Both the position numbers and the translations under genes were made by a program. A stretch of DNA of 64,000 nucleotides from Caenorhabditis elegans (lineage: Eukaryota; Nematoda; Chromadorea; Rhabditida; Rhabditidae): NCBI RefSeq assembly GCF_000002985.6, contig NC_003283.11, forward strand, positions 7,130,001 through 7,194,000, in the 5' to 3' direction. The notes beneath the pieces are model-generated. The model had not been told where the DNA came from and made no database searches. It saw nothing but the letters and a program-made list of their open reading frames with translations. Positions 1 through 64,000 of this stretch are shown here, in pieces. The number at the start of each line of letters is the position of its first letter. Position 1 is the stretch's first letter.

Positions 1-962
1 TAACTTTTAATGACAACCTGTTTCAAGAAATCAATTTCTTTGTTTGTAAATTTATGTTTTCCATGTTGACTTCGTACTTTTCTCACTTTCCAAACTGTGA
101 TCGTATCAATTATTACATTAAAAATGCTAAATGAAATCAATTTTCCAATATCTCCATATTTAGAGTAAGTCATGCAAATTGGCAAATCTGTATATACAAG
201 TCCTAACTCTTTGTTATAATACATTTGACATGGATCTATAAATTTAAAAAATTAAATTAAGTTAAGAAAAACCGGATTTGTTAGTCTTACAAATCTGGAA
301 TAAAATTGTCAAAAACGCCAGAGAAAGGATAAATGAAAAAGCAATTATAACTTTTGTCCGTGTTGAACTAAAAATTTCAATTTGTAATTTTATATTAAAA
401 ATTTTATAATGATACCTTAACAACGTTTTGTATGCAATTGGTAAAAACACCGCACAAAATCGGTTAATTGTTATTATGGCGTGGGCATGGATCGAAGCAT
501 CGTAACAAATTAATAGAATAAATGCAACATGATGTACGTTCAGTTTCATAAATGAAGAATCACTGTAACCTATTTAAATTTGAACGTACATCATAAGACA
601 GGACACGTTATTTTTTTGTTATTTTTGAGAGAATTTAAATGTACAGTAATACAGTGTGCGGCTCTTTTTCCCTTCTTAAATTTCCTACAGTAACCAAATT
701 AGAAATGACGTCCACTTTTCAACAAATTATGAATTTCGAACTTGTTGAACACCTCAATCATATAAATATTAGGTAGTAAAAAGAAATCTAGGCTTTGTAC
801 AACTTACAAAAATATCATTGGCACTACGTAGACGAGGTATACAACTGAGAAAACACCATTGAATATAGCTTGATTGCTGGTGAGAAGTGAAAATGAATGA
901 TTCACGGTTTTATTCAATATGATTGCAGTTACCACCAGCCAATTTGTGACTATTCCGATCAT
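1..962 (-). CDS. srx-family chemoreceptor, 3' end cut by window
   Basis: Predicted seven-transmembrane chemosensory GPCR of the nematode Srx family, expected in sensory-neuron membranes. Exons read as 962-808, 562-416, 367-291 and 235-1, and the protein runs off the left edge. TM1 begins MIGIVTNWLVV, TM2 ends VVPMIFFD, and the family hallmark NRFCAVFLPIAY follows CYDASIHAH. After the third intron comes YPCQMYYN, also typical of Srx. The 48-bp intron at 368-415 is a multiple of three, so it reads through as an open frame; the next copy shows it must be spliced, giving SSTRTK. Upstream of the only usable ATG the frame has two stops (TAG at 969-971 and another just before), so the usual N-terminal residues ahead of TM1 are missing or lie in an unseen exon. 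It could be a working short form or an early pseudogene. Confidence 0.7.
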
Positions 963-1594
963 GTTTACCTATGAGTATTACACATTTGCCGCAGCGGTCA
1001 TTGCCCATTCAATTTCATATCAAATAAAAACTCACAGGTATAATCGCAAGAATCAGCCATTGCTCAATATGCATTTGTCGCGTATGGCTTCTCGATTTGT
1101 GGTTTGATTTTTTTTATGTAAATACTTGGGGTTTTTTTTTCAGATTTGGTTGACTAGGAAGTTGGTTCAGGAAGTAATTAATTAACAAGAGAACACGTGA
1201 CTACTTGGGAAATTCCAAAAAGGAGTTATGTTTTCTGGTTTAGTAAAACAAGGTTCTGAGACATTGGCGTGTCATATTTTAATTAGATTGTTGAAGTCAA
1301 AATGAAGTTTTGATTTAAAAAATGTACATTTTGTCATCGTCAAAATGTTATCAACTTCAGCTGAATTAAGATTGCATTTATTTAAATCGTTCAGGTCGGA
1401 ATTTGTTTTTAAAAAATTACGAATGGATAAAAACATTAATATGTACACACATGAATAGAATTTTCAAGTTAGTCTTGTTGCAGTTGAAATTTTTCCATTC
1501 ACCGATATATCGGTGAATGAAGATGCAACTTCTTTGACACACTGCTTCCTGATTTCCGAACTTCCGTGAAATTTTCAACTTTTGCAATAGAATT

Positions 1595-2325
1595 CTATGA
1601 CGCAGCACTTGTTTTCGAACGATGTTTTAATAAGGAACTTCGAATTTCAGTGTTAAAATATAAAGTGATGGCTCCATCCAATGCATGAATTGTTGGACAA
1701 CACAATATGCTCATTACAAATGCAAAAAAAGGACTTGTCACGTACATGGGGAGAATTATATTACAAGAAACAGTTAATAAAAGATATATTGCTTGACTGA
1801 ACGACTGAAATATGAATTGGCTAGTTACAAACAATAAAACATTTTTACTGCAACCTGTTTCAAGAAGTCGATTTCTTTTTCGGTGAATTTCTGCTTTCCA
1901 TGTCGACTTCGTATTCTTCTCACTTTCCAAATTGTGATCATGTCAACTATTACATTAAAAATACTCAATGAGATAGATTTTCCAATATCTGCATACTTTG
2001 AGTAAGTCATGCAAATTGGCAAATCTGTATATGCGAATCTTATGTTCTCTTCGTTATAATACATTTTGCATGGATCTAAAAATTACCTTAAATTTGAAAT
2101 AAAACTGATACACATTTTAGACTTACAAATTTGGAATATGATTGTCAAATATGTGAGAGAACATAAAAATGAAAAAACGGTTACGATTTTTGTCCTGGTT
2201 GAACTGAAAATTTCTCAATATTTGATATCGAATCTTATTAAAACTACCTGAATGACTTTTTGTATGCAATTGGTAAAAATACCGCACAAAATCTGTTAAT
2301 TGTAATTATAATGCTTACTATTAGG
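1595..2325 (-). pseudogene. srx-family pseudogene fragment
   Basis: A close paralogue of the partial srx gene at 1-962, in tandem and the same orientation. The recognisable part starts abruptly at the TM3 motif INRFCAVF near 2310; the TM1-TM2 exons have no counterpart upstream. A 44-bp intron precedes SSTRTK. The next exon carries YTDLPICMTYSKYAD, then FTEKEIDFLKQ near 1860. Just after FLKQ the frame breaks by one base: TM6-TM7 sequence (VLLFVTSQFIFQ and onward to LLKHRSKTSAAS and a stop at 1595) continues in a different frame. Loss of the 5' exons plus a frameshift makes this very likely a pseudogene. Confidence 0.7.
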
Positions 2326-2547
2326 TAAACCACGCAGGAAACGCGTGTGTATATTGTCGTAGTGTTATGAACTTTACGAATGATTACGTCTGATCAATAA
2401 ACTTTTATTTTGACGGGATATGCTCTATGAAATTAACACTAACAGGAACATCTGCTTGATTGTGTTTGCCTCTTCTCTTTTGTCGCCACATTTTCAGTAG
2501 ATACCCAACTATATATACGTTTTCATTTTCAGATAAATTCATTCAAA

Positions 2548-4145
2548 ATGCTTCTAATTCATTATGTAAACCTCACTCATTTTAAAACAAGTCACAATGA
2601 GTTCTGGTTGGATTTAAAAGTCTTCTTGGCAATTGAGTGCGTTTTGTATTTTATTGAGTGAGTATTTTTAAAAGTTTCTAATACAACTTTCAATATTACA
2701 AGTTAATTTACAGCCTATTCAATATGATCTTCAACTTTGTTTTTTTAATCCGTGCCCATCAATTTCACTTCAATTTTGGTTGTATTTATGCATGGCTTTT
2801 TGTTATTAATTTCACTGATAACATTGCTTTGTTATTGATGAAAAATATCATGATCTGGGAATATGTGGATGGTAAGTGTTCTGGGCAAGGGTGAGAAAAC
2901 TTGAAGCTATGATTGATGTGAGTTGAAACAAACATCCTTTAACATTTTGAGAGAAAACATGTTTCGCAAAAAAGAAACTTTAAAAATGTTGAACTGGAAT
3001 TTTCAGTGTATTTTTGTTTTTCCTGGAAAGGTTTTAAAACTGAGTAAGTAACAATTAAAATGAAGTGAAAGCGGGTTCTAACCAAAGTTCTGAAAAAAAT
3101 TTTGTTTCAACTTTTCCAGACTCAAATCCCACTTCAAATTGGTTATTTTTTATCACAATGAACATCACAATTGCTTGTACATTTGCAGGTTTGTCTTCCT
3201 ATTTTGCAAGCATATCTAGAAAACTGTTGTGTCAAAAATTGTTGCGTTCCAGCTTCTTGAAAATTAGAATTTCTAAAAATTTTCAGCTATGTGCACATTG
3301 TTCTTCTGCGCTGTGGAACGATGTTTTGCCACTGTATACATATGTGACTATGAAAAGAAACAACGCAAATTCATATCAATTATGCTAAATTCCATGCTCA
3401 CTATATTTGGTTTTGCTGTTTGTGGAGTCGTAACGGACAAGAAAAACACTGTGTATCTGATCATCTTCCTACTGGTGATCGATGGAATCGCGCTTATGGT
3501 TAGTTCGTGAGAAAAGGAAAAAAATCACACAACATTTTTCGAAATATTCAAATGTCAACTCAATTCTTCGCCGAAAACATTCATTTCTTAAAAAAAAAAC
3601 TAAATTTCCAGTTACACTGTTTTCTCCAATGGCTGAATAAACGGATTTACGTCAGACTTCACGATAATGTCTACATCACTTCTTACTCGTTGGCTCAAAG
3701 ATTTCAAGTTGCTGAAAACATTGTCCCTACAGGTAAACATCATATTCTCATTTCCCAAAAGCCACATTACGAGTTTCAGATGATGAACAACGTCATTTAT
3801 TATATGGGATTTATGAACATGACAGTTGTTCTCAGTGTGCTTTTCTCGAGTTTTGATTTGACTCCAGAACACAATTTTGTCATCACACTTTGCCTGGAGG
3901 TTTCAATTTTTATCTACAGTTTTTGCTATCCTGTCATCATGTATCATTCCTGTGATCGATGGAAAACGGAAATTAATTTATTTCTGAAATTCGTAAAGAT
4001 TCGGAATCCTGTAATAAATTCAAAAGTGTATCCAATCAGAAATAGTTATGGAATATCGATGAGTGAAGAAAATACAATGAGCAATCACTTTGATCATCTA
4101 CGAGATGCATGGGAAACCAACCAAGGAAAAGTATCACTTCTTTAA
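2548..4145 (+). CDS. sre-family chemoreceptor
   Basis: Predicted seven-transmembrane GPCR of the nematode Sre family, presumably chemosensory. Exons read as 2548-2657, 2714-2871, 3120-3188, 3287-3498 and 3612-4145, about 360 residues. Support comes from the TM3-end motif ERCFATVYICDYEKK, the following YSLAQRFQVAEN, and the C-terminal NHFDHLRDAW, all in the order seen in Sre proteins. All junction phases match. A GTAAAC at 3733 followed by TTTCAG resembles a short intron, but removing it would break the frame, so I keep that stretch as coding. An AATAAA follows the stop at about 4159. The ends of this gene and the next are only about 100-200 bp apart. Confidence 0.75.
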
Positions 4146-4262
4146 TTTATCATTAAATTAATAAACATTTCTTGTGTATGTATTGCCTTACTCTGACCTC
4201 ATTTTTTAGAAAACATTAATTTCCCCAGAACCCCTAGAACAAGACAAAAAACTGGGAGCTCT

Positions 4263-5682
4263 ATGGAAAATGTACATACAATTTCCCACAACTCCCTTCT
4301 GACTATCAAAGAGTGTTTGATAGAGTCTTTTATGACACTTTTGTCTTTAAAATCAATGAGAATTCACATTTTCTTTGCAATATCCCAAAATGTTTTATTC
4401 GGAGGAACTTCGGGGTTTGATGTAGGACTAATTAGTCGCTATGTTCCAAACACGTTTACTGAAACTGAACCGTAAGTGAGAAAATGTTTTGCTAGTTAGT
4501 TGAAACCAAGTTTAAATAAAGAAAGTATGTAGTGCATTTATTTCTTGTCTACTTAACAAGTTTTGAGATATTCGCATTTTTTAAAGAATTTGTTACGTTT
4601 AGAACTTTATGTAGACTATTTCGTGTAGAAAATCAATATTGATGGAATGCTTCATTAAAAAAAAAGAGATTTCCATAAATTTCAGAAGTCAAAAACTGAA
4701 AAAATTTAACTGTGTCTCATTTTGGTCTGATTACTTAGAGAAAATTAGTATTCGAAACCCAAACGTACATGATTAATCCCTCTTCAACTTATCAGGATTT
4801 TTAAGATTTTCCCCTACTGCTCAAAATGGCGCTCGCACAATGGACAGTGCTCATATATTTCTAACGGAGTTACTTGGATTTGGTTGGTTGAACTCATTTT
4901 TGAAAATTGAATATTTAAATTTAACCAGGAAATTTCACATCCTCTGAGCGTGGATTTTTTGTTGTGGAATATCAAAAATATCCGGTTATCATAAATCAAG
5001 CGGAGTACTATTGGGGTGCGTCATTTCATCCACCGCTGAAAAATGGAACTTATGGTTGCAAGATTCCGCTGAAATGGCTTGTTGAAGCTTCACATACTAT
5101 GGTTTATGGTGTTTTAAGTTTATTAATCAGAAATATTTGTTACAGGGGAAGTTTCAATACCGTACTCATCATTCAAAACAGAAGAAAGAAGTATCAATAG
5201 AAAAGTTTTTGAAAATGGTTTTTTGTTTTCTGTTATTGATGTTTTTTAGTTTTAATTGTTTCAAATTACTCGAATTTTATAAATTCAGATTCGTTTTCAT
5301 AACAACGCGGAACCATCAGAAATTGCTTGGTCTTGTATGTCCCCAATCTCTCGTTGCTGTGGTATCGGATGTTGCCCCAAAACTTCAAAGTCTCAATCGG
5401 AAAGTATTTTCCATAGTGTCTTTGGTTATATGTGAGTTCTTAGAAGATACTCTAGATATTTAAAATTCACAATTCAGGTGTGGTGGTTTCATGTTCCTGT
5501 GTTGTCTTGTTCTTCTTCTCTCACTTGTCATGTTTCTGTGCAATGACGTATGGCATCGTTACATCCCGTGGTTTCCATCATCTCCAAGACCAACGGCAAC
5601 TCCAAGAAGTGAGACTCACGAGATGCAAGAATTGAATCCGTCAACTCACAGATCTCCGTCGAGATTGCATTTGGCTGTTTGA
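4263..5682 (+). CDS. CX-module single-pass membrane protein (model uncertain at 5' end)
   Basis: Probable secreted or membrane protein with a nematode CX module. The proposed exons are 4263-4471, 4686-4747, 4929-5108, 5146-5204, 5289-5431 and 5478-5682, which stay in frame (858 nt). The last four are well supported. They encode YYWGASFHPPLKNGTYGCKI, then EPSEIAWSCMSPISRCCGIGCC (the Cys-rich signature), one strongly hydrophobic segment (FMFLCCLVLLLSLVMFL) and a Ser/Pro/Thr-rich cytoplasmic tail ending LHLAV. The first exon could instead start at Met 4356 (MRIHIFFAIS), which would serve as a signal peptide. The 4686-4747 exon rests only on phase and a weak GTATTC donor. Function unknown; the CX assignment is from memory of the family pattern. 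Confidence 0.55.
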
Positions 5683-6326
5683 ATTACGAAAACTTCAAAA
5701 TGATTATACATTCACAATTAAAAGAACACATGAAAAATGAATAAATGTTTTGTTAACCTGAAATCAGTACAATGTAATAAATCTCAAAGTTTTACAGGAA
5801 TATCAAAAACAAGTTATTTCGAAAACAGCTAAATTTATTCATAAGTTTTCCGTTTTTTTTTCCTTAGTCATTCCAAACTATTAAACTACGAGGAAAACTG
5901 TTAATTAACTTGGACGGGTAGCCGATGAATTATGTACTTTGTAATCGGCAAAGTCCGGGAACCCATTTTTACACTCCCCTTGTAAGTAAATTAGTATTTC
6001 TTGACGTGCATATGTTTCAAGTTTCCAAGAAAATCATCCTACAATTTTTTGAACTTTTGGTAAAAATATGATCTTTGAAAAGATGTTAGAAAATAGACAA
6101 CTCGCCAGAACGGATGCAGTGATTTGAAAATTCAATTTTTCTGCTGTTCTGTTCTAATTACTTCGATTCAATTATTTGATACGAAATTCGATGAGGAAGT
6201 GATGAGTTTCACGTACTGGTACTTGCACTAAGCATACACTTCTGTAGATGAAGTTCTTTTTTAGATTGCTTAATCAACAAAACAATGTTCATTCGTGTGA
6301 AAAAAAATAACTTACACTCCAAAAAA
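5683..6326. other. intergenic, no gene seen
   Basis: AT-rich spacer between two convergent genes. An ATGAATAAATG sequence near 5740 could be the polyadenylation site of the CX-module gene. Nothing else is recognisable. Confidence 0.6.
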
Positions 6327-8417
6327 TTATCCAGAAAGATTAACAGCTGCAGGTTGTGATGATTTTATTCGAGAAGTTGAGTATGCTTCGCCAACAGCAT
6401 TTCCCCGCTCATTTCCTCTGATGATATCTACAATATTCTCCACTAATAGTAAGTAAATGGTAAGGCTTAGGAAAACTCACTCAAAATAGTGACCCTGAAT
6501 TCGCGAATGATAAAAATGAGAATTAGTGGGTCAAGACCTGGATAGAGAAATGAGCAAAAAACGATGAAGTTTGCATTGGCATTCAGGTTGATGTCGAAAA
6601 AGGGAGCGATGAACATGACACCAGTTGGGATGTACATAAATATTGATGGAACAAGGGTCTGGAATTTTTTGTTGTATCACCAAAAGTTATGAATGTGTTT
6701 TTTTGAAGTTCAGCTATAATACTTTTAAAATTGCGTGATTTTTGTAATAGTGGACCTGTACTAACTTGAAATACAAGTGCCTTAAACAATTGTCTATGCA
6801 GGTGACGTGTCCTATCAGATGCTCCACGATGCTCACGAATCGTCCACCATGTAGAAAATCCGCAGTAAAACACAACTACAAATGTCATTGACTAAAATAT
6901 ATTTTGTTTTTTCTTTCTTTTTCTCTGCAAATCTACCATAACGAAGTAGTGTACAAAGCAGCCAAGCAAATTTTTTATGTAGATGTGACGCTCCCCATTT
7001 TCATATTGATACTGCAAAATATTATATGTTTTGATTCTAGTTTAAACTAAAACTCACGTATACGTATGCGATATAAGATACATTTTCTTTTTTGATCACC
7101 TCGTAGTGTGTTTTCAGAACATATCTGGAAAGAAAATTAACGTGATTTCTTGGAAAGCGAATGAATATTCACGTACGTAACTGCTGCTTCAGTGTACTCG
7201 GTGTCTGGGTACAAAAAGTAAGAAACACTTGCCCACGCAGTCACAGGAATCGAACACATCAAAGGCCACAGTAAAAGATGCGGAAGGTTAAACAAGCGTA
7301 GCAGATTCGGTCTAAAAATATTGCTCAGATCATCAAATTTTAGTCTTTACAAGTGGTTGCTATCTTGAACCTTACTTGCAAGCGGCAAAGTACCGATACA
7401 CAAAGTGTACCGCAGACAGGACAAAACTCGTGGCAAAACAAGCACAGTAGAAAGCAGAGTTGATTTTACCAAGGCGAGTTGAGTAATCGAAGCGTTTCCG
7501 AGAAATCAGAAAGAACGTCGTGTTTTCGATATGCATTATCTGGAATTGAAAGGTTGGTGTCAAAATCTAAGCAGTTTAGATGAAAAGTATGATTAAAGAA
7601 AAGTGCATGTTCCTTTCTTTGTGAAAACAGAAAGCCATTTTGCCAAATGTTGGGTATACTGTACATCTAGATAATTTATAACTTTTAGGTATAGTTTATA
7701 TAGAGTTTTACAGATTTTTACCATTGAAAATGAGCCCAAAAATTTTCAAACGGGAAGCGCATTTAATTTTTGAGATCACTTGTTCGAGGTAAGTCTGAAA
7801 GATCAGATGTATATACTTGTTTTTTAATGTCGCTTTATGAGTTTTCACTCTGGGTACCATGTTCTCCAAATTTCAAAATATCCGGTCTTTTTATTTGTGT
7901 TTTTTCACCGTAAATTGATAATAAACGGGAACCAGGCCTTCCGTTATCCGGAAAAGCCTGACACAGGACGTCCAATTCAGTCTTGTTTCCCAGTTCTAGT
8001 TATAAATACTTGACTTTTTCTCTTGAATCTACTGTACTCTCATAGCTCTTAATTATGGATCTAAAGTTATAATAAGTAAGTATGTATTGAGTTCTGCTCA
8101 TTTAAGACACAAACTCCAAAGTACTCACAAACAAAAATTTACCAGTACGCTCCAATCTTCCTGACAAGAGTCTATAATTATTTGCCCATACAAGATTTGT
8201 CATAATTGCCAAAATTACTTACTGGTCTCAAAATAGATTCAACGATTGCATAAAAGATTGAGAAGAACGAGAAGAAGCTCATCAAGTATTTGTACGTTCC
8301 CAACGTTTTTCCACGTGTTCTAATCAGCCCCAGTAGAATGATGTTGATGGAGATCGTGAGAGTGAATCCTACCATATCGGCAGCATCCACGAGGGCCAAC
8401 CATAATTGACCAGACAT
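6327..8417 (-). CDS. str-family chemoreceptor
   Basis: Predicted seven-transmembrane GPCR of the nematode Str family. Eight exons: 8417-8223, 7539-7376, 7311-7177, 7124-7058, 7011-6937, 6891-6766, 6658-6481 and 6442-6327. They sum to 1056 nt (351 residues), the normal length, with every splice phase matching. Family landmarks appear in order: LGTYKYLMSFFSFFSIFYAI in TM2, AVHFVYRYFA at the end of TM3, HRQLFKALVFQ before TM6, YPGLDPLILIFIIREFR in TM7 and a short cytoplasmic tail. The first intron is long (about 680 bp). It appears intact. A second str gene lies at 29.7 kb. Confidence 0.85.
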
Positions 8418-9601
8418 ATTATACCTGAAAATAGGATGAAGATTAAAACAAAAATATGGTCTTTAATAAGTAAATTCTAGGTCAAATCATTGAAGCGGGA
8501 TAAAACGGAGGACCACGTCACAACTCAAACTTTTGAAGAAAAAAAGGGGAACCAGTGACCGTATCGTGCAAAGTTTCCAACATCTTTTGAAAATCTAATT
8601 TAGTGCCATGCAGAACATTTTCTTCATGAGAATATTAAACCGAAGACGATTGATGTTTTAACTCAAGATTCCTATTTGGGCGGAGTCACTAAAACTGAAA
8701 CGAATCACATGAAACTCAACGACATGCAGACTATTTCACTTATTCGAAAAAGATAATATTGAGATGATAGAGAATTAATCATTAATACTTTGGGCGTATT
8801 GTAAGGAAATTAGGAACACATGTGATACCGATACATTAAATCTGCCATTAGTGTTTATTGCATTTGGAAAATGGAAAATAGTGAGAATATTGAGAGACCA
8901 AAATTGTGCAATCTAGTAGCAAAAGCTAGTAAAGTTTTCGTGCGACAGGCCATGTTCATCACCCAGGGAGGCAAAATCTAAACGGCTGATTGGAAAACAA
9001 ATTTACTTTAACATTCAGTGCTGATACAGTTTCCTTGCAGTAGTTCGGGCAGCACTTGGCTTGGTAGTGATAAAAGAGCTGAAATCTAGGATACTATTTA
9101 ATGAAAATGAGACTTTTTAAAGTTTAAAGCTAAACTTGCTTTGGGGCGTTTGATTAAGCTCGGGTAAATATATAATGCATATTTAGACTAAATTTTTAAA
9201 AACGTACAGCACGATTTGATAATTTATACTTCAAACTAGATTACATTGTTTAGTTACTGATCAAAAATCGACGAATTATTAAACTACAAAAATATAGTTT
9301 CATGTCTGAAAAAGATTTGTTGAGTTGAATAGTTGTCAAATTAACTGATCATTTACAAAACTTTGTAAATTTTTAAGATTCTGAAATCATGTCAAATCAA
9401 GGGGTAGATGGTGGAATAAATACACATTTACAGACTTTTTCCAATATATTTTAGGAATATTTTTTGCGAATACGTTTTAGATTTAAAAAAATATTCATTA
9501 AACTATTTTATACATCACAGAATCAAATTTTGAAAATTGTATGTTATTAAAAATTTGCGGGGAAATTTTTCAAGAAGTTGTTTGCGTGTAGCCTATTATT
9601 T
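8418..9601. other. intergenic, no gene seen
   Basis: About 1.2 kb of AT-rich sequence between the start of the str gene and the 3' end of the first UGT. No ORF with splice or family support was seen. Confidence 0.6.
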
Positions 9602-11942
9602 TCAATCTGTTTTGATTTTGGCCTTCAAACAAGAGGCTACAAATTTCAGCACAAAGTATAACACCGAAACAATAGTCAAAACCACAGTCAGTACAATAAA
9701 TGCAATGTCAATAAGAAAATATTGAATGAATCCCATCTGCCGAGAATATGGATCCAATGATGGCAGTTTTCCAAACCTGAAATAATTTTTAAAAAAATCA
9801 AACATTATCATGCAAATTGAATTTGAAATGGTGAATTGAATTAGATTTTTGATATGTCATTTTAGGGTTTTTTGAAACTTTATTAGGTTACCTTGCTGCG
9901 AATTCGACATGCTTCAGAAATAGTTCTTTAGGTTTTACGGGTTGGAATTGGAGATGTTCGGAGAGCCGTTTTGCAGATAGTGTGTAACTGGAATATAAAT
10001 TTTTTCAAAGAAGGCAGCACTTTTTTCCTTTAAAAAATAATCACGCGATTTTACAAGTTTACAAGAAAATTCAAAAACTAACCTTTCATCGTATAAAATT
10101 TTTCGAAAAGCATTTGCGACAACTTTCTCATTGTGTAGATCATACTTTGAAAATTCTATAGATCCGTTGTGACGTTCAAGCATTTTGGCATTTCTCATCT
10201 GATCGCCAGAAAGTGGACACTGAACTTCTGTATGCAAAAACTTAGACATGAAACAAGGGCTTACCATGATCGTTGGTTTTCCAAAGTAACTGACTTCATT
10301 GACACTTCCCAAACCTCCATGAGTCATAAAAGCTGATAAACGGGGATCGGCTAAAATTTTTTTGCTATTTTATTGAGTCTTCTCAAACAAAACTTTCAAA
10401 AATGGCCAAACATTTTGGCAAAGTTGTAATATTCTTTACGACATTATATATGTTAATCTCACTAAAACATACATTCAGTTACGTAAATATGTATTTCGGT
10501 GAAATTAAAAGCATTGTTACCTAAAAGTTCTCTCTGTGGGACCCATTTTGAAAAGTGAATATTCTTAATTCCATTTGCAAACTCCTTTTTATCATCACCT
10601 TCATATTTCCAAATAAAAGTGACGTCATTGAGTTGTTTCATTGCATTTGTCAACCCTACCCTGAAACAAAGAACATTCAAAAGCATCAAAAAACGAAAAT
10701 TGCACTTGTAAGCGAAAGGCATGTCCTGTGATAAAATCACTGATCCAAAAGAGACGAGTAGTGTTTTTTCACGAAGGTTTAATATTTGATCCCATTCTTC
10801 GGTCAATTTTCCGCTGCTCTTAAGCGTGTCAAGATTTACAGAGATGCCTCCAATTTGGATATTTTTAGTGATTGTGGCTCGGGGAAAGTCCAAAAACGGA
10901 TTGGAATTCATGAATATAAACGAGGCCTCCGATAGCTTTTCCTGAAAAAAAATTGTTAAAACTGGCACAATAATTAAATGCTCTAAAAAACTGTGTATAC
11001 TACTTACCAATGTATAAATCTTCTTTTCAGGGTTTGTATAGGATTGATAATATTCAGGAGTCATTCCATATACATTGAGCATTGCTTGAATCAGAGTGTT
11101 CAGCATTCTTTCGCATAGGCTCATTTTATCAGAAGATTGTGCCATCAGGTCTTCAAAATTTTTAAGTCAAACATAAAATTAATCATTATAGCTCACTCGG
11201 TATGTGACTGGTCATTACAGTATCCCCAAGAGCACCTAAAGTTATGGGCTCATAAGCAATCGATTGTGCAACAGCAAACGATTTTATTTCCAAGTATTCC
11301 ATGAGTGCTGCAAGTGAATAGACCTCTCATTTACTTGAAGCGTTTTTTACTCGGCAGAATTGACTTTTTAATTTTTATGCATAGAAAGGTACAAGTGGAG
11401 GCATAATACTTTCTTGAAAAAATAATGCGAAATTACTTACGTAGTGCGCATGTGAAAACCGATTCAAAAAGAATGAGATCAAACTTTTTCTGTTTTAGAC
11501 CATCAAGAAGAGCTAAATTATTAGCTAATACGTTGTTTTGTTCCCGAGTAATTGACTTGAAAAATCGAGTGGTTTGAGGAATTTCAAAAACTGAAAATTC
11601 TTGATTCCACCATCGTTTGTTACCCGCAATTAAGTCCCCAATTGCTTTGAGTTCAGGACTTGGCTGAAAAAAACTTATATTTAGACTTGATAACACGTCA
11701 ATACCTACATCTAAATAGGCAACATCCTTTGTTAGTTTTGTATAGCTATAATTTCGAAATTCATCAATAATTGTAGGAGAAAATAGTGTAACATTATGTC
11801 CAGCTTCCGTTAGAATATCTGCAAGCCGTCCAAAAAATGTGGAATGGCTATGTCCAAAAAGTGGACAGAATACTAAAATATTGTAGGAAGTTGTTGATGA
11901 TATCAAGAGCAAATAGTATAAATATAAAGAGAAACCCTTCAT
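9602..11942 (-). CDS. UDP-glucuronosyltransferase (ugt family)
   Basis: Predicted ER-lumen UGT that transfers a sugar from a UDP-sugar to small lipophilic substrates. Nine exons: 11942-11441, 11307-11197, 11150-11008, 10941-10706, 10660-10521, 10350-10265, 10219-10083, 9987-9892 and 9776-9602, for 541 residues. The start at 11942 gives a clean signal peptide (MKGFSLYLYYLLL). GHSHSTFF holds the presumed catalytic His, and SFGSVILSQDMP and KWVPQRELLG follow. The donor-sugar signature is THGGLGSVNEVSYFGKP, with DQMRNAKML after it, then a C-terminal membrane helix and a Lys-rich tail. Introns at 10942-11007 (66 bp) and 10220-10264 (45 bp) are multiples of three and read through. Compared with its 9-exon relatives it has lost the first intron and gained one after YTL. 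The next UGT ends 114 bp upstream. Confidence 0.88.
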
Positions 11943-12056
11943 TTTGTCTCGAAGATTTGTATAAATGACTTTCAAATATATAACCCTATTGGAAAACAAC
12001 TTGTCATACTACAAAGTACATCACAAAAGTTGTAGTGCCGTAAAAATAAAACTAAT

Positions 12057-15000
12057 TCAATTAGTCTTGACTTTGCGTGAATCGACTGTGACTGGGAGGA
12101 AGTTGATCAGCCTTTTTATAATTTGGAACAAGACGACAACAATCAGCAAAGATGAAAATATCAAGATGGCTGCCACGTCGATCAAAAAATATTCAACAAA
12201 AGATAGTTGTCGAGAGTATGGATCCAAAGATGGTAGACGCCCGAACCTGAAAGATAACACGTACAGATTCTTAGTAGAAACCACAGATTGTAGAATTTTG
12301 ATCGCTTATTATCTTTTGACGTCTGAAACATATTTAGTTTCATTATCTTTTTTTTTAATAAAAAGGAAACCAGACAGTAGTTGCAAACATGTTGTCTGTC
12401 TACTAAAGAAGTTCAAAAATTGCGCGGGCCATAGACTATAGTGTCCGGAAAAATTTATGTATCGAATCGGGCAAAGCTATGTGTAAACATATCAAAGAAA
12501 TTGTCAGTTTGGTCCATTTCTGTCAAGAAAATTTCAAAAAAAAAAACAACAAATGTGTACAGAAACCACTCAAAAAAAGGAACCTGAAAAATTTATGTTC
12601 TAGTGGTAAACCCATTCAAATGCAATTACGCCAATTTGAAGCAATTTATTTTTTAATTTTACTATTATATTTAGTTAGACTAATACGATCCAGTTACATT
12701 TTTCAATGAAATTATTCTGCCTCCTAGAGGCGTTCAAAAATTGCGTATGGCACCCATGTTTCAGAGGTCATCGCGGGCAATTGGGAAAAGTTTTCAACCA
12801 GCAATAAACGCACCTCGGCAAAGCCTCATTGGTCACGTTATCGCCCCAGCGCAAAGCTAACTGACAGTTAGAGCAACAAAGAGGTGTTTCACTGCGTATA
12901 CCGACATTATGCGGGTTCCGCGTGCCACCCTTTATGCGGAGGGTGTGCACCGCCCATCTCGTCACTTATTTCTCAAAGGAAGAATACTCACTGTGCTGCA
13001 AATTCAGCATGCCTTAACAGTAATTCCTTGGGTTTAACAGGTTGATTTGCTAGTTGATGTGCTAGTTTCTCAGCTGACAATCGATATCTTTAAAATTAAT
13101 GTTTCATTAAAAAAACTAAATTCATACTTACGAATCATCAAACAGAATAGTTCTCAAAGTTTTTTCAATTTTTTCTCCATTTCCCAGATCATACTTCGAG
13201 ATCTCAATTGAACCATTATGTCTTGCCAACATTTTGGCATTTCTCATTTGATCAGCAAATATTGGACACTGGAAAAAGTGCAATTCATTTTTTAGGAAAA
13301 AAGAATAAAACTTGCCATTATTGAAGGTTTACCCAAGTAACTGACTTCGTTAACACTTCCCAGCCCTGCGTGAGTGAAAAATGCAGTTAGACGGCGGTCG
13401 GCTGAAATAGAAATGTAAAATAGAAATTTTTAAATTAATTTTCGAACCTAAAAGAGCAGTTTGTGGAACCCACGATGAAAAGTGAATATTTTCAGTCTCA
13501 CTTGCAAATAAATCAGTATCATTAAATTCGTATTTCCAGATAAATGTTACCTCAGGAAATTGTTTCATTGTCTTTGCCAAAATTTTCCTGTAAAAAAAAT
13601 TGAATAATAACAATTTCAGTCGCACAGCTTACTTATTTTCCACTGGCATATCTTTTGAGAGCATGACAGAGCCAAACGATACTAGAATAGTTTTTTGTCG
13701 CATGTCTAGAATTCGATCCCATTCTTCATTCACTTTGTGGATTTTTAGATTCTCAACATCAACTGAGATTCCTCCAATTTGAACATTTTTCTCCAATGTT
13801 GGACGGGGATAGTCAATATATGGATTGGAATTACTGAGTATAAAAGAGCTCAAATGTTCCATTTTCTGAATATCAATGGCTTGATATGGAGGGCGGAATG
13901 ATTTGAATTCGTGAGTTGGAAGAAGCGAATGGAAAATTGGAACAGCAATTGCATTGAGAAGCCGCTCGGTCATTGTCATTTTGTCAGTGAATTTGGACAT
14001 AGGAACTGAAATACTAGTTAGTTAACTGTTAATAATGTTTCCATTGTGATCATTGTTTATCCAAAATTATTATACATATCTATTCAAAATGATATCACTC
14101 GATTTGTGGTCACAATTAAACAACTATTGAGTAGATTTTTCACCATATCAAGAAATAGGGTTTCAACTGGATTCCGCACAAAATTTCAAGTCCAACGTGC
14201 TTAGTTTTTAATGCTTAGTTTTTATGCTTAGATTTTCCAGTTAGTTCCAATTAAATATTTTTAAGACATTCTTTGATCGACTGTATCAGCAAAAAGGTCT
14301 ACTCACGTGGTACTGTACTCGGTATTCTTGGCTCTCCAATTGATATTAATAAATTTGGATCAAATAACAATGATGACGATGGAATAAATGTTTCAATTTC
14401 CAGATATTCAAGCAGAGCTGAAATTCAATTACATTTCGTTCAATTTTAAATTTCAAGACCAACTTACGATATGCACATTCCGCAAATCTTTCAAAAATCA
14501 TTACATCAAATTTCATTTCTTTGAGCTCATCGAGCACATCTAGATTCTGCCCCAATACAAATGCTTGCTCAGCAAACATTTCATTAAAAAGCTTAATCAT
14601 TGGAAACATCTCAGCCATCGAAGAGTCATCAGTCCAAAATCTGGATATATCCACATCTTCCATCTGATTTCCGTATCGCTCCAGCTTTTCAGAGGGTTCC
14701 AGGTGGATCACGTGTTTTGTGTGTTTCACATAGTTGATCTTCGAAAACTTTCTGATGATTGTAGGTGTGAAAAATGTCTAAAAAATTGAATTTTGGAAAC
14801 AAACTATTCGTTGACTTTTTTTTAGCGTATTGTTTTAAATATGTAGATTTGAGGTTTTGAGATAGTTAAACGTTTCATCCAAAAATATTACATAATTAAG
14901 TTCAAGAATTTCAAACTACACTCGTCATCTATTAATTCGTCTAATTGGAAAAAACCCTTTTTCGATTAAAAAACATTTACCAGACCTGTCTGAGAGTTCT

Positions 15001-15313
15001 AGTTAAATATCAAAATATTAACAACTCACTCTAAACAATCATTTCAAAAAAAGAGACAGTGTGCACCCTGCCAAGAGGTTTTGGGAAAATGCCAGATTAG
15101 GCGGTGATAAACTGAATCATTGTTTTTTAAGTCCATTATATTTGTAGTTCGAAAACTTACTACATTATGCCCAGCTTCAGAAAGAGTATCCGCAATTTTA
15201 GCAAAGAAAGTTGTGTGGCTATGACCAAATAATGGAGAGAAAATTAGAAAATTATAAGAAAAATTTACATTGAAACAAGCAAAGAGTAAAATAAGAATTT
15301 TCATCCTGATCAA
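12057..15313 (-). CDS. UDP-glucuronosyltransferase (ugt family), 9 exons
   Basis: Predicted ER UGT of 531 residues. Exons: 15313-15161, 14777-14468, 14417-14307, 14005-13633, 13587-13448, 13401-13316, 13268-13132, 13087-12992 and 12246-12057. The signal peptide starts at MIRMKILILL (an inner Met at 15304 is equally possible). GHSHTTFFAKIAD carries the presumed catalytic His. The core has SNSNPYIDYPRPTLEKN, SFGSVMLSKDMP, WVPQTALL and THAGLGSVNEVSYLG, then DQMRNAKMLARHNGS and RFGRLPSLDPYSRQ-type sequence before the C-terminal TM helix. The intron after exon 6 begins GCAAGT (13315 downward), a GC-AG intron. The last intron is unusually long (about 745 bp) and holds a GC-rich block. Closest in structure to the plus-strand UGT at 37.0-39.2 kb, with identical lengths for most internal exons. 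Confidence 0.87.
12247..12991. other. expanded UGT intron with GC-rich insert
   Basis: The last intron of the UGT at 12.1-15.3 kb is about 745 bp, against about 105-115 bp in its closest relatives. Positions 12770-12965 are clearly richer in G and C than the surroundings, and an ORF of 65 codons crosses them on the minus strand without resembling anything I know. The AAAATTGCG stretches near 12418 and 12737 may mark a repeated unit. It looks like an inserted repeat placed just inside the splice donor; the family is unknown to me. Confidence 0.5.
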
Positions 15314-15655
15314 TGTTTTCAGACAATTTATTTTTCACTATTTATATAAGGTCTCTCATTTGTATCGGCAGATAACACAAAATAGTCAGAAATTGGTCAC
15401 ATTAATGTATAAAGTGTGTGTGACCATGTCTAGGCTAGACTTTTGTTGTTATTTCAAGTTCATATTATTGTTTTTTTTTCTGTTTTTTAACGATTTGGTT
15501 GGACTATTTGAAAAAAAATTACTTCCTGGTAGATAGTAATTTAGTTAAAAATCCACTGAAATAAATAATTATATTATTCAAAAAAAAAACCATTATAACA
15601 AAAATTGAAGAGGCTACACATGGGTAGAAAGCGCTTTTATCAAACACTCCATGCA

Positions 15656-17470
15656 TCATTCAGTTTTTCTTTTTATCAAAAAGATATCAAATAAAGACTG
15701 TACTAATTTCGTTACTACAAAAACTACAAATGTCAGTATAAAAACACAAATGGCTGCGACGTCAAGCAAGAAATATTCAACGAAAGACATTTTTCTCGAG
15801 TATGGATCCAGTGATGGTAGACGCCCAAATCTAGAACTTGAATAATAATTTTATCTTAGTAAAATATAAAAAACCAACCTGGCTGCATATTCAGCATGTT
15901 TAACCATCATTTCTTTCGGTTTAATTGGCTGATTCTCAAGCTGTTCTGCTAATTTCTGAGCATTTTTTGCATATGAAGAATCAAACAAAATTGCTTGAAA
16001 AGCTTCAATAATTTTCTCAGACTTTCCCAGATCATATTTCGATAGCTCGATAGATCCATTGTGACGGACAAGCATTTTAGTATTTCTCATTTGGTCGAAT
16101 AGTTGTGGGCACTAAAATATTACAATTTTATAGATTTGAATAGTTTTGACATACCAAGATAGCAGGTTTACCCAAGTAGCTGAGTTCAGTGATACTACCA
16201 AGTCCGGCGTGAGTAAGGAAAGCAGAGAGACGGGAGTCAGCTGAAATAGAATAACTGAATTTTAGTTTTTATGTCTTGAATAACCGAAGGAATACAAACT
16301 TACCAAGAAGAGCAGTTTGTGGAACCCATTTTGCAAAATGAATATTTTCAATTCCTTTTGCGAATTCGTCAGAACTATCATCTTCATACTTCCAAATAAA
16401 TGTTACATTTTTGAACTTTTCCATTGCATTTTTCAATGCTATTTTATTTTTGAATGGCATATCCTTTGAGTACAACATTGATCCAAATGACACTAACATT
16501 GTTTTTTCTCTCAACTTGAGAATTTCTGACCATGTTTCATCAAGTTTTTGACTTCTCAATTCATTTGAATCAACTGATATTCCTCCAATTTGAATTGTTT
16601 TTGTGAGAGTTGGCCTTGGAAAATCAACAAATGGATTAGAGTTGAGGAATACAAATGATGCCTCGGGAACGATAGATCTTATATCAATTGGATTGTATGG
16701 AGGTTTGAAAGATCTATGTGTGGGGTATCCAATCATAAAATCAAAATATGGAACCATGAATGCATTGAATGCTCTTTCAGTTATTGATAGTTTATCACCA
16801 AATGGAGATAAGCAGTCTGAAACTACACTTGGCATAACTGGTTCACCAATTTCTACTGCCAATGCAGTGTCGTGTGCAACAGATAGAGATGGAATAAATG
16901 TTGGGATTTCCAGATAATCCATCAATGCTGAAAATAAAATATCTGGCCTGTTAGATATTAAAAAGCTTACGATAGGCTGAAAAAATAAATGCCTCGAAAA
17001 TGATAACATCGAATTTCCGTTTCTTCAAATCATTCAGAATTTCGATATTGTCCTTCATCACTGTTCCCTGCTCATTATACATTTTTTGAAAAATCCGAAC
17101 AACTGTGATAATTTCTGTGGCCGTTGAGTCTTCAGTCCAATACCTGACAAAATCTCCTGTACTCATTTGTCTTCCATATTCTTTCAGTTTCTTCGAAGGT
17201 TCCATGTAAACTACATCTTTCGTTGATTTTGTATAATTAAAGTTTCGGTATTTTTCGACAATTATTGGTGTGAAAAATGCCTGAATAAAAGTGTCAATTG
17301 ATTAATTTCTGATTTGAAAATCGTACCACGTTGTGACCAGCGTCTGTTAAAGAATCTGCAATTGTTGCAAAGAACTTTGAATGGCTATGAGCAAACAATG
17401 GGCAGAATACTAGAAAATTAAATGAAGAAACATTTGCATAAAGCGTAAATAATAAAGCTAGCAGGAGCAT
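15656..17470 (-). CDS. UDP-glucuronosyltransferase (ugt family), 6 exons
   Basis: Predicted ER UGT of 523 residues. Exons: 17470-17327, 17280-16971, 16927-16304, 16240-16155, 16111-15879 and 15830-15656. Signal peptide MLLLALLFTLYANVSS, then FNFLVFCPLFAHSHSKFF with the presumed catalytic His. The large third exon (624 nt) runs from LMDYLEIPTFIP to WVPQTALLG, and the donor signature is THAGLGSITELSYLGKP. The C-terminal anchor follows RFGRLPSLDPYSRKMSFVEY. Exon lengths match the plus-strand UGT at 27.3-29.1 kb exactly. Positions 16207-16823 match that gene without a mismatch by eye, intron included, while the flanks differ. Confidence 0.88.
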
Positions 17471-18687
17471 TAGGAATTTAGCCAGTCAAATGATAGCTCA
17501 GTTGAAAAGCACGAAATATATACAGACAAAAACTCCTAGTCATTTGGACTTTGCGATCGGAATTGTCATCGAATTTTCTGATGACAATTAACCATTAGCA
17601 GTTATATGTATAATAAGAATACAAATTATCAACTGTAGCATTAATCCTGCTCTGAATGTTCACTAGGAATTAGTGCGCACCGAAAGGTTGAATATTGTCA
17701 TCCTTTGAGTTCAACGACGGAGATGGGACTAAACTATATATGAAAATATTGTAAATAGGTGTGCCTGGCAGAAGAATGACAAATTGATTTATAAAAACGA
17801 TGAGGCCTGGTTGTAAATTGAAAATGAAGGTGAATGAGAGATGTTGGAGTTCAAAATAGTCTTCAGACTATCATCATTGAATCAAAAATAACGAGTTCGT
17901 GTTATTATAAATGTGACATCACACGTGGTATTTAAAAAATGGTAAATTGGAGTTTTAGCATATTTTGTCCTCAATTTACCAGGTTTACTAACAAGTCAGT
18001 TTGACAACTCGTTTCTTGCAAAAGTAACAGTGAGAGATGGTTTCAAAGTATTGTACAACAATCACTAGAATATTGTTTTTAATGGGTCACTTTCTCAGTT
18101 TTCAAAAAAGTATCGAATGTGAGAAATGTTCTTCTGGAGATCAGACACCAACAAAACAATATTTTTTGGTACTAATCTATAAAAAGAGGTCACTATGGTG
18201 TGCATACGTGAAAGATTACAATCTCAGATTGTTGAGCCCGGCCTCCAACATTTTCTGTTGGTGTTTCCATTATCGTATAAAGTTTGGTCAGCTGTCACAA
18301 TACGTGATATTTGCTGGCACAGTGATAAGAATTGGTGAATGTTTATCATCCTTCATGAATCATTGAAACCAATTTGTGAAAATCGTGACTTTGAGTTTGC
18401 GAAGTTTTTCTTGAAGTAATTGTCATTTTTCAGCTACATTCAGGGGTGTTTTTTCATATCTCAAAGCTATGATGTGGTCCATGGAGACAACCTCACCTCC
18501 ATTTTATAATTATATTAAAACTATATCAATTGCAGAGAAGAATATAAAAAGGTTTCAAATTAGAAAATTGTTTCAAATGCATTTCTGCTTTTCAAAAAAC
18601 ATATGTAACTTGCATGATAGATGTGAAAAAAAATAAAAATACATTGTGCTAATTGTGAATTAACCTTTATTGTAAAAATATGATTAA
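17471..18687. other. intergenic, no gene seen
   Basis: AT-rich spacer between two tandem UGT genes. A short inverted repeat (GGTAAATTGG at 17940-17949 against CAATTTACC at 17972-17980) could form a hairpin. An ORF at 18037-18366 has no splice or family support. Confidence 0.5.
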
Positions 18688-20686
18688 TCACTCAGTTTTT
18701 ATTTTCACCAAGAATCGTCTACATAGAAACTGTACTACTCTCGTTAAAACAAAAACTACACATGCCAGAACTAAAACACAAATGGTTGCAACGTCAAGCA
18801 AGAAATATTCAACGAAAGACATTTTTCTTGAATATGGATCCAGTGATGGTAGACGCCCAAATCTAAAACTTTATAAGATTTTTAATCCAAAAACAGAATG
18901 CAAACCTGGCTGCAAATTCCGCATGTTTAACCATCATTTTTTCTGGTTTAATCGGCTGATTCTCGAGTTGTTCTGCTAATTTCTGAGCATTCTCCGCATA
19001 CGAAGAATCAAACAAAATTGCTTGAAAAGCTTCAATTATTTTCTTAGAATTTCCCAGATCATATTTCGATAACTCAATTGATCCATTGTGACGGACAAGC
19101 ATTTTTGCATTTCTCATTTGATCCGCAAAGAGAGGGCACTGGAAACTTGCCCTAATTTCTTTGGATTTGAACAAGAGAAACGTACCAAAATTGATGGTTT
19201 GCCCAAATAGCTGACTTCATTAATACTACCCAGACCAGCATGAGTGAAGAAAGCTGACAGACGTCGATTAGCTGAAACTTAAAATAATATGAAGTCGGGT
19301 TTGTTAATCACAATTAATATTTAAAATTAATACAAAATTAATACATCGAGCAATTAGAATTACAAAAATACAACAAGTTTGAGTTTATTTGAAAAACTTT
19401 TGATTTTTCTACATTTTTATTCAAGACTAATAGAAAATACGGTAACTTGAAATACGGAATAAAAACTTACCCAAAAGTGCAGTTTGTGGTACCCATTTTA
19501 CAAAATGAATATTTTGAATTCCTCGTGCAAAGTCCTCAATGTCATTTCCTTCATATTTCCAAATGAATGTAACATTTTTGAATTCTGTCATAGAATTTGC
19601 TATTACTTTTTTATTTTCCAATGGCATATCTTTCGAGAAGAATACTGATCCAAATGACACCAACATTGTTTTTTCTCTCAAATTGAGAATATCTGACCAT
19701 TTTGAATCCAATTGTTGACTTTTCAATTGGTTCAAATCGACTGTAATTCCTCCGATTTCAACAGTTTTTGTAAGGGTTGGCCTGGGAAAGTCAAGGAATG
19801 GATTTGAATTCAAAAACAAAAATGACGCTTCCGGTTCAATTGTTCTTATATCAATTTCAGTGTATGGAGCTGATAAAGTATTGTGAACCGGATAACCGAG
19901 AACAATGTCGATATATGGAACAGCGAATGCATTAAATGCTCTTTCCAACAATGAAAGCTTGTCACCAAACGGAGAACACACATCTGAAACTACACTAGGC
20001 ATCACTGGTTCTCCAATTGCCTTTGATAAATAAACATCGTGAGTGAGTGATAACGATGGAATGAATGTTTTGATGTTGAGGTAATCCATTAGAGCTGGAA
20101 TACATTTTGACTTTACGTTTTTTTTTAAATTTCTTCTAGTTTGAGTCACTACTAATTTCAGGTATTTGCTGGATCAAGAGTTGGATCATTTCTCTGCTAT
20201 ACTTGAAATAACCAAATTTTTAATGAACCGTTTTGAAAATTTTTATCAAACAAAAGCGTCATAATTAACTAAATTTGAATAAGCCATTAAGTCTAATAGA
20301 GCATCGATACAAGTCTGCTGCTCCAACGTTATAAAACGACGAATCTTCTGTCCAAAATCTGGAAAAGTCTGCAGACTCCATTTGTTCGCCGTATTCCATT
20401 AGTTTTTTCGGCGCATCCATGTGAACTACATCTTTCGTCAATTTTGTGTAGCTAACATTTCGATATTTTTCGACAATTGTTGGAGTGAAAAATGTCTGAA
20501 AAAAAGTTTGAATTTATTGTTTTCTGCTATGAAAATTCTTACCACATTATGGCCAGCGTCTGTTAGAGCATCGGCAATTGTCGCAAAAAATTTGGTGTGA
20601 CTGTGACCAAATAGAGGACAGAAGACTAGAAAATTATAAGAGTAGGTGCTGTAGATCAAAGACAAGATCACCAGAAAGGTACGCAT
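18688..20686 (-). pseudogene. UDP-glucuronosyltransferase with a truncated second exon
   Basis: A 6-exon ugt paralogue of the gene at 15.7-17.5 kb. Exon 1 (20686-20543), exon 3 (20094-19471, 624 nt), exon 4 (19271-19186), exon 5 (19138-18906) and exon 6 (18862-18688) are intact and match the sister genes in length. Exon 2 begins normally at 20495 (TFFTPTIVEKYRN) and reads to RFWTEDSS near 20337. There the homology stops: the roughly 50 residues expected next (ending FDVIIFEA..SAYR) are absent and the frame soon hits a stop. A donor such as A|GTTAATT near 20283 could splice in phase to exon 3, but the product would lack a conserved part of the acceptor-binding domain. Probably a pseudogene or a shortened, altered enzyme. 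Confidence 0.6.
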
Positions 20687-21446
20687 GAGTAGAAAATGAA
20701 CAAGATGTCAAACATAAGTCTTTAAATGATAAGATGCACTACGAAGTACGCTTTTGTAAATAGATAAAAATGAGAAATTCAATGGAATAAGGATTGATAA
20801 GGAATAGTACTTTGTGGTAGGTCTGATTAGATAAACAATTTTTAACATTGTCTTTTATGTCAACCCAATAAAAAATCCAGAGGCGCTCATATTGTTTTCA
20901 AAGGAGTACAAACGAACTTCAAAAAATTCTCATTGTCATATCATAAAATTTTTCTGATTTAATGAGCCGGCAAAAAAACTGTCTGAAAATTTATACTAAA
21001 AATTTGTAAAAATGTTTAATTTTTTTTAAATTAAATTTTTACATGTTTATTTTCAATAGCCTAAAATTTAAAAAAAACATCAAAAATATCCCGTTTTAAT
21101 ACTTTTTGATCAATACTTTCTGAAACTTTGAGAATAATAACTCGTTTTCAGAGTTGTATGTATCAGAAACGAAAATTAGAACGTAGAAGAACAAGCAGAA
21201 CTCTTTTTGCAAAAAATTACATCATTATGATTGAAATATTCGTTTTTATGAAAAATATCAAAACCATTGTCTGATTTATACAAACTTTGAAATAAACTTT
21301 TTTCGTTTACTTTTCTACTGATTTTTCAAAAATTTTAAAGTGGGATGTTTATACATAGAATTAACCAAATTTATTCAGGAATAAATTAATTATTTTTTGC
21401 TTCAATTAAAACTTTTATGGACAACCAACGCGTAATGATAATGAAT
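20687..21446. other. intergenic, no gene seen
   Basis: Very AT-rich spacer between the damaged UGT and the 3' end of fat-7. No coding support. Confidence 0.6.
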
Positions 21447-23131
21447 TTACATGATCGATTTTTTTCTTGATTCTTCACTTCCGTGATTGGCAACCTGCCG
21501 GCTGATAAACTCATCGGCAATTGTTTTTCTATCGTAGACAAGACCAAGAACAGCTGCAGTATCAATAAGAACACGGGTCCAATTGTATATCAATGAATAT
21601 TCAGATGCTCTGTAGTCTTGTGGGAATGTGTGGTGGAAATTGTGACCTCCTTCACCAACGGCTACAACTGTGGTAAAGACGTTCTCAACGGCGGAAACAG
21701 AAGTATCGTATGGCTTCCAACCAAAACTGAAAATTTTAATTTAATAATTTCAAGCTTGATTTATTTTTCTAACGATGAAAAGAAAACAGTTTTACCGTAA
21801 ACTTAAAAACAAAACATTTGTATTTTAAAAACTTTAATTTAGACCAAGTCATCACAGAAATTTTGACAGCGAACTTACCTATTTTCTTTGTTTTGGTCCC
21901 GCTAAACACTTGAAGATTTTAAATTTAAATTTTTGTTTTGCACTGGGTAATAAATTGTAAAACGACCCCGAATCTATAAAAATAAAGTGAACTTACTAGT
22001 GAGCAGCGCTGTTGATGCACCAAGTGGCGTGAAGTGTGAAACAATAACGGAATGTTCCAGCTACGTAAAACGCAATGAATGCTGTCTCCTTCCAGAAATA
22101 AACGGGGATAATTGTTGGAAGAATGAAACAAAACAAAATGACCAGTGGGAAATAGTGCCTGAAATAAAAAATTGACATATTTTTTATTTATTTCAACCTA
22201 ACTTACTTTCTCTGGAATACAAGAACTGGATCGCTAAATAGATCAGATAGGTCGAGTTTGCCTCCATGCTCCTTAACTTGTGGATGCTTACGCACAAGAA
22301 GCCATCCCATGTGAGTGAAGAAGAATCCACGGGTGGTGTTATGTGGATCAGCATCTGTATCAGTCCACTTGTGATGGCAACGATGATCACGAGCCCATTC
22401 AATGATGTCGTTTTGAAGAGCAATGTTGTTCAAGAGCATCAAAAAGATTCTCATTGGTGTGGTTGCCTTGTATGATTTATGAGACCAGAGACGATGGGCT
22501 CCAGCTGTGATACCGAATCCTGAGAACACATAGAGAGCAAATGCTGAAAATTAAATATACAACTGGTTTTATCACTCGTTTATCACTAATCGAAATATTT
22601 GTTTCTGTTCAATTGCAATCAGTTAAAAAAAATAAACTTTTCATTCAAAATGTACAGACATCGTAAATGTTTCTTTTCATATACAGTTTTTTGGTTTTCA
22701 AAATCCAGTAGTTTATTTCTCTATTAGTGTGACAAGTAATACTAGTTTCCGGACACAAAAATAATGCTTGGGGGAACTTACAGAAGACGGCCGTTTGCCA
22801 TTTAGCATGGAAGACAAGCTCGTAAAGTCCAATGGCTGCGGCGACGTGCAGAGCAGCAAAGAGAGCCACGTTACGCCACACTATTTCCATTTTGTATGGA
22901 ATCTGGAATAAGGGAAATAGATTCTGAATTCAGTTAGCTCATGGTATTGTTTAATTTTTTTAAAATTTCATATTGAGAATCTAATCTGAATTTCGCTCTC
23001 AAAAACTAGCTTACTTTTTTGCTCTCCTCTTGGACTTGCAGGACTTCATTTGGATCCATGAACAGGTATTGAGAGTCCAAACCATCTTTTTCAATCTTCT
23101 TGGCAATGCTCGCGCGAGTTTTTACCGTCAT
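21447..23131 (-). CDS. fat-7: stearoyl-CoA (delta-9) fatty acid desaturase FAT-7
   Basis: ER membrane desaturase that introduces the delta-9 double bond into stearoyl-CoA to make oleoyl-CoA, using O2 and cytochrome b5. Exons: 23131-23015, 22902-22782, 22543-22207, 22158-21997 and 21726-21447, summing to 338 residues, the length I recall for FAT-7. The start MTVKTRASIAKKIEKDG is preceded by a splice acceptor, so there is a 5' UTR exon or a trans-splice site. The three iron-binding His boxes are present: HRLWSH, HRCHH and HNFHH. Two pairs of hydrophobic segments flank them in the usual order. FAT-6 is nearly identical; the choice of FAT-7 rests on the neighbours (ugt cluster, cpsf-2) as I remember the chromosome V map. 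FAT-7 is known to be controlled by NHR-49 and SBP-1; that regulation is not visible here. Confidence 0.9.
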
Positions 23132-24563
23132 TTTACCGTTTGTTTTCTGAAAAGTATTAATATTTACGATAATTAGTGAAGAGGTCAGGAAAAGCATAAC
23201 AAGTTATTCTGAATGGCTGAAGATGAGAGAACAAAAATTCAAATATGAATTCTGTTAAACGGAGTTCAAAAGGGCTTTTATAATCAAACATAGATCTGAT
23301 CACTTTCTTAGTTGAGAAATGGGCGGAGTAAAGTTTTCTGCTACACTACGCAATAGAAGACTCTTTGCCCTCCGAATCGTTTGAAATCATTCCATTTTTT
23401 CAACGTGTAGCAGAATTGTTGCGTAAGGAATAGGAACAAATGAAAAATTAAATGCGAAGATGATAAATTGTGATTTTTTCAGTAAATCTGTTTTTATTTC
23501 GGCAAATCAATCATATATCACTTGCCAAGTCGAATACTTCGTGCTACACAAACTTGTACAGACTTCAAATAATTTTCGTGTATGTCCAGTCGTACATTTT
23601 AAATATTGTTATTTTTAGCCGATTGCTATCTATCATTTTCTTTAAAATGCCTAACAAAGTCTCTGAAAGCCTGATAGGAAACAATGAAAACAGATAATCT
23701 GATGTGATGTTTGATGTAAAATCTGAAAATCCTCGCTTCTGGCTTGGTATGCAACTCAAAAAATATTGTTTTCTTTAAATGTAAGATTTTGGTGCATGAT
23801 CACTCCAAACACCCATGGAAATACTCATAATTGTTTCAAACAACCTCAGGATTTATGATAGACCTAGTAAGCCAGTTAAGCCAAACCAGATGCAAGACTA
23901 ATAGGAAAAGTATGATATTTCAATTCCAGTAGTTGTAACCATTCTTGCTGACAAGTATTTCAATGGGGCGAGCGATTTAGAAAAAAAAAGTCGGCTGATA
24001 ATTGCTACAAATCGGAAAATGGTCAGCTACAAATGAGAAGAAGCAAACTACAGGTAATACGTGTAGCTTGATCAATAATGGACAAAGATAAGAATAAAGT
24101 ATTGATCCATATAGAATTAAAAAAATTATATTTTATCACACAAGAATTTCCACCAGACGGTTGGTGGCAAAATTTGAAAAATCATAAAACAGTTAAACGA
24201 ATGGAAAAAAACACAGTGTTTCCTAAACTACACATAACTTTCAGATAATAGTCCAAGTAGTCATTCTTTACATGTTTTAGTTTGTGATGTTTTTCTTATT
24301 ATTCGGACCACTTGGACATTTCATTAGTAGACCCGTGCGCAATGCACATTTAAAACCCAATAGATGAGAATAGGATAACCGGGTCAGCTGTAGGTCTGTA
24401 TAGCTTTTATTATGTGTGGTGTGAGTATTTTCTACATTATTATTATTATACATACATGAGATGTTCATATGATTCAAACAAATTTAATAAATGCTGTATA
24501 ACCAATTGAAAAAATTATTTATTTTCAAAACTTTTTTATCTACAATCAAGTTCATAAATCCAT
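23132..24563. other. intergenic, includes fat-7 upstream region
   Basis: About 1.4 kb between the fat-7 start and the 3' end of the upstream hydrolase gene, so it must contain the fat-7 promoter. A TGATAA (GATA-factor type) site is at 23461-23466; one such match is expected by chance at this AT content. No coding support. Confidence 0.5.
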
Positions 24564-26176
24564 TCACAATTTGTTTTTACCCGTCCCTTCCGCATCAAAA
24601 ATCTTTTTCACAACCTCTGCCACCAAATCGGCGCGTTTCTTGTTTTGAAAATGAGTATCCTTTGCCACAAAAACAGAAGCTCCCTTTTCAGAGTCAAACG
24701 TCTTCAGGATTTTTCCATAATCATCAGTTGGAATTTCCGAGTCGTAATCCTGAAATTAAAGCGGTAAGTTTATTAGCTTTAAGTAACATCTAAAATTTGA
24801 AAACTCACGAAATGAACTAAATCCCTGTACTCTTTCAGCGCCTCAAACACAATTTCATCCTCACAAATGAGATCCTTTCCGGCAAAAATAATGAAGGTCT
24901 TGGTCTGAAATTAGTTCGAAGTTAGCTCAAAACTTGAAATGAGACATACATCTTGCTCACGGAGCTTGTGAATGTTCGGCAGAGTCGTCTCAAGGCCACA
25001 ACGAATAACTGAACGCAATGCGCTGATCGCCTCCTCTCCGTCTTGAACTTTCAGACCAAAGGAGAGGTACACTGAAATATGATAAATATTTTTTCAATAA
25101 ATAACTACGTTTATTTACAATTTTAATACTACATGTAAAACTGTGTCAGATTTTTCACGCTATTATGAAAAAAGTTATTTTCACCCACTTCTATAGATCA
25201 TCGCGTCGGCCAGAAACTTTGGCAGCATATCATAAACCCATTCGATGCGCTCAAGTCTTGACAACGGACGAATCGATTTATGCTTCCTCAATCCTAATGG
25301 ATTCATCATTACAAGTCCATGAGCCGGAAAGGTTGTTGCCGTCATAAGAGCATTCTCGCATCCTCTGCTGTGTGCAAGGAATATCACTTTTCCGGAAAGA
25401 TCCGCGGACTTCAAAAAAGCGTCTGTATAGTTTTGGCGCTCCTTGTTGCAGTGTCCTTGACCGGGGTAACCTGAAAATGGAAACAAATGTTAAAATTAGA
25501 ATGTCTGTATTCACTGACCATCAGTTTGTTTGAATCCTGGATAGTTGAGGCCAATGAATCTGATTCCAGCTTCATCAAATTGTTGTCTAATGTACTTGAA
25601 ATCGTTGTGAGATCCAGGAGAGCCATGGAAAGCAACTACAGTACCCACTGATGAGCCGGTGGAAAGGGAATCCTGAAATGCAGATGTTATAAATAAATTT
25701 CGTTTGAAATTTGGACAAAGTATGTATGATATTTTATGCTCTTGTTTTTTATTGATTTTTTCCAAACTTTTAGTTTTTCAAACTTTCTTTTTCAAATTAG
25801 TTATTGATGTTCGATGGAAATGAAGTTGTTTTGTAAAAAAAATAATTTTTAAAAAACACATTATCTAAAATACAAAAATTCAAAGCACCGTAGAAATAGC
25901 AACTAAAAAATTTTTAACGTAATCTTAAAGACTATCTGTATTCAAAATAATTTTAGTGGTTTTTGAAAAAAAATTTGAAAAAAAAAACACACAATCAAAT
26001 GCAAAATACCCTACCTCATAAACAGCCTGAACCTCAACCTGCTTCCCATTTTCCGCTTGAAACTTTACAAGTTTTCTGTGCATATTCGGCTCGGTCATCT
26101 TGCTAGCAAAACTTCTGAATTGTGATCCAAGAACGACTCTTTTCAAGGCGTTACTACTAAACTGCAGGGCGGCCAT
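24564..26176 (-). CDS. alpha/beta hydrolase (DUF1057-type)
   Basis: Predicted serine-hydrolase-fold protein of 333 residues, substrate unknown. Exons: 26176-26015, 25672-25519, 25470-25189, 25071-24950, 24904-24809 and 24749-24564, all phases matching. HGSPGSHNDF (about residues 69-78) is the oxyanion loop, AHSRG (about residue 134) is a variant nucleophile elbow with Ser in the centre, and KDTHFQNKKRAD near the C-terminus supplies the likely catalytic His. The first 25 residues lack acids and are rich in Ser, Arg and Ala, which could be a mitochondrial targeting sequence. The family assignment (Pfam DUF1057, a nematode-enriched hydrolase group) is from memory. Confidence 0.8.
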
Positions 26177-27311
26177 GAGAGTAAACGATAGAATGGCCGA
26201 ATGAACAGACCACTTTTTTAGAATGAATGATCATCTCCCTCCGTGTAATTGGATTCTTATGTGTAGTCTTACGTATAGTGTCAAACAGCTGGCGAGCAGG
26301 GCAGCCCGTGTTCTCGTTATTACGTAAACGTTTTATATTTTGTATAATATTCAACGTTTTCATGTGAAAAAAATTTACTGATTTAATTATTGGAACTTAT
26401 GAAAAAAAGATGTCACAAAAACAGCAACACTAAAATATGGAAAACTGATCAGTAGTGCTTTTCAAAATTTGCTCTAATGGGTGAAGGCATATTGCAATTT
26501 GTGAAATCCCCAAAAAGTTCCTAAACAGTATAAAATCCCGTTTAGAATCTGTGAAAATACTTTCCTTTAGAGCCTTTTTCCTATAAAAATTTGAATTTAT
26601 CTAAGTGCACAAAAACGTTTGGGAAATGACAAATTATTGCGTTCTTAGACGACTAACTACAAAATTCATTATTATCATGCCGGCATTAATTCTCAATCAT
26701 TCAATCTTTTTTTAACGATCATATAAAAATTTAATAACCGATGAAATTTTTGTTGAAGTCTAATCTTACTTTTCAGTTATTTTTCAGGTTCCAACTAGTA
26801 CATTATTGAAAAAATACGTTGGACATTTTTTTCACAAAATTAAATTATGATGTACCGATGAACTTTTTTTACAATCTTCCGCATATATTGTCAGACAGAG
26901 TGGGAAGGAGTCCAATTCTTTTGGTAGATCATAAATAAACTCTATGAAACAGTTTATTTACAGAGCTCCATAGTAGTCCCTGTGATACTGTGCAACGGGA
27001 GTGGATCAGCTAAAACACATTACATGTTCAATTGAAATTTTAATACTCGGTGCTCAGATTTATTTAATTTTCACAAGTATCCGTGGTTTGTGAGAGTATT
27101 TGAACATACTTTTTCCAGACTCTTCTCCTTGTACGACAACATGAGACAAAAAATAGAAGACAGAAAATCTATGATAAGACAATTAAATACCTATGATGAC
27201 CCGCACAACACCCTTCCAAGTATCTATCAGTTTTCGCCCGCTATTTCGTATTTTTTCGTATTGAACATTTGGTTTGATTCTTTATCATCTGTTCATGGAA
27301 AGTATCATAAA
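26177..27311. other. intergenic, divergent promoter region
   Basis: Spacer between a minus-strand hydrolase and a plus-strand UGT, so it should carry both promoters. An open frame continues upstream of the UGT start (from 27090), but the signal peptide begins at 27312, so I do not extend the gene. No other coding support. Confidence 0.55.
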
Positions 27312-29120
27312 ATGCGTCTGTTGTTTATATTATTTTTATTTTTTGGAAATGTGTCATCATTTAATTTTCTAGTATTTTGCCCATTGTTTGCTCATAGTCA
27401 TTCGAAATTTTTCGCCACTATCGCTGATTCATTAACTGATGCTGGTCATAATGTGGTATGATTTTCACTGCAAAACGATGTAATTCGAAACTAGTATTCA
27501 GACATTTTTCACTCCAACAATCGTTGAAAAATATCGAAATGTTAGCTACACAAAATCAACGAAAGATGTTGTCCACATGAAGCCATCAAAGAAGCTGAAA
27601 GAATATGGAGAACAAATGAGTACAGGAGATTTTGTCAGGTATTGGACAGAAGACTCAACGGCCACAGAGATTATACCGGTTGTTCGGATTTTTCAAAAAA
27701 TGTATAACGAGCAGGGAACAGTGATGAAGGACAATGTCGGAATTCTAAATGAATTGAAGAAACGGAAATTCGATGTTATAATTTTCGAAGCGTACATATA
27801 CTCTGCATATCGTAAGTTATTTCGAGAATTTTAATTTGAAGTAAGTTTTCAGCACTTATGGATTATCTGGAAATTCCAACATTTATACCCTCTGTCTCTG
27901 TTGCTCACGATACTTCTTTGGCAATAGAAATTGGTGAACCAGTTATGCCAAGTGTTGTTTCAGACTGCTTATCTCCATTTGGTGATAAACTATCAATAAC
28001 TGAAAGAGCATTCAATGCATTCATGGTTCCATATTTTGATTTTATGATTGGATACCCCACACATAGATCTTTCAAACCTCCATACAATCCAATTGATATA
28101 AGATCTATCGTTCCCGAGGCATCATTTGTATTCCTCAACTCTAATCCATTTGTTGATTTTCCAAGGCCAACTCTCACAAAAACAATTCAAATTGGAGGAA
28201 TATCAGTTGATTCAAATGAATTGAGAAGTCAAAAACTTGATGAAACATGGTCAGAAATTCTCAAGTTGAGAGAAAAAACAATGTTAGTGTCATTTGGATC
28301 AATGTTGTACTCAAAGGATATGCCATTCAAAAATAAAATAGCATTGAAAAATGCAATGGAAAAGTTCAAAAATGTAACATTTATTTGGAAGTATGAAGAT
28401 GATAGTTCTGACGAATTCGCAAAAGGAATTGAAAATATTCATTTTGCAAAATGGGTTCCACAAACTGCTCTTCTTGGTAAGTTTGTATTCCTTCGGTTAT
28501 TCAAGACATAAAAACTAAAATTCAGTTATTCTATTTCAGCTGACTCCCGTCTCTCTGCTTTCCTTACTCACGCTGGACTTGGAAGTATTAATGAACTAAG
28601 CTACTTGGGAAAACCTGCCATTTTGGTATGCCCGTATAATTTTAATTTGAAAAATTGTAATATTTCAGTGTCCACAACTGTTCGACCAAATGAGAAATGC
28701 AAAAATGCTGGTCCGTCACAATGGATCAATTGAGTTATCGAAATATGATCTAGGAGATTCTGAAAAAATTGTCAACGCTTTTCAAGCAATCTTATTTGAT
28801 TCTTCGTATGCAAAAAATGCTCTAAAATTAGCAGAACAGCTCGAGAATCAGCCAATTAAACCCAAAGAAATGATGGTGAAACATGCAGAATTTGCAGCAA
28901 GGTATGTGTTTTCTAACTGATGGCAACATAATTTTGAAATTATAGATTTGGTCGCTTACCATCACTGGATCCATACTCGAGAAAAATGACGTTTATTGAA
29001 TATTTCCTTATTGATGTTGCAGCTATTAGTATGGTTGTGTTGATAGCTGTAGTTTTTGTGATAACGAAAATGTTTAAAATTCTATGTAACAAAACTTCAG
29101 TAAAGGGAAAAATTGAATAA
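27312..29120 (+). CDS. UDP-glucuronosyltransferase (ugt family), 6 exons
   Basis: Predicted ER UGT of 523 residues, the same length as its inverted sister at 15.7-17.5 kb. Exons: 27312-27455, 27502-27811, 27853-28476, 28540-28625, 28669-28901 and 28946-29120. Signal peptide MRLLFILFLFFGNVSS, AHSHSKFF with the presumed catalytic His, the large exon from LMDYLEIPTFIP to WVPQTALLG, donor signature THAGLGSINELSYLGKP, then DQMRNAKMLVRHNGSIELS and a C-terminal TM helix with a basic tail. Its positions 27957-28573 match the reverse complement of 16207-16823 without a visible mismatch, intron 3 included, while the sequence on either side differs at many sites. Confidence 0.88.
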
Positions 29121-29690
29121 TTTATAGTTTTTCAAATGTTTGTATTTTTGTTACTTCTAAAATTTTCGAACAAGGAAGTGTTTCATATTTTCCGGATCTT
29201 ATTCTGAATTTCAACAACCAGAGAATGAATACGAATGGAAGCAATCAAAACGCGAATAAAACTTGAAATGAAAACCTGATAAATATTCTCGCCTAAAAAT
29301 AGCTCCAAAAGCCTAATAATCTTCATGTATGAAAAGAGCGTTATGTAGTTATAAATGTGTTCAGTCGAAAATCCGTAAATGCTAATTAACGATAAGAAAA
29401 CAAGCATATTAAGTCCTCAAATATATTTTTTTGATGCTTTTTACATGAAATCCGCAGTGTTCTTAACCGCAATGAATTAAATATTACCCACTGGGAGATT
29501 CGAATGTTACAATTGGGAAAAACATATCATTATTTTTTATCGAGAAGCATGTAATGTTATTGTGAAATTCCAATTAGCAAGGTCCTTTGGGATTTCTAAT
29601 CGGCTCTCAATCTCAGTTACTCAGGCATATTGCTAGGTAATACTGCTATCAGTCGGAAGCTTCTCTCATTTCTGCTTTAAATATTTTGAA
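29121..29690. other. intergenic, no gene seen
   Basis: Short AT-rich spacer between a UGT and a str receptor on the same strand; nothing recognisable. Confidence 0.6.
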
Positions 29691-31016
29691 ATGCCCGTTT
29701 CGTGGGATGAAATTCAAAATTCCGTGCAATTCTATGCAGCCATCACTGCGGTCCCACTCAATGTCCTACTGATCTACTTGATCATCAAGTACTCCTCCAG
29801 TGAAATTGGAGCTTACAAGTACTTGATGATCTACATTTCGGTTTTTGAACTCATCTATGCCATCATTGATGTAATCGTATCCCCATTCGCACATGCCTAC
29901 GGATCCACGTTCTTAGTTATAGTTAACCTGAAGAAGACATCAATTCCAAGATGGGTTCACAGAATTTTACTTTGTAAGTTTACACCTTTCATTGAACAAC
30001 AAATTAATAAAACATAATTTATTTAGCTGCTTACTGTGGATTTTATGGATGCTCAATGGCAATTTTTGGTATTCACTTTGTTTATCGTTACCTGGTCGCC
30101 AAAGGTTCTGACTTGCTGAAGACGTTCCAGTCAAAGAAGATTATTGGTTGGCTTTTGATACCCGCAATTTTCGGACTCATTTGGAGCTGTCTCACATACT
30201 GGCCATGTGCAAAACGAGAGTCTACCGATATCTATGTGAAAGATAATTTGTACGAAAAATTCAATTTAAGCATTGATGATGTGGAATACATTGCACCCTA
30301 CTTTTATGAGTTGGACAAAAATGGAAATCTGGAAATCTACTGGCCCAGTTTTGTTGGCATTGGTGTGAACTCTGTTATCATCGTGAGTTCTTACACACTA
30401 TTTGATATCTGAAGAAATGCTCATTGTCGAATTGAATTGTTGAGTGGACCATCAGATTGACTAATCTTTTTTTTTAATGATTTCGTATTTTTAAACCGAA
30501 AATGTTTCAGAATGTTTCTATTGCAACCATTATCTATTTTGGGAAAAAATGCTACACAATCCTCAACTCTCTTGTACCACACACTAGCAAGTCTGAAAAG
30601 AATCGACGTCTTCAAAAGCAGTTGTACTTTGCTCTTGTCACTCAAACCCTCATCCCAATTGTTTTAATGCATATTCCAGTCTCTACGCTTTACTTTTCCG
30701 CGTTCTTTTGCATTGATCTTGGATCCATCAGCGGAATCGCTCCATTGGCAATTGCTCTCTACCCAACGCTTGATCCACTTCCCACTATGTTCATTATTGG
30801 ACATTACAGAACTGTCGTGTTCAGTTAGTTATTAATTTATTAATATTAATTGAAATTCAAGCATTGAATATTTCAGATTGGATTTTATGGTTGCCACGAA
30901 AATTTGGAATCTGTTCCAAAAATTCGGTAAATCCTGAAATTGATGAAACAACTGTTCAAGATGGACCTGATGCAGTTACCCAAAGTAATGCAATAATTCA
31001 AGAATCACAAGTTTAA
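29691..31016 (+). CDS. str-family chemoreceptor
   Basis: Predicted seven-transmembrane GPCR of the nematode Str family. Four exons: 29691-29973, 30027-30382, 30511-30823 and 30877-31016, totalling 363 residues with matching phases. The hallmark IGAYKYLMIYISVFELIYAI forms TM2, GIHFVYRYLVAKG ends TM3, RRLQKQLYFALVTQTLIP lies at TM6, and LYPTLDPLPTMFIIGHYR forms TM7. The C-terminal tail after TM7 is about 45 residues and rich in acidic and polar residues. It has fewer introns than the str gene at 6.3-8.4 kb. It sits between UGT genes and appears intact. Confidence 0.88.
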
Positions 31017-31246
31017 TTCGGAACAATTGTAGTGTTTGCTTCAAATTTTTATAAAATTTTGAATTCAGTTGATCATAATAAACATTTATTCATTAAAATG
31101 ATAATGCTTTTTTAAAGAATAGGGATTGTGAATAATGAAGAATGTTTTAAAATGTAGTAACTGTTACCTAGTTCATTACATGGTAAGTATTTATTTGCTA
31201 CATTTTTCTGAGACTTTCACATTCACTACACTTTTCTCTAGAATAT

Positions 31247-33565
31247 TTAATCCCGCTTTGATTTGATAGTCAATAATTTTACAATTTGTCTAATCATTAT
31301 GAATACCACAAATATTACCAGTAAAACAAAACTCGTCAAGAATGCGATAACATCTAATAAATAATAGGCGGCAAATCCCATAGTTCGAAGATTACTATCT
31401 TGTGCCGGCTGCTCACCAAATCTGGAATTCCACGTTTTTATTAACTGTACATGTTATTGTAAACGTACCGAGCTGCAAACTCTGCATGTCTAACAAACAA
31501 TTCCTTAGGTTTAGTTGGCTGATATTCCAATTTTTTCGCCAATTTCTCTGCGTTTTCCGAGTAACTTTCAGCGAAAAGTATACTATGCAAGGCAGATCGC
31601 AAGGTATTATAGTTTTCCAGATTAAATTTAGATATTTCAATTGATCCATTGTGGCGAGTGAGCATTTTTGAGTTGCGAATTTGATCGGCAAAAAGTGGGC
31701 ACTAAAACTTGGATTCTTAGAGTATTCGTAATTTTTTCACTTATTTACCAAGAGCGCAGGTTTTCCGAGGTAGCTCAACTCATTGACACTTCCAAGACCT
31801 CCGTGAGTGAAAAATGCTGAGAGACGGGAATCAGCTGAAATTAGTGACTGACAAAAAGGTTTTTGATATTTTTAAGTACTTACCTAGAAGAGCCGTTTGA
31901 GGTACCCACTTGCTAAAAATTATATTTTCAGCTCCATTTGCAAAACTGGTTTCTTCTGATTCATACTTCCAAATAAAAGACACGTTTTTGAAGGATTTCA
32001 TAACTTTTACCATATTTTCCCTGAAAATTAGATTTTTTGTTTTTGAACAATATAAAAGAAAATTTCAGTGGGGGAAGATAACAGTTCGATGAATGAAACA
32101 CATTCAGAAAATAATTGCTCACTTACTTATAAAAATCTGGCATATAAATCGATTTGAACATTGATCCAAAAGAAATCAGCACATTATGAGGTCTCTTTTT
32201 GAGAATATTGTCCCATTTTTCATCGACTTTCTCACTTTTGAGCTTCTTCACATCTACAGTAATCCCACCAATTTCGATAGTTTTTGAAAGCAGTGGACGT
32301 GGAAAGTCTATATAAGGATTTGAGTTTATGAATACATATGGAGCACGATGGTATTCTGACTGAAATTATGAAAACAACTCTCTTTTGGTTTCAAGATCTT
32401 TCTTACCTCGACCAGCAAGTCTTTTGATGGGTCTTGAAGAGTTTTCCAGTTTGGAAATGCGATCAAAATTTGACCAAGATAGTAAGATATCGTATTTGTC
32501 AGTCGCTCTTGGAAATTCATAATGTTCCCAAAATTTGTGAAGTATCCTGTAAATTAGTAGTGTTTGACAGGAAAAATTTTAATCCAAATGCCTGATAAAT
32601 AACTAGGGCTAACAGGTTCTCCAATAAGTTCTGCAAATCTGTAGTCATGTGTGATTGAAGTCACTGGGAGGAAGACTGGAATTTCGAGATATTCTTGAAT
32701 TGCCTTCCCCATGAAAAAGAATGATTCGAAGAAAACTGCATCGTATTGAGGTCGATTATTCTTCAGATAATCCATTTGCGGTAGGGCATGGTCTCGGAAA
32801 GCTGAAGAGTACGGTTTTTAAATTTTTTCATAGATCTTTCAAGCGGTGTTATATGATGTTGTCAATATGACAACTGTTTCATAAATCTGAATGTTTAAAA
32901 TTTTCGAGAAACGTTTTACGAGCGATTGCTTTCCAGTTAAACGACAGAAACAAGAAAAAAAGAGATCTGACTAAAAAATGATGCCCTTTTTGGAATTTGT
33001 TGCTCATGAATTCTTTTTTCTTGTTTATGTCATTGTCACATATTTAACTTACTTTTATAGCCATCTTCAGCCATTTTGAGAAACATTAAATAGCTGGGAA
33101 TCGTTTCCAACATTGTGCCTTCTTGAGTCCAATACCTTGCAAAATCGTCATTTTCCATATTTTCGGTTAGTTGGTCTTGTTCTGTTGTTGTCTGAGATGC
33201 AGTTTTTATTGAAAAAAAATTAAATGCAAATTGAATTTACCTCTACGACTACTATGTCTTTTGTTGATTTTGTGTAGGAAATGTTTCGAAACTTGGATGA
33301 GATTATAATTGAGAGCACTGTCTGAAAAAATTTGATTAACTGTTCTCAAATATACTTTTAGTTTTTGTTTTCAAGGTTTTGAGACTTTCAGCATATTTCA
33401 ATATTTAAGACGTACCACATTATGTCCAGCTTCTGTTAGAGAATCAGCAAGTTTTCCCATAAATGTAGAATGGCTGTGTCCAAAAGCTGGAGACACTACT
33501 AAATAGTTGAATCCCGAAGTATTCGAGATCGAAAGAACAAGCAACAAAATAATTAGTAAGTTCAT
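31247..33565 (-). CDS. UDP-glucuronosyltransferase (ugt family), divergent copy
   Basis: Predicted ER UGT of about 527 residues. Ten exons: 33565-33416, 33321-33241, 33191-33053, 32801-32592, 32546-32407, 32359-32127, 32020-31884, 31834-31749, 31701-31469 and 31421-31247. Signal peptide MNLLIILLLVLSISN, GHSHSTFMG with the presumed catalytic His, SNPYIDFPRPLLSK, SFGSMFKS, SKWVPQTALLG, THGGLGSVNELSYLGKP, DQIRNSKMLTRHNGS and a C-terminal TM helix. The exon split differs from both other UGT structures in the window, so it is a separate lineage. The intron at 32547-32591 has no GT donor in the right place; using GCATTT (a GC-AG intron) gives the alignment PSYLSG-YFTNFG expected for UGTs and a full-length product. 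Confidence 0.8.
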
Positions 33566-34509
33566 GATTTGATAAGTAGACAACGAATTTGTGTCTCTGA
33601 ACAACTTTCCCAGTCTCTTTTATAGATCTGTTAATGTGATTGATACTGTCACAAATTTCCCATTCTGTAGTTTGTGTTGATTATGCTACACTCCAATTAT
33701 ACAGTCACTTTTGAAAACATGATGTGAGTCAGAATAATCGCGAACAAACAGTTAGGTGGGTGGTAGCCCATAGTTGTCACCTGAATTGGTCTGAAAATTC
33801 CCGGCTGTCTTTGAAAATACAATTTGTTTATGGAAACGAAACATGTTCACGTGAAGATTTTGTGACTTCTTTCTGTTTTTGAACAATGAAAATTAATGCT
33901 ATGACACTATCCTAATTTCCATCGTAAACAGTTTAATTGAAAAAAAAGATTCGTTATAGCATGTTTGCACTTTTGATTGGCATTGGTGTGACTTGTTGTC
34001 TAGAAATGATGGATTACGTGTTAATGATCGGAAACCGTTAAGTACATATTTGAAATTGAAAAGTGAAAAATGGGAACGGAAATTTCAAATCGCCAATAGT
34101 GGTTTTTAATTTTCTCTGTTTTTATCTGTTGTCCTTAAACAGGTTATCAACTTGTTAACTCCGTAAAGACAAAAAACTGCACAGTAGGCAAGAGGAAAGC
34201 GGGCGAAGAGGGGGTAAGAGGCGCTTTTTCAATTTTCGTATAACATTTTTTAAATAATATCAGGTGAAATTCCAACTGAAATATTTCAACGCTGAATTCT
34301 TTCCCCTCCAGCTGAACTCCAAATCCGAGCGTGAACTAACATGGGTCTTTTGTTTTTAATCAGTTAGCTGTATCCTTTTACAAGTTCTTTATTTTCAAAA
34401 TATTTACCTTACTTTGAGAAAGCCGGAACTTTTTTCTTAATCATCCTATAAGTAAAAAACAGCTATAAAAAGTTAATACGCGAACACCACAAGAACACAA
34501 TTTGTAAAA
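33566..34509. other. intergenic, no gene seen
   Basis: Spacer between a minus-strand UGT and a plus-strand srh receptor, so it should hold both promoters. No coding support. Confidence 0.55.
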
Positions 34510-35895
34510 ATGGGTTCTGTTCGAGAATATTATTTGACAAACTACACGAAATGTCCAAGATGTGACACATTTCTGTGCACCTGGCAAGAAGTTGCGTACA
34601 CGTTTCATTCGATAACTATATTTTCTCTACCCTTCTACATTTTTGGAGGATACTGTATTTTATACAAAACTCCAAAGGAAATGAGCTCCTATCGAATTTT
34701 TTTATTTAAATTTTTTTATTTGAGAAATGTATTCCAGGACTTGTCTCGTGGACATTTTTCTCAATGTACTTGCTACGCCCTATCTGTTTTTCCCGACTCT
34801 CTCAGGATTTTCTGTCGGTTTACTCAACTTTTTGCGTGTCCCTCCAAAAATCCAAGTGTGGCTTGTGTTTCAGAGTTTAAATTGTTAGTTTTTCCTGGAA
34901 TTCTAGAAATATAAATATGTCGATTATTATAAAAACACATTAACGGGTCGTTATAATATAGAAGCCAGTGTGCCAATGGAACGGTGTAGGGATCAGGCAT
35001 ACGTGCCTGGCGGATGCCTGTTTTTTATTCAGAATAATCTCCGCTCGTCGGCGCTTTAAGGCTGATTTGGAATTTTTACCACCTGCCGCTTTTTTCAAGA
35101 GCCGTTCTTTTAATTTAATTCTTCAGGGATGTTATTCTCAATGACAATGCTTTTGGAAAACCGACACAACTCAATTCTATTCAATAGATTCCAAATAACT
35201 AAAAACCGAACTAAAATCATATATTATTTGGTTCGTTATCTATCGGGTCTAATATATTCTATGTCTTTACTATTCTTCATACCAGAAGATCAAAATTCCG
35301 CACTACTCCAAGTTCTAACCAAAATACCATGCCCGTCTCAAGAATTTTTCACGGCTTCCGATGTTTTTGTATTGTGTATCGATGAGAACTACGTCACGTT
35401 CCTGGCACTATTCACAGGGATTGGTGTCTTGACAGAGATAGCTCAAATTGTATTTTTCTTAGCGTGTTGTGTATATTATTTATTTGTCTCGGTACGATCA
35501 TTCGCTTCTAAAAAGACACGACAAATGCAAGTTAAATATTTTGCAAGTATAATTTTACAAATATCAATTCCAATGGGATTCATGATGCCTACCGTTCTCT
35601 ACATATTCCTTTCTTTATCATACAAGTTTTATAATCAAGGTATTCAATTTTGCTTTGAAAAATAAAAAGTTTAATTAATTAAGCTCTAACTAACTTATCA
35701 ATACTTCATGCATCACTTCACGACTTGTTATCCACATTTATGGTACTTTTAATTCATGCTCCATACCGGCATTTTATCTTTTCTTTCTTTAAAAAATTGG
35801 ATACAAGTGTATCGACTTCGGAAGTTCGAGATGAATCAGTGATGGCAACCCAAATTACTATTAAACAAGTTTCTATGTCTCCAGTTACAAATTAA
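34510..35895 (+). pseudogene. srh-family chemoreceptor, probably disrupted
   Basis: Nematode Srh-family GPCR. The first segment (34510 to about 34736) gives HSITIFSLPFYIFGGYCILYKTP-type sequence, the Srh TM1 hallmark. The next segment (34740-34883) reads CLVDIFLNVLATPYLFFP and VPPKIQVWL, which is clearly Srh TM2. Then come 35127-35639 (LLENRHNSIL in TM3; ILQISIPMGFMMP in TM6) and 35684-35895 (SLHDLLSTFMVLLIHAPYR in TM7, tail ending SPVTN). The last junctions are in phase. Between the first and second segments the frame shifts: there is a good acceptor (TATTCCAG at 34738) but no usable GT donor before it, and an in-phase read-through is impossible. Either a donor was destroyed or a small indel occurred. 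Confidence 0.6.
34884..35126. other. srh intron with GC-rich inverted-repeat insert
   Basis: This intron is about 243 bp, longer than others in such genes. Around 34995-35030 it contains CAGGCATACGTGCCTG, a near-perfect inverted repeat, next to GGATGCCTG. This type of GGCA-rich palindrome is a common dispersed repeat in Caenorhabditis (from memory). Probably an inserted repeat fragment. Confidence 0.45.
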
Positions 35896-37029
35896 GTTTT
35901 TTTTAATAGCGTATATTTTCTACTAGATATATCGGAACATTTTAATAAATAATTTTCATTTCAGGTTTGTCTGCTCTTTTTCAGAAAATGGACATTTTTA
36001 TCTTTGGAAAACCACCGTTTTCACTTTTTCTAAAAATTTTCGGAAACCGTCAATATCTTTTTTGAGTGTTTTTTGAATAAATAATTTAATAAATAAATAC
36101 ATAGAAATTTAATTCCAAATACCGAATACAAACGTTTTGAAAAGGTTCAATTAAAAAATTAACGGGCCCTTTTGTTTGTATTTCTTGAATTTGCAAAAAT
36201 GTAAAAGATCTTGGAAAAAACAAACCTTTTTTGATATGAAGAAGTATGAGGACTTTGGATGTTTCTGGCTCTCCTGCAACTAAAAATTGGGAATAAGCTA
36301 AAGGGTAAAACTTGCCTGCCAGCATTTAGATTCCAGAGATTTTTTTTGGATAGAGGAAACGAAACCTTCTAAAAATTAATAAAATTTATGCATCGTGACG
36401 GCCAATGCCGTGTCTACGTCCTGCCGAAGTATACATTAATATTTTTCTTCACTTTTAAAATGCTTTCAACAGTTTAATTAAATATGAAATAAAATAAAAC
36501 CTTATGGAAATAAACTGTTTTAATATCAATCGCCGGAAGTTATATGTACCAAAATTCATAAAATAAACAGTAACGTTTTACCAGTAAGCAGTCACGTAGG
36601 CAGTTCCTTTTTTTTGGAAAATGAGTGAAAGAATAAAAAGCATAGCAAAGTTTTTCAAAGAGGATTACTTTTGAAGCAATTGATAGTAGTAAAATACTGA
36701 TTTGATGTCAAAGAAATAAACTATGCGATAGCAGAAACAGTTTCTGTTTTGCGAGAAAAAACTCAAAGAACAATCAAAAAGACAGGTGTGTTTTAGTTGA
36801 AAATTTCAGTGAACGACGAATCCGTAACATGAATAATAAATATGATTTCTCTGAATACTTACACAAAAGACCTGACTACTTCCACTACAAAAAACATGAA
36901 CTATCTCTGATTATCCCATCGAAAATTGTGACTTATCATCTTGAACAAGTTGTTGCCCAAAGTGTGTTCTCTGCTGAAATGTTTCATATAAAGAGGAAAA
37001 TGAATAACATGATTAACGTAGAAACAAAC
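35896..37029. other. intergenic, no gene seen
   Basis: AT-rich spacer before the last UGT. An open frame starting at 36829 continues into the UGT, but the signal peptide begins at 37030, so the upstream part is taken as non-coding. Confidence 0.55.
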
Positions 37030-39205
37030 ATGAAATTACTGTTCTGTTTGTTCTTCGCCCTGTGTTCCGATTCTTATAATTTTTTGGTTTTTTGTCCACT
37101 TTTTGGGCATAGTCACACTACATTTTTTGCGAAAATAGCTGATACTTTAACATACGCAGGGCATAATGTGGTAAGTGATAAACAAAATTTTGTTGCATAA
37201 AAAGAATTTAAAAGACTTTAAAATACCAATTATCTTCTTAGAGACCTTTTAAAAATTCTCACAAAAAAAGCCTGTCTTCTTTTTGCATCAATCGTTTCAG
37301 ACATTTTTCACTCCAACAATTGTACGGAAGTTTTCAAAAATCCAGTATGTCAAATCAATAACGCACGTTCTTCAACTAGATCCTAGTGATAGACTCGTCA
37401 AACTTGGAAGCATGTTTGAAGAGAAGGACGTATCCAAGTTTTGGTACCGTGACTCATCACTCTCCGAAATGCTCCCCATGATTGATACTTTCAATAATAT
37501 GTTTGTTGAGCAAGCGGCTGTAATTAGTCGGAATCTGCATGTTTTGGATGATCTCAAAGAAATGAATTTCGATGTAATGATTTTCGAACATTTTGTAGAA
37601 CCTGCTTACCGTGAGTTGGAAAACACTATAATGCTTATCAAATTTTTCTGGTTTTCAGTGGTGCTTGACTATTTGGAGATTCAAAAGTTTATACCTGCAA
37701 CATCTCTAGCTTTTGATTACAACATGGTGAAATCCATTGGAGAACCCCTGATGCTGAGTACAGTTCCTTGTAAGTTTCCATGGAAATTTGGATATCTAGT
37801 CACTAAGTTATTTAATTAAGTGCCTATATATTTTAAGGTCAAGAATAAAAATTGCAAAAATAACTAAACTGATTTTTTAAAATTAATTTATTTATTTTCA
37901 GTGCCAACGTCAGAATATTCTGACAGAATGTCTCTACCTCAAAGGCTGATTAATGCAATCAATCCTTTAATTTTTGACAATTTGATCCCAAAAAACAAAT
38001 ATCGGTCATATCGTCCACCATATGCACCAATTAACACCAAATCCATTGAGCCATTTTGCTCGGCAGTATTCACAAATTCCAATCCATACATCGACTATCC
38101 ACGTGCAACTCTTGAAAAAAACGTTCAAGTTGGAGGCATTTCAGTTGATATTGATAAACTGAAAAGCCAAAAAGTTAGCAACGAATGGGATGCAGTGCTT
38201 AATTTAAGACCGAAAACTGTTCTAGTCTCGTTTGGCTCAATTATGTTGTCAAAAGATATGCCAATCAATAATAAGTAAGATTATTAATAGGAAATATCAA
38301 AATTTAGCCAATTTTCAGAATAACAATAGCTACAGTATTGGGCAAGTTTCCCGATGTGACTTTTATTTGGAAATACGAGACAAACGATACAAGTTTTGCC
38401 AATGGAACTGAGAATATTCACTTTTCTAATTGGGTGCCACAAACTGCACTTTTAGGTTAGCATTGGTTACTGAAAAGGTAAAATGCCAAATTAATTATTA
38501 CAGCTGACCCACGTCTAAGTGCATTCTTTACTCATGCTGGTTTAGGAAGTGTTAATGAAGTCAGTTACCTGGGGAAACCAACTATTATGGTAGGCTGTTT
38601 TCACAATATAAAACATTTTAAATTGCACATGTTTAGTGTCCAATATTTGCTGATCAAATGAGAAATGCCAAAATGCTGGCAAGGCATAATGGATCAATCG
38701 AGATTTCGAAGTACGATTTGTCAAATGGAGATAAAATTGAAGAAGCATTGAGTAAAATATTGTTTGATGAATCGTAAGTTTCCAAAATCTGCAGTTTTGT
38801 AATTGAGGTTACAGGTACAAAACTGCGGCGGAAAAGCTGGCGCATCAGCTTGCAAATCAGCCTGTGAAGCCAAAGGAGTTGCTAGTCAGGCATGCGGAGT
38901 TTGCGGCTCAGTAAGTCGATAGTTCAGAGAGCTTCTGATTCTTCCTAATTTTTTAATCAAACATTGCACATTTTAAGGCTACTCAAGTTTGAAACGTTTA
39001 ATACAATAATTTCAGGTTTGGCCATCTTCCATCTTTGGACCCACATTCTCGTCAGATGTCATTTATTCAATATTTCCTAATTGATCTTACTGCCATAATA
39101 CTTTCCACTGTAATTTTATTTCTATTCGTCCTGTTTAAATTAGGAAAACTAATGTATAGCAAACTGCCTTTTAATTTGTCCTTGGTCAAACAAAAGACTA
39201 ACTAA
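37030..39205 (+). CDS. UDP-glucuronosyltransferase (ugt family), 9 exons
   Basis: Predicted ER UGT of 526 residues. Exons: 37030-37170, 37301-37610, 37659-37769, 37902-38274, 38319-38455, 38504-38589, 38637-38773, 38815-38910 and 39016-39205. Signal peptide MKLLFCLFFALCSDS, GHSHTTFFAKIAD with the presumed catalytic His, SNPYIDYPRATLEKNVQVGG, SFGSIMLSKDMP, NWVPQTALLG, THAGLGSVNEVSYLGKP and DQMRNAKMLARHNGSIEIS. A C-terminal TM helix and a tail ending VKQKTN follow. Exons of 310, 111, 373, 86, 137, 96 and 190 nt match the minus-strand UGT at 12.1-15.3 kb exactly, so the two are inverted paralogues. A likely polyadenylation signal AATAAA is near 39262. Confidence 0.88.
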
Positions 39206-42200
39206 ATCTTATTTTATTCCACAATTACGGTGTTTATTGTGTTCATTTTTGTTATGCTTTAAATAAACTTATTCTGATAGGGACACTTGCGGAATGCCAC
39301 TTCTCGGTCAATGGTTGTCTTCATAAACTTGACGGAAATCAACCAAAAGCAATTTCCCATGTTCTGAACACTGGAACGACATTGCCTTTACAAAGTGAGA
39401 ATTACAGCTCAACGATTTTCTGGGTACTTTTAATTTTTCTGCATTTTCTTGTCTCATGATTGTAGTTTTCACAAATCCCAATTATTATTTCACGAAAACG
39501 TTCAAAGTTTTATACATAGTACCCTCTGTTCTCGCGCGTTTTTTTAGCTCATAGAATAGTTGAAATTCAGGAAGTGTCATAAGATCGAGAAAACTGCAAT
39601 AATCTATGCATGATAACGATGGTGTTGAATTGTTTCTTTTCTACAGAGAACGGATATTACTTCTTTTTGCAAAGGATTTTTTGTCTAGAAACTTCCGATC
39701 TACAATCCCATACTTTAGCACGTATTTCTGTTTTTGGTAGCGTCTCCCATGCTTTTGAAAGTTCATACATACCAGTTTATCACCAAAAAAAGGTTCCTTG
39801 TTAGCCTGGTCACGTAATGCAAATATAACTGCTTGATATGTTCTAAAGTGCTTTTTTTCGTGGGAAATATGATATGTTTCTGTTTTGATCAGTTGCTGTT
39901 GCTGCTGCACAACTCAACTTGTGTGAAGAAAATTAGAGCAACGTTTTTTTTCGGTTTCAGATTTCATATGTGTCGAGGTTTCAAAACTTGTGTAAAATGT
40001 CTGGCAGTCGATTGACAAAAATTTTAGTTTGGTTTTCGGGCTTTTCAAAAACTATGATGTTTTAGGTTTTTTGTGGATTTTAGGTTTTAGGTTTCCTTTC
40101 CATGTCTTCAGTTTCGACGAAAATTGAGTATTTTGAGGTCAAAAATCGGAGTTTGAACTACACTTTAATATTTTTGGCAAAAAAAATTGCAACTTCTTCT
40201 AACCTATACATTTTAGCTTTCTAACAAACTTCCAGTTTTTCTAACGACTATTGTAATTTTTTTGCAAACTTTAAGTTTCATTTCCTGACAACTGCGCAGG
40301 TTTCTGAAACATCATTGCAACTTTTGACTAATGTAAGTTTATAAAGGTGTGTGTGTTTTTTTTTAAGTTTCTGGAGTTTGTTACACTCGAGTTGTGTGTG
40401 TTGTTAGTCTTACATAATAAGAAAACATTTTTTCCAACTACTGTACATCACTAAACATTTCAATAAGTTGTTTAACTCACAACAAGGGTACATTAGTATA
40501 TGTTTTCTCTTTGATCCAAGCTTTAGATCGATACTCCCCAAATAATGCACAAAATGCCAATCTGCATGGAATTGGCAGAACGTACGCGGGAGCTAAACAT
40601 TACCCAAGTCTAACCAATTTCTGAACCAACCTTAAATTTTTGAAGTCAGATTTGGGTAAGGAGTTGTTACCAAATAGGCAAAACCAAATAGGGATATAGG
40701 CAAAATCGAAATACTTTTTGAAATTTAAAATGTTACTTTACTTTTCGTAACACCTAGCATTCATTTTCTCCTTTCCATCCTACTCTAATTGCTATTTTTG
40801 CCTTCTGTCATTCCCGATAGGAAGCATATGCTGTCGTCGTCGGTTTCCTGTACACTGCTCCCAAATTCATCGGTTCTTCAGCTTCGGCGCAGTTCTTTTT
40901 TCTTTCTGCATAGTTCATCCATTTCTCGCCTACCAACCACTTAATCCCTCCTAAAAAGTTTCTGAATAATTCAACGCCTAATGCGTGAGGGACGCGCTCC
41001 GTCAAATTAGTTTTATGGTTTTTGGCTTCAGTGTTTTAGTGTTAGTTTTGGATTTCAATCGACTCCATTTTTATTCGATTCTTTGAAAGGAAACTGAACC
41101 TCATTAGTGCAATGGACACCACCACTTGACGCTTGATAAATGAAGGTTTGGAGAGAGCTTGAAAGAGCTTGAAGTGAGCTCAAAATGGATCCAGTACGCG
41201 GTCGAAGGTCGTTCCATTGCCCTCCTATTCATTCATCATATCTTAGCCGGGGCCGAGTCGTTTCGGTCGTTACCACATCATAAACAAGATCCCCACTACT
41301 GCTCTTCTTCTTTTTTTTGTTTTTCTACTACTAAACATACATACCTCGAGGGAGACAGAACACGACGACTCATTGAGCACACCGGGGGCCACTCAATACA
41401 CCTTGGTAGAATTGAATTTAGACAGCCGCTTAGGATCTTCTTCTATTCTTTTTCTCTCTCGAAACAACTTCATTTCTAACTTACTAAGGTCTCACAAAGA
41501 AGCTGATGATTCTCTCGTTTTCTTCCATTTTCCGTCTTCCTCTTCTTCCGCCCGTTTTACTGACTCAGTTTGCAGATAATAGAATAACAGGCAAAACCAA
41601 ATTGAGGGTGGGTGGGGCGCGTGAGGGTGGGGGGAGACAGGCGGAACAAGATGAAAAGAAGGTCCTTTTCCGGGAAAAAATACTTATCAACTTACTTGAC
41701 ACGTTCTTCATAGATGTATGTTTTAGAACGGAAGGGGGCAGAATCTAGAAAGTTCGTGAGATGAATAGTTCAACTTTTTCTGATAGCTACGGTATTCTAT
41801 AGTATTAGATAGCGACAAAAAATGTCATGCATCACCCGACACCTAACGGATGATGGTTTTATCTTAAGAGGGCAGGATGAACGCGGCTCCAGGCAGATGT
41901 CGGGAGCAATGGTCCCGTTTTGTGAAACCCGCTCAGCACAAAATACATCATAATTGGTTTTCTAGGCAGCTTTGCGCAGGCAGTTTTGTAGTTTCATTTG
42001 ACCTATGTAAACCTAATTTGAAGAAATATGATGTCACTCATGTTCTACTGAAATCGCAGCGTAAACTTATTGTGGGTGCCATCGAATATCTAGAAATTCA
42101 AATTGCCACTTTTTTCAGAAGTCAAAAAAAGTCACCGTACTCGTAATGGGCACCTTTCGTGGAATATATTGGATCCTGAAGTTTATATTTCTGCAACTGA

Positions 42201-45200
42201 CTTTCTCAGAAATTCTCAAAATCCTGATAGACATTCATTATATACTTTTTGCCCAGTTTCAGACAGTTTCTTAACCAAATTTTATCCAAGTATCGTCTAT
42301 CTTCGATTATTCTGTTGCAAGTTATCTGAGCAAACTTTGGCCAACTTTAAACAAAGTTTTGCCAAAAGTTTTTATCAATTTTGGTCATGACTAGAAAATG
42401 CGACGCACCTATTATATTCACGTGTGTTGCCGTCTTCTGAACCAATTTTATTAGGCCCAATTGGCCTATACTTATCAAGGTAGACCTTGTGAAAAGATGA
42501 CAGTGATGCTAATATAGATTTTCAAATTTTAATTCCTTGTTTTTATTTTAGCTTTTAAAAGCACTAGAAAACCTAGACTTTGAATTATCAATATATTTCC
42601 TGTTTGCTTGTTCACTCTCATATTAGGATTTCCTTATCAATTTCTATTAAAATTGTATCCAGTTCTACAAAAAAACAGATTACGCTATCATCGTCTCCAA
42701 ATCGTGTTTTCATTCATTTCTAAATTTTCAGAAAGCTGGAATTCTCACGATCTAGGTCAAACCCAAATCTAGGAAAGTGCAGTCACTTCAGAATACATCG
42801 TTCTCCGTGTGAGAACCTCTTTTTGTGCTCACGAGCTTTGCCTCCAAAACTCTTTTGTTCGAGCTTCCACATCTCTTACCACACATTCGTCTCAAATATA
42901 ATGACGTTTTTCCGGACTGTTCCTGTTCCACCTCCCGTCCTTTTATACTTTTTTGGGTGTTTTGCCAACACCCAAAATGTTTATCTTCCGGATAAACTTC
43001 CTCCAGATGTACGCGCTTCAATTGCTTTTGGTTTATATTCTTTATTATTTTTCCTTCTCCTTTTCTTTTCTCCGCCACTCCCAGATGATCATCTGGACTG
43101 ACTGGAATGGCAGACAAATAAACAATCTTCCATTCAAAATTTTGTGCTTGCATGTTCTTGCTACTACGGCTCCTTCTCTCTGTATTTGACATCTACTTTA
43201 TGAAGAAATGCTACTTTCTCTCCTTTTTGCGGCTTCTTTTTATTCTATTCACCCTTCAACACTACGTCATTAAAAATTAGTCGAGATTCTATAGGGGAAT
43301 GTCCTTCCTGAATGCCACATCATGCATAAATATGTTCGTCTTTTTTTGAAGGAAATATGAAATTCAGAAGAGTAGCTGGAAAGAAGAATGGCAAGGATTT
43401 GCATAGAATTCTGAATTTTTGCAGTGAAACTGCGTTGAGTTCTTAGTTTTTTTTTTGAAGTGAAGCCAGTAGAGAAAATAGTTATTAAAATAAGATTGGT
43501 TATAGGTGGAAAATCGTTTTGTGGGACACCTTTAGGTGATCAACATATCAAAAAGTCAAAAAGTGGCATCTATCAAGTTCATAATAAATATATTCATTAG
43601 TTGGTCATAATAATTTTCAAGAAACATCCAAAAATGTTTCCACAAATTTCACTTTTAAAATATGTTTGTAATTATTACTCAAAAGCCTAAGAAATAATGA
43701 AAAATATTAATTTTGCCTGTGGTTTTTTTGGCTCCAAGTATATTAAAGTATATTAAGGCACCTTACCCCTTGCTGCTAATTCACATTGGTTTTAAGTAAA
43801 TTGAGGTCTAATAAAATTTTGCATTTTATTTTTGAAAGTATTGTGATGGTGAAACGTGGCTTTAATACAAATTTTGCGTGCACATTGTATTCAGTAAATT
43901 TCAATGTTTGGTAAAGGTGGGCTCAGGAGATTCCGAGGAATATTTAATTTCAAGAATAAGGTTTTTGAGACAATTTACCGCATGAAAAAAATCTGTCTCG
44001 GCCTAAATTTGTTTTTCTTTCCACCGCACCTCCGCCAAAGTTTTCATTACATCCAAGTAGCCGACATCCACATTACACACTATATCCATCACCTCCACGC
44101 TGTCCTTTACATCATTCTCAAACAATTGTTTACTTTTCAACGACTTTATCACCAATCGGATGTCCTCTTCCCTGCCACTTTGAACTTTTTTGCACTCTCC
44201 CGGAAGAGAATTTACGGATTTTTTACATAAAAGTTGTTTTACTGATTGTCAAAATTGAAAATGATTCAAAGCGTGAACTGCTATAGTTTGTAGTCTTACA
44301 ATTAGTTTGGTTCCATTTATTTTGGATAACAATTTAGACGCTTCGTATTACCAGTAAACCTTAAATTGTATCCAGCGTCTCATATTACTTGGTTGAAAGA
44401 GAATTGCGATTTTTGGCCGATAGAAGTGCTGGGGCAATTTAACAATTTTTATCAAAAAGGAGCGTCTTTGTACAACTTCCCTTTTTAAACTCGGCCGAAA
44501 TTTTTTATCCAAAATTTTTTTCAAACCTGGAAATTAACCTCCAACTACTCTCAATTTTGAAAATGGAAGAAGGGACGCGAAAAGGTGAAAACCTCGGTCA
44601 ACGAGCATTTAAGATTTATAAAATACAAATAAAATCAAATAAAATATTATAGAAACATGAGTTATTTGCATGATCAGTACTGAGTGAGGCCGGTTAACTC
44701 CACGACTGTGATTCTGTCAGAGCTGGGATTTCCACAGGGTACACAGGCACACCCGCCAAATATTTAATTCTTTATTTGATCATTTTTCGTACGATGATTC
44801 CAAAACCTCCCAATCAGAGCCATAAGCGATTTTGAATAACCGTTCCAATTATCTGGCCTATGATTTGATTAACTTCACGTTCCCATAGTCTATAAATATC
44901 TAATTTGTCATGTTCCTGAGACATCTCTTGCTTTTCCATATTCTTTTTTTCCTGAATAGCATCCGGCTACTAATCTGGCACTCGGAGTGGTAATTTATCG
45001 TCGGCAACTTTTCTGATAACATTCCCATGAGTGTTCTTTTCTACACTTTTCTTGTTTTTACGAAAGAGCACACAACGTCTTCAGCGGGGGAGCACATTTT
45101 GCCTTCCGGTGCCTAACCCGATTATCGTTATGAAGATGATGTCGTCTTTCGGCGACGTTTGACAAACAAGACTTCTTCGGATCGGGGGAAGGAGGTGAAT

Positions 45201-45569
45201 TCCTTCTTTTTTTGAGATTCCTGCCACTGATTCCATTGAATATTTGCTCGGGGCGATTTCCGCAGTATTTTCTTCCTTCATCCAATGCTCTTCTCGATTC
45301 ATTACACACCCCATCCATTTTCCAATTTCTACTACATCTTCGTCTCTGCTCACATCTTCTCCTTTTTCTGGTAGAAGAAAAAGTAGAAAAAGGAATAGAA
45401 GAAGAAAAAAGAGGAGAAAAAGAGGACATCGTTTAGTATCTTTTAGGCATCCCGCCGGTGCCGCCCTATCTCAATATCCTGGTATTTTGTGGGCGGAGAT
45501 GTGATTTGTTTATTCTTTCAGATTTACCTTGGTCCCCACGAGTTGAAGCATCCCTGATGTGAATCATCG
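39206..45569. other. long gene-poor stretch upstream of a ligand-gated channel gene
   Basis: More than 6 kb with no exon that I can tie to a family or to consistent splice sites. Several unsupported ORFs exist (the longest on the minus strand at 42788-43192, 134 codons). 41180-41640 and 42820-43200 are less AT-rich and pyrimidine-rich. A nearly pure purine tract runs from about 45366 to 45424 (GAAGAAAAAG-type). The size suits a distal promoter of the neuronal-type channel gene that follows, or undetected non-coding RNA. Confidence 0.5.
45366..45424 (+). repeat. polypurine tract
   Basis: Run of almost only A and G (AGAAGAAAAAGTAGAAAAAG and onward), about 150 bp upstream of the channel start codon. 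Low-complexity; could form unusual DNA structure but may be neutral. Confidence 0.6.
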
Positions 45570-48500
45570 ATGCACCACGTCCTCTGTGCGACCCTATTTA
45601 TTGTCATTATCAATGTGCACTTAACTTCGACTCAATTAAATATTAGGGTAAGTCTAATTGTGAAACCTTTCTACCTAGCGTGTGGATTTTTACTCTAAAA
45701 AGTAAATTACCATTTGCAAGAATTTTCTAGCAAGTTAGATGCACAGTCTCAAAAGAAGCTGGTAATTGACTGGAGCTTACTAGGGAATATAAATCTGCGG
45801 GAGCAAACGTTCCACGTCATTTTTTTTTTCAAAAACTTATTTATAAGCCTGATTGAACTAGTCCTAATTATTTAAAAATTTCAACAAAAAAAACATTCTA
45901 ATAGAGAAAAATGATCCAGCGAGAGAGTCCACATGGATTCAAATTCCTGAGTAATCCCCGCTCAAATATAGGCTCCTTTCAAAACTTTACAACACAAACC
46001 AAATTTCCGTTTGTTCGAATATTTTTTGAAAGTTAATTTTGATGAAGCATAATAATATTTTCTTAATTCAAATCAGAAAATCATCGTGTTTTTAAGAAAA
46101 CATTAATGACAAATTCTAAATATTTCTTATAGAAAATCCAACACAACGACAACACCCGCCGACAACAGCAGAGAAATCGAAAATCAGAGCCATACGATCA
46201 ATACTCACACTTGACAGACACCGGTGAAGTCAGTGATCAACTCAAATATTACACACATAGTTTCGAGCAAAAAGTTCGAGAAACAGTTCGAGACGAGGAG
46301 TACATGCTTAAAAACTTGTGGTATGATCCGGAATATGTCATTCACGATCTTTGTGAACCACATAAATCGGGTGGGCAAACGGGAGAGTTGAAATGGTTAG
46401 TTCAAGTTTATTTTTAGATTTCTAGCAATATTTTCAAACTTCCTTTCAGGTCAGAATCAGGAGATCGACTATTAAAAGTGATTGGAAACGGGGTTGTTGA
46501 AGACGGGTATAATATGTTCATGGCGCCGGGACAGTCACAAGGAAAACGAACTGATGTACACGTGGCAGTGTACATCGAATCGATGTCATCGTTCAAAGCA
46601 CAGTCTATGGATTTTGAAGTTGATATGTATTTGGCGATGGGTTGGTTTGATAGACGGCTAGCACATAATTGTACGCATCCAATTTTGGTGACTAGTAAAG
46701 TGAGTTTGTAAGGAAAGTCATTTTTCAAATTTTGAGAATATGTATTTAGTTTCAACAATGACTTTTTTCAGTTTCAATTCCAAAAAATTGATATTTTGTA
46801 ATTCACGATTAAAAAATCAAAATTTCAAATTTGACTTGAAACATTTTCATGTTTCTTGAAGGAATGAAGAACTTATTAAAAGGAAACTCAATAGTTTCCG
46901 ATAGATTCTTGCTTATTTGTGGCCAAAAAGACTGGGCTGAAAACTTTAGGCAAAATATTGAACAAAGTTTATACAAATGAGGTTTTGATAAGATCCTAAT
47001 AATCTTGATCAGTCTATATTTTTGAGCCAGAAGACGCGTGCTATTACAGCTATCAACATTTGTTGTCCCCCAATATTCTATTTCAATATTTCCAGTTAAT
47101 TGCTGATCGAATCTGGTACCCGGATCTATATTTTGTAAACTCCAAATATGCATACCTTCAAGAAGTGACCACTCCGAACTTAATGGTCATTGTCTATCCA
47201 GACGGGCTCATCTTCAAAACAATGCGTCTCGACGTGACTCTCTCGTGTATGATGGACTTGAAATTATTCCCACTGGACTATCAAGAGTGTCCGTTGACCA
47301 TTCAAAGTTGTGAGTTCTTGTTCTTTTTTCAGTTTCAGAAAAAAAAATGTTATCCTCTTTCAGTTGCTTATATTGAACAAATTGTGAACCTTACGTGGCG
47401 TGATGATCCTCCAAACTTCCCAATTGGATTCAATCCCGATATCAAATTAAATGACATGCAAATCACTAATAAAAGATTTGTAAAATGCGCCGGACCGTAC
47501 CCAATGTTTCGAGGTGAAGCTGCTTGGAGCTGCATCCAAGGATATATTGTTATGAAACGACTTGTACTATTCCACATAATTCAAACATACATTCCCACAG
47601 GTAATCTTTGAGATTTTGGAAGCAATTTCCAATTTTCTAGAAGACCAACTAATAAAAATAATTGATTCTTTTCAAAAAAAAACAGGAATGCTCGTCTCCA
47701 TTTCATGGATGTCATTCTGGTTGGACCCGCGTGCCAGTCCAGCACGTATCTCACTTACAATCACCTCATTACTCACTTTGACGACGATGAGCAACGGAGC
47801 AAGACAGGATTTGCCGCAGGTCTCCTATATCAAAGCATTGGATATATGGTTGACATTCTCGCAAGCGTTGATCTTTTTGGTATTGTTGGAATATTCGTTT
47901 GTTTCGTATTATATGACAAAAAGGACTACGGATTGTTCACATCGGAATATGTTCTATGAGGAAAGAGTACAGGAATGCAAAAGGGAGGAGAAGGTCAGAT
48001 ATCGGGCTTGTTTAGGCTTCATCTTACATGTAATAGTAGAATAGCTCCTAAAGGATAATCTTGTTGGCCTAGGCTTAGACTTAGATTTAGGCTCAGGCTT
48101 TTGGGCTTAGGTCCTATATTTTGCAAAGATTTAAGGTTAAGCTTCAGTTAGGCTTTCAATTAGACTTTGGAATTTTTTTGGCTTAGGTTCAGCTTAACTT
48201 TTTTTTTAAAGTTTTTTCCTGACTCCAAAACTATTTCAGGCTCGAAAGTCGATTGTTAATAACAACAAGCCAGTAATTGCGAATAATACCGAGGGATCCG
48301 ACCTGAATCGGAATAAAAAATCTCAGCAATTTTCTTTGACTCATGGAATATCCGCATGCCTTAATGAATCATCTGTAAGTTTAATTTATTAAAGTCACAC
48401 GTATTCATGTATCATACATGTACATAATTTATAGGCGCTGATGTCAGTCACTCCGGTTCCTTCTCGATTATTCACCAAATTTGACACCAACAAACCATGT

Positions 48501-48690
48501 GCTCGATGCTCGGAGAAAAACGAACGAATAGCATTTAAAATTGACGAATGTTGGTTTAAGTATATCTACTTTTGATTTTCAAATTAGTACAATTTCAGAT
48601 AGTCGATGGTTGTTTCCAACAGTTTTTTCGCTATTTTGTGTTTCCTACTGGCTCTACTTCACTTGGCGATCATCTGCTTCCGAAGGCTGA
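45570..48690 (+). CDS. Cys-loop ligand-gated ion channel subunit, anion-selective type (lgc family)
   Basis: Predicted pentameric receptor subunit of the GABA/glycine/GluCl superfamily at the neuronal or muscle membrane. Nine exons: 45570-45647, 46133-46395, 46450-46699, 47096-47309, 47364-47600, 47686-47993, 48240-48374, 48435-48549 and 48599-48690, for 563 residues with all phases matching. Signal peptide MHHVLCATLFIVIINVHLTS. The Cys-loop runs from SCMMDLKLFPLDYQECPL (13 residues between cysteines), and a second cysteine pair brackets CAGPYPMFRGEAAWSC, as in glycine and glutamate-gated chloride receptors. M2 is preceded by Pro-Ala-Arg (DPRASPARISLTITSLLTL), the motif linked to anion selectivity. 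M4 is SRWLFPTVFSLFCVSYWLYF. Ligand cannot be told from sequence. The residues between Cys-rich sites and M4 are Asn-rich. I do not assign a specific lgc name. Confidence 0.9.
48005..48205 (+). repeat. degenerate TTAGGC-like repeats in an intron
   Basis: The sixth intron of the channel gene contains exact TTAGGC at 48012-48017, 48087-48092 and 48148-48153, with many near matches between (GGCTTAG, TTAGACTT, GCTTAGGT). TTAGGC is the C. elegans telomere repeat, so this resembles a decayed interstitial telomeric array. Confidence 0.55.
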
Positions 48691-49207
48691 CTGAGAAACT
48701 GTGTTATGTGTATCAACAGCAATAATTCCTCAATGTTATGTGTCTTTATGATAGAAGAACAATTGAAATAAATATATTAAATATAACATTTGAAACTATT
48801 TTTCTTCTGTGTTCCTACTCATAAGATTTTAATAGTATAATATAGTGTATTTTCATAAACGGTCGAAAAACTGATATTGATAGAAATCCATTAACTTCCA
48901 AAAAGGTCGTGTTCTTTTTTTCGAAAAAATAAACCGAAAACATTTTCGGTTTCGTCACGTAAATTTAGTGAGATCCTCGCAGGTATTTTGGAACTTGAAC
49001 AAAAATGTACTGTGTATAAATTGTCGTCAATTGTGATGCATACACACATCCGTGTTTGCACACTCAGTGGAAAACTCAAAAATATTTTTTTGCGGTCTCC
49101 TGCGAAAATTATTTGTTTTATGCTTCAAAAAGCTGTTATTTTATCGCAATTTTTTTTTTTAATTTGAATATTTTCAGAACAGCGGGAAAACCTAAAAGAC
49201 ACATCAA

Positions 49208-52200
49208 ATGACCTCCATTATCAAATTGAAAGTGTTTTCCGGTGCAAAAGACGAAGGACCTCTTTGTTACCTTTTACAAGTGGATGGTGATTATATACTA
49301 TTGGATTGTGGTTGGGATGAGCGATTCGGGTTACAATATTTTGAAGAATTAAAACCTTTTATTCCCAAAGTAAGCTCATATATATTCAACTTTCTAAATT
49401 CTCAACATATAATTTTTCTAGATCAGTGCAGTTCTCATATCTCATCCAGATCCTCTCCATCTTGGCGGACTACCATATTTAGTTTCAAAATGTGGTTTAA
49501 CAGCTCCTGTCTACGCGACGGTTTGTTTAATTTACATTTTTCTAATTAATTAAAATATCGTTCTAGGTGCCGGTATATAAAATGGGTCAAATGTTCATCT
49601 ACGATATGGTTTACAGTCATTTGGATGTAGAAGAATTTGAGCATTATACTCTCGATGATGTAGATACAGCTTTCGAAAAAGTCGAGCAAGTGAAATATAA
49701 TCAGACAGTCGTTTTAAAAGGAGATTCTGGAGTTCATTTCACAGCATTACCTGCCGGGCACATGTTAGGAGGATCCATTTGGAGAATTTGTCGAGTGACT
49801 GGAGAAGATATTGTTTATTGTGTTGATTTCAATCATAAAAAAGAACGACATCTTAATGGATGCTCATTTGATAGTATGTTAATTCTTTTAAATATTCAGA
49901 TAAATTTCATATTTATATTTCCAGATTTCAACCGACCACATTTACTAATTACCGGAGCTCATCACATTTCACTTCCGCAAATGCGACGAAAAGATCGAGA
50001 CGAGCAGTTGGTGACGAAAATTTTACGAACAGTACGTCAAAAAGGAGATTGTATGATTGTAATCGATACAGCTGGAAGAGTTCTCGAGCTGGCGCATCTT
50101 TTAGATCAATTATGGTCCAAGTAAGTTATTCTTTTAATTTGAAATAAAAATTATTAAAAATAAAAATTTCAGCGCTGATGCAGGTCTATCCACGTATAAT
50201 CTCGTCATGATGTCACATGTAGCATCTTCAGTTGTTCAATTCGCAAAATCTCAATTAGAATGGATGAATGAGAAGCTTTTCAAATATGATTCCAGCTCAG
50301 CCCGTTACAATCCTTTCACACTGAAACATGTCACACTCTGTCATTCACATCAGGAATTGATGAGGGTTAGATCTCCGAAAGTTGTGTTGTGCAGTAGTCA
50401 GGATATGGAATCAGGATTTTCTAGAGAATTATTCCTCGATTGGTGTTCTGATCCAAGAAACGGTGTGATTTTAACGGCACGTCCAGCTTCATTCACTCTT
50501 GCTGCAAAGCTTGTCAATATGGCTGAAAGAGCAAATGATGGTGTTCTGAAACACGAAGATCGATTGATTAGTTTAGTTGTGAAGAAGAGAGTTGCACTGG
50601 AAGGAGAAGAACTTTTGGAATATAAACGAAGAAAAGCTGAAAGAGATGCAGAAGAAACTAGACTTCGAATGGAAAGAGCTAGACGACAGGCACAGGCAAA
50701 TGAGAGTGATGACAGTGATGATGATGATATTGCTGCTCCAATTGTTCCAAGGCATTCGGAAAAAGATTTCCGTTCGTTTGATGGCTCGGAAAATGATGCG
50801 CATACTTTTGATATTATGGCGAAATGGGATAATCAACAAAAGTTTGTTTTATAAAAGTTTTATACGTTTGATTTGTCTTTAATTTAATTTTTTAATTTTC
50901 AGAGCATCATTCTTCAAGACAACTAAAAAATCATTTCCAATGTTTCCTTATATCGAAGAAAAAGTCAAGTGGGATGATTATGGAGAAGTTATTAAACCAG
51001 AAGACTACACTGTGATTTCAAAAATTGATTTACGGAAAGGACAAAATAAAGATGAACCGGTAGTTGTGAAGAAACGAGAAGAAGAAGAAGAAGTTTATAA
51101 TCCGAACGATCATGTTGAAGAAATGCCGACGAAATGCGTCGAATTTAAGAATCGTGTCGAAGTTTCGTGCCGAATTGAATTTATAGAATATGAGGGAATA
51201 TCTGATGGTGAATCGACAAAGAAACTTCTTGCTGGACTACTTCCTCGGCAGATTATCGTAGTTCATGGATCACGAGACGATACTCGTGATCTTGTTGCTT
51301 ATTTTGCCGATAGCGGCTTTGATACAACAATGTTGAAAGCTCCGGAAGCCGGAGCACTTGTAGATGCCTCAGTTGAATCATTCATTTATCAAGTGGCTCT
51401 TAGTGATGCTCTTTTAGCTGATATTCAGTTCAAGGAGGTTTCCGAAGGAAATAGTCTTGCGTGGATCGATGCTAGAGTTATGGAAAAAGAAGCCATCGAT
51501 AATATGCTAGCTGTAGGAACATCTAATCTCATGATCGATGATAAAAATCGAGAGGAAGACGTCAATGATCAAGAAGAAAACGGAGCCACGGAGGGTGAAG
51601 GAAATGCCGAACCAATGGAAATTGTAAGCTGAAAATATTTAAAACTATTTCAAAACATTTGGAATTTCAGGGTGAAAACGGTTCACAGGAGTCGCTGGCG
51701 ATATCTGAAAGTGGAAAAGAGGTTGAAAATGGGCACACAAATGATAGTCGAACGAAAAAGGGAACAAAAGGAAAAATACGTGGAAATCTCATTCTCGATC
51801 CTCTACCGAAACGGCTAATTCCTATTCACCAGGTAAATTATAAAAATGATTTAGATTTTGTTTTAAATTAACCATTTTTTTATTTGAAAAAATGTTATTT
51901 CCACTATTATTACCACCTTTCAGCGCAATTTTTGAAAAAAAGAAGGTAGAAACATGGCCGTAACGTTCGAATCTAGATCGAACTGTTAGAAAAATTGTAC
52001 AATTTTTCTGAATTTTTGAAAATGTTTTTTTTTTGTTGCAATATTGCAAAAGTATGTTGCTGCACAATAAAAAAAATTTTAGCTGAAAAAAAATCTGAAA
52101 ATTTTCCAGAAAACACGAAAATTCCATTTGCGCGGGAATTAAAAAAACATTTTGATTAATTTTTGCAAAATTGAAAAAGTTATTCATGCAAATTTTTTAT

Positions 52201-52794
52201 AGTGATATTCGGATATAACTCCCAATTTTCAATGTATTTTTAAAAACAAAATCTAAGAACCCTCACATGGTCATTTAATGTTTCCGGCGAGAAAATATCA
52301 ATATTCTCTAAAAATAGTCACATTGTTTCCATCAATTTTCAAAAATGTCACTAATCCGGCCGTTTATTACGCACAAACTTTTCACCACGCAATCATACTA
52401 AGTGCTCCATTTGATAACAATAATATTAATTGTTCTGTGCATTTCTCTAGTTTGACGTCAGAGAGAACCTGATCTTTGAAAAATTTTTAAAAATCAAAAA
52501 ACCATTTTATAGATTCAACTTTTTGTTTCAGGCTGTCTTTGTCAACGATCCGAAACTTTCCGACTTCAAAAACCTTCTCACAGACAAAGGGTACAAGGCA
52601 GAATTTCTCAGCGGAACTCTTCTTATCAACGGAGGTAGTCACAACTTGGCACACTGCCAACCGCACAATATTATTTTACAGGAAATTGTTCGATTCGTCG
52701 TAATGATACTGGAGTCTTCCAAATGGAAGGTGCTTTCACCAAAGACTACTACAAACTTCGTCGTCTCTTCTATGATCAGTTCGCTGTCTTGTAA
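49208..52794 (+). CDS. cpsf-2: cleavage and polyadenylation specificity factor subunit 2 (CPSF100)
   Basis: Nuclear pre-mRNA 3'-end processing factor, the catalytically dead partner of CPSF73 (CPSF-3). Nine exons: 49208-49369, 49422-49520, 49567-49873, 49925-50120, 50173-50841, 50903-51623, 51671-51832, 52532-52634 and 52682-52794, giving 843 residues, which fits the family. The N-terminal metallo-beta-lactamase domain has the degenerate metal site of CPSF100: [13 protein letters not shown] replaces the HxHxDH motif. The beta-CASP part includes [13 protein letters not shown] and [19 protein letters not shown] charged linker rich in Glu, Asp, Arg and Lys runs from exon 5 to exon 7, and the C-terminal domain ends [24 protein letters not shown] at 49171-49177, 30 bp before the ATG, looks like a trans-splice or 5' UTR acceptor. 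AATAAA follows at about 52834. Confidence 0.93.
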
Positions 52795-52831
52795 AATGAT
52801 CTCATATACTTTTTCAAATTCCACAAAATTC

Positions 52832-53047
52832 TCAATAAAAAAATTTTTTTTCCAAGAAGTTTTGACTTCTTTCAGTAGCTAGGTCGCCGCATTCCATTTC
52901 AGATAAAACCGCGAGAAATTCGCCTCCAGTTGTATGAATTTGTTGGAAATTCGGGAGAATGTCAAGGAAACCGTGCTCATAAAAAATCGACGAGCACACG
53001 CCGACTTTCCCCCTTGTTTTCAGAAATGTAGAGCATGTGATAAACAA
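52832..53047 (-). CDS. small uncharacterised ORF (uncertain)
   Basis: A 71-codon open frame starting MFITCSTFLKTRGK lies just past the cpsf-2 polyadenylation signal on the opposite strand. The stretch 52885-53030 is less AT-rich than its surroundings and is also open on the plus strand (from an acceptor-like TTTCAG at 52903 to TAG near 53030), so the coding strand is unclear. No family resemblance. It could be a small gene, an exon remnant or nothing. Confidence 0.2.
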   Translation of the reverse strand: MFITCSTFLKTRGKVGVCSSIFYEHGFLDILPNFQQIHTTGGEFLAVLSEMECGDLATERSQNFLEKKFFY

Positions 53048-55134
53048 TTGAAATCAATCACAAACAGACACCATTGTACTATTTTTCATTGTTTTCAGGT
53101 GACGTGAACAGGCAAAAATAAGTCGATTATTTATATCATCATGTTTTTTGTAAACATTTGAGGCTCGGCGGAAGTTTTTTTTTTAAATTTTTTTTTGGAA
53201 GATCAAAAAGTCGAAGCATTTTTTGTTCGACATTTCAAATGTATACGGATTCTCATGGGAGCTCAATGAGCCGATTCTAATTTTTCTGATAAGAACCATC
53301 TAATCGTTTTCGTAGACTGATTACGAGTTCGTGGTAATGTCTAAAAATAGGATTTTGCACCGGAAAAGACACCTTTTTACATACATGAGTTTTGATCTTT
53401 TTTCTGTTATTACGGGAAAACACAAATTTCTGAGAATGCGTATTGCACAACATATTAGACGCGCAAGATATCTCACAGCAAAAACTACAGTAACCCTTTA
53501 AATGAGTACTGTAGCGCTTGATTTTTGAAATGAATCGATATAATATTAAAATTAAAAAGAGGCAAATTGAATATCGATGTCACTAATCGAAAAGAATAAT
53601 CTATTTCAAAAATCTAGCCCGTGAATCGACACAAGCGTTACAGTACTCATTTAAAGGGTTACTGTAGTTTTCGCTACGAGATATTTTGCGCGGCAAATAT
53701 GTTGCGAAATACGCATTTTCAAAAGTTTTTGTTATCGTAACAAAAACGGGTTTAAATCAGTTTTCAAAGTAATATTATCACAAACACACTTATTTTTAAT
53801 GAGAAGTACTAATTTGAATAGGAACAGAGAAATGGGAAGAAAACAAAAAAATATTATTATCTATTTGTTTAAGGATAACATTATGGGGGTATTACCTTTT
53901 TTTTTTCATTTTTATTTCAGAATTAGATTCAAGACTATTGTTCTGTTTTTTATTCAATTTTTAAACTTGAACCGTGCTTTAGGATGGGTCTCGGCACGAG
54001 AAGCAACTCGTAGAAAAGCGAGAACTGGAACCCCGAAGACTTTTGTTTAACAGTTTGCAGTTCAGCCTTCTTACTGTCTTGAGAACTCTCATATTGACTC
54101 AATTCCAAACAAAGTTGCCTGCACATGTTCAGGTGTAAAATGTTAGCGTAGATCATATTTGAATATATTTACATGCAATTTTTTAAATAACTTTGTTGTG
54201 ATTGTTTGCAAGAGTGGCCATGAGTACAAAAGGATCGATAGTAGCTATTTGAGACTATTTTTAACTGGATTTTTTAACTGGTTTATTTATGAAAACTATT
54301 GTGTTCGTTGTCTTGTGTTTTTTTGAATGTGAGTTTGTATAAGGTTACTGTACTTTGATTGAATAATGGTCCATAATTAGTTTTATAACCTCATGGGAAT
54401 TTCACTAAATCAGAGCATCTCAATTATTACAAAAGTTGAATGTAGTTGTAGCCGGTTTAGGTATGCACAGGAGTTTCTAATGTTTCTTTGCCACAACTAA
54501 CTTTATTAATATTCATATCTAGATACCAAATCTGGGAGTTCATATGTTTTTGACTCAGGTTTTTAGAGGAAAAGATCTGCAAACATTTTGCAACTTTGTG
54601 AAAGTTTAGTTAAGCTAGAACCAATATTTTGTATGTTAAAAGTGTTCTTATTAGTTTGTGACATATGCTTTTTTGAAATTTTTGAAAAACCACCCAAAAA
54701 CGCTTAAACTTTTGTCCGACATTTCATGAATATTTTGAGTGTACTTTGCTCAAAAGTGCGGTAGTTTCAGTAGAACAAACCAGTTCAAGGAAATGTTTGT
54801 CACTGAAAAGCGAATCATTTTACGTGACTCCACAGTAAACTACCCGGTCGGAAATTTTCGTGGAATTTTTTATTATTATTTATGAATTCACATCATTTTT
54901 AATATTCGATTACTTCAAGATTTAATCCGGGACCAATTTAATCGTTTCCCTACTTTTTCGGTATGTTCGCTCTTTTGTCTTCTTAAGTTTTGTTGAAAAC
55001 TCTTACTTTTTCAGTAACGATAAGAGCTACTTCACACTCGCCACCATTCTCCTCCCATTCGAGACGACAGACTAAAACAAAGGTCTATAAAAAGAAACGA
55101 TAGTGGTCAGTTTTCTCTACAGTAACCCCTGATC
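53048..55134. other. intergenic with one palindromic repeat element
   Basis: AT-rich spacer between cpsf-2 and the phosphate transporter. Apart from the palindromic element at 53407-53740 I see no structured feature and no supported ORF. Confidence 0.55.
53407..53740. repeat. palindromic repeat element, copy 1
   Basis: An inverted-repeat element of about 330 bp. The left arm has CTGAGAATGCGTATTG, CGCGCAAGATATCTC and ACTACAGTAACCCTTTAAAT; the right arm has the complements (ATTTAAAGGGTTACTGTAGT, GAGATATTTTGCGCG, ATACGCATTTTCA). The middle is AT-rich with ATCGATG-type sequence. Nearly identical to the copy at 57633-57970. No coding capacity; it resembles a non-autonomous foldback or MITE-like family. 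Confidence 0.8.
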
Positions 55135-58100
55135 ATGTTGAACGTTCTACTGGATGTTGTCACGACTACACTGGCAAGTGCCATTAATTTGGAGGATTTT
55201 AGGGTTAGTTGTTTTGCCATATTTTGGAACTCCAGTTTCATTGCAAAAAATATTACAGCACTGCTTCCTGTGGGCCTTAATAGTCGGAATATGTCTTGCA
55301 TTTCTTCTTGGCTTTGGAATGGGCGCCAACGACGTGGCAAACGCGTTTGGGACATCAGTTGGATCAAAGGCGCTCACACTGTTTCAGGCATATTGCCTTG
55401 CGACAATATTCGAGACACTTGGTGCAGTTCTAGTTGGATATAATGTGATAGACACTATGCGAAGAGGTGTTGTGGATGTGGCGGTTTATAACAATTCGGC
55501 CGGTGATTTTATGGTCGGACAGGTCGCTGTTCTTGGTGGAACTGCCACGTGGCTTCTCATCGCCACTTGCCTCCAACTTCCAGTTTCGACAACTCATGCA
55601 GTTGTTGGTGCGACACTTGGATTTTCGATTGCTTGTAAAGGATTTCAAGGGATTCAATGGATGAAGGTTGTGAATATTGTGGCATCCTGGTTTATTTCAC
55701 CGATTTTCGCTGGAACTGTCTCATTGATACTTTACTTGTTTGTGGATCATGTTATTCTGAGAACGGTGAGTACGCTTTTGCTCGAGCTCTGAAAATGTAT
55801 TCCAGAGGTGCGACTGCCCATTTTGGAGGAAAAAATTGCAATTTAATAAGCTGGAGTCTTTAAACATTCTTGAAAATTTTAGTTGTATTCTTCTGTGACG
55901 TTCCAGCATATTGGAATATTCCGAGTAATTCAAAACAAACTTCTCATTTTCCGAAGTCTAACATTAAGCGAGAGAGGAATGTCTAGCCCTGTACCCTTGT
56001 CGGAGAGCTTGTTCAATTGTGATATTTTCAGTCAAACCCCGTGGCCAATGGTCTCATGTGGCTGCCAATTTTCTACTTTGCGTGTCTCACATTCAACATG
56101 TTCATGATCTCCTATCAAGGATCAAAAGTGCTTCATCTCTCGAATGTTCCTCTCTGGGCGGCTATCGTAGTCAGTTTGGGAGCTGGAATTATTGCTGCCG
56201 CAGTTTGTTATTTTCTTGTCAACCCAAGGATAAGAAAATATATTGCAAGTGAGTATCTTGTAAGACACATCTTAAATGTAGGTAGTGTTTTTTCAGAAGG
56301 AAAAGAAGCTCGCGAGTCTCCCACATCATCAGTTGTGATATCAGTGACTGGAGATCCAGAACTTGATAAGGTTGCAATTAGAAGTGAATCTACTACAACA
56401 AATGCCTCGAATAGTTGTGATTCTCTACAGACACCTTCACCATCGGAACCACAAGGAAGTAAGGATATTGAAATAATTTTAAGCGTTACTGGCGATGTTT
56501 TATACATCAGACCTTCATTACTGTATTTCAGAAATTCGAAAATTCTTCAAATGGCTCTTCCCGGATAAGTCAAGAGTTGAAAGCGAGGACACATTGAGAA
56601 TGTTCACATCAGTGCAGGTCTTGACAGCTTGTTTCGCAGGATTTGCTCACGGAGCCAATGATGTTTGGTAAGAGTTTTCAGCGAAAAATACCCTAAAATT
56701 CAAAACTGACCGGTCTTTTTTTGTACAACTTCTTATCAATTTGGTTTCGTAATTTATTTCTTTGCTTATCAGAAAGTTGATCACGAGCCAAATTCGACCA
56801 TTTTTCTCGGAGTGCGTTTCCGGGGAAAGGAAGCGAATTAATATTTGTGAACTTGGGGGGGAGGTGCTGATTATCGATAACCTCTAATAATTAAACACTC
56901 CCAAATGAAAAATTACTATTTAGAAAGCGCTCTATGGCGAAATGAAAACGCTCCGCCCATAAACGTTGGGTTTCGTTATGTGCTGGCGGCAATGATTGCA
57001 GTTGTCAATGATTTTTAGGTCGAAACTTATGAAATAAAAAATCGTTATTAGCTTACAAATACACTAGCATTTTAAAATCATTATTTAAACATTAGGCGAA
57101 AATAATTGAAAACTTGTGAATTTACTATTTTGTCGCCAGTTCCTAACGAGACCTAACGTTTCGGGGCGGAGCGTTTTAATATTACTGTGGAGCGCGCTTG
57201 CTCTTCGATTTGAAATGGTAAATTTTTCTGCGTCCACATAATAATACATTCTCTAATCTTTTCGGCAATATAATTTGGGAAAAATAGAAATTATTTAAAC
57301 GTGCTTACTGCGCTTATTAGTAATTTTTCTCAAAACCAACTGTCAAAAATAAAATTATCTTCATTTCCAGTAATGCAATTGCTCCGCTTGTTGCTCTCAT
57401 CGCTGTCTACCGTGATTTCGATGTTTATCAGAAAAAGGAGACTCCGATCACTGTCCTACTCTATGGAGTTTTTGCAATTTGCGTCGGTTTGTGGTGTCTT
57501 GGACACAAGGTAAGTGTCAATCAGATTCCTCGAGCATTATCTACCGTGGGATGACCGAAAAAAATTGATACTGATTTAATCGGATTAACAGAAAGATCAG
57601 AAGAATAGTAACTCTTGATTTTTAAAAATTTTATATTACGGGAAAACACAAATTTCTGAGAATGCGTATTGCCTAACATATTAGACGCGCAAGATATCTC
57701 ACAGCAAAAACTACAGTAACCCTTTAAATGAGTACTGTAGCGCTTGTGTCGATTTTTGAAATGAATCGATATTATTAAAATTAAAAAGAGGAAAATTGAA
57801 TATCGATGTCACTAATCGAAAAGAATAATCTATTTCAAAAATCTAGCCCGTAAATCGACACAAGCGCTACAGTACTCATTTAAAGGGTTACTGTAGTTTT
57901 TGCTACGAGATATCTTGCGCGTCTAATATGTTGCAAGATACACATTCTCAGAAGTTTTTGTTCTTATAATAATATTTTTACTGATTCTGAAATTCCAGGT
58001 AATTCGAACCGTTGGTACGAACATGAGCGAAGTCAATCCAGCATCAGGATTTTGTATTGAATTCGGAGCCGCTGTCACAGCTCTTTTGGCTTCTAAAATG

Positions 58101-58298
58101 GGACTTCCCATCTCTACAACTCATTGCCTTGTCGGTGCAGTTGTTGCTGTTGGAAGTGTGAAAGGAGGAAAAGAAACTGATTGGAGCCTTTTCCGTAATG
58201 TTGCTTTCTCATGGGTTGTCACTCTTCCAGTTGCCGGATTATTCGCTGCTCTTTACATGTGGCTTCTTCACTTTACAATTCCTGCTAGATACGCGTAG
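55135..58298 (+). CDS. sodium-dependent phosphate symporter, PiT family (pitr-type)
   Basis: Predicted plasma-membrane Na+/phosphate cotransporter of the PiT (SLC20) family, 509 residues. Seven exons: 55135-55203, 55259-55765, 56032-56248, 56297-56458, 56532-56667, 57371-57509 and 57999-58298, with matching phases. Both family signatures are present and arranged as an inverted pair: GMGANDVANAFGTSVGS near the N-terminus and HGANDVCNAIAPLVAL in the second half, each followed by LPVSTTHAVVGA or LPISTTHCLVGA. A Ser/Thr-rich cytoplasmic loop (exon 4) separates the halves. The usual Ser of GANDVSNA is Ala in the first and Cys in the second copy. Introns 5 and 6 are enlarged by inverted-repeat insertions. 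Confidence 0.92.
56925..57200. repeat. inverted-repeat insertion in transporter intron 5
   Basis: The arms AAAACGCTCCGCCC (56945-56958) and GGGCGGAGCGTTTT (57164-57177) are perfect complements about 205 bp apart, with GCGCTC and GAGCGC outside them and TAAACGTTGGG against CCTAACGTTTCGG inside. The internal sequence is AT-rich and non-coding. It looks like a small foldback element inserted in the 703-bp intron. Confidence 0.65.
57633..57970. repeat. palindromic repeat element, copy 2, in transporter intron 6
   Basis: Same family as the element at 53407-53740, in the same orientation and almost identical across its whole length. The main difference is that it keeps TGTCG after GCGCTTG, so its two arms pair better. 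It accounts for most of the 489-bp intron. Confidence 0.8.
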
Positions 58299-58533
58299 AT
58301 TTCTAATTTCTAAAAAACTTCCCCCCGATCTCATACCTTATTTGTGCTGCACTATTCAGTCACTTAATTCATTCAATTCAAACACCTGTAGGTCTCATAT
58401 TTTGATTTAAGTAACACCATGAAAACTGTAAAATGAATTATAATGCATTTCGATAAATACAATGAAGCATAAAAGACACGTGTATTTGATCCGTTAATTG
58501 TGTTGTTGATTGTTTTTTCGTTATTATCCCGTT

Positions 58534-60619
58534 TCATAAATCCTTGGAGTATTCTGAATTCCAGTCACGATCAAACACATTTTGCAATCGTTTTGTGGCC
58601 GACGGCTGACGAACGACCATCGCGACTCCGGCTGTGCTGATGAAATAGTCTCCTGACCAGTTTGATGTACCTGTAAAAAATATGGTTGATATGGGAAAAA
58701 TTGAAATTTTCGTGTTAAATCGAAAATTCGTTTTTTTAATGTTCAGAAAATTAACCATAAATCAGTTTTTTAATCATATTTTGTGTGTTGTTGATGGAAC
58801 CTACATTTTTTCTAAACAGAAAAAAATGGCCAAAAGTACTGTAAGTAAGATAAATTTCGAAAAAATAAAAACCACTTTTTTTATAAACCGAAAACAAAAA
58901 ATTTAGATTTTTCGAATTTTTAAAAATCAAAAAAATTTTGTTTTGATTTTTACCGGAAAAAACCCCCCAAAAATTGTATTTTCACTTCTTAAATTCAGAA
59001 GTTTGCAATTTTTAGTTTTTTGGTCCAAAAAAAACAATTTTTGCCAAAAAAAAAGGGCAGCCCTGGTTCAAATAACCAATTTCTATCATTCTAATTTTGA
59101 AAATTTCGTATTAAAACATAAAAATTAGGCATGATAATTTTTATATTAAAACGAAATATTTTCTCAAAAACTTACCAATGTAAGCAATATCCTCCGTAAC
59201 CATATACTTTGCATGATTCACCCGTGTAAATGGAATTTTTTCTTTCCCATTCGGAGGAACTGTGAATATTCTCACTTGAACCTGTCCGTGTTCTGTTCGA
59301 TTGTATCGTGGAAGTCCGTCGGTTATTGTTTGAAGACTTTTCAAAAATGGTATCATTTCTTTGCGAGAGTGATCCCAATGTGAAATAAGCATTCGAACAT
59401 TGACTCCACGATAAGCAGCGTCTCGAATAGAATCATCGATTTCTGGCCAAAATCGGTTCGATTTTTTCATGTAAAGCGTTGATGGAATATAATCCATGAC
59501 AGAAATGCACACGCTTTTTCGTGCATCTTTCATTATTTTTTGAATTGCTGCAAGATCATGCTCTCGGCCTTTCGGGTTGAATGGTCCAGGAGAGCTCTGG
59601 AAAAACAGGGGAAATTAAAAAAAATTGTTGAAAACTTCTACAAACCGATATGAAATACTCGGCAGGCTCTCCGTCCATTGTCAATTTTGCCATACTCGAG
59701 AAATTGAAAGGAGTCCGATAGGAAATTGGCCATTTTTCAGGAATCACAGAGTCATTTTCTCCAAGTTTCCAGTAAGCAGCAAAGATCTTGTAAAGATCCG
59801 ACGCAACACATGGGCATTCTTGGAATACAACACCGACTTCTTTCACTTCACTCAACGATTTCCAATCCATATTTGCAGATCCTATATACAATGTTGCAAT
59901 ATCGGAAAGTATAAATTTTGTGTGAATAATTCCAGATCCAATGAGCCGAGTTACGTTAATTTCTCGAACTTCTGCAAGTCCTTCTTGGACGAGATACGCC
60001 GATTCTTTGTTATCCGAGAGATTTGATGCTCCATCTTGAGCAATTCGAATTTTGACTCCACGTTTTCCAGCTCGTATTATTGCCTCATAGACTCTTCTAC
60101 CGTATACAGAGGATTTATAATCAGAAGTGTTGAGATTCCAGTACATTACAGAAATGTCCAGATATCTGAAATAAGAATTTTATAAAAGAATACAAGAAGC
60201 CATATTATTGAGTTTTTGAATCTTAAAACTCGCCGAAAAAATTTCCAATTATCAAAATGAAAGCTTCTTATGAGCTCGTCGAGGAAAAATTCATATTACT
60301 TAACCAAGAAACATTAATTTAAATTTTTTCGCGAATTTTTTGAAATTTTTCGCACTATTTCTGCAAAACTCACTGTTTAGAGTTATCAATTATATTGATC
60401 CACGCTTCAGCGGTGTGGTTATTAGTTTTAAATGGTAATCCGATGGGAATCGATTCGACTAAAAATGTTTTGCAATCGACAGAGCATCCTGTTGTTAATT
60501 TGATTGGAGAAGCCAGGTCTTCTTCGTTGAATAATGGAAGAAAAACGAGAGCAATGATGAAAAGAGACACTATTGAAATTGGAACGCACGCCGGTTTTAT
60601 TATCCGATTTCGAGAATTG
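58534..60619 (-). CDS. phospholipase D family protein (PLD3/PLD4-like)
   Basis: Predicted type II membrane protein with two PLD domains, like PLD3/PLD4 of the endolysosomal system. Firm exons: 60619-60374, 60165-59646, 59596-59176 and 58670-58534. The first holds a short basic stretch (NSRNRIIKP) followed by a single hydrophobic anchor (IVSLFIIALVFLPLF) and CSVDCKTFLVESIPIGLPF. HKD motif 1 is HTKFILSD followed by YIGSANMDW; motif 2 is HAKYMVTED followed by YIGTSNWSGDYF, where the canonical Asp is Glu, as is usual in the PLD3 group. The first firm exon starts in phase 2, so the start codon is upstream: see the candidate exons at 61672-61808 and 63035-63223. Confidence 0.82.
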
Positions 60620-60974
60620 CTGAAATAATTTGTTTGATTGAATGAATTTCAGGCGTGGAAAAGGGTGCGGAGGAAACAGGGAACACGTGATTTAAAAAAA
60701 AGCGTTTTGATAGAGGTTTTTACAGGAAAACTTCCCTCTTAGCTGAGTTTTATTATATATTAGCCATTAAATTATGCAAAGTCGAAGCAGCTAAATCTTG
60801 AAGGTGAATTAGCGTTAATGTGGGTTTTCTCTTTAAAACATTTTTTTAATTTTAGAAATGCCACAAAAAAAACGAAAAAAAATCGATGAAGAATGAAAAA
60901 CCTCAACTTTTTTCAAATACGATTTCGGATAATTTCTGTTCCAATTTCCTTTATTACTCACAATCAGGCGCGAA

Positions 60975-61330
60975 ATTTAAAAAAAAAAAAAATAATAATA
61001 ATAAATTTTAACAAAACCATGGTGCCCGGTCTCGACACGACAAATTTTTGTTAAATGCAAGCGAGGCGCGCCTTTAACAAGTGCTGTAATTTTAAACACT
61101 CGTTTCTGCGGAATTTTCAGCTATTTTTAAAATAGTTTTTTAAAAATACTTTTTCACAATTGAAATAACCCAAAAATTAAAAAAAACGTGAAAAAACTCT
61201 GAAAATCTAAATACGAAAATGCCACAGAAACGAGAGTTTTGAATTACAGTACTACTTAAAGGCGCACAGATGTGCGCATTTAACAAAAATTAGTCGTGTC
61301 GAGACCAGGTGTCGTAATTTTTGGCGGTAT
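60975..61330. repeat. palindromic repeat element, second family
   Basis: The arms GGTCTCGACACGAC (61028-61041) and GTCGTGTCGAGACC (about 61292-61305) are perfect complements. They are followed inward by AAATTTTTGTTAAATGC against GCATTTAACAAAAATT, then CTCGTTTCTG against CAGAAACGAG. A non-coding foldback element in the putative first intron of the phospholipase D gene. Confidence 0.75.
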
Positions 61331-61671
61331 TAATAAAATAATAAAATTAGAAGTTCGCCTGATTGGTTCAAAAGTGGGTGGAGCGAATCGCTGATTGGTT
61401 TTGATGTTTTCCTTTTTTTCAAGTTGAATTTTTCATTCTTTTTCGTTTTGCCTCCGGTTTTCAAAGCGTGGGAGCAAAATATGTGATTTTTTTTCAAATT
61501 TATACCCTCCGATCGTAAACTTGTTATCCTGTTGCTGATGATCATCTGAGAATTCGGATCTAATCGACCAAGAATCCATGAAAATGAGGTAAACTCATGA
61601 ATAGTTGATTATGGGGGAAGCGTGAAAAGTGAGACAGCAAAACGCGAAAAACATACCCACACTTACAACAC

Positions 61672-61808
61672 CTCTTTTTGGAAGATTCTTCGTCGTAATA
61701 CGGACTGTGCATTCCGTCACCACCGCTGTTTTTACTCGTTGGAACTTCTATTCGAGTGTCGAATAAATCCATTTCGAAGTTTGTCATGTCGGCCCGCCCA
61801 TCGTGCGT
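61672..61808 (-). CDS. candidate 5' exon of the phospholipase D gene
   Basis: Begins after TTTTTCAG at 61809 and contains Met 61787 (MTNFEMDLFDTRIEVPTSKN), ending ..YYDEESSKK. Two donors are possible: a strong GTAAGTG just after 61667, which leaves phase 1, or a weaker GTGTTG after 61672, which leaves phase 2 and joins the next firm exon in frame. Acidic and polar, it would be the cytoplasmic tail of the type II protein. If the strong donor is used, a small extra exon must exist. Confidence 0.4.
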
Positions 61809-62210
61809 CTGAAAAATTTTAATTTAAAAAACAGGTGAAAATTCGAGAAATTGCTCGTAATACCTCTCCTATTGGAATCATTTGAGTGGCAAATTGGCGC
61901 GCGCGCGATTATTCTGGTTTTAAAATATTTCAGGTGAATAGAGATTCAGATGAGCCAACGGAGGTACATGGAGGTGAATAAATACGGGGAAAAGGGATCG
62001 AATTGCGTGCCCTGCAGATGGCGTTGCTAGTGTTTGGGTGTGTGTCCGGCTTATCTCTTGCCTTCTCACTTCTCTCACCGCTCGTTTACTGCCCCCTCTC
62101 TATATTCATCGGGTCTCTGTCGAGCGACACAAAAGAGAGCCAACGGCTTCAATATATAATCGTTGCTCTCCTTCATTTGGAGCTCCATTGCAGTGTTCTA
62201 GGAATGTGAG

Positions 62211-62230
62211 AAGAAGAAGAAGAAGAAGCC
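62211..62230 (+). repeat. short GAA microsatellite
   Basis: Six to seven tandem AGA/GAA trinucleotides. Too short to carry a clear function. Confidence 0.7.
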
Positions 62231-62304
62231 AAATGTAAAACATTAATCGAATTTTGAAATTGTTTTTTCCTCATCCTATTTTGCAAAAAAAAACTTTCAT
62301 GACT

Positions 62305-62615
62305 CTTATAGCGGGAACACAAAATTCTGAGAATGCGTATTGAGCAACATATTTGACGCGCAAAATATCTCGTAGCGAAAACTACAGTAACTCTTTAAAT
62401 TGTTACTGTAGCGCGTGTGTCGATTTACGAGCTAGGTTTTTCCAAATAATGATCTAAAATTATTTTTTTATCGATAAAAAATTGAAATTAAACAAAAGGG
62501 GAAACTAATACGAAAAAAAAATTAATGAAAATGGAGCTTCCCTGTAAAGCGGCACTAGTGCTACAGTAGTCCTTTGAAGAGTTACTGTAGTTTTTGCTAC
62601 GAGATATTCTATACA
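62305..62615. repeat. palindromic repeat element, copy 3 (diverged)
   Basis: Related to the elements at 53.4 and 57.6 kb: it shares GAGAATGCGTATTG, AAAACTACAGTAA, TTACTGTAGCGC and GTTACTGTAGTTTTTGCTAC, but the centre and the right end differ strongly. An older copy of the same foldback family. Confidence 0.7.
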
Positions 62616-63034
62616 TATTTTAAATTTTGCAAAAAAAATGGCTGAATTATTTTTTAATTCCCACAAGTTACATAGGTTCGACATTTTTGCGGTTTTCGGC
62701 TATTTTAACTGGGCTGTCTTGATTATTTCTTTAATTTTCGATTTGAAAAACTATTTATAAAATTTTCCGTAAAGAAAACTCGATAACCAGTAAAACTTCA
62801 AAATTGATCTGAAAATCTACAATTTAACATTCAATTAATATATATTTCTTGGTGAAGAATGTTTTAAAATTTGGTGACTCGCTCGCTAGAGCGGGAATTC
62901 AAAAAAATAATTCAGCCTTTTTTTTTGCAATTTAAAAAAAAAATCACAAATATATTTTACGAATTTTTATACTTATTCAGGAAAAAATCGAAGTTTAAAA
63001 TAATTTTTTCCTTTCCTATTTCGGAAAAACTTAC

Positions 63035-63223
63035 ATGACGCATAGGTCGATCGTTAATTAAAATAGTTGTCATTGGAATTTCTGAAGAATTTTGAAACAA
63101 GGAATATTGAAAATGGTCAAGCAGGAGCTCTCTTCGATTGAGCACAATACTCTCTAATCTAGCTACTGATGGGCTCTGTCGACATCTCCGTTGTTGCCGG
63201 AAATTGATCAATCTCAGAGGCAT
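63035..63223 (-). CDS. candidate upstream exon (possible alternative first exon of phospholipase D)
   Basis: An open frame from Met 63223 (MPLRLINFRQQRRCRQSP) to ..INDRPMRH, ending at a strong donor (ATGCGTCAT|GTAAGTTTTT) in phase 0. That phase matches the exon starting at 61808. It would add a basic N-terminal extension of about 70 residues. The link is inferred from phase and order only; it could belong to another gene. Confidence 0.3.
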
Positions 63224-64000
63224 CGGTTAGTGGCTTTGGGCAACAGAGAAGAAGTTTTTTGAGAAGGTTTCGATGTTTTAAAAGTTGTTCGCTTTTTTCG
63301 CACACTTTTTTTTATCGAAAAAGCGAAAAAGAATTGTTTTGTCCAAAAGTACAAAAAAAACTGAAAAATCTACAGCCCTGCCACAAAGTGTTTAGATAGC
63401 AAAGAGATATGAGAGTGTGAGCCCTCTCTGAATAATTATTTTGTTTTGGGAGTGAGAGCACTGAGCAGACGAGACTTGCTCTCGCTGCTTACAGCTGGAA
63501 ATCACGAGAGCCCTGCCGCCTATCCCCGCCGAAAGCAGAGCAAAGCTTTTTGAACTATAATTTCTGAAACTCTCGAAACAAACCTCCATTCTCGTGTTTT
63601 TCCTTTCACCGTTTTCTTCCTTTTCGTGTGGCGTCAAATATGTTCTGCCACTCACCATTGACCTGAATCCTTCAATTTTTGTTCGAATTATTCATAAACT
63701 TTACCGAAATATACTACTTTTTGGAATTGTTCTACAAAAAAAGATTCAGAAACAAATATAGACTTGCCAGGTAAAACAATTTATTTCAAGATGTCAATTT
63801 AAATGTTTTTCAAACATGTAAAAGAGAGCCAGAGAATAAAATAGGAGTTGTTGGATGAAAAATCTCGTCAGTCGAGTTTCAATTAGAAAAAAAGCTTACG
63901 AAGATCAATTGCGATTCAAGTACTCTTAAATATTTACTCAGCCAGGGGTGAGCATTGAGAGAGTGGGAGAAAAGCATGATTCTACGTTGAAAAAAGCTCA
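63224..64000. other. right edge, no gene identified
   Basis: AT-rich sequence with a stretch less rich in A and T around 63420-63560. An ORF on the minus strand (63392-63658) has no family match. Probably upstream or 5' UTR sequence of a minus-strand gene, but nothing firm. Confidence 0.4.

Follow-up and report, generated by a model that had tools for sequence, protein, structure and literature searches.

The survey of Semple and Wolfe, as summarized in a review (PMC3966223), recorded 526 gene conversion events in 143 of 7,829 Caenorhabditis elegans gene pairs, with tracts that averaged 117 bp (range, 12-2,958 bp) and reached introns in 15%. According to the same source, conversion is commoner between close pairs, with a distance effect reported over 1-8 kb; same-orientation pairs have been suggested to convert more, an effect of orientation that the review deems unproven. 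In two inverted pairs of paralogues, hsp16-1/hsp16-48 (PMC3966223) and F44E5.4/F44E5.5 (PMC1803023), the copies are described as kept identical, and conversion was proposed. Recent conversion is also described for fog-2/ftr-1, paralogues on chromosome V with moderate silent divergence (28%).

The two UDP-glycosyltransferase (UGT) genes reported here, A and B, encode detoxification enzymes, and the 617-bp tract that they share belongs to this documented class, of which it is a clean example, long and of recent date. Like the tracts of Semple and Wolfe (1999), as the review presents them, it is an exact identity within diverged paralogues of one chromosome, has a size within the surveyed range, and includes an intron; it differs from them in length (617 bp, against the 117-bp mean), in the inverted arrangement of the copies, in their 11-kb spacing, and in the unrelated genes that lie between them. 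We counted two of these features against conversion, namely, a length several times the survey mean and an inverted arrangement spaced more widely than 1-8 kb, and on the account given in the review (PMC3966223) this orientation and spacing are on the less common side of known conversions. The two inverted pairs resemble A and B in arrangement and in maintained identity, but there whole genes are involved across short spacers (416 and 126 bp), whereas about one-third of A and B has been homogenised. The fog-2/ftr-1 pair resembles A and B in chromosome, recency, and moderate silent divergence; unlike them it is tandem, with tracts of 39-145 bp (Table 1 of the review), and conversion was observed directly in lines and isolates (PMC3966223). 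A literature search on C. elegans conversion, nematode UGTs, and the F10D2 and ugt names, which covered titles and the openings of abstracts, found no published report of the A/B tract.

Two divergent UGT genes and their neighbourhood

The window, that is, the whole 64-kb stretch of DNA that was analysed, presumably corresponds to bases 7,130,001-7,194,000 of C. elegans chromosome V; a tblastn search with B as the query located seven UGT-like gene regions in it. Splice sites of A and B were set by hand to the consensus, yielding an open frame in each gene, and the exon lengths are equal in the two (144, 310, 624, 86, 233, and 175 bp). When compared with PF00201 (UDPGT; Pfam cut-off, 19.5 bits), the A protein scored 169.4 bits (1.8e-49; residues 27-521) and the B protein 176.3 bits (1.4e-51; residues 27-517), which places both in this family, above the cut-off across most of the protein. 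The coordinates of these genes and of the features discussed below are listed in Table 1.

Table 1. Coordinates of the genes and tract copies (positions in the window unless a contig is named)
Feature	Position	Strand	Structure or basis
Gene A, UDP-glycosyltransferase	15656..17470	-	6 exons, 523 codons, open; hand-set splice sites and Pfam
Gene B, UDP-glycosyltransferase	27312..29120	+	6 exons, 523 codons, open; hand-set splice sites and Pfam
Tract copy in A	16207..16823	-	exon 3 16823-16304 (520 bp), intron 3 16303-16241, exon 4 16240-16207 (34 bp)
Tract copy in B	27957..28573	+	exon 3 27957-28476 (520 bp), intron 3 28477-28539, exon 4 28540-28573 (34 bp)
Paralogue C, UGT, outgroup in A/B comparison	18688..20686	-	tblastn and alignment
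Desaturase gene, A-B interval	21447..23203	-	ORFs only; limits approximate
Alpha/beta hydrolase (DUF1057) gene, A-B interval	24564..26230	-	ORFs only; limits approximate
L009, tandem UGT pair	contig 4, 6,075,500-6,084,500

A and B are divergent in orientation, and by their coordinates the tract copies are separated by 11,133 bp, in agreement with a preliminary description of this DNA that had placed inverted paralogues about 11 kb apart. Three genes lie inside the interval: paralogue C, the desaturase gene, and the alpha/beta hydrolase gene. Within the desaturase gene, the ORF at 22203-22550 matched PF00487 at 1.2e-5 and 25.6 bits, under the Pfam cut-off of 29.7, and the ORF at 21447-21740 gave no Pfam match; this gene is putatively fat-7, the name given in the preliminary description. 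The hydrolase ORF at 25181-25489 matched PF06342 at 4.2e-44.

We take ugt-41 to be F10D2.11. The map position listed for ugt-41, V:7161049 (PMC2907687), would, on unshifted coordinates, fall in the UGT gene at about 31-33 kb of the window and outside both A and B. F10D2.8 is listed as carrying an insertion in strain CB4856 (PMC4023591). Elsewhere in the window, interspersed repeat copies at 53408-53733, 57634-57962, and 62315-62448 are 86-94% identical and partly self-inverted, and are perhaps a small transposable element; an imperfect palindrome at 61025-61309 has 73% identity to its own reverse complement.

An identical tract within diverged paralogues

String comparison showed that the reverse complement of 16207-16823 is identical to 27957-28573 at 617 of 617 positions, and that this exact match is maximal, with no extension at either end; the flanking mismatches are AGTGTAG/AGTGTTG and CACGCCGG/CACGCTGG. 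The preliminary description had reported the mismatch-free match and its sharp limits, and the mismatches that it quoted are those found here at both ends; it had also placed intron 3 fully inside the tract, as is the case, with a length of 64 bp that we correct to 63 bp. The tract makes up about one-third of the gene pair and corresponds to codons 187-370. Genome-wide, among the best-scored of 17 matches, only the A and B copies match the tract at full length, and the next best is paralogue C, at 77% over 520 bp. The limits in Table 1 are first mismatches and not measured breakpoints, and the true breakpoints may fall a few bases within them, because mismatches occupy about 20% of the flanking columns. 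On the left, a single mismatch at 16824 is followed by 31 more identical bases (16855-16825), so that the left breakpoint could lie as far out as 16855 if this mismatch is a later substitution.

Past both ends the genes differ at many sites, as previously claimed, with mismatches at 239 of 1198 aligned columns. When identity was plotted in 20-column steps, 30 consecutive steps were at 100%, whereas elsewhere the values ranged from 40 to 100% and two adjacent steps were never both at 100%; the next longest mismatch-free runs are 36, 32, and 31 bp. The flanks have a dS of 0.74 on the 5' side and 0.68 on the 3' side (Sd, 56.8/121.2 and 44.5/99.2), and the four other introns are identical at 30/46, 20/43, 31/43, and 27/48 columns (65, 47, 72, and 56%). 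The tract itself carries no differences over its 115.7 synonymous sites, 436.3 nonsynonymous sites, and 63 intron bases, where divergence at the rates of the flanks would be expected to give about 53, 35, and 25, respectively; synonymous and intron sites have been homogenised along with amino acid sites.

A tract of this length is not predicted by the divergence of the pair. The 239 mismatch columns were shuffled over the 1815 aligned columns 100,000 times; the longest run had a mean of 42 bp and a maximum of 112 bp, and 617 bp was never reached. A GENECONV-style permutation of polymorphic sites in an alignment of the three paralogues, carried out with our own script and not with the GENECONV program that the preliminary description had proposed, identified an A/B fragment of 153 consecutive polymorphic sites that was reached by 0 of 3000 permutations. 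In the other 20 of the 21 UGT pairs that can be formed from the seven regions of the window, the longest same-sense exact match is 41 bp. Two outcomes named beforehand as speaking against conversion, an even identity along the pair and mismatches scattered through the tract, were both absent: identity is uneven along the pair, and the exact alignment contains 0 mismatches in 617 bp.

Gene conversion as the probable origin of the tract

As seen in this one genome, the tract very probably derives from one gene conversion between the two loci (interlocus, or ectopic, conversion), and a recent one. Near-identity lies in register within paralogues whose flanks are diverged on both sides, and we read this as the signature of conversion because silent sites and the intron are homogenised in register while silent divergence is high on either side. 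As far as an alignment can speak to it, copying itself is shown by the perfect in-register tract set against its diverged flanks. A uniform recent duplication of A and B is ruled out by the flank dS values, and the preference of the preliminary description for conversion over such a duplication holds, silent divergence being about 0.7 in either flank and zero in the tract. A fresh small duplication is disfavoured because the tract sits in register within older homologous genes, and the flank dS of about 0.7 suggests that the duplication that gave rise to A and B is older than the tract.

The event would have begun with a break or stalled end in the exon 3 to exon 4 region of one UGT gene, repaired by homologous recombination, for which the divergent paralogue, at a distance of about 11.1 kb on that chromatid or its sister, would have served as template; some 600 bp of the donor, including intron 3, would have been copied, and the event would have been resolved without a crossover. 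Break repair as the trigger, one event, and the non-crossover outcome are what we infer; a crossover would have left the interval between A and B inverted. No direction from donor to recipient can be read from paralogue C, since it is equally distant from both copies. The finding of 0 differences at about 169 silent sites sets a 95% upper limit of 1.8% on divergence since the event, which is 2.5% of the A/B silent divergence. At mutation rates of 1.8-2.7e-9, this corresponds to about 3-5 million generations, an upper limit on the age and not an estimate of it.

Replication template switching, in place of break-repair conversion, would leave an identical sequence outcome, and the inverted layout would allow switching within a strand; the flanking alignment bears no specific sign of it, and we give it a small but real chance. 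Assembly of the tract from several shorter, overlapping conversions is unlikely: the review cautions that long tracts can be compound (PMC3966223), and weaker signs of older exchanges are found at A, B, and C (see below), but with 617 bp free of mismatches every one of the events would have to be very recent. Such overlapping events would leave a sequence that looks just like the product of one. It is very improbable that one copy's sequence overwrote the other's during assembly of the reference; in length the tract is close to one Sanger read, but at the expected difference of about 18% (some 114 of 617 sites) reads from the two copies should be easily told apart, and A and B both remain open.

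Under gene conversion, about one-third of an enzyme pair became identical a long time after the genes had duplicated, and such an event misleads both the dating of genes and the trees of gene families. Because the identity extends over 617 bp, sequencing reads of lesser length, and RNAi directed at the tract, should be unable to separate A from B in this segment; variant calls there would confuse the two genes, and knock-downs there would affect both.

Paralogue C and possible older exchanges

Exons 1, 3, 4, 5, and 6 of paralogue C align at the same lengths as those of A and B; in exon 2, homology and frame are lost after about 20340, and C may be a broken gene or have a different splicing pattern. 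Compared with either copy over the exon 3 portion of the tract, C has a dS of 0.82 and a dN of 0.21, so this segment does diverge normally among paralogues. Between A and C, synonymous sites are saturated in exon 1, whereas dS is 0.93 in exon 3, 0.52 in exon 5, and, in exon 6, 0.29, where the corresponding values are 0.76 for A/B and 0.95 for B/C. This pattern suggests an older A/C exchange around exon 6.

In the GENECONV-style test on the full alignment, between 0 and 5 of 3000 permutations reached the A/C and B/C fragments; once the tract was taken out, the counts were 0 to 12. When the 3' part was analysed alone, the A/C fragments were reached by 128 and 25 permutations and the B/C fragments by 253 and 346 of 3000; for the 5' part alone, the counts were 2953 and 1007 for A/C and 4 and 0 for B/C. 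Over the gene as a whole, the permutations support exchange with C well; in the 3' part alone, their support is weak. We treat older exchanges with C as a lead only, for which the best support is the exon 6 dS of 0.29 between A and C against the saturated exon 1. A short A/B fragment in the 3' part, 16128-16094, was reached by 6 of 3000 permutations.

With the tract removed, the test also returned an A/B fragment in exon 2 (17185-16994; 0 of 3000), which contains an exact 16-site run (17073-17050; 4 of 3000). We do not accept this fragment as a conversion, because C is non-homologous there and so inflates the apparent likeness of A and B.

Exon 6 of A (15656-15830) and exon 6 of C (18688-18862) are far closer than the rest of the two genes. 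At the start of exon 2, B (27502-27549) and C (20495-20448) share a short stretch to the exclusion of A; counted from 27508, B and C match at 56 of 60 columns.

UGT pairs at other loci

Of seven other UGT loci that were compared, two, L009 and L012, contain two UGT genes, as judged by tblastn with B. At L009, positions 2332-2556 align with the tandem partner over 225 columns with one mismatch, whereas the whole pair differs at 371 of 1506 columns; the longest run, 161 bp, was reached by 0 of 20,000 permutations. Sd is 1.0/45.3 in this stretch and 24.8/41.7 directly beside it. The 225 columns correspond to B residues 241-313, within the A/B tract, and a further run of 113 identical bp corresponds to residues 352-388; the alignment is otherwise about 75% identical. 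The L009 pair is like A and B in having a near-identical stretch in the same part of a diverged UGT pair and unlike them in being tandem, with a shorter stretch that already carries one substitution. This overlap counts against the simplest reading of the A/B tract. It could reflect a shared exchange-prone UGT segment, although a sample of two pairs is too small to decide the matter.

The near-identity of the L009 pair in a segment that overlaps the tract, and the extension of the tract into the nucleotide-sugar domain (Pfam C-terminal glycosyltransferase models start near residue 333), would also fit strong purifying selection, on protein function or on an RNA element in exon 3 and intron 3, that held the segment identical since duplication, but the chance of this is negligible because silent and intron sites are unchanged, with 0 of the expected synonymous and intron differences, and because paralogue C has diverged to about 77% identity here; nor is the segment conserved across the family, since the L009 gene has only about 38% protein identity to B in the alignment that includes residues 241-313.

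With gene conversion as the preferred origin, a much broader picture can be drawn, to which as a whole we attach very little probability. The UGT pair flanking the desaturase gene would be a recurrent site of exchange, with the middle of UGT genes maybe exchange-prone in general and conversion ongoing among A, B, and C; the 617-bp inverted repeat might then give rise to an 11-kb inversion or to hairpin double-stranded RNA directed against both genes, likely enough for polymorphism in the wild.

In an exact-match comparison, the UGT pair at L012 contained no run above 39 bp. At L013, an inverted repeat of about 296 bp (5376-5671 and 6326-6620) is 99% identical between its arms, which lie about 650 bp apart.
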